Below are positions 1-64,000 of a DNA stretch of 64,000 nt, piece by piece. A program made the position numbers and the translations under genes. How positions within the stretch are numbered: position 1 is the first letter of the stretch; every line of letters starts with the position of its first letter. The DNA comes from Alphaproteobacteria bacterium. Lineage in GTDB: Bacteria; Pseudomonadota; Alphaproteobacteria; Micropepsales; Micropepsaceae. The stretch spans positions 1 through 64,000 of the forward strand of contig CANIAL010000004.1 of NCBI GenBank assembly GCA_947465395.1, read 5' to 3'. The notes under the pieces were generated by a model. The model was not told where the DNA came from. It saw nothing but the letters and a program-made list of their open reading frames with translations, and made no database searches.

Positions 1-20
1 CTTTTGGAAATTTAAACAAC

Positions 21-60
21 AAAAAAAAGGGGACCGAAAATTAATTCGATCCCCTTTTTT
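21..60 (-). terminator. Intrinsic terminator downstream of the 16S gene
   Basis: Read on the minus strand, a 10-bp stem with one mismatch (arms GGGGATCGAA and TTCGGTCCCC, loop around AATT) is followed by eight T residues. It lies about 110 bases past the 3' end of the 16S gene, in very AT-rich DNA. It would end the 16S transcript without any tRNA or 23S gene between. A T-run on the other side means it could work in both directions. Confidence 0.7.
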
Positions 61-170
61 AAATTTGTGAATTTGTGTTTTTACGAAACAAAAGGCAAAG
101 ATAAAGACGATAGCCGCTTCGCTAAAAGCGTTATACAATTGAAATTCAACCCGAAGGCGATTTCTTACTT

Positions 171-1657
<1,487 letters not shown>

Positions 1658-2001
1658 TGATCCTTTAGGCAGACGACGCTGAATGCTCTCTTGTATTTGC
1701 GTAGTTCAGCAAAACTGAATTGACTTAGGGTTGGTCATCACCTGGCCCCGTCAGGAACCAGAAAACAACCGAACATTCATACAATTTTTGTCTTGCAGAA
1801 GAACGCGAGCATTCATTGCGTCGCTGCTCGTTTCGTCAGCGCCAAGGACAAGTCCTTGACGCATGGCTGGCCGAGCCGCCGCCCACGTTCCCCTTCCTGA
1901 AATCACAATGTCAAACAGCCCGCCAAAAGCGACGTTTTCACGTCTTTTTTCAACGAAACACCACTCGCGCACCGATGCGGCGCGAAGCAGCGTGGGCGCG
2001 G
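1658..2001 (-). other. 16S leader region, no gene
   Basis: About 340 bases lie between the inferred rRNA promoter and the 16S 5' end. I see no credible coding frame: the frames that are open here lack ribosome binding sites and recognisable protein sequence. The composition rises in GC going away from the 16S gene. It is read as the transcribed leader of the rRNA unit, which would hold the 5' processing stem and antitermination signals; I could not identify either with confidence. Confidence 0.6.
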
Positions 2002-2031
2002 GTTATAGGAGGGGGTCACCCCCCAAGTCAA
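2002..2031 (-). promoter_or_regulatory. Sigma-70-type rRNA promoter
   Basis: On the minus strand a near-consensus -35 (TTGACT, 2026-2031) and -10 (TATAAC, 2002-2007) are separated by 18 bases. The spacer holds a palindrome, GGGGGTCACCCCC on the plus strand. Transcription would start around 1995 and run into the 16S gene. The box quality is what is expected of an rRNA operon promoter. No mapping data support it. Confidence 0.65.
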
Positions 2032-2217
2032 ACGCTAAAATGCCGGAAAATGCGGTTTTTTTGCGCTTGCGCGGGCGACGCGTTTTACCCCGATTCTCCC
2101 ACAGGGCACCGGGGCGCCAGGACTCTATATATAGGGCTTGCGACAGTCGCCGCCGCGCTCCCTAGATTCAAGATCGCAGCAGCCGGCGCGAAAGCCGGAA
2201 AGCCAGCATTTCCGGCA
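2032..2217. other. Intergenic region upstream of the rRNA promoter
   Basis: No gene is visible here. The region joins the back of the rRNA promoter to the terminator of the neighbouring minus-strand gene. It may hold an UP element, but there is no clear A/T tract pattern. A TATATATA stretch near 2124 lacks a good partner -35 box. Confidence 0.4.
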
Positions 2218-2256
2218 CAAAAAAGCCCGGCCCTTTTGCAAAGGACCGGGCGATTT
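2218..2256 (-). terminator. Intrinsic terminator of the 2284-2925 gene
   Basis: The minus strand shows a 12-bp stem with one mismatch (GCCCGGTCCTTT / AAAGGGCCGGGC) with a three-base loop, followed by six T residues. It begins about 28 bases after the stop codon of the upstream secreted-protein gene. Confidence 0.85.
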
Positions 2257-2283
2257 TTGAGGCCCATCTGGCGTCAGGCGGCT

Positions 2284-2925
2284 TTAGCCGACGCGCTCAT
2301 CCGCCATGGCGCGGATATCGCTGGGATAAAGGTTGGTGAAAATCTGGCCCTTGCTGCGGTCAAAGCGAATGTCGTCGGCGTCAATCCAGACGATCTTGCC
2401 ACTGGTGTCCAACCGCACTTCCAGGCCTTGGATCAGGTCGCGGGTGCGGGCAACGCCCACCACCACGCCGACATCATTGCCATTGATCAACTGCACGCGG
2501 GCATTGACCAGGCTGCCATCATTCTTCAGGCGCCAGTCGTTCCAATGTGCCGGCCAGTCATAGCGGTGAAACCGCATGCGCTCGTCGCGATAACGCTCGC
2601 GCAGGGCGTAATAACGCGCGGTCTGCGCATCATAGGACGCCTTGTCTTCCTGGTATTGCTGCTGGGCGGCGTTGCTCTGCTGCAGCTTGTCTTGATATTG
2701 CTGCTGCTCGATCGAGTATTTGGTCTGGTTGTTGTTGTCCTGGGCTGAGATCTCGGCATTGGACTGGGCCACCGTGCTGTTGAGATTGGCGGTGGCGGCC
2801 TGTTCGGCCGGGGTCGAATGATCGGTGGGCATGCCATTGGCATCCACCTTTGCGCCTTGGGCAAAAGCGGGCGCGCTGAGCAGCGCGGACAAGACAAGCA
2901 TGCTGGCGGCGAATTTGGTGCGCAT
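2284..2925 (-). CDS. Secreted Q/N-rich coiled-coil protein of unknown function
   Basis: The product is 213 aa. I chose the ATG at 2925 because it follows AAGGA at good spacing and starts a clear Sec signal peptide (residues 1-22, cleavage after APAFA). An upstream ATG in frame would bury the signal peptide. Residues about 40-110 are rich in Gln, Asn and Ala and predicted to be helical or coiled-coil. The C-terminal third contains a beta-rich segment (motif NDVGVVVGVARTRD) that vaguely recalls a PRC-barrel-like fold, but I cannot assign a family. It stands alone with its own terminator and is probably periplasmic. Confidence 0.8.
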   Translation of the reverse strand: MRTKFAASMLVLSALLSAPAFAQGAKVDANGMPTDHSTPAEQAATANLNSTVAQSNAEISAQDNNNQTKYSIEQQQYQDKLQQSNAAQQQYQEDKASYDAQTARYYALRERYRDERMRFHRYDWPAHWNDWRLKNDGSLVNARVQLINGNDVGVVVGVARTRDLIQGLEVRLDTSGKIVWIDADDIRFDRSKGQIFTNLYPSDIRAMADERVG

Positions 2926-3037
2926 TGCGGGAGTCCTTAAACTATCCTCGCACCCGAAAACGCGCATGACCCGAACAGGTTCCCGGCCTTGGGACAGGAA
3001 CGCGGAAAAAATCCTGAAAATACTGGCTTAAATAGCC

Positions 3038-3469
3038 TTATGCCACTGCGGAAATATACGCGCGCAGGGAATTGGCCTCGTCCAGGGTTTCGGCGATGCG
3101 CGTCTTGACCACATCGCCGATGGAAATCATTCCGCACAGCGACCCGGCGTCCACCACCGGAACATGGCGGAAGCGGCCATGGGTCATCTGTTCCATCAGC
3201 TCTTCCACCGTGTCGCTTTCGGCGCAGGTCCTGACCGCCGCCGTCATGCCGGATTTGACAGACGCAGACAGGGCGCCGGCGCCCTTCTGCGCAATGGCGC
3301 GCACGATATCGCGTTCGGAAATGATGCCCGCCAGCCTTGCGCCATCGGTCACCACCAATGCACCCACGCCGCGTTCCGTCATCATCTGAGCGGCATCGGC
3401 CAGGCTGGCGCCCGGTGCGATGGTGATGATGTCCCTGCCCTTGGTCTGGAGAATGTGCCTGACTTGCAT
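3038..3469 (-). CDS. CBS-domain protein (tandem CBS pair)
   Basis: This 143-aa protein consists almost entirely of two CBS motifs, residues about 8-60 (ending GIISERDIV) and 75-128 (ending GMISIGDVV). Tandem CBS pairs bind adenine nucleotides and act as sensors. The stand-alone form is common in Alphaproteobacteria, with no defined partner here. The start at 3469 is fixed by a strong AGGAGG eight bases upstream. A longer frame begins at 3523 but has no binding site. Cytoplasmic; no operon partners. Confidence 0.9.
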   Translation of the reverse strand: MQVRHILQTKGRDIITIAPGASLADAAQMMTERGVGALVVTDGARLAGIISERDIVRAIAQKGAGALSASVKSGMTAAVRTCAESDTVEELMEQMTHGRFRHVPVVDAGSLCGMISIGDVVKTRIAETLDEANSLRAYISAVA

Positions 3470-3813
3470 GACTGCCTCCTGTTGGAAGCGCCGTTTCGCA
3501 AACGGTTTGCGAACAAAGCGCAAAGCCGGCCGGTTGCCCGGTCATTGATGTCATGCTGCGCGCCGGAAAATGGGCTGACAAGGGCGCCGCCACAATTTTC
3601 GCCATGGCAGCCTGCTGCGCCGCAACCAGGCCCCCGCTGACCCGCCAAAAAAGCCCGGCAAAGCCGTGATTTGGGCTGCTTGAGCGCCATGGCAATCTAG
3701 GGCAAAAGGACGCCCGCTTCTCAGGTCGGGAATGGCCGAGAGGCTGCCCTGCCCGCGTAGCGGGCAATATAATAAAGGCCTTCAGCCTCTTTGCTGGCTG
3801 GAGGAAATGATAC
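3470..3813. other. Intergenic region before tRNA-Ser
   Basis: About 340 bases without a supported gene; the open frames across it have no ribosome binding site and no family resemblance. It must hold the promoters of the CBS gene (leftward) and of the tRNA (rightward). A 14-base segment at 3733-3746 is identical to the D-arm segment of the tRNA at 3821-3834. Confidence 0.5.
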
Positions 3814-3907
3814 GGAGCTGTGGCCGAGAGGCTGAAGGCGGCGGTTTGCTAAACCGTTATAGGGTTGTAAAGCCCTATCGAGGGTTCGAATCCCTCCGGC
3901 TCCGCCA
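3814..3907 (+). tRNA. serX: tRNA-Ser (anticodon GCU)
   Basis: A class II tRNA of 94 bases including an encoded CCA. The acceptor arm GGAGCTG pairs with CGGCTCC. The anticodon loop TTGCTAA gives GCU, reading AGC/AGU. A long variable arm has a TATAGGG/CCCTATC stem, and the T-arm is GAGGG TTCGAAT CCCTC. All arms close well. No terminator is obvious after it. Confidence 0.96.
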
Positions 3908-4038
3908 TTTCCAAAACCCCAAAAAGTTCAAATAACTCCGTAAATACCGGCGCTTGAGGCCATCTGCGCCTCGACGGGCAAGCGCCGGTTTGCCATGATC
4001 AGCCTTGGGCTGGTCGAACTGCATCGCGCAGGGGGCAA

Positions 4039-4569
4039 ATGGGCATGAACGGCAATCTTCTTGTGACGTCGCTGGACGAAATGCTGGTCCAGGGCGAAAG
4101 GCTGCTGGCCTGCCTCAGTGACCAGCAATATGCGCAAAGCTGCGCCATTGCCGGCGGCGCCACCATCGGCGCGCATTACCGGCACAATCTTGAGCATTTC
4201 AAGACCATGTTCGCGGCCGCCAACCAGGCCATGATTGATTATGACGACCGTGCCCGCGATTTGCGCATTGAGAGCGAGCGGGCCGCCGCGCTGGACATGA
4301 CACGCGACTTTCGCCATGCGCTGCGCTTTCTCAGCCCGGCCCAGATGGAAAAGCCCGTGCGCGTGCAATCGCGCACATCCTATGTCGAGGCCGCGCCCGC
4401 AACCGCCGCCTCCACGCTGGAGCGCGAAATCATGTACGCCATTTCCCACTGCGTGCATCATTACGCCCTGATCGCCATGATCGCGGGCATACAGGATATC
4501 GCGCTGCCCGATGGTTTCGGCGTGGCGCCTTCCACCATCCTGCATCACCAGCAAAAGGCCACGGCCTGA
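4039..4569 (+). CDS. DinB-like four-helix-bundle protein
   Basis: The protein is 176 aa. It belongs to the DinB/YfiT-like superfamily of putative metal-binding enzymes, members of which include thiol transferases such as bacillithiol transferase. Its His pattern supports this: HYRHNLEHF near residue 50 and HCVHHYALI near residue 140. Family members coordinate a divalent metal with three His from helices 2 and 4; the exact ligands here are inferred. The start follows GGGGGCAA. It is first in a tight three-gene operon with the DedA/ATP-grasp fusion (10 bases downstream) and the NRDE protein. It is not the DinB polymerase. Confidence 0.85.
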   Translation: MGMNGNLLVTSLDEMLVQGERLLACLSDQQYAQSCAIAGGATIGAHYRHNLEHFKTMFAAANQAMIDYDDRARDLRIESERAAALDMTRDFRHALRFLSPAQMEKPVRVQSRTSYVEAAPATAASTLEREIMYAISHCVHHYALIAMIAGIQDIALPDGFGVAPSTILHHQQKATA

Positions 4570-4579
4570 AGGGCGCACC

Positions 4580-6193
4580 ATGACCGCCCTGTTGCCGGGT
4601 TTCGTGGCTGTGAAGGCCGCAACGCTTTTCTTCCTCAGCTTCTTTTCCGAAGACGCCGCCACCTTTGGTGGCGCGGCGCTGGCGGCCAGCGGCGCGCTGG
4701 CGACCCCCATCGGCTTTATCGCCTGTTTCCTGGGGATCTGGATGAGCGACATGATGCTCTATGGCCTGGCGCGGCGTTTCGGCCGCCCGCTGCTGGAGCG
4801 GCGTTGGGTCAAACGGCGCGTGCCGGCAGCCCGAGTGGCGAAAAGCGAAGCCTGGATGCAGAAGCGCGGCCTGCCGATCCTGCTGGTGGTGCGCTTTGTG
4901 CCGGGGACGCGGCTTCCCACCTATCTGGCCTCGGGCTTGCTGGCGGTGCCGTTCGGCGGCTTCGCGGCCGTGACGGGGTTCGTCGCCTTTATCTGGGTGG
5001 CGGTGATCTTCACCTTGACCCGTGAAGTTGGCGCCAGCGCGGCCGCCTTCATGGGCCATGACATCACGCTGTGGGCATCGGCGCTGGTGGCGGCGGCGCT
5101 GATCGTGCTGGCCCTCTATAATGGACGGCGCATCCTGGGCGCACTGCGCGGACCGGCGGCGCAACGCTGGCTGCAATGGGAATTCTGGCCCGCCTGGCTG
5201 TTCTATATTCCCGTGGGCGTGAATTACGCCTGGCTGGGCATCAAGCATCGCGGCTTCAATCTTCCCACCATCGCCAATCCCGGCATGTATACGGGCGGCT
5301 TTGCCGGCGAATCCAAATGCGCGACCTTGCTGGACCTTTGCCGCACCAGTCCCGATTTTACCGCCCGTTCGGTCCTGATCGCGGGCGGCGAGCGCATGGC
5401 GCAGTTCGAGCGCCAGATGGCGGCGCTGAACCTGTCCTTGCCCGTGGTGCTGAAGCCCGACATTGCCCAGCGCGGCAGCGGCTTCAAGCTGGTGCGGCAG
5501 ATGGACGAGGCGCGCGCATACCTGGCGCAGGTGCCCGCGGATGTGGTCTTGCAGGAATATGCGGCCGGGCCGTGCGAGGCGGGCATTTTCTATTATCGCT
5601 TTCCGCATGAGAAACGCGGGCGCATCTTTGCCATCACCGAGAAAGTCTTTCCCGTCGTCACGGGCGATGGCGTCCGCACGATAGAAGAGCTGATCCGGGC
5701 CGATGCCCGCGCTGCCATCATGGCGGCGACGTACCTGAAACGTCATGGCGCCATCGCGGGAAATATCTTGCCCCAGGGCCAGGTGCTGAAACTGGTTGAG
5801 GCGGGCAATCATTGCCAGGGCTGCATTTTCCAGGATGGCATGCACCTGAACACACCGGCGCTGGAGGCACGCATTGACGCCATATCCCGGGACGTGCCGG
5901 GCTTTTTCATCGGCCGCTATGACGTGCGCTATGAAAAGGACGCCGACCTGATGGCGGGCGAGAATTTCAAGATCCTGGAATTGAACGGCGCGGCATCCGA
6001 GGCCACCAGCATCTATGACGCCCGCAATTCCATTTTCAGCGCCTATCGCACCCTGTTCCGGCAATGGGACCTGGTCTTCGCCATTGGCGCTGCCAACCGC
6101 GCCAACGGCCACCGCCCCGCCACCATGATGCTGCTGTGGCGCGAATGGCAGAAGTACAAATTGCGCGCGGCTTGCTATCCGCTGGCTGACTGA
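4580..6193 (+). CDS. DedA (VTT)-domain / ATP-grasp fusion protein
   Basis: This 537-aa protein has two parts. Residues 1 to about 205 are a DedA/VTT-type membrane domain with several hydrophobic segments and the family signature around VRFVPGTRLPTYLASG. Residues about 210-520 are an ATP-grasp-like ligase domain, with a conserved opening (ANPGMY, GGFAGESK), a nucleotide-binding stretch (VVLKPDIAQRGSGFK) and the acidic metal site near EILELNGAASE-like sequence (KILELNGAASE). DedA proteins are membrane lipid or proton-coupled transporters; ATP-grasp enzymes join a carboxylate to an amine or thiol. The substrate is unknown. The start at 4580 lies just after the DinB-like gene; the end overlaps the NRDE start (TGATG). 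This suggests a membrane-coupled ligation step. Confidence 0.85.
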   Translation: MTALLPGFVAVKAATLFFLSFFSEDAATFGGAALAASGALATPIGFIACFLGIWMSDMMLYGLARRFGRPLLERRWVKRRVPAARVAKSEAWMQKRGLPILLVVRFVPGTRLPTYLASGLLAVPFGGFAAVTGFVAFIWVAVIFTLTREVGASAAAFMGHDITLWASALVAAALIVLALYNGRRILGALRGPAAQRWLQWEFWPAWLFYIPVGVNYAWLGIKHRGFNLPTIANPGMYTGGFAGESKCATLLDLCRTSPDFTARSVLIAGGERMAQFERQMAALNLSLPVVLKPDIAQRGSGFKLVRQMDEARAYLAQVPADVVLQEYAAGPCEAGIFYYRFPHEKRGRIFAITEKVFPVVTGDGVRTIEELIRADARAAIMAATYLKRHGAIAGNILPQGQVLKLVEAGNHCQGCIFQDGMHLNTPALEARIDAISRDVPGFFIGRYDVRYEKDADLMAGENFKILELNGAASEATSIYDARNSIFSAYRTLFRQWDLVFAIGAANRANGHRPATMMLLWREWQKYKLRAACYPLAD

Positions 6194-6894
6194 TGTGCAC
6201 GGTGTCGTTCCTGCCGACTGCCGGCGGTTTCATCCTGGCCATGAACCGGGACGAGCAGAAGACACGGGGCACCGCGCTGCCGCCCGCACGAAAAATGAAT
6301 GGCGCGCATGCCGGCATCTATCCCGCCGAGCCGGATGGTGGCACCTGGATCGGCGTCAATGATGCGGGTCTTTGTTTCGCGCTGATCAACTGGAATGAAA
6401 AGCCGCAAGCCCCCACCGACATTGGGCGCGGCACCATCATCCCGCAACTCCTGGCCTGTGGCGCGCTGGACGATGCGGGCAGGAAACTGGCGGCGCTTTC
6501 GCTTGCCCGCATCAATCCCTTCCGGTTGATGGGCCTGGACGGAAAACAGCTTCGCCAATGGCGCTGGGACGGCGCGGCGCTGGAAACAATCGAACAGGAC
6601 TGGAAGGCGCAGCACTGGTTTTCATCGGCGCTGGACGAAGCGGGGGTCAACACCATGCGCGCCCGGACCGTGGCGGCAAACGCCGCGCCCACAGGGCTGA
6701 ATGGTTTGCGCGCCCTGCACCGGGGCCACATCCCGGCCAGGGACGCCTATGCCATCTGCATGCACCGCCCGGATGCCCAGACGGTCAGCTATACCGAAGT
6801 GGTGGTGGACGGCGGCCGCGCCACGATGCGCTATGCGCCGGGCGCGCCCTGTGAACAGGCGCTGGGCGCCGCGCTTGAACTGGAAATGGATTAG
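6193..6894 (+). CDS. NRDE/TANGO2-family protein
   Basis: The protein is 233 aa and has the family hallmarks: an N-terminal MCT, with Cys2 as candidate nucleophile after Met removal, and NRDE at residues 18-21 (MNRDE). The family (DUF833, eukaryotic TANGO2) resembles Ntn-type hydrolases by N-terminal Cys position, and TANGO2-family proteins have been linked to heme and lipid metabolism; no reaction is settled. Translation is coupled to the ATP-grasp fusion by a TGATG overlap. The stop overlaps the stop of the converging small gene on the other strand. A ligase followed by a possible amide hydrolase is a notable pairing, but that is inference. Confidence 0.88.
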   Translation: MCTVSFLPTAGGFILAMNRDEQKTRGTALPPARKMNGAHAGIYPAEPDGGTWIGVNDAGLCFALINWNEKPQAPTDIGRGTIIPQLLACGALDDAGRKLAALSLARINPFRLMGLDGKQLRQWRWDGAALETIEQDWKAQHWFSSALDEAGVNTMRARTVAANAAPTGLNGLRALHRGHIPARDAYAICMHRPDAQTVSYTEVVVDGGRATMRYAPGAPCEQALGAALELEMD

Positions 6895-7148
6895 GCCTGG
6901 AGGGCCTTGACGCCATCGTTGGGGGCGACGGCATGGGAAGCCGCGCTGCGATGGGTGACCAGGCGGGCATACAGCGTCTTGACGGTGCGGCTGGCCGTGG
7001 TTTCACAAAGGCAGGGCACAAAGGCATGGATCAGGCAGGCCAGGCCCGCCATAAAGAGCGGCCCGGCAAAGGACATGGCCATGCGCTGATGTTCGAAATA
7101 GGTTTCGCCCACGGATTCGGGATGTTCGTTGAACAGCTTGTGCAGCAT
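6891..7148 (-). CDS. Small membrane protein (DUF6356-like)
   Basis: This 85-aa protein opens with a conserved-looking MLHKLFNEHPESVGETYFEH, followed by one or two hydrophobic segments (residues about 24-50) and a basic C-terminus. I recall this pattern from small alphaproteobacterial proteins annotated DUF6356, function unknown. The start at 7148 is set by GGAGGG eight bases upstream. It is divergent from the Lrp gene, with about 97 bases between them, and its stop codon overlaps that of the NRDE gene by two bases. Confidence 0.8.
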   Translation of the reverse strand: MLHKLFNEHPESVGETYFEHQRMAMSFAGPLFMAGLACLIHAFVPCLCETTASRTVKTLYARLVTHRSAASHAVAPNDGVKALQA

Positions 7149-7245
7149 GGCTAAACCCTCCGCGTTATGGAGAATATAGCCGGATTTCCTTAAAATTAGT
7201 TCCCATAGTTTAACAAGAAACGTCAAAAAGTCGGGTAAATACACC

Positions 7246-7716
7246 ATGACAGACAAGATTGATGGGATAAATTTGCGTATTCTTGCACTTTTGCAGGAAA
7301 ATACTGACCGCTCGGTCAACGACATCGCCGATGCCGTGGGCCTGTCCCAGAACGCCTGCTGGCGGCGCATCAAGATCCTGGAAGAAGACGGCGTCATCAA
7401 GAAGCGCGTGGCGCTGCTGGACCCCGCCAAGCTGGGCCATGGCACCACCGTCTTTGTGATGGTCAAGACGGGCGAGCATACCGTCGCCTGGATGGAGAAA
7501 TTCGCCGCCGCCGTCCACGCCATGCCCGAGATCGTGGAGTTCTATCGCATGACCGGCGACGTGGATTATCTCCTCAAGCTGCGGGTGGCCGACATCCAGG
7601 GTTATGACCGGGTCTACAAGCAGTTGATCAAGGCCGTGCCGTTGACGGATGTCTCCGGCGCCTTCGCCATGGAAGAACTAAAAAACACCACCGCCGTGCC
7701 CCTGCCCGCGCCCTGA
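7246..7716 (+). CDS. Lrp/AsnC-family transcriptional regulator
   Basis: The 156-aa protein has the full Lrp layout. An N-terminal winged helix-turn-helix covers residues about 4-60 (DGINLRILALLQEN, then SQNACWRRIKILEEDGVI). A C-terminal RAM ligand-binding domain covers about 65-145 (GDVDYLLKLRVADIQGY). Such regulators bind amino acids and often control a neighbouring gene. Its stop overlaps the start of the flavoprotein gene (TGATG), so the two are co-translated. The ligand cannot be told from sequence. Confidence 0.93.
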   Translation: MTDKIDGINLRILALLQENTDRSVNDIADAVGLSQNACWRRIKILEEDGVIKKRVALLDPAKLGHGTTVFVMVKTGEHTVAWMEKFAAAVHAMPEIVEFYRMTGDVDYLLKLRVADIQGYDRVYKQLIKAVPLTDVSGAFAMEELKNTTAVPLPAP

Positions 7717-9317
7717 TGCTGCGTCTGACGGAATTGAAGCTGCCGCTGGATCATACCGGCGACGCGCTGAAGGCGGCCATCTTCCGCAAATTGCGCATCG
7801 CGCCCGCGGCCCTTTTGTCTTTCACGGTGGTGCGGCGCGGCCATGATGCGCGCAAGAAGTCCGCCATCCAGTTCGTCTATACGATTGATGCGGACGTGGC
7901 CGATGAAGTCCGCGTGCTGGCGGCGCTGAAGGGCGACAAGCAGGTTCGCGTCGCGCCCGATACCGAATATCGCCCGCCTGCTCGCGCACCGGAAAAGGAT
8001 TTCCTGCGCCCGCTGGTGATCGGGGCCGGGCCATGCGGCTTGTTTGCCGCGCTTGTTCTTGCACAAGCCGGATATCGCCCCATCATCCTGGAGCGGGGCA
8101 AGGTGGTGCGAGAACGCACCAGGGACACCTGGGCGCTATGGCGCAAATCCATCCTGACACCGGAATCCAATGTGCAATTCGGCGAAGGCGGGGCGGGCAC
8201 CTTTTCCGACGGCAAGCTGTACAGCCAGATCAAGGACCCGCGCTTTCTGTGCCGCAAGGTGCTGCAGGAATTCGTGGCCGCGGGCGCACCGCCGGAAATC
8301 CTTACGGACGCCCATCCCCATATCGGCACCTTTCGCCTGGTCACCATGGTGGAAGCCATGCGCGAGACCATCGAAAAGCTGGGCGGCGAATATCGCTTCC
8401 AGGCCAGAGTTGACGAGCTTCTGATTGCCGATGGCCGCATGCGCGGCGTGCGGCTGGCAGATGGCGCCGAGATCGCCGCCGATCATGTGGTGCTGGCCGT
8501 GGGCCATAGCGCCCGCGATGTGTTCGAGATGCTGGCGCGGACAGGCGTGGCGATCGAAGCCAAGCCTTTTTCCATCGGCTTTCGCATCGAACATCCCCAG
8601 AGTCTGATTGACCAGGCCCGTTTTGGCGGCAAGAAACAGCTTGGCGCGGCGGAATACCGGCTGGTGCATCACGCCAGCAATGGCCGCGATGTCTACAGCT
8701 TCTGCATGTGTCCTGGCGGCACCGTGGTGGCGGCCGCATCCGAACCGGGCCGCGTCGTCACAAACGGCATGAGCCAATATTCCCGCAATGAGCGCAACGC
8801 CAACGCCGGCATCGTGGTCAGCATAACCCCGGAGGATTATGCGCCCCATGGCACGGGACCGCTGGCGGGCATCGCATTGCAGCGGCACTGGGAAGAAATC
8901 GCCTTCACGCTGGGCGGCGGCACCTATGCCGCACCCGCCCAGAAGGTGGGCGACTTCCTGGCGGGCCGCGCTTCCACTGCGCTGGGCAGCGTGGTGCCAT
9001 CCTACAAGCCTGGTGTCACACCCACGGACCTGTCCGGCGCATTGCCGGATTACGCCATCGTCGCCATCCGCGAGGCGCTGGGCCAGTTCGACCGCACCAT
9101 TCCCGGCTTCGCCATGGATGACGCGGTGCTGACGGGGGTGGAAACCCGCACATCATCGCCCGTGCGCGTGCCGCGCGGCGACAATCTGCAAAGCCTGAAT
9201 GTGCAGGGGCTTTATCCAGCAGGTGAAGGCGCGGGCTATGCGGGGGGCATTCTTTCGGCGGCGGTGGATGGCATAAAGGTGGCCGAGGCCGTGGCAGCAG
9301 ACATCATGGCGGCTTGA
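7716..9317 (+). CDS. FAD-dependent oxidoreductase (COG2509-like)
   Basis: The 533-aa protein has an N-terminal extension of about 95 residues, then a dinucleotide-binding fold starting at LVIGAGPCGLFAALVLAQAG and an FAD site ending in LYPAGEGAGYAGGI near the C-terminus. The internal signature FGEGGAGTFSDGKLYSQIKD is characteristic of uncharacterised FAD-dependent dehydrogenases of the COG2509 group. Substrate unknown; probably cytoplasmic. It is translationally coupled to the Lrp regulator, which suggests a role in amino-acid or related metabolism. Confidence 0.9.
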   Translation: MLRLTELKLPLDHTGDALKAAIFRKLRIAPAALLSFTVVRRGHDARKKSAIQFVYTIDADVADEVRVLAALKGDKQVRVAPDTEYRPPARAPEKDFLRPLVIGAGPCGLFAALVLAQAGYRPIILERGKVVRERTRDTWALWRKSILTPESNVQFGEGGAGTFSDGKLYSQIKDPRFLCRKVLQEFVAAGAPPEILTDAHPHIGTFRLVTMVEAMRETIEKLGGEYRFQARVDELLIADGRMRGVRLADGAEIAADHVVLAVGHSARDVFEMLARTGVAIEAKPFSIGFRIEHPQSLIDQARFGGKKQLGAAEYRLVHHASNGRDVYSFCMCPGGTVVAAASEPGRVVTNGMSQYSRNERNANAGIVVSITPEDYAPHGTGPLAGIALQRHWEEIAFTLGGGTYAAPAQKVGDFLAGRASTALGSVVPSYKPGVTPTDLSGALPDYAIVAIREALGQFDRTIPGFAMDDAVLTGVETRTSSPVRVPRGDNLQSLNVQGLYPAGEGAGYAGGILSAAVDGIKVAEAVAADIMAA

Positions 9318-9374
9318 CCCACGAGCGCGCGCCCGTCACCTTGCTGCTTCGTTCCGCCAGCACAGGAGATACCC

Positions 9375-9872
9375 ATGCTTCGCAAACTCGCCGTGCTGAT
9401 GCTGGTTTTGGCAACGCCCGCTATCGCCAAGGACGCAGCCAAAACCGCGATAACCGCGGCCGGTCCCGCATATGACCTGTCACGAGCGGCCAACAACCGA
9501 TTCCTGGCCGACAACAAAGCGCGGCCCGGCGTATTCGTGCTGCCAGATGGCCTGCAATACCGCATCATCCATGCCGGCAAAGGCAAGTCACCGCAGTCGG
9601 TGGGTGACCTGGTCAACGTCGCCTACAAGGGCATGCTGATCAACGGCAAGGTTTTCGATTCCACGCCCAAGGACAGTTTCGCAACCTTTCCCGCCGGGCA
9701 GTTGATCCCGGGCTGGGTCGAGGCGCTGTCCTTGATGAAGGAAGGCGACGAATGGGAATTGGTGCTGCCGCCGAGCCTGGGCTATGGCGCCGATGGCGCG
9801 GGCGGCGACATCCCGCCCAACCAGGTGCTGGTTTTCACCATGACCCTGTTCAAGGTTCGTCCCGCGCGCTGA
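9375..9872 (+). CDS. FKBP-type peptidyl-prolyl cis-trans isomerase, exported
   Basis: The protein is 165 aa. A short Sec signal peptide (residues 1-18, ending TPAIA) is followed by a linker and then a single FKBP domain from about residue 55 to the end. Characteristic residues are visible: YKGMLINGKVFDST, then IPGWVEALSLMKEGDEW and LGYGADGAGGDIPPN. It catalyses proline isomerisation, most likely as a periplasmic folding factor. A ribosome binding site (AGGAG) precedes the start. It converges on the TonB-dependent receptor with one base between the stop codons. Confidence 0.95.
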   Translation: MLRKLAVLMLVLATPAIAKDAAKTAITAAGPAYDLSRAANNRFLADNKARPGVFVLPDGLQYRIIHAGKGKSPQSVGDLVNVAYKGMLINGKVFDSTPKDSFATFPAGQLIPGWVEALSLMKEGDEWELVLPPSLGYGADGAGGDIPPNQVLVFTMTLFKVRPAR

Positions 9873-9873
9873 T

Positions 9874-12588
9874 CTAGAAGCGATACCGCAGCGTCAGGCC
9901 CGCCATGCGCGGCGGCAGCGGCACGCATTGCAGCGCCCCCGCCGTGTTGGGAATCCCGAATGACGCGTTGGGCGCCGAATTCAGCACGCCATTATATTCC
10001 GGCAGGCAGGCCGGCGTGTTGATGGCATTGTTGAGGAAGGCGGAGACATCCATGCCCTTGTCCGCCACATTCAATATGTCCAGGCGCAGGTTCAGGAAAC
10101 CGTAGGAAGACGTCTTCTGGCTGGGATCAAAGGCGCGCAGATCGGCCAAGGTGCGGCTCTGCCAGTAATAATGCGCCGTGAAGGTCACATCATCCACCGG
10201 GATACCGGCAATGTCATGCAGTCCGCTTGCGAAGATGGCGGTGGCGTTGGTCTGCCAGCGCGGCAGCGGGAAGGGCGTGCCGGACAGGTTTCTGGTACCC
10301 GCGGGCGGCAAATATCCGGCCGGCGCATTCACCGTGTAATCCACATAGCGCGCATCCAGATAACTGCCCGAGCTGCTGAGGGTGAGCTGGGGAATCGGCT
10401 TCAGCGTAATCTCCCACTCCGCGCCATAGATGCGCGCCTTGTTGGCGTTCAGGGTGAGCGGATCATTGGTGGTGTTGAGGCAGGCATTGGCGCTGAAGGC
10501 GGCCTGTGTGCAAGGCCCGCCGCCCGCCACCGATGCGACGGTGATGTTGGGCAACGTCGCCAGGACTTGCAGGTTGTGATAGTGCGAATAATAGGCAGAG
10601 AAGTTTGTGCGCAGCGGCATGCCCAGCACGTTCCAGTCCGACTTCACGCCCACTTCGTAATCGGTGACATCTTCCGGCTTGGCCTTGAAGGCCGCAGGCT
10701 GGATGGCGGCGCTGTTGATGGCGCCGGAGCGGTAGCCGCTGCGCATGGTGGCATAGACCATCATGCCGTCCCACAGATCGTGATCCACCGCCAGGGTGTA
10801 AGTGGGCTTGTGATAGCTGCTGTTGACGTTGACGGCGCAGGCCGCCAGCGGCAGCGGTTTGCCGTTCACATCCGTCAGGGCGCAGGCCGTGGTCTGGCCA
10901 GAATAGGAAATGCCGTTCAGCACAAAGGGCGTGGCCGAGAATTGGCCATAGGGCGCGAACGGCCCCGGCGCCACGGCCGTTGACGGCGTGGTGATGGACT
11001 TCAGCGCCAGATAGGCGCTGCGCTCGTCATAGGTATAGCGCAGGCCCGCGGTGACGCGGGTGTCAGGCAGGATGGCATAGGTGGCTTGCGCGTAACCGGC
11101 ATAGCTGGTGTTGCGCTGGCCATTCTGGGTGCCGTCCTGAAGCGTGATCTGGCGGTTGGTGACGGGCGCGGGTGTCACGGCGCTGGGCAGATAGAGATAA
11201 AACAGCCCGCCATCCTTGGGGCTGTTTTCCTGGAAGAAGAAAAGCCCCGTGGTCCATTTCAGCCGCCCGTCCAGGGCGGCGCCATTGACGGTGACTTCGG
11301 ACTGGAAGGAGCGATAGTCCGGTACCTGGTATTCATAATTGGCGGTGTCATAGGGAAGACCGCGCCCCACCGACGTGCCGCGATTGTCCCACCAGCGATA
11401 GGCGGTCAGCCATTTGACATTGGTGCCGTCGGGAAAACTCTTGTTCACCACGCCCGACACGGTCTGGTAATGGCCCACATCCAGGTTGCTCACCGTCTGC
11501 TCGGTGCTCCAGAAGCCGTAATTCTTTTCGCGAGCGATGGAAGCCAAGAGGGAATTGTAGGCGGCAGGATTGGTGGAGACGCCGCTGGCGCCCGCCAAGG
11601 TCACCGTCGTGTAATAGGGCGCGATGACATGGCCCAGAAGATCGGTGAAGCCGGTGCAGCTTCCGGGAATGTTGCAGATGGCGGTCTTGCCGTTTCGAAG
11701 TCCGCTGCCGGGGAAATAGCCAAGATCGTGATAGGTCGAGCCGGTGTCATGCTCGGCAGAAATATTGGCGCGCAGCAAAACGCTGAAACTGTCATCCACC
11801 AGCCACTTCAGCGAAAAATTGCCCGCAATCTTGTTGGAACCCATGGCGGGCTGGTTGTTGCGATAGCCGGTGGCCGGATCGAAATAATAATTCTGGATAT
11901 AGCCCTTGGCATTGCTGATCTGGCCAGCGGCGCGGAAGAACAAATTGTCGGCCAGGGGAATGTTGATGGCACCCTGGATCTCGCCGCGCACATGATCGCC
12001 GCCGGTGGTCTGCAGATAGCCACCGAATTTATCGCCCGGCTCGCGCGTCTGGTAGAGGATGGCGCCGCCGGTGGAATTTCGGCCCACCAGCGTGCCTTGC
12101 GGGCCTTTCAGCACCTGCACCTGTTCAATGTCGAACAGCGCGGCGGAAAGTCCCACCGGCCGGGCCATGTAAACGCCATCCATGTAAACAGAAGCCGCCG
12201 TGTCGAAGGACATGACCGACTGGCCGGAGCTGGAATCAATGTCGCGCTGGCCGCGAATGGTGACGTTGAGCGTGTCCTGCCGGAAGGTGGTGGGGGCGAT
12301 ATAGACCGAGGGGCTGACATAGCGCAGGTCTTCGATGGTGCGGATGGAAAGCCGGTCCAGATCGTCCTGGGTCAGGGCGGTGATGGAGATGGGTACGCTC
12401 TGGATATTCTCTTCGCGCTTGCGGGCGGTGACGATCACCGTCTCCAGCCCCAGCCCGCCATTGATCGGCTGGGCGGCCGGGCTGGGTTGGGCAGGGGTGT
12501 CCTGCGCCAGGGCGGCCCCGGAAGCAAACTGCCCCAGGGTCAAGGCAGCGAGCATCGCGGCGCCAAGCAAAAAGCGGTTTTTTGTCAT
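9874..12588 (-). CDS. TonB-dependent outer-membrane receptor
   Basis: The product is 904 aa. Residues 1-28 are a signal peptide (ending GAALAQ). A plug domain follows (LETVIVTARKREENIQSVP, then VQVLKGPQGTLVGRNSTGGA). The long C-terminal part is a beta-barrel ending in aromatic LRYRF, as expected for BAM recognition. The ligand is unknown; there is no iron- or sugar-uptake gene beside it. I chose the ATG at 12588, with GGGGA upstream, rather than a longer frame starting near 12741, because it places the signal peptide at the N-terminus. The 280 bases upstream separate it from divergent mlaA and hold both promoters. Confidence 0.95.
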   Translation of the reverse strand: MTKNRFLLGAAMLAALTLGQFASGAALAQDTPAQPSPAAQPINGGLGLETVIVTARKREENIQSVPISITALTQDDLDRLSIRTIEDLRYVSPSVYIAPTTFRQDTLNVTIRGQRDIDSSSGQSVMSFDTAASVYMDGVYMARPVGLSAALFDIEQVQVLKGPQGTLVGRNSTGGAILYQTREPGDKFGGYLQTTGGDHVRGEIQGAINIPLADNLFFRAAGQISNAKGYIQNYYFDPATGYRNNQPAMGSNKIAGNFSLKWLVDDSFSVLLRANISAEHDTGSTYHDLGYFPGSGLRNGKTAICNIPGSCTGFTDLLGHVIAPYYTTVTLAGASGVSTNPAAYNSLLASIAREKNYGFWSTEQTVSNLDVGHYQTVSGVVNKSFPDGTNVKWLTAYRWWDNRGTSVGRGLPYDTANYEYQVPDYRSFQSEVTVNGAALDGRLKWTTGLFFFQENSPKDGGLFYLYLPSAVTPAPVTNRQITLQDGTQNGQRNTSYAGYAQATYAILPDTRVTAGLRYTYDERSAYLALKSITTPSTAVAPGPFAPYGQFSATPFVLNGISYSGQTTACALTDVNGKPLPLAACAVNVNSSYHKPTYTLAVDHDLWDGMMVYATMRSGYRSGAINSAAIQPAAFKAKPEDVTDYEVGVKSDWNVLGMPLRTNFSAYYSHYHNLQVLATLPNITVASVAGGGPCTQAAFSANACLNTTNDPLTLNANKARIYGAEWEITLKPIPQLTLSSSGSYLDARYVDYTVNAPAGYLPPAGTRNLSGTPFPLPRWQTNATAIFASGLHDIAGIPVDDVTFTAHYYWQSRTLADLRAFDPSQKTSSYGFLNLRLDILNVADKGMDVSAFLNNAINTPACLPEYNGVLNSAPNASFGIPNTAGALQCVPLPPRMAGLTLRYRF

Positions 12589-12868
12589 TTTTTCGTCCCC
12601 GTATGCCCAAAGCTGTACTGGAAGCGGCCTGCGACTTGAAGTGCGGCACGGCGTCCAGAACCGCCCGTCTGCTTGTTGACCATCCCCATGGCCAAATTCA
12701 GGCCATCCCGGCCCGGATGCCCTTGCTGGACTTGGGGACATCTGGTGACAAATGCCGCTTATCCCCTTGTAGCCCCTGCCGGAATGGCACCAATGCTGAT
12801 ATCGTGAGTTATAGTCGAAGAATCGGCGGGTAACCGTTCCTTATTTGTAATCCTGTATTTGGTGGGTC

Positions 12869-13594
12869 ATGAAACGCCACGTCGCCATTTTGGTCGCGGT
12901 CTCGTGCGGGCTGCTTGTAACAGCCTGCTCCACGCCCAGCCCTGAAGCCCTGGCCCAGAACGATCCCTGGGAAGAGACCAACCGCGCCATTTTCGATTTC
13001 GACATCCAGGTTGACCATGCCGTGGCCCGCCCGGTCGCCGTCTTCTATCGCAGCGCCGTGCCGCAGCCCGCGCGCGAAGGCGTCCATAATGCGCTCGCCA
13101 ACCTCAACGCGCCCATGATCTTCGTCAACGACACCTTGCAGGGCGAAGGCGAAAAGGCGGGCGAGACCGTTGGCCGCTTCCTGATCAATTCCACCGTCGG
13201 CCTGGCCGGCCTGATTGATGTGGCCGCCAAGGTCGGCATTCCCGGCCATGACAATGATTTCGGCATCACCATGGGCAAGGCTGGCGCGCAGGAAGGCTCT
13301 TACCTTGTGCTGCCGCTGTTTGGCCCCAAGCCGCCCCGCGACCTGGTGGGTACGGGCGTGGATGTGGCCTTTGATCCCCTCACCTATATCAAGTGGCACA
13401 ATTCGACATTGTACATGATGGTTCGCACCGGGCTTGGCGTGCTGGATGCGCGCGAATCCAGCCTGGACACGGTGAGCCAGATCGAACGGTCCTCGATTGA
13501 TTTCTACGCCACCACCCGCAGCCTCTATCGCCAGAACCGCGCCGCCCAGATCAATGACGGCAAGGCGCCGGATTCGGACCTGCCCAACTTCTGA
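12869..13594 (+). CDS. mlaA: MlaA/VacJ outer-membrane lipoprotein
   Basis: The protein is 241 aa. It begins with a lipoprotein signal and lipobox (LVTAC, Cys20), then the family core NDPWEETNRAIFDFD. The central region includes NLNAPMIFVNDTLQGE and GRFLINSTVGLAGLIDVA. MlaA sits in the outer membrane and removes misplaced phospholipid from the outer leaflet, passing it to the periplasmic Mla chain. The other mla genes are not in this window. The start follows GGTGGG. It converges on the efflux operon, with 26 bases between stops. Confidence 0.95.
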   Translation: MKRHVAILVAVSCGLLVTACSTPSPEALAQNDPWEETNRAIFDFDIQVDHAVARPVAVFYRSAVPQPAREGVHNALANLNAPMIFVNDTLQGEGEKAGETVGRFLINSTVGLAGLIDVAAKVGIPGHDNDFGITMGKAGAQEGSYLVLPLFGPKPPRDLVGTGVDVAFDPLTYIKWHNSTLYMMVRTGLGVLDARESSLDTVSQIERSSIDFYATTRSLYRQNRAAQINDGKAPDSDLPNF

Positions 13595-13620
13595 TACTGC
13601 TGAGAATATCCGGCGGCGCC

Positions 13621-16600
13621 CTATTCGGCGGGCTGCACATCGCTGCGCGGATGACGGCCATGGTACCAGCGGTCCCAGGCGCGCTTTGTCCCCAGCCGCC
13701 AGCGGTCCAGGTACAGGTACACAACCGGCGTGGTGTAGAGCGTCAGCGCCTGGCTGAGGACCAGCCCGCCCACGATCGAGATTCCCAGGGGCTCGCGCAG
13801 CTCCGAGCCTTCACCGATGCCGATGGCCAGCGGCAGCGCGCCCAATATCGCGCCCATGGTGGTCATCATGATGGGGCGGAAGCGCAGCAGCGAAGCCTTG
13901 TAGATGGCATCACGCGAGGAAAGCCCCTCGCGTTTCTGCAAGTCTATGGCGAAATCAATCATGATGATGGCGTTCTTCTTGACGATGCCGATCAGCAGGA
14001 TGACGCCGATCAGGGCGATCAGGCTGAAATCGGTCTTGAAGATCAGAAGCGCCAGCACCGCCCCCACGCCTGCTGATGGCAAGGTGGAGAGGATGGTGAG
14101 GGGATGGACATAGCTCTCATATAAAATCCCCAGCACGATATAGATGGTCATCACCGCGGCCATGATCAGGATCGGCTCGTTGTTCAGCGATTGCTGGAAC
14201 AGCTTGGCGGTGCCGGCGAATTCGCCATGCACGCTGATGGGGACATTGATGCGCGCCATGGTGCGCTGGATGGCTGCCACGGCACCGTCAATGGACTGGC
14301 CCTCCGGCAATCCGAACGAGAAGGTGGTGGCGACGAACGGCCCCTGATGGTTCACCGCCAATGGCGTGGTGCCGGGCCCGAAGCTGGCAAAGGCCGAAAG
14401 CGGGATCATGGTTTCCACGCGGGTGGAAAGAGAGGCGCCGGTGGAAGCGCCGCCACGCGCCGAATTGGTGAGCGAATTGAGCTGCTGGTTTCGCACGGCA
14501 TCGGCGCCGCTGGTGTCCGCGCCCGCGGCCGTGGTGTTGGAGCCGGTGTTGCTGGCCGTGCCGGCCGCGGGACCAACGAAAACGCCGCCCGCCACGGCGC
14601 TTGCCTGGGTGCCGGAAACCGCGCCGCCGGATTTGGAGATATAGATGTCGCGCAGGGTTTCGGGCGACTGCCAGAAGGCGGGCGCCACCTCCATGATCAC
14701 ATGATACTGGTTCTTGTCCTTGTAGAGCGTGGAAACCTGGCGCTGGCCGAAAGCGTCATACAGCGTGGCATCAACCTGCGATGCCGTCAGCCCCAGGCGT
14801 GAGGCCACGTCGCGGTCAATCTTGAGCTGCACTTCCAGGCCCTTGTCATCCTGGTCGGAATTGGCGTCCTGCAATTCCGGCACGGTGGCCAATGCGGCCG
14901 TTATCTTGGGCACCCAGGTGTTGAGGTCGTCCAGCGTGTCGGCCTGGACCGTGAACTGGTAATCGCCATTGCCCTGCCGCCCGCCGCCCCGAATGCCGGT
15001 GGAGCCGCTGGATTGCAGGAACAGGCGCGCGCCCGCCACCTTGTTCAGGGCTGGACGCAGCCGTTCAATCACCGCATCGGTGCTGATATAGCCGCGCTCG
15101 GCCTGGGGCTTGAGGGTGACGAAGATGTTGCCGGAATTGGTGGAACCGCCACCGGCAAAGCCGCCCACCGTCAAGACCGCCGGATCGGCGCGGATGATGT
15201 TCGCGAATTGCACGAATTTCTGCTGCATCAACTGGAAGGAAATGCTCTGGTCGGCGCGGATGCCGCCCCGCATGCTGCCTTCGTCGGTGGTGGGGAAAAA
15301 ACCCTTGGGCACGATCTTGAGCAGATAGAAATTCATGCCCACCGCCACCAGCAGGATGGCCATGATGGTCTTGGGATTGTCCAGCGACCAGGACAGCGTG
15401 CGGCGGTAGAATTCCAGGCTGGCGTCAAAGGCGCGGCGCAGCCAGCCCAGGACCCGGCTCTTGTCTTCGCTGGGATTGAATTTGAGATAGGCGCACATCA
15501 TGGGCGTGACGGTCAGCGAGACGATCAGCGACATCAGGATCGCCGCTGTCAGGGTCATGGCGAATTCGTTGAAGATGCGACCCACAATGCCGCCCATCAA
15601 AAGGATGGGGAAGAACACCGCCACCAGCGAGATGCTCATGGAAAGGACGGTGAAGGCCACTTCCTGTGACCCCTTGAGCGCCGCTTCCATGCGGCTTTCG
15701 CCCATCTCAAGATGCCTTGTGACATTCTCCAGCACCACGATGGTGTTATCCACCACAAAACCGGTGGAGATGATCAGCGCCATCAGCGAAAAATTGTCCA
15801 GCGCATAGCCCAGCAGGTACATCACCCCGAAGGTGCCCAGCAGCGACAGCGGCACGCAGACGGCGGGCACCAGGGTGGCGCGGAAATTGCGCAGGAACAG
15901 GAAGACCACGAACACCACCAGGATGGTGGAGAGGATCAGCGTGTATTCCACGTCCCGCACCGAATGGCGGATGGACGACGTGGTGTCGGTGAGGACATTG
16001 ATGTCCACCGCCGGCGGCAGAGCGGCGGAAAGCTCGGGCATCAGGGCGCGGATGCGGTCCACCACCTGGATCACATTGGCGCCGGGCTGCTTGGTGATGG
16101 TGATCAGGATGGCGGGCTTGCCGTCGGCGATGCCCATGTTGCGGATATTCTCGACCCCGTCCACGACCTCGGCGATGTCCGACAGGCGCACGGCCGCGCC
16201 ATTGCGATAGGCCACGATCAGGCCCTGATACTCCGACGCCGCCACGGCGCTGTCATTGGCATAGACCTGGAATTGCTGCAGGCCTTGCGAAACCACGCCC
16301 TTGGGGCTGTTGGCATTGGCGGCGCTGACGGCGGCGCGCACGTCTTCAAGCCCGATGCCATATTTGAAAAGCGCGCGCGGGTTCAATTCGATGCGCACGG
16401 CGGGCAGGGACGCGCCGTTCAATTCCACATTGCCCACGCCGGGCACCTGCGACAGTTTCTGCTGCAGAATGTTGCTGGCCTGGTCATAAATCTGCCCCGG
16501 CGTCAGCGACTTAGACGTCATCGCCAGGATCATGATGGGAATGTCGGAGGGATTGAACTTGCGGTAGGTGGGGTTGGACCGCAGAGCGGCGGGCAAATCG

Positions 16601-16950
16601 GCCCTCGCCGCATTGATGGCGGCCTGGACGTCACGCGCCGCGCCGTCAATGTCGCGGCTGATGTCGAATTGCAGGATGATGCGGGTGGAGCCGACGGAAC
16701 TGCGCGACGTCATCTCCGTCACTGCAGCGATGGCGCCCAGATGACGTTCCAGCGGCGTCGCCACGCTGGTGGACATGGTTTCGGGGCTGGCGCCCGCCAT
16801 GCTGGCCGTCACCGCGATGGTGGGAATATCCACATTGGGCAGGGGCGAGACCGGCAGCAAGGTCAGCGCACCCAGGCCCGCCAGCGCCATGCCCGCCGCC
16901 AGAAGCGTGGTGGCGATGGGACGGCTGATGAAGGCGCCGACGATATTCAT
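13621..16950 (-). CDS. mdtC: RND efflux pump, MdtC-like subunit
   Basis: This 1,109-aa RND transporter has the usual two halves of large periplasmic loops flanked by transmembrane bundles. It starts [19 protein letters not shown], and the central proton-relay helix contains [14 protein letters not shown]. It is longer than the usual 1,020-1,050 aa. The excess is largely a Gly/Ala/Ser/Thr-rich stretch of about 70 residues near positions 772-845, just before [10 protein letters not shown] in the second porter loop. The start at 16950 overlaps the end of the upstream pump gene (ATGA), so both pumps are made together, as in MdtB/MdtC heterotrimers. Drug or lipophile export is inferred. Confidence 0.93.
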
Positions 16951-19900
16951 GGTGTCGCCACTTCGGCGTTGCGCCGGGCGCGCCACTCGCGCAGTTCGCG
17001 GCCCCAGCGGTCAAAATAGATATAGATGACGGGCGTGGTGAAGAGCGTCAAAAGCTGGCTCACCAGCAACCCGCCCACGATGGAAATGCCCAGTGGATGG
17101 CGCAATTCCGCGCCCATGCCGGTGCCCAGCATCAGGGGCAGCGCGCCGAACAGCGCCGCCATGGTGGTCATCAGGATGGGACGGAAACGCAGCAGGGCTG
17201 CCTGGTGGATGGCTTCCTGCGGGCTCTTGCCTTCATGGCGTTCGGCGTTCAACGCGAAGTCAATCATCATGATGGCGTTCTTTTTCACAATGCCGATCAG
17301 AAGAATGATGCCGATGATGGAAACAATGTTGAGGTCATGGCCCGTGACGATCAGCGCCAGCAGCGCGCCCACGCCGGCCGATGGCAGGGTGGACAGAATG
17401 GTGATGGGGTGGATGAAGCTTTCATAGAGAACACCCAGCACGATATAGACCGTGATCAGGGCCGCGATGATCAGCAGCAGTTCGTTGCCCAGCGATGACT
17501 GGAAGGCCAGGGCCGAACCTTCGAACTGGGTGGAGATGCCGCCGGGCAGGCCGGCCTTGGTTTCCGCCGCATGCACCGCGTCCACCGCCGCGCCCAGCGA
17601 ATAGCCCGGCGCAGCGTCAAACGAGATGGTGGCGGAAGGAAACTGCGCCAAATGGTTGATCTGCAGCGGCACGGGGCGCTGTTCAATGCGGGCTATGGAC
17701 GACAACTGCACCTGCCCGCCACCCGCAGACGGCAGATAGATATTGTTCAGCGACGACACCGAATCTTGCAAATGCGGATCGGCTTCCAGGATCACCCGGT
17801 ACTGGTTGGACTGGGTAAAGATGGTGGAAACGATGCGCTGGCCGAAACTGTCATACAGCGCATTGTCTATGGTGGCCGCCGTGATGCCGAAGCGCGCGGC
17901 GGTGTCGCGGTCTACCTCGAGAAATGCCGACAGGCCGCGGTCCAGGAAATCGGTGGAGACATTGCGCAGGGCCGGCGCCTTGGTCAGCTCCGCCATCAGC
18001 TTGGGCATGAAATCGGTCAGCGCCTGGGTGCTGGCAGCCTGCAGCACGAATTGATAAGTGGCCCGGCTGACCACCGAATCGATGGTGAGATCCTGCACGG
18101 GTTGCAGATAGAAGGTGATGCCGGGGATGGCGTGCCCGTCCGCCGCCAGCCGGTCCATCACGGCGCCGACGCCGTCGCGGCTGGATTTTTCCTTGAGGTT
18201 GATCAGGAACCGCCCGCTGTTGAGGGTGGTGTTGGTGCCGTCCACGCCGATAAAGCTGGACAGGCTTTCCACATCCGGGTCCCGCAGGATGCGGTCGGCC
18301 AGCAGGCGCTGGCGATTGGCCATTTCCTCGAACGACACGGTGGGGCCCGCCGTGGTGATGGCCTGGATGAAGCCCGTGTCCTGGACCGGGAAAAAGCCCT
18401 TGGGGATGGCGATATAAAGAATGACGGTCAGGACCAGCGTGCCCACCGCCACCGCCATGGTGAGCGGCTGGTGGCGCAGCACCCATATTAGCAGACGGTC
18501 ATATTCCTGGATAAAGCTTTCGTAATAGGCTTCCATCCGCTTCTGGAAAGCGTTCTGGCGCTTTTCTTCCACCGCATGGCTGCGCAGCAGCTTGGCGCAC
18601 AGCATGGGCACCAGGGTCAGAGACACCACCGCCGAGATCAGGATGGTGATGGCAAGCGTGATGGCGAATTCACGGAACAGCCGTCCCACCACTTCCTGCA
18701 TGAACAGAAGCGGGATCAGGACTGCGATCAGCGAAATGGTCAACGACATGATCGTGAAGCCGATTTCGCCCGCACCCTTGATGGCGGCGTCCAGCGGCTT
18801 GTAGCCTTTTTCCAGGTAGCGGGAGATATTCTCGATCATCACGATGGCGTCATCCACCACGAAACCTGCGGAGATGGTCAGCGCCATCAGGGACAGATTG
18901 TTGAGCGAAAAATCCAGCAGGTACATGGCCGCGAAAGTGCCCACGATGGACAGCGGCACCGACAGGCTGGGAATGAAGGTGGCGGGCAGGTTGCGCAGGA
19001 ACAGGAAGATCACTAGCACCACCAGCACCACCGCCAGCATCAATTCAAACTGCACATCCGACACCGAAGCGCGGATGGTGTTGGTGCGGTCGGTCAGGAC
19101 CGCGATGTTGACCGAGGCCGGCATGCCCGCCTGGATCTGGGGCAAGAGCGCCTTGACCGCGTCCACCACATTGATGACGTTGGCGCCGGGCTGGCGCTGC
19201 ACGTTGAGCAAAATTGCGGGCGTCTTGTTGGCCCAGCTGGACAGACGCGTATTCTCCGCGCTCTGGATCACATTGGCCACATCCGACAGATAGACCGGCG
19301 CGCCATTTTTATAGGCCACGACGATGTGGCCGTAATCCGCCGCGCTTTGAAGTTGGTCATTGGCGTTGATGGTGTAGGACTGTGCCGCTCCATCGAAATT
19401 GCCCTTGGGACCGTTGGCATTGGCGTTGGCGATGGTGGTGCGAAGATCGTCAATGTTCAGGCCCAGCGAGGCCAGTTGCTGCAAGTTCGCCTGCACCCGT
19501 ACGGCGGGACGCTGGCCGCCGGAAATGCTGACCAGGCCCACGCCCGCAAGCTGGGAGATTTTCTGCGCGATGCGGGTATCAGCCAGATCCTGCACGGTGG
19601 TGAGCGGCAAGGTTGTGGACGTTATCGCCAAGGTGATCACCGGCGCATCGGCCGGGTTGACCTTGGCATAGACGGGCGGGGCGGGCAGCGTGGAGGGCAA
19701 GAGGCTGCCCGACGCATTGATGGCTGCCTGCACTTCCTGTTCGGCGATATCCAGCGACAGCGACAGATCGAACTGCAGCGTCACCACGGACGCGCCGCCG
19801 GACGACACCGACGACATTTCCTTCAGCCCCGGCATCTGGCCAAGCTGTCTTTCCAGCGGTGCGGTTACCGATGTGGTCATCACATCGGGGCTGGCGCCGG

Positions 19901-20054
19901 GCAGAAATGTCTGCACCTGGATGGTGGGATAATCCACCTGCGGCAGGGCCGACAGGGGCAGGAAATGATAGCCCACAATGCCCGCCAGCATGATGGCGAT
20001 CATCAGAAGCGATGTGGCAACAGGCCTGTATATAAAGGGTGTTGAGGGACTCAT
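16947..20054 (-). CDS. mdtB: RND efflux pump, MdtB-like subunit
   Basis: This is a 1,035-aa RND pump very close in pattern to E. coli Mdt[20 protein letters not shown] at the start, [12 protein letters not shown] and [18 protein letters not shown] in the first loop, and [21 protein letters not shown] carrying the paired acidic residues of the proton relay. It lies 12 bases after the adaptor gene and overlaps the next pump by four bases. Adaptor, pump, pump is the order of mdtABC/muxABC. The outer-membrane channel is not encoded nearby. Confidence 0.95.
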
Positions 20055-20066
20055 GGCCTGTGCTGC

Positions 20067-21530
20067 CTATGGCGCCGCGCCGCCGCCGGCCCCACGCCCG
20101 CCGCCCCGTCCGCCGCGGCCGCGCAGCTTGGCAAAGGCCGTGCTGCATTCGGTGGAAAGCGAAGCGCGGTTCTCCGCCAGGCAGCGCGTGGCATCACGCC
20201 CCGTCTTGCCGGCGCAGAACTTCGTTATGTCAGCGCTGCAGGTCTTGGCCAGTTCCGCCTGCGCCGCGACGCGCTGGGCCGTGCGCGCAGCATCGGCTGC
20301 GGCGCCCGACGGCGCCTGTATCTTCTGCGCCTTGAGATCGGGGATTTCCACTTCCGCGCCGTCGCGCAGACGGTCGGCGCCGTCCACCACCACTGTATCG
20401 CCGGGCTTGAGGCCTTCGGTGATGGCGACCTTGTCGCCCTCCTGCACGCCCAGCTTGACGCTGCGCTGGTTCACGGTCTTGTCCGGTGTCACCACAAAGA
20501 CATAGGACCCGTCTGCGCCGCGCTGCACCGCCGACATAGGAATGACGGTCTGGTGCTGCAGCGTGTTGACCAGAAGGCGCACATTGACGAACTGGCTGGG
20601 GAACAGCTTGCCGTCGGTATTATCGAACAGGGCGCGCAATTTGACGGTGCCGGTGGTGGGGTCAATCACATTGTCCACCGTGGCCAGCTTGCCCGTGGTG
20701 ATCTTGGCGGCCTGGGATCGGTCATAAACATCCACCACCAGTTCGGCGCCGCTTGTGACTTGCGGCATGATGGCGGAGATATTGTCTTCGGGCACGGTGA
20801 AGACCACCGACATGGGCGACAATTCCGTCACCACCACGATGCCGCCCGCCTGTCCTGCCTGGACGATGTTGCCCACATCCACCTGGTGCAGGCCCACGCG
20901 GCCCGCGATGGGCGAGACGATGCGCGTGTAACCCAGATTGATGGCGGCGGCCTGAACATTGGCCTGGTCGGATTCCACCAGCCCGCCGCTGGAGCGTACC
21001 GCGGAAGCCTGCGTGTCCACCTGCTGGTCGCTGATGGCGTTGGCCGCCTTCAGCGACTGGTAGCGGGAAAGATCAACCTTGGCATTGGCAAGCGTGGCCT
21101 GGTCGCGCGCCAACTGGCCCTTGGCCTGGTCCAGCGACGCCTGATAGGGGCGCGGATCAATCTGCGCCAAGAGGTCGCCCGCCTTCACCATCTGTCCTTC
21201 TTCGAAATAGATCTTGGTGAGCATGCCGCCCACCTGCGGACGCACAGTGGCAGTGGCCAGCGGCGTTACCGTACCAAGCGCGTTTAAGGTGACGTTGATG
21301 GGCGCGTCGGCGGCGACGGCGACCCCCACTGGCTGGGCGCCCTGGTTGAAGCGGGCGCGCGAAGCGGGCTTGGGATAGATGGCCCAGACCAGCAGCGCCA
21401 AAAGAGCCAGACCAACCGCAAACCAGAACAGGCGGGCAAGGCGCGGATTGGCACCGCTCCAGCTTTTGAACCGGGTCCAGGCGCCAGAAACAGCGCGGGC
21501 CGGGGTTTTATCCGTGGCTTGGATGGTCAT
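20067..21530 (-). CDS. mdtA: RND periplasmic adaptor (MdtA-like) with Cys-rich C-terminal tail
   Basis: The protein is 487 aa. A transmembrane anchor lies at residues about 33-52. The membrane-fusion body follows: lipoyl halves around VRPQVGGMLTKIYFEEGQ and VSPIAGRVG, a coiled-coil hairpin, and a beta-barrel (GKLFPSQFVNVRLLVN). After about residue 400 there is an unusual tail: an Ala-rich linker, then a four-Cys segment (CSADITKFCAG, RCLAENRASLSTEC) like the Cys-rich GLG1/FGFR-type repeat (PF00839), then an Arg/Gly-rich end. It is first in the efflux operon and links the inner-membrane pumps to an outer-membrane channel. Confidence 0.93.
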   Translation of the reverse strand: MTIQATDKTPARAVSGAWTRFKSWSGANPRLARLFWFAVGLALLALLVWAIYPKPASRARFNQGAQPVGVAVAADAPINVTLNALGTVTPLATATVRPQVGGMLTKIYFEEGQMVKAGDLLAQIDPRPYQASLDQAKGQLARDQATLANAKVDLSRYQSLKAANAISDQQVDTQASAVRSSGGLVESDQANVQAAAINLGYTRIVSPIAGRVGLHQVDVGNIVQAGQAGGIVVVTELSPMSVVFTVPEDNISAIMPQVTSGAELVVDVYDRSQAAKITTGKLATVDNVIDPTTGTVKLRALFDNTDGKLFPSQFVNVRLLVNTLQHQTVIPMSAVQRGADGSYVFVVTPDKTVNQRSVKLGVQEGDKVAITEGLKPGDTVVVDGADRLRDGAEVEIPDLKAQKIQAPSGAAADAARTAQRVAAQAELAKTCSADITKFCAGKTGRDATRCLAENRASLSTECSTAFAKLRGRGGRGGGRGAGGGAAP

Positions 21531-21566
21531 TTTGTTCTCATGACAGGTTGTTAATGCGAAACAGGC

Positions 21567-21593
21567 CGTGGTCCGAAGCGATCCGGAACCACG
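21567..21593. promoter_or_regulatory. Inverted repeat upstream of the efflux operon
   Basis: A 27-base inverted repeat with arms CGTGGT and ACCACG plus inner CCG/CGG pairs sits 37-63 bases before the adaptor start. The position and size suit an operator, for example for a TetR- or MarR-type repressor, but no such regulator gene is adjacent. It could equally be an RNA hairpin in the leader. Confidence 0.3.
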
Positions 21594-21733
21594 ATACCCA
21601 TCCTACGCTGCACGGCATGGGATAGCAGCGGCGGCAAGTGTAAATTTGGCGAAAATGTCCCGCTTTTGTGCTGGCTGGTCACAGGCGCACCGGCGCTGTA
21701 TGTCTGCGGCCCGCCATTCCTGTTGGGCCTTTC

Positions 21734-22276
21734 GTGCTGCACCAGTTTTTTCATTGGGCTTTTGTTGACGCTGGGCCATGGGTGGCCCAGACGGCGCGGG
21801 CCCATAACAACTGGATATTTCCCATCGCCTTCCTGGTGGCTTTTTCCGAATCCTTTGTGGGCGTCTCGTTTCTCATTCCCGGCACCATCATCCTGGTGTC
21901 GCTGGGCGCGGTGATCGGGGCCAGCGGCATGGGCTTCCTGCCCGCCTGGTCGGGCGCGGTGCTGGGTTCGATCCTGGGCGACTGGATCAGCTACTGGATC
22001 GGCTTTCACTATCACCACCAGCTTGTTCACCTGTGGCCCTTTCGCAAGTTCGAGGACCAGATCGAAAAGGGACTGCATTTTTTTCACAAATGGGGCGTCT
22101 GGGCGATCTTCATTGGCCGCTTCCTGGGACCGTTCCGCGCCACCGTGCCGCTGGTTTCCGGCATGTCGGAGCTTGCGTTCTGGCCCTTCCAGATCGCCAA
22201 CACGGCCTCGGCCGTGATCTGGGCATTTGTGCTTCTGGCGCCGGGCGCCGCGGTGGTACGCCACTTCACGGGCTAA
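21734..22276 (+). CDS. DedA-family membrane protein
   Basis: The body is clearly DedA/VTT: FLVAFSESF, FLIPGTIILVSLGAVIGASG, GSILGDWISYWIGFHY and then FIGRFLGPFRATVPLVSGMS, with four or five hydrophobic segments. DedA proteins support membrane homeostasis as lipid-carrier or other transporters. The start is uncertain. I favour the GTG at 21734 (180 aa, N-terminus MLHQFFHW), which fits family length. A GTG at 21668 gives 22 more residues of unlikely sequence, and one at 21782 shortens it. No strong binding site distinguishes them. Divergent from the efflux operon. Confidence 0.85.
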   Translation: MLHQFFHWAFVDAGPWVAQTARAHNNWIFPIAFLVAFSESFVGVSFLIPGTIILVSLGAVIGASGMGFLPAWSGAVLGSILGDWISYWIGFHYHHQLVHLWPFRKFEDQIEKGLHFFHKWGVWAIFIGRFLGPFRATVPLVSGMSELAFWPFQIANTASAVIWAFVLLAPGAAVVRHFTG

Positions 22277-22344
22277 TCCCGTAACGGAAACAGCCTGCCC
22301 GCCTTAACCCTTTTTATGTGCCGTTTTGGATCAGCCGCCGCCCG

Positions 22345-23796
22345 TTAGCGCGGCAGTTCTGAACTACCCATCAAGAACTCATCCACTCCGCGCGCGCACT
22401 GGCGGCCTTCGCGGATGGCCCAAACCACCAGCGACTGGCCCCGGCGCATGTCGCCGCAGGTGAAAATCTTGGGCTGGCTGCTCTTGTAGGTGATGGTGTC
22501 GGCCTTGACGTTGCCGCGCGCATCCAGCGCCACGCCGGACTGTTCCACCAGGCCCTGTTTGCGGGGGCCGGTAAAGCCCATGGCCAAGAGTACCAGGTCG
22601 GCCTTGATGATAAATTCGCTGCCCGGCACTTCCACCAGGTTCATCTGGCCGCCATCGCCCAGCTTCCATTCCACCCGCACGCATTCCAGCCCGGTGATTT
22701 TTCCATTCCCGCCAATGGCGCGGCGCGTCTGCACCGACCAGTCGCGCTCGCAGCCTTCTTCCTGGGATGACGATGTGCGAAATTTCAGCGGCCAATCCGG
22801 CCAGACCAAAGGCTTGTTTTCCTTCGCCGGCGGCCGGACCAAAATCTCAAGCTGCGTTACCGAAGCCGCGCCCTGGCGGTTGGAGGTACCGATACAGTCC
22901 GACCCCGTGTCGCCGCCGCCGATCACCACCACATGCTTGCCCTTGGCGGTCAGCGTGCCCTGCGGCGCGGCCTTGGCTTCAGTGTCGTCCGCCACGCGCT
23001 TGTTCTGTTGCGTCAGGAAATCCATGGCGAAATGGATGCCAGACATGTCGCGGCCCGTGACGGGCAGGTCGCGCGGCTGTTCCGCGCCGCCCGCCAGCAC
23101 CACCGCGTCATAATCGGCCATCAGCATCTTCATGGAAACGCCCACGCCCACTTCTACGCCGGGCTGGAAGACCACGCCTTCGGCTTCCATCTGGCGCATG
23201 CGCCGGTCAATTGGGTGCTTTTCCATTTTAAAGTCGGGAATGCCGTAGCGCAGCAGCCCGCCAATGCGGTCCGACTTTTCATACAGGGTCACGGAATGGC
23301 CCGCGCGCGCCAGTTGCTGGGCGCAGGAGAGGCCCGCCGGGCCGGAGCCGACAACCGCAACGGCCTTGCCGGTCTTCTTCACCGGCACTTGCGGCCTGAT
23401 CCAGCCTTCATCCCAGCCGCGGTCCACGATCTGGCATTCGATGGTTTTGATGGTGACCGGATTGTCCTGGATGTTCAGGGTGCAGCTGGCCTCGCAGGGT
23501 GCGGGGCAGACGCGGCCAGTGAATTCCGGAAAATTGTTGGTGGAGTGAAGATTGTCCAGCGCGGCGCGCCACTGGTCGCGATAGACCAAATTGTTCCAGT
23601 CGGGAATCTGGTTGTTGACCGGGCAGCCCTGGTGACAAAAGGGAATGCCGCAATCCATGCAGCGCGCCGCCTGGCGGCCCACTTCGGTGTAGGGCAGCGG
23701 CTGGACGAACTCTTTATATGTGCGCAGCCGGTCCTTGGGCGGTTCTGCGCCGCGCTCCAGCCGTTCAATTTCCAGAAAACCTGTGACCTTGCCCAT
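22345..23796 (-). CDS. gltD: Glutamate synthase (NADPH) small subunit
   Basis: The 483-aa protein passes electrons from NADPH to the large subunit. The N-terminal region has two Cys clusters for [4Fe-4S] centres ([14 protein letters not shown] and [11 protein letters not shown]). Two dinucleotide folds follow: [19 protein letters not shown] for FAD and [12 protein letters not shown] for NADPH. Length matches the family. It lies three bases after gltB, so the pair forms an operon for ammonia assimilation. Confidence 0.97.
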
Positions 23797-23799
23797 GGG

Positions 23800-28425
<4,626 letters not shown>

Positions 28426-28628
28426 GTCTCTATTCCAAAGGCGTAATTTTCGGCACAATTTTTCAGGAGCTAGGCCTCTTTGCCGTCCTCAAGACAAGCG
28501 CAAAGGCCGGGGCTTATGTGTTTTTTGCACATCTACGACAAGAGGGCCGGCCTGACCAGTTGCCGGGCCGCATGGCGGCTTTCCGTGGGGTGCCGGTCTT
28601 GACTCCCATGGGGCGCGGAGTCACGCTA

Positions 28629-28643
28629 GAACATATCATGAAC
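28629..28643 (+). promoter_or_regulatory. LexA (SOS) box at the imuA start
   Basis: The sequence GAAC-N7-GAAC is an exact match to the alphaproteobacterial LexA operator (the reverse complement of GTTC-N7-GTTC). It overlaps the imuA start codon at 28638. The imuA-imuB-dnaE2 cassette is a known LexA regulon member in this class, so the site is well supported by context. Confidence 0.8.
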
Positions 28644-29405
28644 AAACAAGAGAAAATAGCGGTTTTGCGCCACGATCTGGCGCGGTACGGCCTGCCCCCG
28701 GACCGCCCGCCGGTACCGCTTGGCCACGGCGCGGCCGATGCCGTTCTGGGCGGGGGGCTGGCGCGGGGGGCGCTGCACGAAATCTTCGCCCCCAGCGGCC
28801 CCGGCTTTGCCGCCTGCCTGGCCATCCTGGCGGCGGGAGCCAAACCGCTTTTCTGGGTGCGCCCGGATTACGAGGCACTGGAGTTTGGGGCCCTCAGCGC
28901 CACGGGCTTGCTGGAACTGGGCGGCAACCCGGCGCGGTTTTTCGTGATGCGGGCCGCCAATGCCGGTGACGCGTTGATCGCCGCCGCCGACATTTTATCT
29001 TGCGCCCATGTGGGCGCATTGGTGCTGGAGTTGGCGGGCGCGCCCAAATGCCTGGACCTGGTGGCAAGCCGCAGGCTGGCGCTGATCGCCGAACAAAGCG
29101 GCGTCACCTTGCTGGTGCTGCGCCACAACGCCATTCCCAAACCCAGCGCGGCCAGCACGCGCTGGCTGGCGCGCAGCATCGCATCGCGCGCGGACGATGA
29201 GTGGGGCGATCCCAGTTTTGCGGTGCAGTTGCTGCGCCATCGCCAGGGTGGTACCGGCGATTTTTATTTTAACTGGAATGCACGGAATGGTCATTTTGTT
29301 GACCCCCTCCGGTTTCAGCTTCCGCTCGCCTCCCAGGAAGGTCGTCTTCGCTCGCTGAAACCGCCTCCCCCTCCGGCGCTGCGCGCGAGGGGGAAGCGAG
29401 CCTGA
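28638..29405 (+). CDS. imuA: ImuA (SulA/RecA-like mutasome protein)
   Basis: The protein is 255 aa. ImuA is the RecA-related first member of the ImuA-ImuB-DnaE2 translesion mutasome. Visible family features are the N-terminal MNKQEKIAVLRHDL, then LGHGAADAVLGGGLARGALHE and the C-terminal core ending DFYFNWNARNGHF. From about residue 222 onward the sequence is Pro/Arg-rich (LKPPPPPALRARGKRA) and comes from a dispersed repeat that has entered the 3' end of the gene and supplies the stop codon. The start at 28638 overlaps the LexA box; longer frames upstream have no binding site. ImuB begins two bases after the stop. Confidence 0.93.
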   Translation: MNKQEKIAVLRHDLARYGLPPDRPPVPLGHGAADAVLGGGLARGALHEIFAPSGPGFAACLAILAAGAKPLFWVRPDYEALEFGALSATGLLELGGNPARFFVMRAANAGDALIAAADILSCAHVGALVLELAGAPKCLDLVASRRLALIAEQSGVTLLVLRHNAIPKPSAASTRWLARSIASRADDEWGDPSFAVQLLRHRQGGTGDFYFNWNARNGHFVDPLRFQLPLASQEGRLRSLKPPPPPALRARGKRA

Positions 29406-29406
29406 G
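29303..29406 (+). repeat. Two-hairpin dispersed repeat, copy A
   Basis: It starts CCCCCTCCGG and ends GCCTGAG. The first 33 bases are identical to the inverted copy at 56935-57043. Hairpin 1 pairs GGTTTCAGC with GCTGAAACC; hairpin 2 pairs CCTCCCCCT-side with GAGGGGGAAG-side sequence. Copy A lies inside the end of imuA and encodes its last 34 residues and stop codon. Confidence 0.85.
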
Positions 29407-29407
29407 T

Positions 29408-30964
29408 ATGTTGCAGCGGCGGATCATGGCGCTGTGGCTGGGACGGTTTTCGACCGACCGGCTGGCGCGCAAAGGCGCATCGCGGTCTGAACCACTGCTG
29501 GTCAGCATCCGCCAGAACAATGCGCTTTATGTCCATGCGCTGAACCATGCGGCGCAAAGGCTGGGCCTGTATGCGGGCCAGCCGCTGGCCAACGCGCATG
29601 CCATGGTGCATGGGCTTGCCGTGGTGCCGGCGGATGAAAGCGCCGACGCCGCGCTGCTGGATGCCATGGCCGACTGGTGCGGGCGTTTCACGCCGATGGT
29701 GGCGCTGGCCCCGCCGCAGGGGCTTTTGCTGGACATCACGGGCGCGGCGCATCTGTTCGGCGGCGAGGCCGCCATGCTGAAAACGGTGACGGGAAAAATC
29801 GGGGCCCAGGGTTTTTCTGTCAGCGGCGCCATTGCCGGAAGCGCCACCGCCGCCATGCTGCTGGCCCGCCATCGCCCCCATGTGATCGCGCCCGCTGGCG
29901 CAGAGAAAGAAGCGTTGGCCAATTTGCCCGCTGCCGCCTTGTCACAAGATCCCAAGATCCAGCGCGCATTGTTGCGCGCGGGCCTGAAGACCATCGCGCA
30001 GGTGATGGCGCGCGGGCGCAGCGAATTGGCCGAGCGATTGGGGAAAGTATTTGTCGCGGGGCTGGAAGGCCTGTCGGGCAACGCCCCCATCACGCCGCGC
30101 CTGCCCCAGCCCGATTTGATGGCGGAACAGGCTTTTGCCGCGCCCATCACCAGCCGGGGTGACATCGCCATAGTGCTGGAGAATCTGGCCCGCGCGCTGG
30201 CGTCGCTGCTGGAGCGCGAAGGCAAGGGCCTGCGCGAGTTGCAAGCCGTGCTGTTCCGCGCCGATGGCGGCGTGGCGCGCATAGACGTGCGCAGCGGCGC
30301 GCCCTTGCGCGATCCCGCCATCATGATGCGGCTGCTGGAGCAAAAACTGGATTCGCCCGATCACCGGCTTTGCGATCCCCTGGACCCCGGTTTCGGCTTT
30401 GACCTGATAAGACTGGAAGCGGTGCTGGCGGAAAAAACCACGGCTGAAAAAGCCAGCCTGGACGCTGACGAGAATGCCGCGCGCCAGGTTGCTTTCCTGA
30501 TTGACCGGCTGTCGGCCCGGTTCGGCGCCCAGCGCATCCAGCGTTTCCTGGCCCAGGACACCCATATTCCCGAAGCGCAAAGCGTGGCCGTGCCCGCGCA
30601 AAGCCAGTCTTTTGCGGGCGTGGAATGGAAAGCGCGCCGCAACGCCGATGATCCGCCGCTGCGGCCCCTGCGCCTTCTGGAACGGCCCGAGGAAATATTG
30701 TCCGTGCTGGCGGCCGTGCCGGACGGCCCGCCCACGCGATTTTCCTGGCGCCGCTGCCAGCACCAGGTGGCCCGCGCCGAAGGCCCGGAGCGTATCGCGA
30801 TGGAGTGGTGGAGCGTCCGCGAGAGCGGGAGCGACCATAAAAAAAACAACGCGCATGACTATCACGATTATTTCCGCGTCGAAACAAATGGCGGCGAACG
30901 CTTCTGGCTGTTCCGCGATGGCGCGCCGGGCGGGCGCTGGTATCTGCACGGCATGTTTGCATGA
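29408..30964 (+). CDS. imuB: ImuB (Y-family polymerase-like mutasome protein)
   Basis: The 518-aa protein is a Y-family polymerase relative that has lost the catalytic acidic residues and serves as a scaffold between the beta clamp, ImuA and DnaE2. It opens MALWLGRFSTDRL, keeps the palm/thumb region (LLLDITGAAHLFGG, with helix-hairpin-helix-like TIAQVMARGRSELAERLG) and ends with the family signature GPERIAMEWW. No clear beta-clamp pentapeptide was picked out by eye. The end overlaps dnaE2 by four bases (ATGA). Confidence 0.95.
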   Translation: MLQRRIMALWLGRFSTDRLARKGASRSEPLLVSIRQNNALYVHALNHAAQRLGLYAGQPLANAHAMVHGLAVVPADESADAALLDAMADWCGRFTPMVALAPPQGLLLDITGAAHLFGGEAAMLKTVTGKIGAQGFSVSGAIAGSATAAMLLARHRPHVIAPAGAEKEALANLPAAALSQDPKIQRALLRAGLKTIAQVMARGRSELAERLGKVFVAGLEGLSGNAPITPRLPQPDLMAEQAFAAPITSRGDIAIVLENLARALASLLEREGKGLRELQAVLFRADGGVARIDVRSGAPLRDPAIMMRLLEQKLDSPDHRLCDPLDPGFGFDLIRLEAVLAEKTTAEKASLDADENAARQVAFLIDRLSARFGAQRIQRFLAQDTHIPEAQSVAVPAQSQSFAGVEWKARRNADDPPLRPLRLLERPEEILSVLAAVPDGPPTRFSWRRCQHQVARAEGPERIAMEWWSVRESGSDHKKNNAHDYHDYFRVETNGGERFWLFRDGAPGGRWYLHGMFA

Positions 30965-33900
30965 GTTACGCAGAGATGGCCGTCACCACCAATTTTTCCT
31001 TTTTGCGCGGGGCTTCGCATCCGCAGGATTTCGTCACCCGGGCGCAGGAACTGGGTTACGCCGCCATCGGCATTGCCGACCACAACAGTCTGGCGGGCGT
31101 GGTGCGCGCCTATGGCGAATGGAAGAATCTGCCGGAAGATGACCGCCCCCGGCTTCTGATCGGGGCGCGGCTGGTTTTCCGCGACGGCACGCCGGACATT
31201 TTGGCATATCCCAAGGACCGCAAGGCCTATGCGCGCCTGTCGCGGCTTTTGTCCATTGGAAAATTGCGCGCGGAAAAAGGGGAATGTTTTCTCGATCTTT
31301 CCGACTTGCTGAATTGTCGTCGTGGTATTCTTTTAATTGTCATGCCCGGCGCGAATCTGGAAAGCACCAAGCCGGTTCTTGCCGCACTTGGTTCCGACAC
31401 CTGGCTGGCGGCGTCCATGCTTTATACCGGCGAAGACCGCCGCCGTCTCAAAGCCTTGCAGAAACTGGCGCGCGAGGCCCGCACGCCCCTGATCGCGGTC
31501 AATGATGCGCTCTATCACCATCCGGGCAATCGCGACTTGCAGGACATCGTCACCTGCATCCGCGAGCATGTGACATTGGAGAATGCCGGCACCCGGCTGC
31601 AAGCCAATGCCGAACGCCATCTGAAGCCGCCATCCGAAATGACGCGCCTGTTCCGCGCCGCGCCCGATGCCGTTGCGCAAATCATGCTTTTTGCGGCGAA
31701 AATCAAATTCACGCTGGCGGAACTCGGCCAGCGTTATCCCTGCGAACCGGTGCCACGCGGCAAAAGCCCCGACCAGCATCTGCGGGATCTGACTTTATCA
31801 GGCCTGGAATGGCGTTATCCAAAGGGTGTTCCCGCCAACATCGCTGCCGATGCGGAAAGGGAACTGGCCTTTATTGCCGACCGCAAGATCGCGCATTATT
31901 TCCTGACCGTGCACGACATCGTGAAATTCGCGCGCAGCCAGAACATTCTGTGCCAGGGCCGTGGTTCGGCGGCAAATTCCGTTGTCTGTTTCGCGACCAG
32001 CATCACTTCGGTAAACCCGGTGGATGTAAATCTTCTGTTCGATCGTTTCCTTAATACCAATCGTTCCGAGCCGCCCGACATTGACGTGGATTTCGAGCAT
32101 GAGCGGCGCGAAGAAGTGATCCAGTATATCTATCGCCGCTATGGCCCGCGGCGGGCGGCGCTTACCGCCACGGTGATACGCTATCGCTCCCGCAGCGCCA
32201 TCCGCGAAGTGGGCAAGATCTTTGGCTTGTCAGAAGATATTACCGGCAAGCTGGCGGACACGGTCTGGGGCCATCATGGCGACGGGCTGGAAGAACATCA
32301 TGTGCGCCAAGGCGAGGTCGATCCCGGCAACAGCGCGATCGCCCAGGCCGTCCATTTCGCCAAGCTGCTGGGCGGCTTTCCTCGTCATCTCTCCCAGCAT
32401 GTGGGCGGCTTTGTCCTGGCGCGTTACAAGCTGGACTGGACCGTTCCCATCGGTCCAGCCGCCATGGATGACCGCTGGTTCATCGAATGGGACAAGGACG
32501 ATCTGGATACCTTGCAAATCATGAAGGTGGATGTGCTGGCGCTGGGCATGCTCACCTGCATCCGCAAGGCGTTTGATCTCATCCATGCCCATGAAGGAAA
32601 CAGAGCGGAGAAATGGACGCTCGCCACCGTGCCGCCGGATGATCCCGCGGTTTACGACATGCTGTGCAACGCCGACGCCATCGGCGTCTTCCAGGTGGAA
32701 AGCCGCGCCCAGATGAACATGCTGCCCCGACTGAAGCCCCGCACCATGTATGATTTGACGGTGGAGGTGGCGATCGTGCGCCCCGGTCCCATCCAGGGCG
32801 GCATGGTGCATCCGTATCTAAAGCGGCGCACAGCCCGGCGCGAGAATCGCAATTACAAAATCGACTATCCGCGTCCGGGACCGGAATATCGGCAAGACGA
32901 GTTGGAATCCATACTGGAAAAAACCATGGGCATACCCCTGTTTCAGGAACAGGCCATGCGCATGGCAATGGTGGCCGCCGAATTTTCCTCGGAAGAAGCC
33001 AATGGTTTGCGGCGGGCCATGGCCACGTTCCGTCATGTCGGCACCATTCACACCTTCGAGCCAAAATTCGTGGGACGCATGGTGGCGCGTGGCTATGACC
33101 GGAAATTCGCGCAAGATTGCTTCAATCAGATCAAAGGCTTTGGCGAGTATGGTTTTCCCGAAAGCCATGCCGCTAGTTTCGCGCTCTTGGTCTATGTCTC
33201 GGCCTGGTTGAAATGCCATCACCCGGCGGCTTTTGCGGCGGCCCTGCTCAATTCCCAGCCCATGGGTTTTTACGCCCCCGCCGAGATCGTGCGCTGCGCC
33301 CGCGAGAACGGAAAGGTCGCCGTGCTGGCGCCAGACGCCGCCTTCAGCGACTGGGACTGCACCCTGGAGCGCGATGGGCGTGGCGCTTTGTGCCTGCGGC
33401 TGGGCTTTCGCCAGATCGGCGGCTTTGCGCAAGGCGACGCGCACACCATCATGCATGCGCGCGGCTATGGCTATCGCAGTTTCGCCGATTTTGCCCGCCG
33501 CACGTCATTGCCCAAACGCGCGCTGGTGGCATTGGCCGAAGCCGATGCCTTTCGCGGTTTCGGCCTGGATCGGCGCGAAGGCCTGTGGGCCGTGCGCCGC
33601 CTGCCCGATGACGCGCCGCTGCCGCTCTTCGCCCATGCCGCCGAACAGGGCGCCGAACATATCGCGCCGCTGCCGGTGATGGCGCTGCCCGAGCATGTGC
33701 TGGCCGATTACCAGACCATCCGCCTGTCGCTGAAGGCCTATCCCACGCAATTCCTGCGCGCCCGCTATGACGGCGAAGGCATCACGTCTTGCGCCGGCGT
33801 GGCCGCCCTGCGTGACGGCGCGAAAGTGCGCTGCGCCGGCATCGTGCTGGTGCGCCAGCGCCCCGGGGAAGGCACCGCCGTCTTCGTCACCCTGTCGGAC

Positions 33901-34161
33901 GAAACCGGCGTCTGCAATGTGGTGGTGTGGCTTCGCACCTTCCGCCTGTTCCGAAAAGAAGTGATGGGCGCGCGGCTGCTGCTGGCCGAAGGCATTGTGC
34001 AGAAAAGCCCGGAGGGCGTGGTGCATCTGATGGCCACAACACTGGTGGACCGCTCCGCCGATCTTGACATCCTGTCGGGCGAGGCTCTTCCCGCCGCCGA
34101 TACCTTGTCCCGCCATCCCCGCAATGTGCGCGTGTTGCCTGCGTCCCGGGATTTTCATTAA
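30961..34161 (+). CDS. dnaE2: Error-prone DNA polymerase III alpha-type, DnaE2
   Basis: The protein is 1,066 aa, a C-family polymerase shorter than the replicative DnaE. The PHP domain occupies the N-terminus (TNFSFLRGASHPQDF, GIADHNSLAG). The palm has the catalytic acidic motif PDIDVDFEHERREEV, followed by the fingers and an OB-fold (VFVTLSDETGVCNVVVW). It performs translesion synthesis during the SOS response together with ImuA and ImuB. It overlaps imuB, so the three genes are one operon under the LexA box. Confidence 0.97.
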   Translation: MSYAEMAVTTNFSFLRGASHPQDFVTRAQELGYAAIGIADHNSLAGVVRAYGEWKNLPEDDRPRLLIGARLVFRDGTPDILAYPKDRKAYARLSRLLSIGKLRAEKGECFLDLSDLLNCRRGILLIVMPGANLESTKPVLAALGSDTWLAASMLYTGEDRRRLKALQKLAREARTPLIAVNDALYHHPGNRDLQDIVTCIREHVTLENAGTRLQANAERHLKPPSEMTRLFRAAPDAVAQIMLFAAKIKFTLAELGQRYPCEPVPRGKSPDQHLRDLTLSGLEWRYPKGVPANIAADAERELAFIADRKIAHYFLTVHDIVKFARSQNILCQGRGSAANSVVCFATSITSVNPVDVNLLFDRFLNTNRSEPPDIDVDFEHERREEVIQYIYRRYGPRRAALTATVIRYRSRSAIREVGKIFGLSEDITGKLADTVWGHHGDGLEEHHVRQGEVDPGNSAIAQAVHFAKLLGGFPRHLSQHVGGFVLARYKLDWTVPIGPAAMDDRWFIEWDKDDLDTLQIMKVDVLALGMLTCIRKAFDLIHAHEGNRAEKWTLATVPPDDPAVYDMLCNADAIGVFQVESRAQMNMLPRLKPRTMYDLTVEVAIVRPGPIQGGMVHPYLKRRTARRENRNYKIDYPRPGPEYRQDELESILEKTMGIPLFQEQAMRMAMVAAEFSSEEANGLRRAMATFRHVGTIHTFEPKFVGRMVARGYDRKFAQDCFNQIKGFGEYGFPESHAASFALLVYVSAWLKCHHPAAFAAALLNSQPMGFYAPAEIVRCARENGKVAVLAPDAAFSDWDCTLERDGRGALCLRLGFRQIGGFAQGDAHTIMHARGYGYRSFADFARRTSLPKRALVALAEADAFRGFGLDRREGLWAVRRLPDDAPLPLFAHAAEQGAEHIAPLPVMALPEHVLADYQTIRLSLKAYPTQFLRARYDGEGITSCAGVAALRDGAKVRCAGIVLVRQRPGEGTAVFVTLSDETGVCNVVVWLRTFRLFRKEVMGARLLLAEGIVQKSPEGVVHLMATTLVDRSADLDILSGEALPAADTLSRHPRNVRVLPASRDFH

Positions 34162-34170
34162 GCTGGCAAT

Positions 34171-35520
34171 ATGACCCCTGCTGCCCGCCTTGCGCTTTCG
34201 GACTGGATTCTGAAGCTGGCGCTGATGGGCCTGGCCTTTGCCGCCACCACGCTTTTGCTGCGCGATATCCTGGCCCTTCCCGTGCATGTGGCGCTGGCCC
34301 CGCTGGAGGGATGGCACGCCTATCTGGCGCAAGCCGCGATGGACCGCGTCCCGCTCTATCCCGCGGGCCTGATGGTCAACACCTATCCGCCGCTGTCCTT
34401 TTATGTGCTGGGCGCGCTGGGGCGGCTGACGGGCGATGCCATCATCGCCGGGCGCATCCTGTCCCTGATCGGTTTTGCCGCCATCACCGCCGGCATGATG
34501 GCGCTGCTGCGCCAGCTTGGCGCCGATGTGATCACCAGCCTGTTCGCGGGGCTGGTGCTGGGACTGACCTTGCTGGCGGCCAGCGGCGTGGTTGCCGTCA
34601 ATGATCCGGCGCTGCTGGGCCATGCCCTGCAGTTCCAGGGATTGCTGCTGCTGTTGCATGCGCGGCCTGCCGTCATTCCCGCCAGCCTGCTCTTTGCCGC
34701 CGGGCTTCTGGTGAAACTGAGCCTGGTGGCCATGCCGGTTGCGGCGATCCTGTGGCTGCTGCCCCGGCACCGGCAGGGCGCCATGGCGATGGCCGCCATC
34801 ATCCTGGGCCTGCTGGCGGCAACGCTGGGGGTTTTGCATTTCTGGATGGACGCCGATCTTTCCGCTCTTCTGCCGCGTGTTGCGTCATGGCCGGGCCTGC
34901 GCTGGGGACACTTTCTGGTCTGGGCGGCGCTGCCGCTGGTGGCCCTGGTCTGGCTGGCGCGGCGCTTCGGCCATGACCGCTGGGTGCGCTTTGCCGTGCT
35001 CTATGCCGCCGCCGCATTGGTGGCGCTGCTGGCAGGCGCAGGCATCACCGATTGCGCCATGGCGCTGGCGTTGAGCGGGGGGCTGGCGCTGGCCCGTTTC
35101 GCCCCGCCTTACCGGGGCGGGGTCGCGCTTATATATGCGCTGCCGCTGGCGCTTTACCTGGGCCTCTATTTCCGAGCTGAAAACCTTGCCTATCGCGAAG
35201 TCTTCCAGCGCCAGGCGCGGCTGGACATCGCCATGCTGGAGGTGAACCGGGGACCGGCCTTGTGTGAAAACCTGGCGCTTTGCTATTGGGCGGGCAAGGC
35301 CGAGGCGGTGGATGTGCCGAACCTTGCCCTGGCCTTCGGGCCGAATGGCGGGCGCGACGACCGGGCGCTGGCGCGCCTGTTGGCAAGCGGGCATTACCAA
35401 AGCGTGCAACTGGCGCGCCTGCACCCTTTCGCCCTGGGACCCCATGTCGAGACGGCCCTGGCGGCGCGCTATCGTGTCCAGCACCGGGACAATAACGGGG
35501 TGTTCCTGCTTCGGCGTTGA
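34171..35520 (+). CDS. Multi-spanning membrane protein, GT-C glycosyltransferase-like
   Basis: The 449-aa protein has about ten hydrophobic segments up to residue 340 and then a soluble tail of about 110 residues. The first outside loop contains an acidic residue (PLEGWH) and TYPPLSFYVLG; the YPP motif near residue 71 is common in GT-C lipid-linked sugar transferases. The family cannot be fixed by eye. It starts nine bases after dnaE2, so it may be cotranscribed, though a functional link to mutagenesis is unlikely. Confidence 0.75.
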   Translation: MTPAARLALSDWILKLALMGLAFAATTLLLRDILALPVHVALAPLEGWHAYLAQAAMDRVPLYPAGLMVNTYPPLSFYVLGALGRLTGDAIIAGRILSLIGFAAITAGMMALLRQLGADVITSLFAGLVLGLTLLAASGVVAVNDPALLGHALQFQGLLLLLHARPAVIPASLLFAAGLLVKLSLVAMPVAAILWLLPRHRQGAMAMAAIILGLLAATLGVLHFWMDADLSALLPRVASWPGLRWGHFLVWAALPLVALVWLARRFGHDRWVRFAVLYAAAALVALLAGAGITDCAMALALSGGLALARFAPPYRGGVALIYALPLALYLGLYFRAENLAYREVFQRQARLDIAMLEVNRGPALCENLALCYWAGKAEAVDVPNLALAFGPNGGRDDRALARLLASGHYQSVQLARLHPFALGPHVETALAARYRVQHRDNNGVFLLRR

Positions 35521-35597
35521 AGCCTTAAATATGTTGCGAAAGGCCCAAGGCTTCGCTATCGCTTGCACTTCGGCTCACTCAACATTCAGGCAAGCAC

Positions 35598-35963
35598 GTG
35601 GCGCGTTACGATTGTTCAAAATGCCCCGGCTATTGCTGCTCCTATCCGGTGATCCCCCTCAAGAAGCGCGACGTGGAGCGGCTGGCCAAGCATTTCAGCC
35701 TTACCTTCGCAAAGGCGCGCGCCAAATTCACCAAGGTGGATGGCGACGAGCCTTACGCCATGCGCCGCAAGGCCGATGAGCATTTCGGCCGCATCTGCCG
35801 CTTCTTCGACACCACGGCGCGCCGCTGCACCATCTATCATGCGCGCCCCACCATCTGCCGCGAATATCCCGGCGGCAAAAGCTGCGGCTATTATGATTTC
35901 CTGCTGTCCGAGCGCGAGACCCAGGAAGACCCCACCCATATCGCCTCGACCTGGAACGTCTAA
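35598..35963 (+). CDS. YkgJ-type cysteine-cluster protein
   Basis: The 121-aa protein has eight or more Cys in the YkgJ/UPF0153 pattern: CSKCPGYCC at the N-terminus, CRFFDTTARRCTIYHARPTICREYPGG in the middle and KSCGYYDF later. The family is predicted to bind zinc or an iron-sulfur cluster; its role is not settled. The start is GTG at 35598, the first frame start before the Cys motif. It converges on the M3 peptidase gene. Confidence 0.88.
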   Translation: MARYDCSKCPGYCCSYPVIPLKKRDVERLAKHFSLTFAKARAKFTKVDGDEPYAMRRKADEHFGRICRFFDTTARRCTIYHARPTICREYPGGKSCGYYDFLLSERETQEDPTHIASTWNV

Positions 35964-35972
35964 TCCCTCTTT

Positions 35973-38093
35973 TTAATTAGAGAGCCCGCGTTCCTTCAGC
36001 ATGGGGCCGATATCCGGGTCCTTGCCGTAAAAGGCGCGGAACATGGGGCCATAATCCTGGGAATGGCCCCGCGACAGCACAAGATCGCGCAGGCGCTGGC
36101 CATTGGCCCGCGTCATGCCGCCATGGGCCATGAACCAGGCATAGATGTCGTCCTCCAGCATCTCGGTCCAGAGATAGGCGTAATAGCCCGCCGAATAGCC
36201 ATTGGCCCAGATGTGCAGGAAATAGCTGGAGCGGTAGCGCGGCGGCACATGCGCCGTGTCCAGCCCCATGCGCGACAGGGCGGCCGATTCAAACGCGTCC
36301 ACGTCCTTCTTCGGCTCATCGGCCGAAAGCCCGTGCCATTGCATGTCCAGCTCGGCCGCCGCCAGCAATTCGCCCAGCGCATAACCCTGGTTGAATTTCG
36401 ACGCCTTTTTTATCTTGGCCACCAGCGCATCCGGCATGGGGGCATGGGTTTTGTAGTGATGCGCGTAATGGGCGAAGACTGACGGCTCCAGCGCCCAATG
36501 CTCGTTGAACTGGGATGGAAATTCCACGAAATCACGCGCCACTGCCGTGCCCGACAGGCTGGGATAGCGCTGGTCGCCGAAAAAGCCATGCAGCGCATGG
36601 CCAAATTCATGGAACATGGTGGTGACATCGTCGAAGGTGATCAGCGCGGGCTGGCCCGGCGCGGGCTTTGTAAAATTGGTGACATTGAAGATCACCGGCT
36701 GGTTGCCCAGCAAATGCGACTGTTCCACCAGATTGCTCATCCAGGCGCCGCCCGATTTGTTGTCGCGCTTGAAATAGTCGAAATACATCAGGCCCAGCGG
36801 CTTGCCGTTATCAAAGACTTCGAACACGCGCACATCGGCCTGCCAGACGGGAATGTCCTTGCGCTCTTTAAACGTCAGCCCGTAGAGCTTGTTCGCGGCA
36901 AAGAAGAGGCCGTCAGTCAGGACCGTGTTCAGTTCGAAATAGGGTTTGATTTCATTGTCATCCAAATCGTACTGGGCTTTGCGCAATTTCTGGGCGTAAA
37001 AATCCCAGTCCCAGGGTTGGATCGCGAATTTGCCGCCCTCTTTATCAACAATGCTTTGCAGCGCGGCGGTGTCGCGCTTCTGCTGGGCCAGGGTAGCAGG
37101 CACCAGCTGCGCCATGAATTTTTCCACCGCCTGGGGCGTCTTGGCCATCTGGTCGTAAAGCGCATAGGCGGCGTAATTGGGATAGCCCAACAGCTGCGCC
37201 TTTTGCGCGCGGATCATGGCCAGGCGGGCGATGGTGGCGCGGGTGTCGTTGGCGTCATTCTTTTGCGCGCGGGTCCAGCTTTGGCGAAAGAGTTTTTCGC
37301 GGGTGGCCCGGTCCGTCAGTTCGGCCAATGCGGGCTGCTGGGTGGTGTTCTGCAACGGCAATACATATTGACCGGCCAGCTTGCGTTCCTTGGCATCATT
37401 GCTAGCGGCGGCGATTTCAGCGGCTGACAGCCCGTCCAGTTTTTTCACGTCTTTTTCCACCAGCGCCCCTGCCTTGGCCGCGGCCAGGAGCTGATGGTTG
37501 TATTTTGTCTGGAGAGTGGAATCCTCGGCGTTCAGCGCCTTCAGCTTTTTCTGGTCGGCATCATTCAGCAGCGCGCCGGAATGGACGAATTGCTGGTAGG
37601 TGAGGTTAAGAAGCTGCATCGCTTCGGGCGACAGTTTCAGGCTGGCGCGCGCGTCCCACACGGCTTTGACCCGCGCGAACAGCGCGGCATTCATGAAGAT
37701 GGCGTCATGATGGGCCGCCAGCTTTGGCGCCAGCGCGGTTTCAGCGGCTTGCAGCGCAGGGTTGGTGTTGGCCTGCGTCAGGTCGAAGAAGATATCGCTG
37801 ACCCGGGTCAGCATCTGGCCGCTGCGCTCCATCGCCTCCAGCGTGTTGGCGAAACTGGCGGGGGATTTATCAGAAGTGATGGCGGCGATTTCAGCCAACT
37901 GGCGCTTCATGCCCGCCTCGATGCCGGGCTGGAAATCGCTGTCCCTGATCTTGTCGAACTGGGGGGCGTGATAGGGCAACGGGCTGGCCGCACCGAAAAG
38001 CTGCTCTGCCCGGCTTTGTGCAGGTGTCTGCGCCGGAACCGATCCCGCCGCCAGAAGCAGCGGCAGGGCCGCGATAACAAGCCTGGTCTTCAT
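35973..38093 (-). CDS. M3-family metallopeptidase, dipeptidyl carboxypeptidase-like, exported
   Basis: The protein is 706 aa. A Sec signal peptide covers residues 1-22 (ending SVPA). The catalytic zinc motif is FHEFGHALHGFF, and the C-terminal region HVPPRYRSSYFLHIWANGYSAGYYAYLW is typical of Dcp/oligopeptidase A enzymes, where Tyr residues bind the peptide. The signal peptide points to periplasmic trimming of peptides. The start at 38093 follows AGGGGAG; a longer frame from 38168 would hide the signal. Divergent from the cation transporter. Confidence 0.95.
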   Translation of the reverse strand: MKTRLVIAALPLLLAAGSVPAQTPAQSRAEQLFGAASPLPYHAPQFDKIRDSDFQPGIEAGMKRQLAEIAAITSDKSPASFANTLEAMERSGQMLTRVSDIFFDLTQANTNPALQAAETALAPKLAAHHDAIFMNAALFARVKAVWDARASLKLSPEAMQLLNLTYQQFVHSGALLNDADQKKLKALNAEDSTLQTKYNHQLLAAAKAGALVEKDVKKLDGLSAAEIAAASNDAKERKLAGQYVLPLQNTTQQPALAELTDRATREKLFRQSWTRAQKNDANDTRATIARLAMIRAQKAQLLGYPNYAAYALYDQMAKTPQAVEKFMAQLVPATLAQQKRDTAALQSIVDKEGGKFAIQPWDWDFYAQKLRKAQYDLDDNEIKPYFELNTVLTDGLFFAANKLYGLTFKERKDIPVWQADVRVFEVFDNGKPLGLMYFDYFKRDNKSGGAWMSNLVEQSHLLGNQPVIFNVTNFTKPAPGQPALITFDDVTTMFHEFGHALHGFFGDQRYPSLSGTAVARDFVEFPSQFNEHWALEPSVFAHYAHHYKTHAPMPDALVAKIKKASKFNQGYALGELLAAAELDMQWHGLSADEPKKDVDAFESAALSRMGLDTAHVPPRYRSSYFLHIWANGYSAGYYAYLWTEMLEDDIYAWFMAHGGMTRANGQRLRDLVLSRGHSQDYGPMFRAFYGKDPDIGPMLKERGLSN

Positions 38094-38166
38094 GGCATGG
38101 CTCCCCTGTGAGGCCCCAAGTCTAAGCGGGTCTTTTGTTATGTCTACGGGGTCCTTAAGGTGCGCC

Positions 38167-39120
38167 ATGGCTCACGATCACGCCCACCCCCATGTCCATG
38201 CGCCCGAGATTGCGGGCGTGCATGACCATGGCATGTGGACTGGCGGGCATCATTTCCTGGGCCATGCCCATGCCCATGCCGAAAACCGCGCCCTGATCGC
38301 GGCCGCTGTCACCGCCGTCTTCATGGTGGTGGAAATCGGCGCGGGGTTTTTATACGGCTCCATGGCGCTGCTGGCCGATGGCATTCACATGGCGACCCAT
38401 GTGGGGGCGCTGGGCCTGGCCGCCGGCGCATACTGGCTGGCGCGCCGCCATGCCGCCAACACGCGCTTCACATTTGGTTCGGGAAAGTTTGGTGACCTGG
38501 CCGCTTTTACCAGCGCCATTATCCTGGGCCTGACCGCGCTGGCGGTGGCGGGCGAATCCGTAATACGGCTGGTGACGCCAACGACAGTTCAATATGGCGA
38601 TGCGCTGTTGATTGCCGTGATTGGCCTTGCCGTCAACCTGGTCAGCGCCCTGATCCTGAAAGACGATCACCACGGCCATCATCATCACGACAACAATATG
38701 CGCGCTGCCTATGTGCATGTGCTGGCCGATGCGGGCACGTCGCTGCTGGCCATCGTGGCGCTGGCGGCGGGCTATTACTGGGGCGCGTCATGGCTTGACC
38801 CGGCGGTGGGCGTGATCGGCGCGGTGGTGATCGCGTCCTGGGCCTATGGCCTGATCCGCGACAGCGCGCTGGTTCTGCTGGATGCCGATGCCGATCCCAA
38901 GCTGTCCGCCGCCATCCGCACCACGGTGGAACGCGAGCTGGGCGCACGGGTGGACGATCTGCATCTGTGGCGGCTGGGGCCGGGGCATCGTGGACTGATC
39001 GTCAGCCTGGTTTCGCCCGGGCCGACAAACGCCGAACAGATCAAGGCGGAGCTGCGCCGCCATTATCCCGACCTGTCGCATGTGACGGTGGAAGTGGCCG
39101 TTTGCGCGGACTGTACTTAA
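38167..39120 (+). CDS. Cation diffusion facilitator (DmeF-like)
   Basis: The protein is 317 aa. An N-terminal His-rich segment (residues 1-38) comes before six transmembrane helices, and a second His cluster (DDHHGHHHHDNN) lies between helices 4 and 5. Metal-site residues are visible in helix 2 (ADGIHMATHVG, HxxxD-type variant) and helix 5 (HVLADAGTS). The C-terminal cytoplasmic domain is ferredoxin-like. The variant with His for Asp in helix 2 resembles the DmeF group, which exports Co/Ni-type ions. The start follows AAGGTG. Confidence 0.9.
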   Translation: MAHDHAHPHVHAPEIAGVHDHGMWTGGHHFLGHAHAHAENRALIAAAVTAVFMVVEIGAGFLYGSMALLADGIHMATHVGALGLAAGAYWLARRHAANTRFTFGSGKFGDLAAFTSAIILGLTALAVAGESVIRLVTPTTVQYGDALLIAVIGLAVNLVSALILKDDHHGHHHHDNNMRAAYVHVLADAGTSLLAIVALAAGYYWGASWLDPAVGVIGAVVIASWAYGLIRDSALVLLDADADPKLSAAIRTTVERELGARVDDLHLWRLGPGHRGLIVSLVSPGPTNAEQIKAELRRHYPDLSHVTVEVAVCADCT

Positions 39121-39125
39121 CTTTT

Positions 39126-39250
39126 GGTCGCACAACCGGACGCGCCCCCATGGGGCGTGTGGTTGCTGCTCCTGATTTTTTATGGTCGCACGCCCGGACG
39201 CGGCGCCCCAATTTTTAAAAAATTGCGGCGCCGTGTGGTCGCTGCTCCCG
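39126..39250. repeat. Tandem pair of related palindromic units
   Basis: Two units, at about 39126-39174 and 39184-39250, share the same edges (GGTCGCAC and CCGGACGCG on the left; GTGTGGT and GCTGCTCC on the right) but differ in the central stem: a short ACGCGCCCC hairpin in the first, GGCGCC around an A/T-rich loop in the second. Each can fold as a long hairpin. They fill the space between the cation transporter and rpsU. Confidence 0.65.
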
Positions 39251-39281
39251 AAAAAAAAGCCGCCCGGTGGGGCGGCTCTTT
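39251..39281 (-). terminator. Intrinsic terminator of rpsU
   Basis: On the minus strand an 8-bp perfect stem (AGCCGCCC / GGGCGGCT, loop CACC) is followed by eight T residues, starting about 12 bases after the rpsU stop. Confidence 0.9.
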
Positions 39282-39291
39282 CAAATTCGAT

Positions 39292-39528
39292 CTAGCGTTT
39301 TTCGACCTTGGGCTTGCTCATGGGCAAAAGGCCCTCGCGCTGCATGCGCTTGCGCTGCAGCTTGCGATAGCGGCGGACCGCTTCGGCGCGTTCGCGGGCG
39401 CGCTTTTCGGAAGGCTTCTCATAGGCGCCGCGCAGCTTCATCTCCCGGAAGATGCCTTCACGCTGCATCTTCTTCTTCAGCGCCTTCAGCGCCTGGTCGA
39501 TATTGTTGTCGCGCACGATGATCTGCAA
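39292..39528 (-). CDS. rpsU: Ribosomal protein bS21
   Basis: The 78-aa basic protein begins [20 protein letters not shown] and continues with a long Arg/Lys helix ([19 protein letters not shown]), as in alphaproteobacterial bS21. It is a 30S subunit protein near the anti-Shine-Dalgarno region. It has its own terminator and is divergent from def. Confidence 0.97.
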
Positions 39529-39667
39529 AAGACGGCTCCCGGACGGAAAATTTAAGAGGCGGGGGTGATATCAGAAGGCTTTTGGCCTGTCGAGGGCCGG
39601 AGGGTTGGCAAGGGTTTCCCTGCTTTTTGGGCTTGGCCCGGGCCAGCCTGCCCCCCATATTTGCCCC

Positions 39668-40207
39668 ATGGCCATCCTGAAAATAGCCCGCATGGGGCAC
39701 CCTGTCCTGGCGGAGGTCGCCCAGCCGGTTCCCGACCCCCGGGCGCCCGAAATCCGCCGCCTGGTCAATGACATGGTGGAAACCATGATCGACGCCAATG
39801 GCGCGGGCCTGGCCGCCCCCCAGGTGCATGTGCCGCTGCGGGTGGTGGTGTTCCAGGCCCCCGGATCGCGGTCCGACCCCGGCCTGGACGAGGAAGAACG
39901 GTACGACCACACCGCCCCCCTGACCGTCCTGATCAATCCCGAAATCACGGTGCTGGAGCCGGCGCTGGAAGGGGGCTGGGAAGGCTGCCTGTCGGTGCCG
40001 GGCCTGCGCGGTTTTGTCGAACGGCCCGCCCATGTGCGCTATCGCGGCTTTGATCTTGAGGGGAAATTGATCGAGCGCACCGCGCGCGGCTTTCATGCCC
40101 GGGTGGTGCAGCATGAAGTGGATCACCTGGACGGGCGGCTTTATCCCAGCCGCATGGACGATCTTTCCAAATTGATCTTTGAAAGCGAAGCGCGGCATTT
40201 CGCATGA
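39668..40207 (+). CDS. def: Peptide deformylase
   Basis: The protein is 179 aa. All three metal-enzyme motifs are present: GAGLAAPQV (residues about 45-53), EGCLSVPG with the metal Cys, and QHEVDHLDG with the metal His pair and catalytic Glu. It removes the formyl group from new proteins. The start at 39668 is chosen because the frame from 39605 would add 21 residues not found in the family. Its stop overlaps the next gene (ATGA). Confidence 0.96.
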   Translation: MAILKIARMGHPVLAEVAQPVPDPRAPEIRRLVNDMVETMIDANGAGLAAPQVHVPLRVVVFQAPGSRSDPGLDEEERYDHTAPLTVLINPEITVLEPALEGGWEGCLSVPGLRGFVERPAHVRYRGFDLEGKLIERTARGFHARVVQHEVDHLDGRLYPSRMDDLSKLIFESEARHFA

Positions 40208-40821
40208 CAGATGACGCCCTGAAAAAAGCGGTGCTGGAAGCGGCCCTGCCCGATGCCGCCTTTGACGGCTTCACCGACAAGGTGCTGGAGAAAGCGGCAC
40301 GCGCCGCCGGGGTGGATGCATCCGCCCAGGCGCGGCTTTTTCCGGACGGCGCGATATCGCTGATCACGTTTTATTCGCATGACGCTGATGCGGCCATGGC
40401 GGCGGCGTTGGCAAGCACGGACCTGGCCTCCATGAAAATCCGCGCCCGCATTAAATGCGCGGTCAGGACGCGGCTGGACGTGCTGGCGCCGCACAAGGAA
40501 GCCGCGCGCCGCGCGGCCTCGGCCCTGATGCTGCCGGGCCATGCGGGGCTTTCCATGCGCCTGATGTATGACAGCGTAGACGCCATGTGGCGGGCAGTGG
40601 GCGACACCTCCACCGATTTCAATTTCTATACCAAGCGGGCGATATTGGCCGGGGTCTATGGCGCCACATTGCTGCGCTGGTTCAATGACGCGGACAAGGA
40701 TGCCGCGGCCACCAACGCCTTCCTGGATGCGCGCATTGAAAATGTGATGCAGTTTGAAAAGCTGAAGGCCGGGGCCAAGAAGGCTTTTGCCAATTTTGGC
40801 GCCGCCAAAAAGCCCGCCTGA
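40204..40821 (+). CDS. COQ9-family protein (rpsU-divergent family)
   Basis: The 205-aa protein matches the family once named for lying divergent from rpsU and now grouped with COQ9. Recognisable parts are MTDDALKKAVLEAALPDAAFDG at the start region and MRLMYDSVDAMWRAVGDTSTDFNFYTKR, rich in Trp/Tyr and near the C-terminus, which marks the lipid-binding TetR-like fold. COQ9 supports ubiquinone synthesis by presenting intermediates to hydroxylases. It is translationally coupled to def. Confidence 0.9.
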   Translation: MTDDALKKAVLEAALPDAAFDGFTDKVLEKAARAAGVDASAQARLFPDGAISLITFYSHDADAAMAAALASTDLASMKIRARIKCAVRTRLDVLAPHKEAARRAASALMLPGHAGLSMRLMYDSVDAMWRAVGDTSTDFNFYTKRAILAGVYGATLLRWFNDADKDAAATNAFLDARIENVMQFEKLKAGAKKAFANFGAAKKPA

Positions 40822-41916
40822 TTATTTCGTGCGCGGCTTCAATCGCGTGATGTGGCCCATCTTGCGGCCGGGCGCGGCATCCTGCTTTCCGTACAGATGC
40901 AATGCGCCGCCCTTGGCCAGACTCTCCCAGGCATTCACTTCCGCCCCGATGATGTTTTCCATCACCGCATCGGAATGGCGGCTGGGATCGCCCAGCGGCC
41001 AGCCCGCAACGGCGCGGATATGCTGTTCGAACTGGGAACAGGCGCAGGCTTCCAAAGTCCAGTGGCCGGAATTGTGCACCCGGGGCGCGATTTCATTGAC
41101 CAATAAGGTCCCATCCTTTTGCACAAACAGCTCCACGCCCAGCACGCCCACATAATCCAGCGCGTCCGCGATTTTCTGCGCGATGTCTTGCGCGTTCTTC
41201 ACCTGCGCCGGTGACAGCGAGGACGGCACGATGGAGCGGCGCAGGATATGGTTCTCATGCACATTCTCCGCCGGATCATAGGCGGCAAAGCTGCCATCCA
41301 CGCCCCGCGCCGCCACGACCGACGCCTCATAGGCAAATTCCACAAAGCCTTCCAGGATGGCGGGCGCGCCCGCAAAGGCTTCACAGGCCCAGGCGGCTTC
41401 ATCGGCGCTTGTTACCTTGGCCTGGCCCTTGCCGTCATAACCCAGGCGGCGGGTCTTCAAGATGCCCGCACCGCCTTTCAATTCCGCAAAAGCGCGCCGC
41501 GCGTCTTCGGGTGTCTCGACGGGAAAGAAGGGCGCGGTGCCAAGGCCCAGGCTGCGAACAAAGTTTTTTTCCGTCAGCCGGTCCTGCAGCATTTCCAATG
41601 CGCGGGGGCCGGGATGCACGGGGCGTAATTCCGAAAGATAATCCAGCGAGGCGACGGGAATATTCTCGAACTCGAACGTCACCACGTCACAGGCATCCGC
41701 GAAATCCTTCAACATGGCGGGGTCGCCATAGGATGCGGTAATATATTCCTGTGTCACCTGGAAGGCGGGCGCGTCATAGCCGCTGCAATAGACCGAACTC
41801 CTCAGGCCCAGCCTTGCGGCCGCCATCGCCAGCATGCGGCCAAGCTGCCCGCCGCCCAGAATGCCGATCACGCCCCCGGGCGTTACGGGCGCGTCCAGTT
41901 TCACAGGCTCGCTCAT
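40822..41916 (-). CDS. purK: N5-carboxyaminoimidazole ribonucleotide synthase
   Basis: The 364-aa ATP-grasp enzyme carboxylates AIR in purine synthesis. The N-terminal [21 protein letters not shown] and [20 protein letters not shown] are standard. The C-terminal catalytic Glu/Asn region reads [14 protein letters not shown]. It overlaps the end of purE by four bases (ATGA), the usual purEK operon. Converges on the COQ9-like gene with adjacent stops. Confidence 0.97.
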
Positions 41917-42392
41917 TTGGGGGTCTTGGCCACGGCGCGGGTCTGGCGCGCGCGCCAGGCGGTGAGTTTCTTGGCAACGGCCTTGTCGTTCAGCGCCAGG
42001 ATCGCGGCGGCATGCAGCGCGGCATTTTTCGCGCCCGCTTCACCAATGGCAAACGTCGCCACCGGAACGCCGCCCGGCATCTGGGCGATGGACAGCAAAC
42101 TGTCCAAACCTTTCAGCGCGCGGGATTCCACCGGCACGCCCAGCACCGGCAAGGTGGTCATGCTGGCGACCATGCCCGGCAGATGGGCCGCCCCGCCCGC
42201 GCCCGCGATGATGGCCTTGATGCCCCGGGCGGCCGCGCCCTTGGCGTAATCGGCCATGCGGTCCGGGGTGCGGTGGGCGGAGACGATCCTGACCTCATGG
42301 GTGATCCCAAGGGCTGTGAGCATGTCGGCTGCGGCGCGCATGGTGCCCCAGTCGGACTGGCTGCCCATGATGATCCCGATCCTGGCCGGCAT
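41913..42392 (-). CDS. purE: N5-carboxyaminoimidazole ribonucleotide mutase
   Basis: The 159-aa class I PurE moves the carboxyl group to form CAIR. It shows [11 protein letters not shown] near the N-terminus and SAHRTPDRM with the catalytic His. The start at 42392 follows TTGGAG; a frame reaching back to 42476 would add a spurious hydrophobic leader. Upstream, 190 bases separate it from the divergent diguanylate cyclase. Confidence 0.97.
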
Positions 42393-42582
42393 ATCTGCTC
42401 CAAACGCGAAGCGGGGCAGTATAGGGAGCAAAAACCCCAAGGAAAGCCCCCAAAAGCGGTTCAGAAAAGGCCGCAAGCCGCCATAGTTTAGGCCGCGTTA
42501 ACCTTTTCTTGATACTCATAAACGCACGTTTAATACCGCATCCGCTATTATTCGGCGGGACCACGGGGGCAGAAGGCCAACC

Positions 42583-43302
42583 ATGAAAGTTGACCGCACC
42601 AGAGCCACGGGCACGGTGGGTGCCGCCGCCTATGCCAAGCGCGTGGCGGCCGCAGCCGGCGTGGACCATGTGAACCCGGTGGACCCGGCCAGCGTCCTGG
42701 GCATTCCCGAAGCCGAATTCACGCCCCGCGTGCGCGACGCCATCATGGGCCTGATGGGCGAGGTGGATAATCTGCGCCGCGAGCTTTCCCAGACCCGCGC
42801 CCGCCTGGACGAGGTGGAAAAAACCGCCGACCAGGATTCCTTGGTGCCGCTTTTGAACCGCCGCGCTTTCGTGCGCGAGCTGACGCGCTATATCGCCTTC
42901 ACGGGGCGCTACAACACGCCCGCCTCGCTGATCTATTTCGATCTCAACCATCTGAAAAAGACCAACGACACGCTGGGCCATGCGGCAGGCGACGCCGTGC
43001 TGTCGCATTTCAGTTCGGTGCTTTTGACCCATGTGCGCGACAGCGACTGCGTGGGACGGCTGGGCGGCGACGAGTTCGCCATCCTTCTGAGCCACGCCAA
43101 CCAGGACCAGGCGTCCAAGAAAGCCGACCTGCTGGCCGACGCGCTGCACAAGGACCCCGCGCTGTGGAATGGCCATGCCATTCCGGTGAGCTTTGCCTAT
43201 GGTGCGTTCGAGCTGAAGCCGGGCGACAATGCCGACATCGCCATCGCGCGCGCGGACGAGGCCATGTACACACAGAAGCGCACGGCCCGCGCCGCGGGCT
43301 AG
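42583..43302 (+). CDS. Diguanylate cyclase (GGDEF domain)
   Basis: The protein is 239 aa. Residues 1 to about 85 are an alphaproteobacterial N-terminal region with a short coiled coil (VLGIPEAEFTPRVRDAIMGL, then VDNLRRELSQTRARL). A GGDEF domain follows, with an intact active site GGDEF at about residue 163. The inhibitory I-site RxxD (RDSD) lies five residues before it, so product feedback is expected. It makes c-di-GMP; there is no membrane or sensor domain. The stop shares CTAG with the converging stop on the other strand. Confidence 0.93.
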   Translation: MKVDRTRATGTVGAAAYAKRVAAAAGVDHVNPVDPASVLGIPEAEFTPRVRDAIMGLMGEVDNLRRELSQTRARLDEVEKTADQDSLVPLLNRRAFVRELTRYIAFTGRYNTPASLIYFDLNHLKKTNDTLGHAAGDAVLSHFSSVLLTHVRDSDCVGRLGGDEFAILLSHANQDQASKKADLLADALHKDPALWNGHAIPVSFAYGAFELKPGDNADIAIARADEAMYTQKRTARAAG

Positions 43303-44252
43303 CCGCGCCGCGTCAGCAGCCGCCAGGCATGGCGGGCTGGCTCCAGATAAAAATCCCGCAGACGCCTGTGCGGATTGTTCTCGCCCAATTCGTCTTCGTT
43401 CAGGCCCCAGCGATAGGTTTCGCGCATCCGGGGCACATAGATCGTGCCGAACATCCAGTCGAAAACGGAAAGACTGCTGCCCAGATTCCTGTCGCGATGG
43501 CGCGGCTCGGCGCTGTGATGAAGCTGGTGCAGGACGGGCGCCAGCAAAACATAATCCAGCCTGCCGTAGGAAATCGGCAAATGCGAATGCTGGGCCAGGC
43601 CCAGCGTCTGCAGGAAGAGTTCAACCCCAACCAGGAACAGCACCGGCGGCGCCTGCAGGGTGGTGCCGGTCAGGTACAGAAGCACGCCGCCGCCCAGCCC
43701 GCCGAAAATGGCGATGAAGCCCTGCATGTGCAGATATTCCAGCGGATGCACGCGGGCCGAAGTGAAGAAAGTCAGGACCTCCGCCGAATGATGCGTGCGA
43801 TGCACGCTCCACAGCAAAGGGATTTTGTGCAGAAGCCAGTGGGCGACATAGGCGCCAAAATCCCGGCACACAAAGATGACGGCGAACTGCAAAAGCCCGA
43901 TCACCAGGCCGTTCTGCAACAGGGTGGCGCGCGCGCCGAAATGCGCCGTCAAGAACGCCAGAAGATTGATGGTCAGGAATACGGTGACGATGGCCGAGAC
44001 CAGCGGCATCCAGAAGCCGGTGGTCAATACAAAATGCAGCATGTCCACGCGGGAGGAGCGGTGGCGGAAAAAATCGCGGCGGATGACATGGCCAAGCGCG
44101 GCGCGAAGGGAAAGACGCCGCCCGGGTTCGAACAAAAGATAAAAACCGATTCCCAGCAAGATGAAGGCCGCGATCATCCCGCCATTGTTCAGCAGCGTGT
44201 GCGGAAAATCCGCATAGACGGACCGGAGTGCGGGAAGCAGCGTCATCCGCAA
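43299..44252 (-). CDS. Sterol desaturase / fatty acid hydroxylase family membrane protein
   Basis: The 317-aa protein has four or more hydrophobic segments and the di-iron His clusters of this superfamily: HWLLHK, HRTHHS and HQLHHS, with a further His (LAQHSH) between. These enzymes use O2 and a non-haem di-iron centre to hydroxylate or desaturate lipids. Substrate unknown. The start may be the ATG at 44252 or 44246. A terminator lies between it and icd, so it has its own promoter. Confidence 0.92.
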   Translation of the reverse strand: MRMTLLPALRSVYADFPHTLLNNGGMIAAFILLGIGFYLLFEPGRRLSLRAALGHVIRRDFFRHRSSRVDMLHFVLTTGFWMPLVSAIVTVFLTINLLAFLTAHFGARATLLQNGLVIGLLQFAVIFVCRDFGAYVAHWLLHKIPLLWSVHRTHHSAEVLTFFTSARVHPLEYLHMQGFIAIFGGLGGGVLLYLTGTTLQAPPVLFLVGVELFLQTLGLAQHSHLPISYGRLDYVLLAPVLHQLHHSAEPRHRDRNLGSSLSVFDWMFGTIYVPRMRETYRWGLNEDELGENNPHRRLRDFYLEPARHAWRLLTRRG

Positions 44253-44311
44253 CAGGTATCAAAGAACTGCTTAAGCCAAAATTAAGGGGCCTTTGCACAT
44301 CTGGCTGCAAA

Positions 44312-44348
44312 CAAAAAAGGCCGGAACTTTCGCCCCGGCCTTCTTTTT
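44312..44348 (-). terminator. Intrinsic terminator downstream of icd
   Basis: The minus strand shows an AAGGCCGG/CCGGCCTT stem, a ten-base loop and a T-rich tail. It lies about 115 bases after the icd stop, past the long palindrome. T-runs on both sides would allow it to work in either direction. Confidence 0.75.
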
Positions 44349-44371
44349 CTTCTTAGCGTCAAGCGCGAGGA

Positions 44372-44454
44372 TTTTTGGCATCCTGAGCAGGAGCGCCGAG
44401 CGACGTGTACAAGACGTACACGAGCGATGGCGCGACGAACTCAGGGGCCAAAAA
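44372..44454. repeat. Long nested palindrome in the icd 3' region
   Basis: An 83-base imperfect inverted repeat. Working inwards, paired blocks are TTTTT/AAAAA, GGC/GCC, CCTGAG/CTCAGG, GCGCC/GGCGC and CGTGTAC/GTACACG around a short AAGA loop. Both internal loops hold the same GAGCGA sequence. It would form a long rod-like RNA in the icd 3' untranslated region. Confidence 0.75.
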
Positions 44455-44461
44455 GACCGCG

Positions 44462-45673
44462 CTAGCCCATCGCCTTCTGCAGATTCTCGTCCACCTTGTC
44501 GAGGAAGCCTTCCGTGGTCAGCCACTTCTGGTCGGGACCGACCAGCAGTGCCAAATCCTTGGTCATGTAGCCCTGCTCCACCGTGTCCACGCAGACCTTT
44601 TCCAGCGTGTCGGCGAACTTCTTGAGCTTGGCGTTATCGTCCAGCTTGGCGCGGTGCGCCAGGCCACGCGTCCAGGCGAAGATGGAGGCGATGGAGTTGG
44701 TCGAGGTCGCCTTGCCCTTCTGGTGTTCGCGGTAATGGCGCGTCACGGTGCCGTGCGCCGCTTCGGATTCCACGATCTTGCCATCAGGCGTCATCAGCAC
44801 GCTGGTCATCAGGCCCAGCGAGCCAAAGCCCTGCGCCACCGTGTCGGACTGAACGTCGCCGTCGTAATTCTTGCAGGCCCAGACATAGCCGCCCGACCAT
44901 TTCAGGGCCGAGGCCACCATGTCGTCAATCAGGCGGTGCTCGTAAGTAATGCCGGCTTCCTTGAACTTGTCGGCGAATTCCTTTTCGAAGACTTCCTGGA
45001 ACAGGTCCTTGAAGCGGCCGTCATAGGCTTTCAGGATGGTGTTCTTGGTGGACAAATACACCGGGTATTTCCGGCCCAGGCCATAATTCATCGAGGCACG
45101 GGCAAAATCACGGATCGAGTCATCAAGGTTGTACATCGCCATGGCGACACCGCCGCCGGGCGCCTTGAAGACTTCGTGTTCGATCACCTTGCCGTCATTG
45201 CCCACGAACTTGATGGTCAGCGTGCCGGCGCCCGGATAGACAAAGTCGGTCGCCTTGTACTGGTCGCCAAAGGCATGGCGGCCGATCACGATGGGCTGGG
45301 TCCAGCCCGGCACCAGACGCGGCACATTCTTGCAGATGATGGGTTCGCGGAAAATCACGCCGCCCAGGATGTTGCGGATGGTGCCGTTGGGCGACTTCCA
45401 CATCTTCTTGAGCTTGAACTCCTCCACCCGCGCCTCGTCGGGGGTGATGGTGGCGCATTTGACGCCCACGCCGTATTTCTTGATGGCTTCGGCGCTTTCC
45501 ACCGTCACCTTGTCATCGGTCTTGTCGCGGTATTCCACCGACAGGTCGTAATAATGCAGGTCCACGTCCAGATAGGGCAGGATCAGCTTCTTCTTGATGA
45601 GGTCCCAGATGATGCGGGTCATCTCGTCGCCATCAAGCTCGACGACCGGGTTGGCAACCTTGATCTTGTCCAT
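44462..45673 (-). CDS. icd: NADP-dependent isocitrate dehydrogenase
   Basis: The 403-aa enzyme is the homodimeric, eukaryote-like type found in many Alphaproteobacteria. It starts [20 protein letters not shown]. The isocitrate-binding [10 protein letters not shown] includes the key Ser, and the metal Asp residues lie in [28 protein letters not shown]-type sequence (residues about 252-279). It converts isocitrate to 2-oxoglutarate in the TCA cycle, making NADPH, and supplies GltBD with substrate. Divergent from trmJ. Confidence 0.97.
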
Positions 45674-45788
45674 GACGCTTTTGTCCTTGTGGAAATGGGG
45701 CTTTGGAAGTGGCTCGAAAAGAGGGGCCGGAGCGGCTATAGCGGTGGCCCCAATAGCCCAGCCCCACCCTTTTCGTCAAAGGCGCCTG

Positions 45789-46529
45789 ATGTCTCCCCCC
45801 GCCGTCATTCTCAGCCACCCCCAGATGGGGGAAAATGTGGGGTCCGCCGCCCGGGCCATGAAGAATTTCGGCCTGTCGGACCTGCGCCTGATCGCCCCGC
45901 AATTTGGCTGGCCCAATGACCGGGCGCAGATCCTGGCCTCAGGTTCCGGCGACATACTGGAAGCGGCCCAGCTTCATCCCGATGCCGCCAGCGCCCTGGC
46001 CGGGTTCCAGCTGGTGCTGGCGACCACGGCGCGGGCGCGCGATGCGGTGCGCGAAGTCTTGACCCCGGCGGAAGCGGCGGCGCGCCTGCGCGAAGCCGAA
46101 AGCCGCGGCATCAAGACCGCGCTGCTGTTCGGGGCAGAGCGGGCGGGCCTGGACAATGACGAGATTTCGCTGTGCGACGCGCTGATCACCATTCCCACCG
46201 CGAAGATGTCGTCGCTGAATCTGGGCCAGGCGGTTTTGCTGCTGGGCTATGAATGGCTGAAGGCGGCGGACACCACGCCCGCCACCCGCACCCGCGACAG
46301 TTTCAACGACAAGCCCGCCAGCCGCCAGGAGCTGGTGGACATGCTGGAGCATCTGGAAGGCGAGCTGGATGCCGGCGGCTTTTTCTTTCCGCCCGCCAAA
46401 AAGGGGGCCATGGTGAGGAATATCCGCGCCATGATCCTGCGCGCGGGGCTTAATGACGGCGAGGTCAGGACCATTCGGGGAATGATCGTGGCGCTGGTGA
46501 AGAACAAGTATCGCGGAGAGAAGAAGTGA
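45789..46529 (+). CDS. trmJ: tRNA (Cm32/Um32) 2'-O-methyltransferase, TrmJ
   Basis: The 246-aa SPOUT methyltransferase starts at 45789 with PAVILSHPQMGENVGSAARA and has the knot motifs LLFGAERAGLDNDEI and IPTAKMSSLNLGQAVLLLGYE. TrmJ methylates position 32 of tRNAs. The C-terminal extension (MLEHLEGELDAGGFF) is normal for the family. A longer frame reaching into the icd promoter is not credible. The end overlaps the next start (GTGA). Confidence 0.95.
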   Translation: MSPPAVILSHPQMGENVGSAARAMKNFGLSDLRLIAPQFGWPNDRAQILASGSGDILEAAQLHPDAASALAGFQLVLATTARARDAVREVLTPAEAAARLREAESRGIKTALLFGAERAGLDNDEISLCDALITIPTAKMSSLNLGQAVLLLGYEWLKAADTTPATRTRDSFNDKPASRQELVDMLEHLEGELDAGGFFFPPAKKGAMVRNIRAMILRAGLNDGEVRTIRGMIVALVKNKYRGEKK

Positions 46530-47407
46530 CGCTTGTTCCGCTGATCGGTTTTGTGGTGGTGGCGCTGGTCGCGCTGGGTTTTGCCGCCTGGCCCCTGCGG
46601 CGTGCACCAAAGAAAGGCCGCTGGATATTGGGCGGGGCGCTGGCGCTGCTGCTGGGCGTGGGCGCGGGCACATATCTGATGGTGGGCCAGCCGCAGTTGG
46701 CATTGCGCGCAGGGCTGGGCCTTGAGACGCGCGAAGTGAATGGCCTGATCCCCTTCCTGATCACGCGGGTGCGGAAGACTCCCGCCGACCTGACGGCGTG
46801 GACATTCCTGGGCCGCGCCTACATGGCGGCGGGCGATCCGGGCGACGCGGCCAAGGCCTATGGCCGCGCGGTGACGCTTGCACGCCTGACGGCCAAACCC
46901 AACGCAGAACTGTCTTCTGCCTATGGCCAGGCGCTGGTGGCGGAAGGCGGCGGCGCCGTCAGCGACGACGCCATGACCGCGTTCAAGAACACCTTGGCGC
47001 TTGACCCGAAAGACAGCGCCGCGCGCTTTTTCATGGGCGAAGGCCTGGCCAGCCGCGGCGATGCCCAAGGCGCGCTGGCCATGTGGCAGGGATTGCTGGC
47101 AGACACGCCCACCAATGCGCCGCTGCACCAGACCTTGATTGACCGCATCGCGCTTCTGACATCACAGAGCGTGGGACGCAGCGGCGGCACGCCGGATATC
47201 GGCGCCATGGTAAACGGCCTGGCGGCGCGGCTGAAGCAGAATCCGAAAGATGCGGCGGGCTGGCAGCGCCTGATCCGCGCCTATGCCGTGATGGGCAAGC
47301 GCGATGATGCCAAGGCGGCCCTGGCCGAAGCGCGGCGGAGCTTTGCCGCTGACGCCGATGTGAACAAGGCGCTGAATGCGGAAGCGCAGGAATTGAAACT
47401 GGACTGA
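46526..47407 (+). CDS. TPR membrane protein, CcmI/CycH-like
   Basis: The 293-aa protein has two N-terminal transmembrane helices (residues about 4-22 and 34-54), then TPR repeats from about 85 to the end, including KNPKD-type segments (QNPKDAAGWQRLIRAYAVMG). This layout matches CcmI/CycH, which holds apocytochrome c during haem attachment, but no other ccm gene is in the window, so the assignment is by architecture only. The start is a GTG overlapping the trmJ stop. Confidence 0.8.
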   Translation: MTLVPLIGFVVVALVALGFAAWPLRRAPKKGRWILGGALALLLGVGAGTYLMVGQPQLALRAGLGLETREVNGLIPFLITRVRKTPADLTAWTFLGRAYMAAGDPGDAAKAYGRAVTLARLTAKPNAELSSAYGQALVAEGGGAVSDDAMTAFKNTLALDPKDSAARFFMGEGLASRGDAQGALAMWQGLLADTPTNAPLHQTLIDRIALLTSQSVGRSGGTPDIGAMVNGLAARLKQNPKDAAGWQRLIRAYAVMGKRDDAKAALAEARRSFAADADVNKALNAEAQELKLD

Positions 47408-47414
47408 AACTGAA

Positions 47415-48152
47415 CTAGCGCCGTTCCGGCGTTGCGCCCAGCGACGTCAGAAGCTTTTCAATTTCGCGCGCGGCCTTTTCTACCGCACCGGCATCACGGC
47501 TGCGCGCCACCAGTTCCACCCCAAACCCGTCATCGGTGTAAAAGGGATAGGAGCCGATGGAGACATCGGCGTGAGCGTTCTGAATTTCCGCCAGGCCCGC
47601 CGCCACCAACCCTTCACCGATCTTGGCGCTGACGGTGATGGCGATCACCGGCGCACCGCACGGCAAGATTGGCTCGATGGTTTCCATCATGGCGCGCATG
47701 ACGCGCGGCACGCCCGCCATCACAAAGACATTGCCGATGCGAAAACCCGGCGCCACCGAGGCGCTGTTGGGAATGGGCATGGCGCCATGTGGCAGCCGCG
47801 CCATGCGCTGGCGCATGGGATTGAATTGGGACTTGCCGTAATTCGCCTCCATCAGGGAAAACGTTTCGGCATGAAAACCGATGCCCACGCCGAACGCCTT
47901 TGCCACCGCATCGGCGGTGATGTCGTCATGGGTGGGGCCGATGCCGCCAGTGGTGAAGACAAAATCATATCGCGTGCGCAAGGCGTTCAACGCCGCCACG
48001 ATTTCGGCTTCCACGTCCGCAACAACGCGGCATTCCTTCAGGTCAATGCCCAGCGCGGTCAGCCGTCCTGCAATATAATGGGTGTTGGTGTCCTGGGTGC
48101 GGCCGGACAGGATCTCGTCCCCGATCACCAATATGGCGGCGCTGTGGCTCAT
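47415..48152 (-). CDS. CinA-like MoCF-domain protein
   Basis: The 245-aa protein has the molybdopterin-binding-like domain found in CinA: AAILVIGDEILSGRTQDTN at the N-terminus and FVFTTGGIGPTHDDITADAVA in the centre. It lacks the C-terminal nicotinamide-deamidase domain of full CinA, so it is the short form. Function unclear, perhaps nucleotide-metabolite clean-up. It converges on the TPR gene and is divergent from map. Confidence 0.92.
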   Translation of the reverse strand: MSHSAAILVIGDEILSGRTQDTNTHYIAGRLTALGIDLKECRVVADVEAEIVAALNALRTRYDFVFTTGGIGPTHDDITADAVAKAFGVGIGFHAETFSLMEANYGKSQFNPMRQRMARLPHGAMPIPNSASVAPGFRIGNVFVMAGVPRVMRAMMETIEPILPCGAPVIAITVSAKIGEGLVAAGLAEIQNAHADVSIGSYPFYTDDGFGVELVARSRDAGAVEKAAREIEKLLTSLGATPERR

Positions 48153-48217
48153 ATGCTGGTTTTAAACCAGAAATAACGGGCTGGAAAATCGCGCCAAACG
48201 GGACTACATGAAGGGCC

Positions 48218-49051
48218 ATGACGGTGGCCCCCGACACGGAAATCTTCGACACGGCGCGCAAGGCCCAGTTCGCGATCACCTTGCATGACGAAGCCGCGTT
48301 TGAAGGCATGCGCAAGGCCGGCCGGCTGGCCGCCGAAGTGCTGGATTTGATGGTGGACCTAGTCAAGCCCGGCGTCACTACCGCGGCCCTGGACAAGGTC
48401 GCCTATGATTACATCCTGGCGCATGGGGCGACACCGGCCTGCCTGGGCTATCGCGGCTATCGCCACACGGTCTGCACCTCCATCAACCATGTGGTCTGTC
48501 ACGGCATCCCCGCCGACAAGCCTTTGCGCGACGGCGATGTGGTCAACATTGACGTCACCGTGATCCTGGATGGCTGGCATGGCGACACCAGCCGCATGTA
48601 TCCGGTTGGCGAAATGAAATTGAAGGCCGCGCGGCTGGTGGACGTGACGTATGAATCCATGATGCGCGGCATCGCGGCGGCCAAGCCCGGCAACACCACC
48701 GGCGATATCGGCCACGCCATCCAGTCTTATGCCGAGGGGCAGGAGCGTTTTTCCGTGGTGCGCGATTTTTGCGGCCATGGCCTGGGAAAGATTTTCCACA
48801 CCCTTCCCAACATCGTGCATTACGGAAAGCCGGGGCATGGCGTGCCGCTGAAGCCCGGCATGTTTTTCACCATCGAGCCGATGATCAATATTGGCGGCTA
48901 TGGCGTGAAGGTGTTGAATGACGGCTGGACGGCCGTGACGCGCGACCGGTCCTTGTCGGCCCAGTTCGAGCATTCGGTGGGCATCACCGAAACCGGGGTC
49001 GAGATATTCACGGCTTCTCCAAAAGGTTTGGATAAGCCTCCTTATTTCTAG
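48218..49051 (+). CDS. map: Methionine aminopeptidase, type I
   Basis: The 277-aa enzyme removes the initiator Met. Metal ligands are visible: Asp in NIDVTVILDGWHGDTSRM, His in FCGHGLGKIFH, Glu in TIEPMINIG and Glu in QFEHSVGIT. The substrate-side His is in YRHTVCTSINHVVCHGIP. An N-terminal extension of about 20 residues precedes the core. Together with def in this window it covers N-terminal processing, although the two are not linked in an operon. Confidence 0.97.
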   Translation: MTVAPDTEIFDTARKAQFAITLHDEAAFEGMRKAGRLAAEVLDLMVDLVKPGVTTAALDKVAYDYILAHGATPACLGYRGYRHTVCTSINHVVCHGIPADKPLRDGDVVNIDVTVILDGWHGDTSRMYPVGEMKLKAARLVDVTYESMMRGIAAAKPGNTTGDIGHAIQSYAEGQERFSVVRDFCGHGLGKIFHTLPNIVHYGKPGHGVPLKPGMFFTIEPMINIGGYGVKVLNDGWTAVTRDRSLSAQFEHSVGITETGVEIFTASPKGLDKPPYF

Positions 49052-49166
49052 CCCCCTCCGGCCTTCGCAACTTTCGGCCGCCCACTTGAACAGAAGAGGG
49101 GCGGCCGGTTGCTACGGCCACCTCCCCCGCCAAATGCTTCGCATTGCGGGGGGAGGCGGGTCCGAG
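49052..49166 (+). repeat. Two-hairpin dispersed repeat, copy B
   Basis: This is a diverged copy sharing the landmark blocks with A and C: CCCCCTCCGG at the start, CCACCTCCCCC in the middle, a TGCTTCGCA loop and GGGAGGCGGG near the end. Hairpin 1 has a different sequence (GGCC..GCAAC..GGCCGCCC pairing with GGGCGGCC..GTTGC..GGCC), so the pairing is kept although the bases changed. It sits between map and radC. Confidence 0.7.
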
Positions 49167-49192
49167 TTACGTTTAGACAAGGGTGGGCGGTG

Positions 49193-49966
49193 ATGGGGCG
49201 CAAAGCGGCATCAACGGCGAAGGGCGTCTCTGATGGCGAACACTTCTTCGCGCCCGCGCAATCCGCAAAAATCGAAATACCGGATGAAGAGCCCGATACC
49301 GGTCCCGGCGGTCATCGCGGGAGATTACGCACACGCTTTCTCAAGGGCGGCGCCGACGCCATGCCCGATTATGAATTGCTGGAACTGACCCTGTTCGCCG
49401 CCGTGCCCAGGAAAGACGTCAAACCTCTGGCCAAGTTGCTGCTGGCCCGGTTCGGCAGCTTTGCCGAAGTAATCGCCGCACCGCGCGAGCGCCTGCTGGA
49501 AATCAAGGGCGTGGGCGAGGCCGTGGCCAATCTGCTCAAGATCGTGGAAGCCGCCGCCAAGCGCATGGCCCAGAGCAAGGTGATCGGGCGGCCGGCTCTG
49601 TCATCCTGGGCAGCGCTTCTGGATTATTGCACGGCGGCCATGGCGCGAAGCCCCACCGAGGAGTTCCGGGTGCTGTTCCTGGACCGCAAGAACATCCTGA
49701 TCGCCGATGAAGTGCAGACGCGCGGCACCATTGACCACACGCCGGTTTACCCGCGCGAGATCGTCAAGCGCGCCCTGGCCCATGGCGCATCGGCCATCAT
49801 CCTGGTGCACAACCATCCTTCCGGCGATCCCACGCCGAGCCGCGCCGATATCGAGATGACGCGCGATATCCAGGCGGCGGCCAAGGCGCTGGCCATTGCC
49901 GTGCATGATCACCTTGTGATCGGCCGCGCCGGTCATGCGTCATTCAAGTCGCTGGGATTACTGTAA
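49193..49966 (+). CDS. radC: RadC/JAB-domain protein
   Basis: The 257-aa protein starts at 49193. An N-terminal helix-hairpin-helix region ([16 protein letters not shown]) is followed by an MPN/JAB metalloprotease-like domain with [12 protein letters not shown] and the zinc motif [11 protein letters not shown] then D. RadC was named for repair, but its biochemical role is unsettled. A frame start at 49109 would run through repeat copy B and is rejected. Confidence 0.93.
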
Positions 49967-50034
49967 AATCAGGGGCCTTTTCCCCTTGGCCCCTTCCGCG
50001 CTAGAAGCACCTGTAACATTCCTTCGGTGCCCCC

Positions 50035-51339
50035 ATGATTCCCCGTTATGCCCGCGAACAGATGGTTTCGATCTGGTCGCCCGAGAACAAATTCCGCATC
50101 TGGTTCGAGATCGAGGCCCATGCCACCGACGCGCTGGCCGACCTGGGCGTGGTGCCAAAAGACGCCGCCAAGAAGGTCTGGGAAAAGGGACGGGACGCCA
50201 AGTTCGACGTGGCGCGCATTGACGCCATCGAGCGCGAGGTCAAGCATGACGTCATCGCCTTCCTGACGCATTTGTCCGAAATCGTGGGGCCGGAAGCGCG
50301 TTTCGTGCACCAGGGCATGACATCGTCCGACGTGCTGGACACATGTTTGAACGTGCAGCTTGCCCGCGCCGCCGATCTTCTGATCGCCGACACCGATGCG
50401 CTGCTGGCCGCCATTAAAAAACGCGCCTTTGAATACAAGATGACGCCCACCATCGGGCGCAGCCACGGCATCCATGCCGAACCCACCACCTTTGGCGTCA
50501 AGCTGGCGGGCTTTTATGCCGAGTTCGCGCGCGCGCGCACGCGGCTGGTGACGGCGCGGGCCGAGATCGCCACCTGCGCCATTTCCGGCGCGGTCGGCAC
50601 CTTTGCCAACATTAATCCAAGGGTGGAAGCGCATGTGGCCAAGGCCATGGGGCTTGAAGTGGAACCCGTTTCCAGCCAGGTGATCCCGCGCGACCGCCAT
50701 GCGGCTTATTTCGCGGCGCTGGCCGTTGTCGCATCGTCGCTGGAGCGGCTGGCGGTCGAGATCCGCCATCTGCAGCGCACCGAAGTGCTGGAGGTGGAGG
50801 AATTTTTCTCGGCCGGCCAGAAGGGTTCTTCCGCCATGCCGCACAAGAGAAATCCGGTGCTGACGGAAAATGTCACCGGCCTGGCCCGCATGGTGCGAAG
50901 CTATGTCATTCCCGCCATGGAGAATGTGGCCCTGTGGCATGAGCGGGACATCTCCCACTCCTCGGTCGAGCGTTACATCGGCCCCGACGCCACCATCACG
51001 CTGGATTTTGCGCTCACCCGCATGACGGGCGTGATCGAGAAGCTCTTGGTGTACCCCAAGCGCATGCAAGAAAATCTCGACCGCACGCACGGCCTGGTGC
51101 ACAGCCAGCGTGTGCTGTTGGCCCTGACCCAGGCGGGCCTGGCGCGCGAAGACAGCTACCGGCTGGTGCAGAAACACGCCATGCGGGCCTGGAACGGCGA
51201 AGGCGATCTTCTCAGCCTGCTCAAGGCCGATCCGGAAGTGTCCAAAGCCGTTCCCGCAGACAAGCTGGAGGCCATGTTCGACCTTGGCTATCACCTGGCG
51301 CAGGTGGACACGATATTTGGCAGAGTCTTTGGAAAATAG
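50035..51339 (+). CDS. purB: Adenylosuccinate lyase
   Basis: The 434-aa enzyme acts twice in purine synthesis, releasing fumarate from SAICAR and adenylosuccinate. The fumarase-superfamily signature GSSAMPHKRNPVLTEN carries the catalytic Ser; TSSDVLDT and the catalytic His in GRSHGIHAEPTTFG are also visible. It opens the main purine cluster, followed six bases later by a small foreign-looking gene and then purC. Confidence 0.97.
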   Translation: MIPRYAREQMVSIWSPENKFRIWFEIEAHATDALADLGVVPKDAAKKVWEKGRDAKFDVARIDAIEREVKHDVIAFLTHLSEIVGPEARFVHQGMTSSDVLDTCLNVQLARAADLLIADTDALLAAIKKRAFEYKMTPTIGRSHGIHAEPTTFGVKLAGFYAEFARARTRLVTARAEIATCAISGAVGTFANINPRVEAHVAKAMGLEVEPVSSQVIPRDRHAAYFAALAVVASSLERLAVEIRHLQRTEVLEVEEFFSAGQKGSSAMPHKRNPVLTENVTGLARMVRSYVIPAMENVALWHERDISHSSVERYIGPDATITLDFALTRMTGVIEKLLVYPKRMQENLDRTHGLVHSQRVLLALTQAGLAREDSYRLVQKHAMRAWNGEGDLLSLLKADPEVSKAVPADKLEAMFDLGYHLAQVDTIFGRVFGK

Positions 51340-51344
51340 GGCAG

Positions 51345-51695
51345 ATGGCTGTTCCGACACATCGCAAAGCATGTCTGACGGCCAGTTACAAATCCCCTTG
51401 TCTCTATTGCAAAGAACTAATCTGGCACTTTCGGTGTAGCTGCCATAGCAGCGTTCAATTTGATCATCTCGGCTCTCCGTGGACCAAGCATGATTGCACC
51501 GACAAGCTTTTGAAAATTCTCCAAGACCGCGAAAAGAAGCACAGGTTCCGACTAATTAAACGGCAGGACATCAAGAAAAAGACGGCCAAGAAAGCCGAGA
51601 TTTCAATTCCAATCACGGCAAAAGCCTTTCGGAAAGCTGAGAACAAAAGGCAGCGCCGCAGAGTAAAGGCAACTCGCAGCATTCTTGGCTTCTAA
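51345..51695 (+). CDS. Small zinc-ribbon-like protein, low GC
   Basis: The 116-aa protein has an N-terminal Cys/His segment: CLYCKELIWHFRCSCH, then VQFDHLGSPWTKHDC. The last part resembles a conserved FDxLGxPWxKHxC motif that I associate with small zinc-ribbon proteins of unknown function. Residues 55-116 are highly basic, suggesting nucleic-acid binding. Codons and base composition are visibly poorer in GC than the purine genes on both sides, a sign of horizontal transfer. AGGGC precedes the start, which lies six bases after purB. The true partner or trigger is unknown. Confidence 0.72.
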   Translation: MAVPTHRKACLTASYKSPCLYCKELIWHFRCSCHSSVQFDHLGSPWTKHDCTDKLLKILQDREKKHRFRLIKRQDIKKKTAKKAEISIPITAKAFRKAENKRQRRRVKATRSILGF

Positions 51696-51838
51696 CTATT
51701 TGAAATTGCTGGTTTTTTCTCCCGCCTGTGGACGGGATGCCGCCATGCGTTCCCTGCGGCCCCTGGATCATTGCCCGCGGCCCCCCGGCTCCCTAAATTG
51801 TTATTTCACAACAGCCTTTTGGGCGTCAGGACCACCCC

Positions 51839-52599
<761 letters not shown>

Positions 52600-52603
<4 letters not shown>

Positions 52604-52839
52604 AAGCGCGCGTCTTCATTACCCTGAAAAATGGCGTTCTTGATCCGCAAGGAAAGGCCATTGGCCATGCCCTGAACGGGCTGGGTTTTGCGTCCGTGGG
52701 CGAAGTCCGCCAGGGCAAGGTGATCGACATTGACCTGTCCGAGACCGACGCCGCCAAGGCCAAAGCCGCGCTGAAGGACATGTGCGAAAAGCTGTTGGCC
52801 AACACGGTGATCGAAAAATACGAAATCGAGATTGGCTGA
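52600..52839 (+). CDS. purS: FGAM synthase subunit PurS
   Basis: The 79-aa protein starts [20 protein letters not shown] and has the [14 protein letters not shown] core of PurS. It bridges PurL and PurQ and carries ammonia between them. It overlaps purC by four bases and the following DUF2059 gene by one (TGATG). Confidence 0.96.
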
Positions 52840-53384
52840 TGTTCAAACTCGCGCGGCTTTTCGTTCTTCCCCTTCTGCTTCTGGCCGGGCCCGCATTTGC
52901 CCAAAACCGCACCACCCAGGCCCTGCTGGCGCAATCGCCGGAAAAGCTGGCGGCGCTGAGGACCGATCCCCATATCGCCAAGGCGCTGCGCTTCCTGGAA
53001 GTCTCGGACTCACGCGCCAATGTTATGAAGAAAACCGATGGCGTGATTGACGCCGTGATCATGTCCGAACAGCGCGAGCATCCCGGCCAGAACGCCACCT
53101 TCTGGAACGCCTTTCGCGAACAGGTGCGCGGTGAAATCCAAAATGAGACGGGCGATTTCGTGATCCTGTCGGCCCAGCTTTATGCGGCCCGCTTCACCGA
53201 TGCCGAGCTGGATCTGCTGATCAGCTTTTATTCCAGCGGCATCGGCGCAAAATATTTCCAGACCCGCGCCCAGCTGGACCGGCAGGAAAGCGACCTGGCC
53301 GATGCCTGGACCGAGCAGTTGACGCCGCGCGTGCTGGAAAAAGTGCGGGGCAAGTTCGTGGGCGGCAGACCCAACGCCCGATGA
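52839..53384 (+). CDS. Exported DUF2059-domain protein inside the purine operon
   Basis: The 181-aa protein begins with a signal peptide (residues 1-22, ending GPAFA). The mature part has the DUF2059 signature, a helical region ending [26 protein letters not shown]. Function unknown; the protein should be periplasmic. It starts inside the purS stop and ends 10 bases before purQ, so it is cotranscribed and probably co-translated with FGAM synthase subunits. An exported protein here is unexpected. Confidence 0.88.
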
Positions 53385-53394
53385 GACAAGCACG

Positions 53395-54060
53395 ATGAAA
53401 GCCGCCGTCATTGTTTTCCCCGCTTCCAACTGCGACCGCGACGCCGCCACCGCGCTGGAGGCCATGACCGGCAAGAAGACCGCCATGGTCTGGCACCAGG
53501 ACAATGAATTGCCCGCGGGCACCGATCTGGTGGTGCTGCCGGGCGGTTTTTCCTATGGCGATTATTTGCGCTGCGGCGCCATGGCCAACCAGTCCAGCAT
53601 CATGGCGGCCATCAAGGCTCATGCGGAAAAAGGCGGCGCGGTGCTGGGCATCTGCAACGGCTTCCAGGTGCTGACGGAATCCGGGTTGCTGCCCGGCGCG
53701 CTGATGAGGAATGCCGGTCTGAAATTCATCTGCAAGCCGGTGGCGCTGGAGGTGACGGAAACCCAGAGCGCCTTTACCCGCAACTATGCCGCGGGCCAGG
53801 CCGTGACGTTTCCCGTGGCGCATGGCGAAGGCAATTATGTCGCCGATGACGCGACGCTTGACCGGCTGGAAGGCGAAGGCCGGGTGATGTTCCGCTACCA
53901 GAACAATCCCAATGGCTCGGCCCGCGACATTGCCGGCATCCTGAATGAAAAGCGCAATGTGCTGGGCCTGATGCCCCATCCCGAACGCGCGGTGGACCCG
54001 GCCACCGGCGGCAGCGACGGGCGCGCCATGTTCCAGGGCCTGATCGAAGCCCTTTCGTGA
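53395..54060 (+). CDS. purQ: FGAM synthase glutaminase subunit PurQ
   Basis: The 221-aa class I glutamine amidotransferase starts [15 protein letters not shown]. The nucleophile Cys lies in [19 protein letters not shown] and the His/Glu pair in [10 protein letters not shown]. It supplies ammonia to PurL. The end overlaps the purL start. Confidence 0.97.
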
Positions 54061-56282
54061 GTAATATGACAGAAATCTCAACTGATATAACTCCGGCCAT
54101 CGTGGCCGAACATGGCCTCATCCCCGAGGAATACCAGCGCATCAACACGTTGCTTGGCCGGGCGCCCAACATGGTGGAGCTTGGCGTGTTCAGCGTCATG
54201 TGGTCCGAGCATTGCTCGTACAAATCCACCCGCGTTCACCTGAAGACCTTGCCCACCAAGGCGGCATGGGTGATCCAGGGCCCGGGCGAGAATGCGGGCG
54301 TGATTGATATTGGCGATGGCGACGCCTGCATCTTCAAGATGGAATCCCACAACCATCCCAGCTTCATCGAACCCTATCAGGGCGCGGCCACGGGCGTGGG
54401 CGGCATCATGCGCGATGTCTTCACCATGGGGGCGCGGCCCATCGCCATGATGAACGCGCTGCGCTTTGGCGAACCGTCGCATCCCAAGACCCGGCATCTG
54501 GTGTCGGGCGTGGTGTCGGGTATTGGCGGCTATGGCAATTGCATGGGCGTGCCCACCGTGGGCGGCGAAGTCAATTTCCACAAAAGCTTCAATGGCAACA
54601 ATCTGGTCAACGCCATGTGCGTGGGCCTGGCCCGAACGGACAAAATCTTCCTGTCCGCCGCCAAGGGCGCGGGAAATCCGGTGGTCTATTTCGGATCGAA
54701 AACCGGCCGCGACGGCATCCATGGCGCCACCATGGCCTCGGCCCAGTTTGATGATGCGTCCGAGGAAAAGCGCCCCACCGTGCAGGTGGGCGATCCCTTT
54801 GCGGAAAAACTGCTGCTGGAAGCGACATTGGAATTGATGGCAACCGACGCCATCGTGGCGATCCAGGACATGGGGGCCGCGGGCCTGACATCGTCATCGG
54901 CGGAAATGGCCGACAAGGGCGGCAGCGGCATCGAACTTGACCTGGACAAGGTGCCCCAGCGCGAAACCCACATGACGGCGTACGAGATGCTGCTGTCGGA
55001 AAGCCAGGAGCGCATGCTGGCCGTGCTGAAGCCGGGGCGCGAAGCCGAAGCCGAAAAGATTTTCAAGAAATGGGAGCTGGACTTCGCCGTCATCGGCGTC
55101 ACCACCGACACGCATCGCTTCATCGCCCGGCATCAGGGAAAAGTGGTGGCCGATATTCCCGTCACCGCCCTGTCGGACGAGGCGCCCATTTATTCGCGGC
55201 CCTTTGAAAAGCGCGCGCCCATGTCCGGCACGCCCGCCTATGACAAGGCGCGCCCCGTGCTGGCGTCGCTGGAAAAGCTCATGGCTGCGCCCGACATGGC
55301 GTCGCGCCGCTGGATCTGGGAGCAGTATGACAACAGCGTCATGAACGACACGCTGCAACATCCGGGCGGCGACGCGGCCGTGGTGCGCGTGCATGGTTCG
55401 AAGAAGGCGCTGGCCATCACCACCGATGTGACGCCGCGCTATGTTAAGGCCGACCCGGTGACGGGCGGGGCGCAGGCCGTGGCCGAAGCCTGGCGCAATT
55501 TGACGGCGGTGGGCGCGACGCCGCTGGCCGTCACCGACAATCTCAATTTCGGCAATCCGCAAAAGCCAGAGATCATGGGCCAGATCGTGGGCGCCATCGA
55601 AGGCATCGGGGCGGCCTGCCGCGCGCTGGATTTCCCTGTCATCGGCGGCAACTGCTCGCTCTATAACGAAACCAATGGCGAAGGCATCTTGCCGACACCG
55701 GCCATTGGCGGCGTGGGGCTGCTGAAAGATCATGCGCGCATGGCCACCATCGGCTTCAAGCGCGAAGAAGACGTGGTGATCCTGATCGGCGAGACGAAGG
55801 GCCATCTGGGCCAGTCCATTTACCTGCGCGAGATCGAAGGCCGCGAAGAAGGCGCCTGCCCGCCGCTGGACCTGGCCGCTGAAAAGAAGCACGGCGATTT
55901 CGTGCGCGGGCTGATTGAGGCGGGCCGGCTGGATACGGTGCATGACCTGTCCGATGGCGGCCTGCTGGTCGCCATCGCGGAAATGGCGCTGAAGGGCGGC
56001 ATGGGCGCATCGGTGGGCCAGGCCGCCATTGCCGATGCGGTGGGCTTCTGGTTCGGCGAGGATCAGGGGCGCTATCTTCTGGCCGCGCCGTTCGCCGAAG
56101 CCGAAAAAATCGTGGCCGAAGCGCGCGCGGCATACATTCCGGTTGCCGAACTGGGCCGCACAGGCGGCGATGCCATCACGTTGAATGACAAGGACAGCAT
56201 GGCGCTGAAGACACTGTCTGCCGCGCATGAAGGCTGGTTCCCCCGCTTCATGTCGGGTGAAGAAATCCCCGTTCGGAATTAA
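54057..56282 (+). CDS. purL: FGAM synthase large subunit PurL
   Basis: The 741-aa protein is the short PurL that needs PurS and PurQ. It shows [26 protein letters not shown], then [13 protein letters not shown] and the second-half [10 protein letters not shown]. It makes FGAM from FGAR with ATP. The start may be the GTG at 54057, overlapping purQ (GTGA), or the ATG at 54066; neither has a strong binding site and coupling to purQ is likely. Confidence 0.97.
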
Positions 56283-56305
56283 GTTCGCAATTAAGGAATA
56301 ATGCC

Positions 56306-56539
56306 ATGGGCATGAAAGCCGCCGACATCGAGAAATTCATCAAGGACGCCTTCCCGGACGCCGATGTGGTGATCCGCGACCTGGCGGGGGACGAGAACCA
56401 TTATGCCGCCACCATCGCCTCGGCCGCCTTTGCCGGCAAAAGCCGGGTGGCGCAGCACCAGATGGTTTATGCTGCCCTGAAGGGAAACATGGGCGGCGTG
56501 CTGCATGCCCTGCAGCTTCAGACCAGCATCAAGACTTGA
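56306..56539 (+). CDS. bolA: BolA-family protein
   Basis: The 77-aa protein has the short BolA fold with the conserved C-terminal pattern SRVAQHQMVYAALKGNMGGVLHAL, including the His used with glutaredoxin to hold a [2Fe-2S] cluster. AAGGA precedes the start. It is directly followed by the monothiol glutaredoxin gene, its usual partner. Confidence 0.95.
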   Translation: MGMKAADIEKFIKDAFPDADVVIRDLAGDENHYAATIASAAFAGKSRVAQHQMVYAALKGNMGGVLHALQLQTSIKT

Positions 56540-56593
56540 CCTTATATAGGCCCATGCCTATTTCAGCCTTCAAGACCCATTGAGGAGCCGCAC

Positions 56594-56932
56594 ATGTCCG
56601 AAGCCGATGCCCAGGCCATAATCGCCGAACAGGTCAAGAGCAATGACGTGGTGCTTTACATGAAGGGCACGCCGGTTTTCCCGCAATGCGGCTTTTCCAG
56701 CATGGCCTGCCAGGTGCTGTCGCATCTGGGCGTGAGCTTCAAGGCGGTGGATGTGCTGGCCGATCCCGATATCAGAAACGGCATCAAGACATTTTCCAAC
56801 TGGCCCACCATCCCCCAGCTTTATGTGAAGGGCGAATTCGTGGGCGGCGCGGACATATTGCGCGAAATGTATGAAGCCGATGAGCTGAAGCCCTATTTCG
56901 CCCAGCACGGCGTCGCCATGAAGGCGGATTAA
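56594..56932 (+). CDS. grxD: Monothiol glutaredoxin (Grx4 type)
   Basis: The 112-aa protein has the CGFS active site (QCGFSS, near residue 32), MKGTP before it and [16 protein letters not shown] for glutathione binding. It binds a glutathione-ligated [2Fe-2S] cluster and acts with BolA in iron-sulfur trafficking. A GAGGAG-like site precedes the start. Transcription would run into repeat copy C and the bidirectional rpsD terminator. Confidence 0.96.
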
Positions 56933-56934
56933 AA

Positions 56935-57043
56935 CTCAGGCCCGCCTCCCACTTCGGTGCGAAGCACCAGGAAGGGGGAGGTGGTTTCAGCGCGCGAAGC
57001 CGACCCCTTGGGAGGCGAGCGGAAGCTGAAACCGGAGGGGGGG
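56935..57043 (-). repeat. Two-hairpin dispersed repeat, copy C
   Basis: In inverted orientation it starts CCCCCTCCGG at the 57043 side and ends GCCTGAG at 56935. It matches copy A over 33 consecutive bases at the start, in the GGTTTCAGC/GCTGAAACC stem and at the end. Hairpin 2 has a GGTGCTTCGCACC tip. It lies directly after grxD. Confidence 0.85.
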
Positions 57044-57059
57044 CATTGGCAAGTGCCAT

Positions 57060-57096
57060 AAAAAAAAAGGCCCGTGGGAAACCACGGGCCTTTTTT
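57060..57096 (-). terminator. Bidirectional terminator of rpsD and grxD
   Basis: A perfect 9-bp stem (GGCCCGTGG / CCACGGGCC) with a four-base loop has A-runs on one side and T-runs on the other, so it can stop rpsD (leftward) and bolA-grxD (rightward). Confidence 0.92.
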
Positions 57097-57113
57097 GTTT
57101 CGTCGCGCAAAAA

Positions 57114-57731
57114 TCAGCGCGAATAGAATTCGACAATCAGATGCGGTTCCATCTGCACGGCATACGGCACGTCCGCCAGCTTGGGCGTGCGCAGCAGCTT
57201 GGTGGTCATCTTGCCGTGATCCACTTCCATGTAATCGGGCGTATCGCGTTCGGCCGACTTGGAAGCTTCCAGCACCAGCGCCATTTCCTTGGCCTTGGGC
57301 GACAGCTCGATGGCGTCCTTTTCCGTGACATGGAAAGAGGCAACCGTGACGCGGCGGCCATTCACTTTCACGTGGCCATGGCTGACCAGCTGGCGGGCGG
57401 CGAAGGGCGTGGGCACGAACTTGCTGCGATACACCACGGTATCCAGGCGGGTTTCCAGCAGACCGATCATGTTCTCGCCGGTGTCGCCGGGGCGGCGCGA
57501 GGCGTCGGTGTAATATTTGCGGAACTGGCGCTCGGTGATGTTGCCGTAATAGCCTTTGAGCTTCTGCTTGGCCTGGAGCTGGGTGCCATAGTCGGACAGC
57601 TTCTTGGCGCGGCGCTGGCCGTGCTGGCCCGGACCATAGGAGCGCTTGTTGACAGGGCTCTTGGGGCGGCCCCAGATATTCTCGCCCATGCGGCGGTCGA
57701 GCTTGTACTTGGAATTTTGGCGCTTGCTCAT
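57114..57731 (-). CDS. rpsD: Ribosomal protein uS4
   Basis: The 205-aa protein starts [20 protein letters not shown] and contains the S4 RNA-binding domain ([31 protein letters not shown]-type region, residues about 92-122). It nucleates 30S assembly. GAGGACC precedes the start at 57731; a longer frame from 57818 adds 29 residues not seen in the family. Here it stands alone, outside the alpha operon. Confidence 0.97.
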
Positions 57732-57952
57732 TGGTCCTCGGACGTGATTTTGGATCGGCGATATGCCGGAAAGGCGCGCACTTATAGCCAAGGCTTTTGG
57801 CCTGTCAAACGTCTGCAACTTGTGGCTGAGCGACCACGTTTCGAGCGTGCAATTTCAATGGCTTATAGCAACAGCAGCCCGCAGTCGGGCACTGGTACAG
57901 TTTGAAAAAAGCCGGGATTGAAGGGGCTAGAGCCGGGGGCTAGGTTCGCCCC
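57732..57952. other. Intergenic region, no gene seen
   Basis: About 220 bases hold the rpsD promoter on one strand and the promoter of the small membrane gene on the other. I found no tRNA cloverleaf, terminator or protein signature. Confidence 0.4.
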
Positions 57953-58147
57953 ATGAAGCTGACAGGCCAAATTGCCCTTTATGGGGCCGCATCATTGGTC
58001 ATCGCCTTTGTGGCTTGTGCAACGGTGTTCACAGTCCTCTGGGGCTTCAAACCAGCAGCCATTTGGCCCCTCTATATCACGGGGCTGCTGATTGTGGCCG
58101 GGCTTGCTATAGGTGCCCGGCGTATTGGAAGAAAATCCCATGCCTAA
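57953..58147 (+). CDS. Small two-helix membrane protein
   Basis: The 64-aa protein has two hydrophobic segments (residues about 8-29 and 36-53) and a basic tail ending RRIGRKSHA. No family recognised. Its stop overlaps the start of the next small gene, suggesting coupling. There is no strong ribosome binding site, so expression is not certain. Confidence 0.55.
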   Translation: MKLTGQIALYGAASLVIAFVACATVFTVLWGFKPAAIWPLYITGLLIVAGLAIGARRIGRKSHA

Positions 58148-58310
58148 AGGACCCCAAGGCCAGAAGCGCAAGGCGGACGTGATCGGCAACGCCGTCCTGG
58201 TGATGCGGATTGCCACCGGCGAGGTTCAGGCAGTGTTACAATTTCAATCCGGGCGCGGGTTTTCGCGCTGCCGGCCCAGGCGGCCGGTGCTCTCCGCCAG
58301 TTTCACATAG
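58140..58310 (+). pseudogene. Truncated small conserved gene (MPKGPQGQKR family)
   Basis: The first 30 residues (MPKGPQGQKRKADVIGNAV then MRIATGE) resemble a widespread small alphaproteobacterial protein of unknown function that normally continues for another 30 or so residues with an acidic then basic segment. Here the match stops after VMRIATGEV, at about 58226, and the frame runs through the end of the opposite gene. I read it as a 3'-truncated remnant. The intact family length is from memory. Confidence 0.55.
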
Positions 58311-58492
58311 GCGATGAGGGGCCAGCCCAGAACGTCGGGCGCCAGCCAGCCGGCCGCCGCGGAGGCAATGCCGGGAATCGTTCGGTATTCGTCCCAGTGG
58401 TTGCGCGCTTCCTGGGACACGACATAGCCCCAGGTCAGAAGCCCGCAGGACAGCCAGCCAATGGCAAACCATTTCAAAAACCGGCGCAACAT
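58244..58492 (-). CDS. Small membrane protein of unknown function
   Basis: The 82-aa protein has one clear hydrophobic helix (residues about 7-27, FAIGWLSCGLLTWGYVV) and a second weaker one near 50-65. A strong GGGGGAG precedes the ATG at 58492. It overlaps the truncated plus-strand gene at its 3' end. No family recognised; likely real because of the binding site. Confidence 0.65.
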   Translation of the reverse strand: MLRRFLKWFAIGWLSCGLLTWGYVVSQEARNHWDEYRTIPGIASAAAGWLAPDVLGWPLIAYVKLAESTGRLGRQRENPRPD

Positions 58493-58556
58493 GTCTCCCC
58501 CAACCCATCGGAATATGAAAGACTAGCCCCATGCCGAAGGCACACCAAGGCCGGAT

Positions 58557-58976
58557 ATGAGCGCCGAATTGATGCGGGACATCGTGGCCGGTTTTGCGCG
58601 GTCGGATTTGCGGCCCCTGCTGGATGCGCTTCATGACGACGTGGTCTGGAAGTCGGCGTCCCGCCATGGCGGGCCGTTCAGCTTTGACGGCGAACACAGG
58701 AACCGCGCCGGGGTGCGGGAAGTCCTGTCGAACATCGCAAAGGACTATACCTTCCACCGCATGGAGCCGAAGGAAGTGGTGGCGGCAGACGATGTGGTCT
58801 GGGGCTGTTTTGACGTCGCCCTCAGCTATGACGCCAAGGGCAAGGGCATCGACCCGGTCCCCGTTGCGTTCGAAGTCGCCATTCGCTGGCGGATGAAGGA
58901 CGGCAAGATCATCGAACACCAGGCGTTTTTCGACACCGCCCATCTGTTGATGAAACAAAAAGAAGCGCAGGCCTAG
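58557..58976 (+). CDS. NTF2/SnoaL-like protein
   Basis: The 139-aa protein fits the NTF2-like cone fold: an N-terminal helix (ELMRDIVAGFARSDLRPLLDALHDDVVW), then beta strands and the closing IRWRMKDGKIIEHQAFFD. Members are small-molecule isomerases, hydrolases or ligand binders; no activity can be assigned. A nine-codon frame beginning at 58530 ends on its start codon (ATGA). Confidence 0.85.
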   Translation: MSAELMRDIVAGFARSDLRPLLDALHDDVVWKSASRHGGPFSFDGEHRNRAGVREVLSNIAKDYTFHRMEPKEVVAADDVVWGCFDVALSYDAKGKGIDPVPVAFEVAIRWRMKDGKIIEHQAFFDTAHLLMKQKEAQA

Positions 58977-59023
58977 GACGCAGATGCCGGACGCCCCCGC
59001 CCGATTACGATAGTCTCCACACA

Positions 59024-59112
59024 GGCCCCGTGGCGGAACTGGTAGACGCACCGGACTTAAAATCCGTTGTTCCGAAAGGGACGTATCTGTTCGACTCAGA
59101 TCGGGGCCACCA
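59024..59112 (+). tRNA. leuX: tRNA-Leu (anticodon UAA)
   Basis: A class II tRNA of 89 bases with encoded CCA. The acceptor GGCCCCG pairs with CGGGGCC, the anticodon loop CTTAAAA gives UAA, and the T-arm is ATCTG TTCGACT CAGAT. The variable arm is TTCCGAAAGGGA-like. The outermost anticodon-stem pair looks like C-U. Confidence 0.95.
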
Positions 59113-59135
59113 TTCGCTTTGCTCACCCAGACGGG

Positions 59136-59147
59136 TCGGGGCCACCA
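59136..59147. repeat. Direct repeat of the tRNA-Leu 3' end
   Basis: The last 12 bases of the tRNA gene, TCGGGGCCACCA (59101-59112), recur exactly here, 35 bases downstream. This is the form expected of an attachment-site remnant or a partial tRNA duplication. No integrase gene is nearby. Confidence 0.55.
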
Positions 59148-59167
59148 GTTTATAATTTGCCGGAGCC

Positions 59168-60385
59168 ATGCAGCAGATTTCCACCACATGCCTGATCGCG
59201 GGCGGCGGGCCAGCCGGGATGATGCTGGTCTTTTTGCTGGCGCGCGCGGGTGTGGACGTGACCGTGCTGGAAAAGCACAAGGATTTTCTGCGCGATTTTC
59301 GCGGCGACACGGTCCATCCCTCCACCCTTGAGGTCATGCATGAGCTGGGGCTGCTGGAAAAATTCCTCGCCCTGCCGCACAGCGAAATCCGCAATGTCAC
59401 CATCGCCTTCGGGGACGAGGAGTTCGCCATGGCGGATTTCTCGAAGCTGTCCACCACCTGCAAGTTCATCGCCCTGATGCCGCAATGGGATTTTCTGGAT
59501 TTCATCGCAGCGCAAGCAAAAGCTTTTCCCAATTTCCACCTGATGATGCAGACCGAGGCCAAGGATCTTCTGATCCAGAATGGCCGCATCGCGGGAGTGC
59601 TGGCGAAAACACCAGACGGCAATGTGGACATTCGCGCCGGGCTGACGGTGGCCGCCGATGGCCGCACCTCCATCCTGCGCGACAAGTCCGGCCTGCCGCG
59701 CATCGAACTGGGTGCGCCCTTCGATGTCTTGTGGCTGAGCCTGCCGGTGAAGTCCGGCGATCCCCTGGGCCTGCAGGGGCGGGTGAAGGACGGGCAACTG
59801 TTCGTGATGATCTATCGCGGGGATTACTGGCAATGCGCGCTTCTGATACCCAAGGGCGGCTTTGACCCCATCAAGGCGGAGGGCCTGTCGCGCTTCCGCG
59901 AGCGGCTGAAAAAGATCGCGGGGTTTGCCGCGGACCGCGTGGACGAAACCATCACAGGCTTCGACCAGGTCAGGCTTTTGACCGTGGCGGTGGACCGGCT
60001 GACGGAGTGGGCGCGGCCGGGATTTTTGGCCATTGGCGATGCCGCCCATGCCATGTCGCCGGTGGGCGGGGTGGGTATCAACCTGGCCATCCAGGATTCG
60101 GTGGCCACGGCGAATATTCTTGGCCCCATCCTGCAGACGCGCACGCCGAAATTCGCGGAGCTGAAGCGGGTGCAGCGCCGCCGCATGTTCCCGACAAGGG
60201 TGATCCAGGCTTTCCAGGTGGCGGCGCAGAATCTGGGCCTGGCGCCGATCATGGGAGCGACCACCACGCCCAGGCCGCCTTTCATCGTGCGGCTGCTGAA
60301 TGCCTGGCCTTGGGCAAGGCAATTCCCGGCGCGCTTTTTGGGCATCGGCCCGCGCCCGGAGCATGTGCGGCTTCAGAAAAAGTAA
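59168..60385 (+). CDS. FAD-dependent aromatic monooxygenase (PHBH/UbiH superfamily)
   Basis: The 405-aa group A flavoprotein has the ADP-binding fold CLIAGGGPAGMMLVFLLARAG, the second FAD motif around residue 285 (GFLAIGDAAHAMSPVGGVGINLA) and FRGDTVHPSTLEVM near residue 45, where the RGD/HPST region contacts flavin and substrate. Members hydroxylate aromatic rings using NAD(P)H and O2. The substrate is unknown, and no catabolic genes are adjacent. It follows tRNA-Leu and converges on lpdA. Confidence 0.9.
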   Translation: MQQISTTCLIAGGGPAGMMLVFLLARAGVDVTVLEKHKDFLRDFRGDTVHPSTLEVMHELGLLEKFLALPHSEIRNVTIAFGDEEFAMADFSKLSTTCKFIALMPQWDFLDFIAAQAKAFPNFHLMMQTEAKDLLIQNGRIAGVLAKTPDGNVDIRAGLTVAADGRTSILRDKSGLPRIELGAPFDVLWLSLPVKSGDPLGLQGRVKDGQLFVMIYRGDYWQCALLIPKGGFDPIKAEGLSRFRERLKKIAGFAADRVDETITGFDQVRLLTVAVDRLTEWARPGFLAIGDAAHAMSPVGGVGINLAIQDSVATANILGPILQTRTPKFAELKRVQRRRMFPTRVIQAFQVAAQNLGLAPIMGATTTPRPPFIVRLLNAWPWARQFPARFLGIGPRPEHVRLQKK

Positions 60386-60390
60386 GCTGG

Positions 60391-60428
60391 ATTCCCTTGA
60401 CCTCGCCACTTCGTGGCTCGCCGGGAAT
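60391..60428. repeat. Hairpin between converging genes
   Basis: Outer arms ATTCCC and GGGAAT enclose a second stem, GCCAC TTC GTGGC. There is no T-run, so it is not a standard intrinsic terminator. It resembles the small REP-like hairpins found between convergent genes. No second copy was seen in the window. Confidence 0.5.
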
Positions 60429-60438
60429 GACAACCAGA

Positions 60439-61839
60439 CTACATTTGCATCGTCCAATTTTCGACGCCCATGGCGGCCTGTCGCACGGCTTCGCTTAAAG
60501 TGGGATGCGAATGACAGGTGCGGGCCACGTCTTCGGACGAAGCGCCGAACTCCATCGCCAGCACCATTTCCGCCAGAAGATTTCCGGCTTCCGGTCCCAA
60601 TATATGCGCGCCCAGCACCTTGTCGGTGGCGGCGTCGGCCAGGATTTTCACAAAGCCGTCCGTGGCCAGGATGGTCTTGGCGCGCGCATTGGCGGTGAAG
60701 GGAAACTTGCCGACCTTGTAGGCGATGCCCGCGGCCTTCAACTCTTCTTCCGTCTTTCCGACAGAGGCCACTTCCGGGAAGGTGTAGACCACCGACGGAA
60801 TGGCGTCGTAATTCACATGCCCCGCCTTGCCGGCGATGCGTTCGGCGCAGGCCACCGCTTCGTCCTCGGCCTTGTGCGCCAGCATGGGGCCTTCGCGGCA
60901 ATCGCCGATGGCATAGATGCCCGGCACATTGCTTTGATAATGATGGTCGGTGGCGATGCGGCCGCGATTGTCCAGCTTGACGCCGACCGCCTCCAGCCCC
61001 AGCCCCGCCGTGTAGGGACGCCGCCCGATGGCCACCAGCATCACATCGGCCTCGATCTGGCTTTTCTCGCCGCCCGCCGCAGGCTCCACCGTCACCACCA
61101 GGCCGTTTTTCTTTTTCTCGACACCCGAGACCTTGGTGGAAAGCTGGAAGGTCATGCCCTGTTTTGTCAGCACGCGCTGAAAGGCTTTCGACACTTCCAT
61201 GTCCATGCCCGGCGTGATGCGGTCCAGGAATTCAACGACGGTGACTTCCGCGCCCAGGCGATTCCAGACCGAACCCAGTTCCAGCCCGATCACACCAGCG
61301 CCCACGACCAAAAGCTTCTTCGGCACTTCGCTTAAAGAGAGCGCGCCGGTGGACGACACGATCTGCTTTTCATCAATGGTGACGCCGGGCAGCGGCGCCA
61401 CATCGGAACCCGTGGCGATGATGATGTGCCTGGCGGTGAGGCTGCGGGTCTTGCCGCCGCTTTTGACTTCGACTTTTCCGGGCGCGGTGATGCGGCCTTC
61501 GCCGACAATGGCTTCGCTCTTGGCTTTCTTGAGCAGGAATTCCACGCCCTTGGTGAGCTCGCCCACCACCTTGTCCTTGGCCGCCATCATGGTGGGCAGG
61601 TCGAGCGACACCTGGGCCTTGATGCCCATTTTTGCAAAGTCGTGCTGCGCTTCGTGGAAACGCTCAGAGGCATGCAGCAACGCCTTGGACGGTATGCAGC
61701 CAATGTTCAGGCAGGTGCCGCCAAAGACGCCGCGCTTGTCTATGCAGGCGGTGGAAAGGCCAAGCTGGCCCAGCCGGATGGCGGCGTTGTAGCCGCCCGG
61801 CCCGCCGCCGATCACGATTGCGTCAAAATCATCCGCCAT
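60439..61839 (-). CDS. lpdA: Dihydrolipoyl dehydrogenase (E3)
   Basis: The 466-aa flavoprotein reoxidises dihydrolipoamide in 2-oxoacid dehydrogenase complexes. It shows [22 protein letters not shown] for FAD, the redox disulfide in [13 protein letters not shown], an NAD fold ([17 protein letters not shown]) and the C-terminal His-Glu pair in [10 protein letters not shown]. The start at 61839 is chosen because a frame from 61872 adds 11 residues with no support. The E1 and E2 genes are not in this window. Confidence 0.97.
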
Positions 61840-61936
61840 GCCCGAAAATCCCGTGATTTGCGCCGCGACCATAGCCGGGCCGGGCCTTGGGGAAAACCGT
61901 GCTTTTTGCAGGTCATTAGCGGCATTTTCGCCGCCC

Positions 61937-63688
61937 TTATGGCGCGGGCGGGTCCTTGACGATGGGCATGGGGAAGATCAGCTCCACCACCGTGCCGCGC
62001 CCGGGTTCGGAGCGCACCGATGACGTGCCGCCCAGCTGCGCGCCAAAGGTGCGGATCAGCCGCGTGCCCACCGACTTTTCGCTGTCGTCCAGGGAAAAGC
62101 CCATGCCGTTGTCGGAAATGCGAAGCCGCATGCGGGCGTCATCCGCCTGGTCCAGCTTGACCTGGATGACGCCATGGGTGGCCAGCACGGCTTGCGAATC
62201 CTGGGCAAGCCCCTGCGGGCGGGGGAAGGCATGCTTGAAGATGTTGGTAAGGACTTCCACCGTGAACAGCGCCAGCGCCACCGCCACGCTGGACGCCACC
62301 ACCAGGTGCGGCACATCGGTTTCGATGCGAACATGTTCGGAATTGCCCATGCCGTCTGCGATCTGGCGCGACAATTCCTCCAGCAATTCCTTCAGGTCGA
62401 GCGTGGAGCGGTCTTCCAGTTCGTTCAAGATGCGGTGCACCAGCGCCAGCGCATTGATGCGGGTCTGGGCCTGCATCAAGGCATCGCGCGCGCCGGGGTC
62501 CTTCACCTGGTTGGCCTGGATGGACAAAAGGCTCATCACGATCTGAAGATTATTCTTCACCCGGTGATGGATTTCCTTGATCAGCGTGGTCTTGAGATTG
62601 ACCGCTTCACGCAGACGCCGGTCGCGGTCCTGGATGCCTTCGGCCATTTCGCTGAGCGCATCGCCCAGGTGCCGGAAGTCGGACGGCGCTTCGGCCAGGT
62701 CCGGGCGGATGGTGTAATGGCCGCTGCGATAGGCCATGGCGATGCGTTTGAGGTAATTGATCCAGTGCGTCACCTGCCGCTCGGTGGCGAACCAGATGGC
62801 GGCCCAGGCAAACAGGATCATGGCGATGGGCAGCAGGAAATCGATGCCCACATGCAGGTAAGTCTGGCGGAACAGGCGCGCATCGCGCTCGCCATAGGCC
62901 ACGAAGATATTGTTGCCCATCAGGGCCACGTTGCCGAAGCGCCATTTGTCGCCTTCATTGTCATCGGCTTCCAGCGACACGCCCGTGGGAAAGCCCGCCA
63001 CGCGGCCGCCCGCGGCCATCACGGCCGCCACCGCCTTGTTGTTGCTGGCAAGGACCGCGCCATTGCGGTCATAGACCGCCACCACCGCCTGCGCCGGAAC
63101 GGGGCGGCTTTGCAGCAGATAATCAAACCAGCGCACATCCAGCGTCAGCGCCACCGTGCCGTCAAAGCGGCCATCGGCGTCGCGCAGGCCCAGCATGGTG
63201 CCGACGATCTTCTGGCCATTGGCGCGTGAGATCAGAAGCGGGCTGACGGCTTGCGTGTTGCTGGCGCGCGCATCCTGGAACACCTTTAAATCCGAGATAT
63301 TCACGCCCTTGGACAGCGGCGGCGCCGAACAGACCAGGGTGCCGTTGGCATCAAGACGCGCCAGGTTGGTGTAATAGCTGACACCGATCAGCGCGTCGGC
63401 CAGGATGCCGTCGCAGTTGCCGTTCATGCCGCGCACGTCTTGCAGGCTGCCCACGGCGCGCAGGATCTGTTCGCCTGACCTGAGGATGCTTTGATGGTCT
63501 TCCGCCGTGGTGCGCGCGGTCTGGATCAGCTCGTTGCGCACTTCGGCCACGTCGCGCTGCACGCGTTCAATGCCTTGCAGCAGGCTGACAAGGGCGATGG
63601 GCAGCAGCGCAATGGAAACGATGAAGAGAAGCCGGACGCGAAGTGAGCCGAGGCGCTCGGTGATGCTATTTGAGGCGGCGCTTCCCAT
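61937..63688 (-). CDS. Membrane sensor histidine kinase, HisKA_2 type (general stress response)
   Basis: The 583-aa protein has a transmembrane helix at residues about 17-37, a periplasmic sensor domain of about 230 residues (Cache-like by length; [12 protein letters not shown] is seen), a second helix near 272-300 and a HAMP-like linker. The HisKA_2 box [17 protein letters not shown] follows, with the phospho-acceptor near His374, then an HATPase domain ([22 protein letters not shown]). This kinase family feeds PhyR in the alphaproteobacterial general stress response. It overlaps the end of ecfG by about 23 bases, consistent with that role. The start at 63688 is preferred to 63802. Confidence 0.92.
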
Positions 63689-64000
63689 TGACGTCGTCCC
63701 CGACTTTCCGACCGGGCGCCAGCTCGTCCAGTTGCGCCAGGATATCACGGGCCGCATCTCCTTTGGCGGGCCGCGCAATGTCGGCCAGCGTGTCATCGCC
63801 ATCCAGTATTTCTATCAGCGTCTTGCGCGCCCGCGCCACGCGGCTTTTCACGGTGCCCACGGCGCATTTGCAGATGGCCGCCGCATCTTCATAGGAAAAT
63901 CCGCCCGCGCCAACCAATATCAACGCTTCGCGCTGTTCGTCGGACAGGACACGCAGCGCCCGCGCCGTGTCGGACAGTTCGGCCGACTGCATCTGGTCCT
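63666..64000 (-). CDS. ecfG: EcfG-type sigma factor, C-terminal part (cut by window end)
   Basis: Only the last 110 or so codons are visible; the frame stays open to the window edge, where DQM precedes QSAELSD. The sigma-4 region is clear: LSDEQREALILVGAGGFSYEDAA then CAVGTVKSRVARAR. The wording is that of EcfG, the general stress sigma factor held by anti-sigma NepR and released by PhyR. The C-terminal tail of about 45 residues is variable. The neighbouring HisKA_2 kinase fits a GSR locus; PhyR and NepR would lie beyond 64 kb. Confidence 0.9.
   Translation of the reverse strand, partial: DQMQSAELSDTARALRVLSDEQREALILVGAGGFSYEDAAAICKCAVGTVKSRVARARKTLIEILDGDDTLADIARPAKGDAARDILAQLDELAPGRKVGDDVNGKRRLK

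Follow-up and report, generated by a model that had tools for sequence, protein, structure and literature searches.

A DinB, DedA–ATP-grasp and NRDE operon with a possible role in the tailoring and turnover of acyloxyacyl aminolipids

What could be the function of a compact bacterial operon that joins a DinB-like protein, a membrane-anchored ligase and a relative of human TANGO2? The locus lies within the window, i.e., the whole stretch of 64,000 nucleotides analysed here, in which the DinB-like gene, a gene for a DedA/VTT–ATP-grasp fusion and an NRDE (TANGO2-family) gene form one tight operon on the + strand. The earlier note had described them as packed within 10 bases of one another or overlapping, and this was confirmed: the gap between dinB and the fusion gene is +10 bases and that between the fusion and NRDE genes is -1, the stop of the former and the start of the latter having one base in common. 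The features of the locus are as follows:

4039–4569, + strand: DinB-like protein, 176 amino acids from the ATG at 4039 or 174 from the ATG at 4045; stop at 4569
4580–6193, + strand: VTT/DedA–ATP-grasp fusion, a predicted membrane-bound ligase of 537 amino acids; ATG at 4580, stop codon TGA at 6191–6193
4676–5017, + strand: VTT/DedA domain, Pfam PF09335 match over residues 33–146 (E=6e-15)
5177–5212, + strand: EFWPAWLFYIPV signature, about residues 200–211, lying between the final membrane helix and the ATP-grasp domain and connecting the two
5312–6190, + strand: ATP-grasp ligase domain, placed by conserved residues, the model and fold matches
6193–6894, + strand: NRDE/TANGO2-family protein, 233 amino acids; ATG at 6193–6195, stop at 6894
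6196–6198, + strand: codon of Cys2, the predicted nucleophile once Met is removed
6244–6255, + strand: NRDE motif, residues 18–21, present in the window sequence and in relatives

An alternative in-frame ATG for the fusion, upstream at 4511, would run into dinB. A large antisense ORF at 4430–6112, and similar antisense clusters in relatives, were put down to shadows of the coding strand.

Neighbourhoods were sampled by the ATP-grasp protein alone, resulting in 80 loci, with fetched flanks of about 6 kb, that represent at least four phyla. A DinB of this type was present in 50 of these loci and an NRDE protein of this type in 42, often as overlapping genes, and the two partners appeared in every phylum sampled. 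Because the three-gene arrangement is found again in Verrucomicrobiota, Planctomycetota, Bacteroidota and Pseudomonadota, with protein identities of roughly 25–60%, it is not a product of chance. A lack of co-occurrence beyond chance would, according to the earlier note, have refuted its pathway proposal, and the survey did not refute it. Homologous VTT–ATP-grasp fusions were found at L002–L005, L007, L008, L118–L120, L124, L131, L134, L158, L160 and L176. At 37/80 loci an alpha/beta-hydrolase is fused N-terminal to DedA–ATP-grasp in one polypeptide; the window fusion has no such domain, and in Paracoccus denitrificans hydrolase, DedA and ATP-grasp are three separate neighbouring genes. The hydrolase was rejected as an obligatory enzyme, since 10 of the 37 fused copies (L142–L146, L132, L133, L135–L137) have no nucleophile serine. 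A YHS partner was observed at 26/80 loci, with no YHS_seleno protein found in the window's genome, and DoxX-like proteins are also among the partners. Nineteen of the 80 loci have no DinB, NRDE, Ols or YHS gene nearby.

The DinB-like protein of the window just missed the Pfam DinB_2 cut-off (E=1e-4; 23.0 bits against 24.8), which a relative (L186) passed with 26.0 bits. Single-protein PDB searches with this protein and with the fusion gave nothing useful, so family profiles were needed; the DinB profile matched the DinB structure 3dka (E=0.005). Residues H47, H135, H138 and H139, the conserved histidine metal site of the DinB superfamily, are invariant in all 50 relatives, as are R46, Y66, R69, R127 and E128, and H44 is conserved in 94%. 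This pattern would fit an intact metal site with a predicted cluster for an anionic ligand. Thiol transferases occur within the DinB superfamily.

In the fusion, the VTT/DedA domain scored 56.2 bits with Pfam PF09335 (cut-off 33.9), and E24, D25, D57 and the RFxPGxR motif (R105, P108, G109, R111) are each conserved in at least 98% of 59 sequences, with F106 at 86%. The EFWPAWLFYIPV signature is found in stand-alone relatives too. Its WEFWPAW portion is invariant or nearly so among 11 sequences, and across 80 sequences conservation is 98% at E201, 90% at W203, 96% at P204, 92% at Y209 and 95% at P211. In the ATP-grasp domain, K292, E333, D448, E467 and N469 are conserved in 97–100% of 80 sequences, the last three making up the D-E-x-N pattern of the ATP-grasp Mg/ATP site. 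The RimK ATP-grasp Pfam match was weak (E=0.11); the assignment is nevertheless secure because the family profile matched cyanophycin synthetase and glutathione synthase in the PDB (E 1e-7 to 5e-8) and the AlphaFold model (pLDDT 92, with most of the domain over 90) matched GshF, CphA and Ddl (E 7e-10 to 1e-6), the top match being a bifunctional glutathione synthetase. Fold and ATP/Mg residues are those of a carboxylate–amine ligase, the predicted class of the protein, and the nearest folds are peptide-type or amide ligases (CphA, GshF) and Ddl. Specific identities were rejected. D-Ala-D-Ala ligase, the label in some records, scored 11.8 against 500 bits with the archaeal Ddl model for the window and 15.6 against 505 bits for L186, and no bacterial Ddl curated model matched the window fusion at E<=1; the curated cyanophycin synthetase equivalog gave 25.0 against 850 bits.

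The NRDE protein scored above the cut-off of the Pfam TANGO2 family (PF05742; E=4e-11, 44.0 against 22.6 bits). Cys2 is conserved in 95% of 41 relatives and invariant in the 35 selected for a Met-Cys start; R19, D20 and E21 of the NRDE motif are each conserved in 97% of the 41, and N18 in 92%. The model (pLDDT 95) displays the Cys-Ntn fold and matched isopenicillin N acyltransferase (IAT) and TANGO2 (9bwa, 8sv7) in the PDB, both at E=4e-11, as well as penicillin V acylase (PVA) and bile salt hydrolase (BSH) at E of about 1e-8. The protein is a predicted cysteine Ntn amidase or acyltransferase. By alignment, two catalytic residues of TANGO2 seem to be replaced, the oxyanion residue Asn157 by Ser145 and Lys166 by an invariant Arg156, so activity cannot be assumed.

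What, then, would be the substrate? In 38 of the 80 loci, within the flanks of about 6 kb, olsB, plsC/olsA or a fused olsF accompanies the ATP-grasp gene; at L139, L140 and L161 the genes run olsB-plsC-dinB-[hydrolase-VTT-ATPgrasp] and overlap or nearly do so. These neighbours match curated OlsB, OlsA and OlsF models at E 1e-38 to 4e-130, under the equivalog cut-offs of those models. PF13444, the aminolipid acyltransferase domain, was present in 68 of the 80 genomes with the ATP-grasp gene and in 30 of the 80 genomes used for comparison (Fisher p=7e-10), a comparison that is partly circular, olsB often being in the operon, and confounded by phylogeny and draft completeness; within Pseudomonadota the difference (14/14 against 10/14, p=0.10) was not significant. 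Ten of the 12 ATP-grasp genomes without PF13444 possess enzymes of the GH3 family, to which the alternative aminolipid synthase OlsH belongs (PMC12493201), a family common in Bacteroidota regardless (3/13 comparison genomes there, chosen as PF13444-negative). G553 and G580 have the ATP-grasp gene and neither PF13444 nor GH3. The window locus does not share its operon with Ols genes; its genome has OlsB on another contig (NF052555, E=1e-91), and the 11 kb examined there contain no match to plsC/olsA.

Since gene neighbourhoods, co-occurrence across genomes and fold matches agree in pointing to amino-acid lipids, the module is very probably connected with aminolipids as such. The earlier note had proposed a small membrane pathway for an amide-linked group on a lipid or a low-molecular-weight thiol; the lipid half of this proposal is supported, and for the thiol half support was lacking, no thiol-biosynthesis or thiol-using gene recurring among the neighbours of the surveyed loci. 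"Small" understates the pathway, as the ATP-grasp family is present in about 4–19% of sampled genomes in four phyla. The alpha/beta-hydrolase, OlsB/OlsA/OlsF, YHS and DoxX-like partners, in which most of the functional information lies, had been missed.

The reading we favour, with belief and doubt in about equal measure, is that the operon serves to tailor and turn over acyloxyacyl aminolipids, the lipids of the ornithine/glycine class whose synthesis depends on OlsBA, OlsF or enzymes of the GH3 type. The membrane-anchored ligase would spend ATP on turning the free alpha-carboxylate of the aminolipid into an acyl phosphate, and reaction with a small amine (taurine or a further amino acid) would then yield a dipeptide-type or tauro-type lipid. 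For this specific reaction, amidation of the aminolipid carboxylate, the chances also seem even, and the amine is not revealed by any neighbour in the survey, lone ATP-grasp loci included (L132–L137, L153–L156, L160, L170, L172–L174). The fused DedA/VTT domain would retain the lipid in the membrane, and it would probably also shift lipid or product from one leaflet to the other. In relatives, the alpha/beta-hydrolase, whether fused or encoded next to the ligase, may carry out lipid O-acylation or deacylation, like OlsI in planctomycetes; NRDE, acting as a cysteine Ntn amidase/acyltransferase, would hydrolyse or exchange the amide of N-acyl amino acids; and DinB would be a metal-site enzyme, for which no particular step is proposed. 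Overall, the module would most likely add and trim a second head group on phosphorus-free amino-acid lipids.

The ATP-grasp might instead form the first bond, between a free fatty acid and an amino acid, as an OlsH-like ATP-dependent N-acyl amino acid synthase, with the hydrolase adding the second acyl chain, so that the module would be a fourth, self-contained aminolipid synthase. Planctomycete OlsH/OlsI work in this manner, OlsH being a GH3 enzyme and OlsI an alpha/beta-hydrolase (PMC12493201), the hydrolase and ATP-grasp are one polypeptide at the 37 loci above, and G553 and G580 would fit. We nevertheless consider it improbable: the module often lies beside a complete olsBA or olsF, a redundancy that makes sense only if the cell produces two aminolipids; the nucleophile is gone from many hydrolase copies; and the closest ATP-grasp folds use amino-acid or peptide carboxylates. 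Lipid repair or turnover, likewise unlikely in our judgement, would assign the breakdown of aminolipids or N-acyl amino acids to NRDE, DinB and the hydrolase, the rejoining of the parts to the ATP-grasp and the recycling of a carrier lipid, e.g., undecaprenyl phosphate, to DedA. The three hydrolase-like components and the bile salt hydrolase and penicillin acylase matches of NRDE agree with this, as does UptA, an undecaprenyl phosphate transporter, as the nearest curated match of the VTT domain (E=1e-8 for the window, 9e-16 for L125); however, UptA identity was rejected at 35.4 bits against an equivalog cut-off of 250, and the operon partners are synthesis genes.

Metal/haem handling or stress protection, in which TANGO2 would be a haem chaperone, DinB and YHS would be metal proteins, DedA would belong to the envelope-stress response and the ligase would be a side function, draws on the DinB and YHS counts above and on the role of TANGO2 in haem trafficking, which has been debated. 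We regard it as quite improbable, since genes for haem or metal transport do not recur around the surveyed loci, and haem binding by human TANGO2 was non-specific in the crystal paper, which found a Cys-Ntn hydrolase site (PMC13044924), while acyl-CoA binding through NRDE has been reported (PMC11867700). The Ols partners would also be left unexplained. A low-molecular-weight thiol pathway, with DinB as one of the thiol transferases of its superfamily and the ligase as the glutathione-synthetase-like enzyme suggested by its top fold match, is highly improbable given a membrane-fused ligase, lipid acyltransferases as partners and no recurrent thiol gene nearby.

If the favoured tailoring reading is true, the operon would supply candidate genes for the step that makes dipeptide-type aminolipids, e.g., TLR2-active flavolipins, and a sizeable minority of Bacteroidota, Verrucomicrobiota and Planctomycetota would be suggested to make undescribed aminolipids. 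Loss of human TANGO2 causes severe disease and its biochemical function is disputed; the module would give bacterial genetics for TANGO2 and may point to a role for its family. A bolder version, which we think doubtful, holds that the module is the missing machine for head-group extension and recycling of aminolipids (serine-glycine, taurine-ornithine or unknown dipeptide lipids, depending on phylum) and that NRDE shows the TANGO2 family to have arisen as, and in humans perhaps still to be, an amidase/acyltransferase of N-acylated amino compounds.

No published description of the module was found in the open-access literature searched. PubMed Central gave no paper combining ATP-grasp with DedA, TANGO2 and DinB, and for flavolipin with ATP-grasp only a review whose references cite ATP-grasp enzymes; a literature search for tauro-ornithine lipid gave no paper.

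Among known systems, OlsB/OlsA and OlsF stand closest by location, beside or within the operon, yet they make the lipid, and the three window genes encode no Ols enzyme. Aminolipids with serine-glycine and taurine-ornithine heads exist (PMC12493201), and both flavolipin and tauro-ornithine lipid (cerilipin) need an ATP-driven amide bond on the aminolipid carboxylate, which is ATP-grasp ligase chemistry. The serine-adding step of flavolipin is stated as unknown, with no gene assigned (PMC10191378); Komagataeibacter, an acetic acid bacterium, has the ATP-grasp gene, whose family is a candidate for either lipid. OlsH/OlsI of Singulisphaera likewise pair an ATP-dependent ligase with an alpha/beta-hydrolase on aminolipids, but OlsH is a GH3/adenylate-forming enzyme, not an ATP-grasp, and DedA, DinB and NRDE are unreported there (PMC12493201). 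Cyanophycin synthetase, GshF and D-Ala-D-Ala ligase resemble the window ligase in fold and ATP-site residues, whereas the latter differs by its membrane fusion, the WEFWPAW signature and an identity of at most about 21%, and scores far under the cut-offs of curated CphA and RimK models. The window NRDE has the Cys2, NRDE motif and Ntn fold of the TANGO2/NRDE family and differs in the two apparent substitutions and in its aminolipid operon context. Finally, the VTT domain with its conserved E, D and RFxPGxR is that of DedA/VTT proteins such as UptA and TMEM41B, but in the module it shares its polypeptide with an ATP-grasp and, in many relatives, with an alpha/beta-hydrolase too. Nature has here joined a DedA lipid-transport domain to an enzyme whose chemistry can be predicted.

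Three genes were confirmed at the coordinates and on the strand at which an earlier note had placed them:

4039-4569, + strand, DinB-like gene
4580-6193, + strand, VTT/DedA-ATP-grasp fusion gene
6193-6894, + strand, NRDE gene

The intergenic gaps of +10 bases (dinB/fusion) and -1 base (fusion/NRDE) make translational coupling of the three genes likely. The VTT and TANGO2 domains of the encoded proteins are secure by Pfam and the DinB lies slightly below the Pfam cut-off; the ATP-grasp of the fusion, weak in a single-sequence search, was established by family profiles and a high-confidence model. Downstream of the operon are an Lrp/AsnC regulator gene (7246-7716) overlapping by one base the gene for an FAD-dependent protein (PF21688; 7716-9317), an FKBP isomerase gene (9375-9872) and, on the opposite strand, a TonB-dependent-receptor-like gene (9874-12741). 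None of these genes (7246-12741) showed any sign of membership in the module.

For the neighborhood survey, flanks of about 6 kb were fetched on both sides of representatives and 80 loci were scored with profiles; the loci were picked by ATP-grasp alone, leaving the neighbors unselected, except for ten named contigs found with the whole fusion. Module DinB occurred in 50/80 loci, NRDE in 42, VTT in 59, an alpha/beta-hydrolase in 37 and YHS in 26. Genes for ornithine-lipid synthesis (Ols) were also recurrent (olsB in 24/80, plsC/olsA in 23 and olsF in 14), with at least one Ols-type gene in 38 loci, while 19/80 had none of DinB, NRDE, Ols or YHS in the fetched flanks. DinB or NRDE was present in 13/20 loci from Verrucomicrobiota, 14/20 from Bacteroidota, 8/17 from Planctomycetota, 8/12 from Pseudomonadota and 10/10 named contigs. 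By our own arithmetic, the probability that genes lie so close by chance, a few genes apart among the several thousand of a genome, is well below 1% per locus; the grouping of the three genes extends beyond chance across four phyla. The window's clade has the order dinB-fusion-NRDE, many other loci have dinB-NRDE-fusion and gammaproteobacteria have VTT-ATPgrasp-dinB-NRDE-YHS-olsF, indicating that the association was retained through rearrangement. It occurs on either side of the deepest split in the ATP-grasp tree, a root split with weak support.

A DoxX-like small membrane protein (126-144 aa; 17 profile hits in total), whose gene mostly lies between those for YHS and DinB, is possibly a further module member. 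Examples from the fetched loci are:

L005, 3109-3516, DoxX-like gene
L122, 5232-5666, DoxX-like gene
L147, 8166-8552, DoxX-like gene
L149, 4511-4900, DoxX-like gene
L151, 4401-4799, DoxX-like gene
L152, 8520-8900, DoxX-like gene

A gene resembling LysE-type amino-acid exporters, identified by eye, adjoins the ATP-grasp in Bacteroidota (L011, L147, L149, L151-L154).

A model of the fusion protein (pLDDT 92) resembles the ligase domains of GshF, cyanophycin synthetase and Ddl. Among 80 sequences, ATP-grasp residues K292, E333, D448, E467 and N469 are 97-100% conserved, as are most positions (90-98%) of an EFWPxWxFYxP signature at the membrane junction; the VTT domain retains E24, D25, D57, R105 and R111. 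In DinB, the His set is invariant and several Arg/Glu residues are also kept. The NRDE model (pLDDT 95) matches isopenicillin N acyltransferase, TANGO2, penicillin V acylase and bile salt hydrolase, with Cys2, R19, D20 and E21 conserved. Where human TANGO2 has Asn157 and Lys166 (PMC13044924), the window protein has an apparent Ser145/Arg156, judging by sequence order; Arg also occupies the Lys166 position in the other Cys-Ntn hydrolases that the same study compared.

Relatives of 818-1076 aa consist, from N- to C-terminus, of an alpha/beta-hydrolase (Pfam E 1e-26 to 1e-31 where well preserved), VTT and ATP-grasp; in Paracoccus denitrificans these are three separate neighboring genes. The nucleophile is missing from 10/37 fused hydrolase copies, so some lineages can dispense with hydrolase activity. 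In L142-L145, L132, L133 and L135 the fused hydrolase is degenerate, yet the VTT and ATP-grasp parts are conserved; the nucleophile-less fusions of L142-L145 adjoin a second, free-standing hydrolase gene, which is divergent and has its motif intact. Very divergent hydrolase-VTT-ATP-grasp fusions occur in two small Verrucomicrobiota-group genomes (G553 and G580; L136, L137), in which searches detected neither PF13444, the aminolipid acyltransferase domain, nor GH3.

An ATP-grasp profile (A1) found the family in 14/398 genomes of Pseudomonadota, 25/241 of Verrucomicrobiota, 46/247 of Bacteroidota and 21/199 of Planctomycetota. Carriers include Vibrio sp. THAF191d, Photobacterium, Salinivibrio, Paracoccus, Azospirillum, Komagataeibacter and Variovorax, their proteins being labeled 'D-alanine--D-alanine ligase', 'VTT domain-containing' or 'hypothetical'. 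Conjugative plasmid pA of Komagataeibacter xylinus (L190, 5089-8026) carries the ATP-grasp as a stand-alone gene, with a gene of the iron-containing redox enzyme family nearby; Komagataeibacter is an acetic acid bacterium related to the genus in which cerilipin, an ornithine- and taurine-containing lipid, was described. The window's complete 16S rRNA gene (172-1657, - strand) best matches alphaproteobacteria (Ensifer/Sinorhizobium; about 84%, in a plasmid collection), which suggests a deep alphaproteobacterial lineage, and the OlsB of the genome, encoded on contig C6, is of alphaproteobacterial type. The window ATP-grasp, however, falls in a group with six sequences from Verrucomicrobiota (61% identity; support 100/99), so that horizontal transfer of the operon is likely. 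A tRNA-Ser(GCT) gene (3814-3907), which stops 131 bases short of the operon on its upstream side, could, with this affinity, mark an integration site for transferred DNA.

The recurring neighbors include GNAT N-acyltransferases (OlsB models), PlsC-type O-acyltransferases (OlsA models) and, at about 580 aa, fused proteins that match OlsF (E=4e-130). None of them reaches the curated equivalog cut-off, hence the substrate may be ornithine or a different amino acid. In the most compact operons the order is olsB-plsC-dinB-[hydrolase-VTT-ATPgrasp]; genes overlap by 4 bases in L139 and L161, and L140 is similar. PF13444 was found in 68/80 ATP-grasp-positive genomes versus 30/80 genomes drawn from the same phyla for comparison (Fisher p=7e-10), a comparison in which olsB often lies inside the operon, genomes are not independent samples and many are drafts. 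By phylum, the counts were 11/14 versus 1/20 (Planctomycetota), 23/30 versus 9/26 (Bacteroidota), 20/22 versus 10/20 (Verrucomicrobiota) and 14/14 versus 10/14 (Pseudomonadota, not significant). GH3-family proteins, also common in Bacteroidota generally, occurred in 10/12 positives lacking PF13444; OlsH, an alternative ornithine-lipid synthase, belongs to this family (PMC12493201). In Vibrio cholerae, the ornithine-lipid synthase gene VCA0646 closes a putative four-gene operon, VCA0649-VCA0646 (PMC12186959). No YHS_seleno protein was detectable in the window's genome. Of the two possibilities that the earlier note had raised for the carrier of an amide-linked group, a lipid is well supported and a low-molecular-weight thiol is not.

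The most economical reading is that the module is a lipid-bound amide ligase. Aminolipids from OlsBA, OlsF or GlsBA retain a free carboxylate, and ATP-grasp ligases with this fold convert a carboxylate to an acyl phosphate before transfer to an amine; the ATP-grasp would activate the aminolipid carboxylate and join an amine, extending the head group. The alpha/beta-hydrolase may add an O-acyl chain, as OlsI does, or remove acyl groups, and the role of NRDE would be amide trimming or exchange. Since DedA proteins translocate lipids across membranes, the VTT-ATP-grasp fusion may couple lipid modification to translocation. A specific, testable reaction follows from this reading. The component families are known and, as far as we searched the open-access literature, their assembly is undescribed. 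The serine-adding step is stated as unknown in PMC10191378; aminolipids extended in just this way are already known, among them serine-glycine and taurine-ornithine lipids (PMC12493201) and a glycine-serine-ornithine lipid (PMC8433624).
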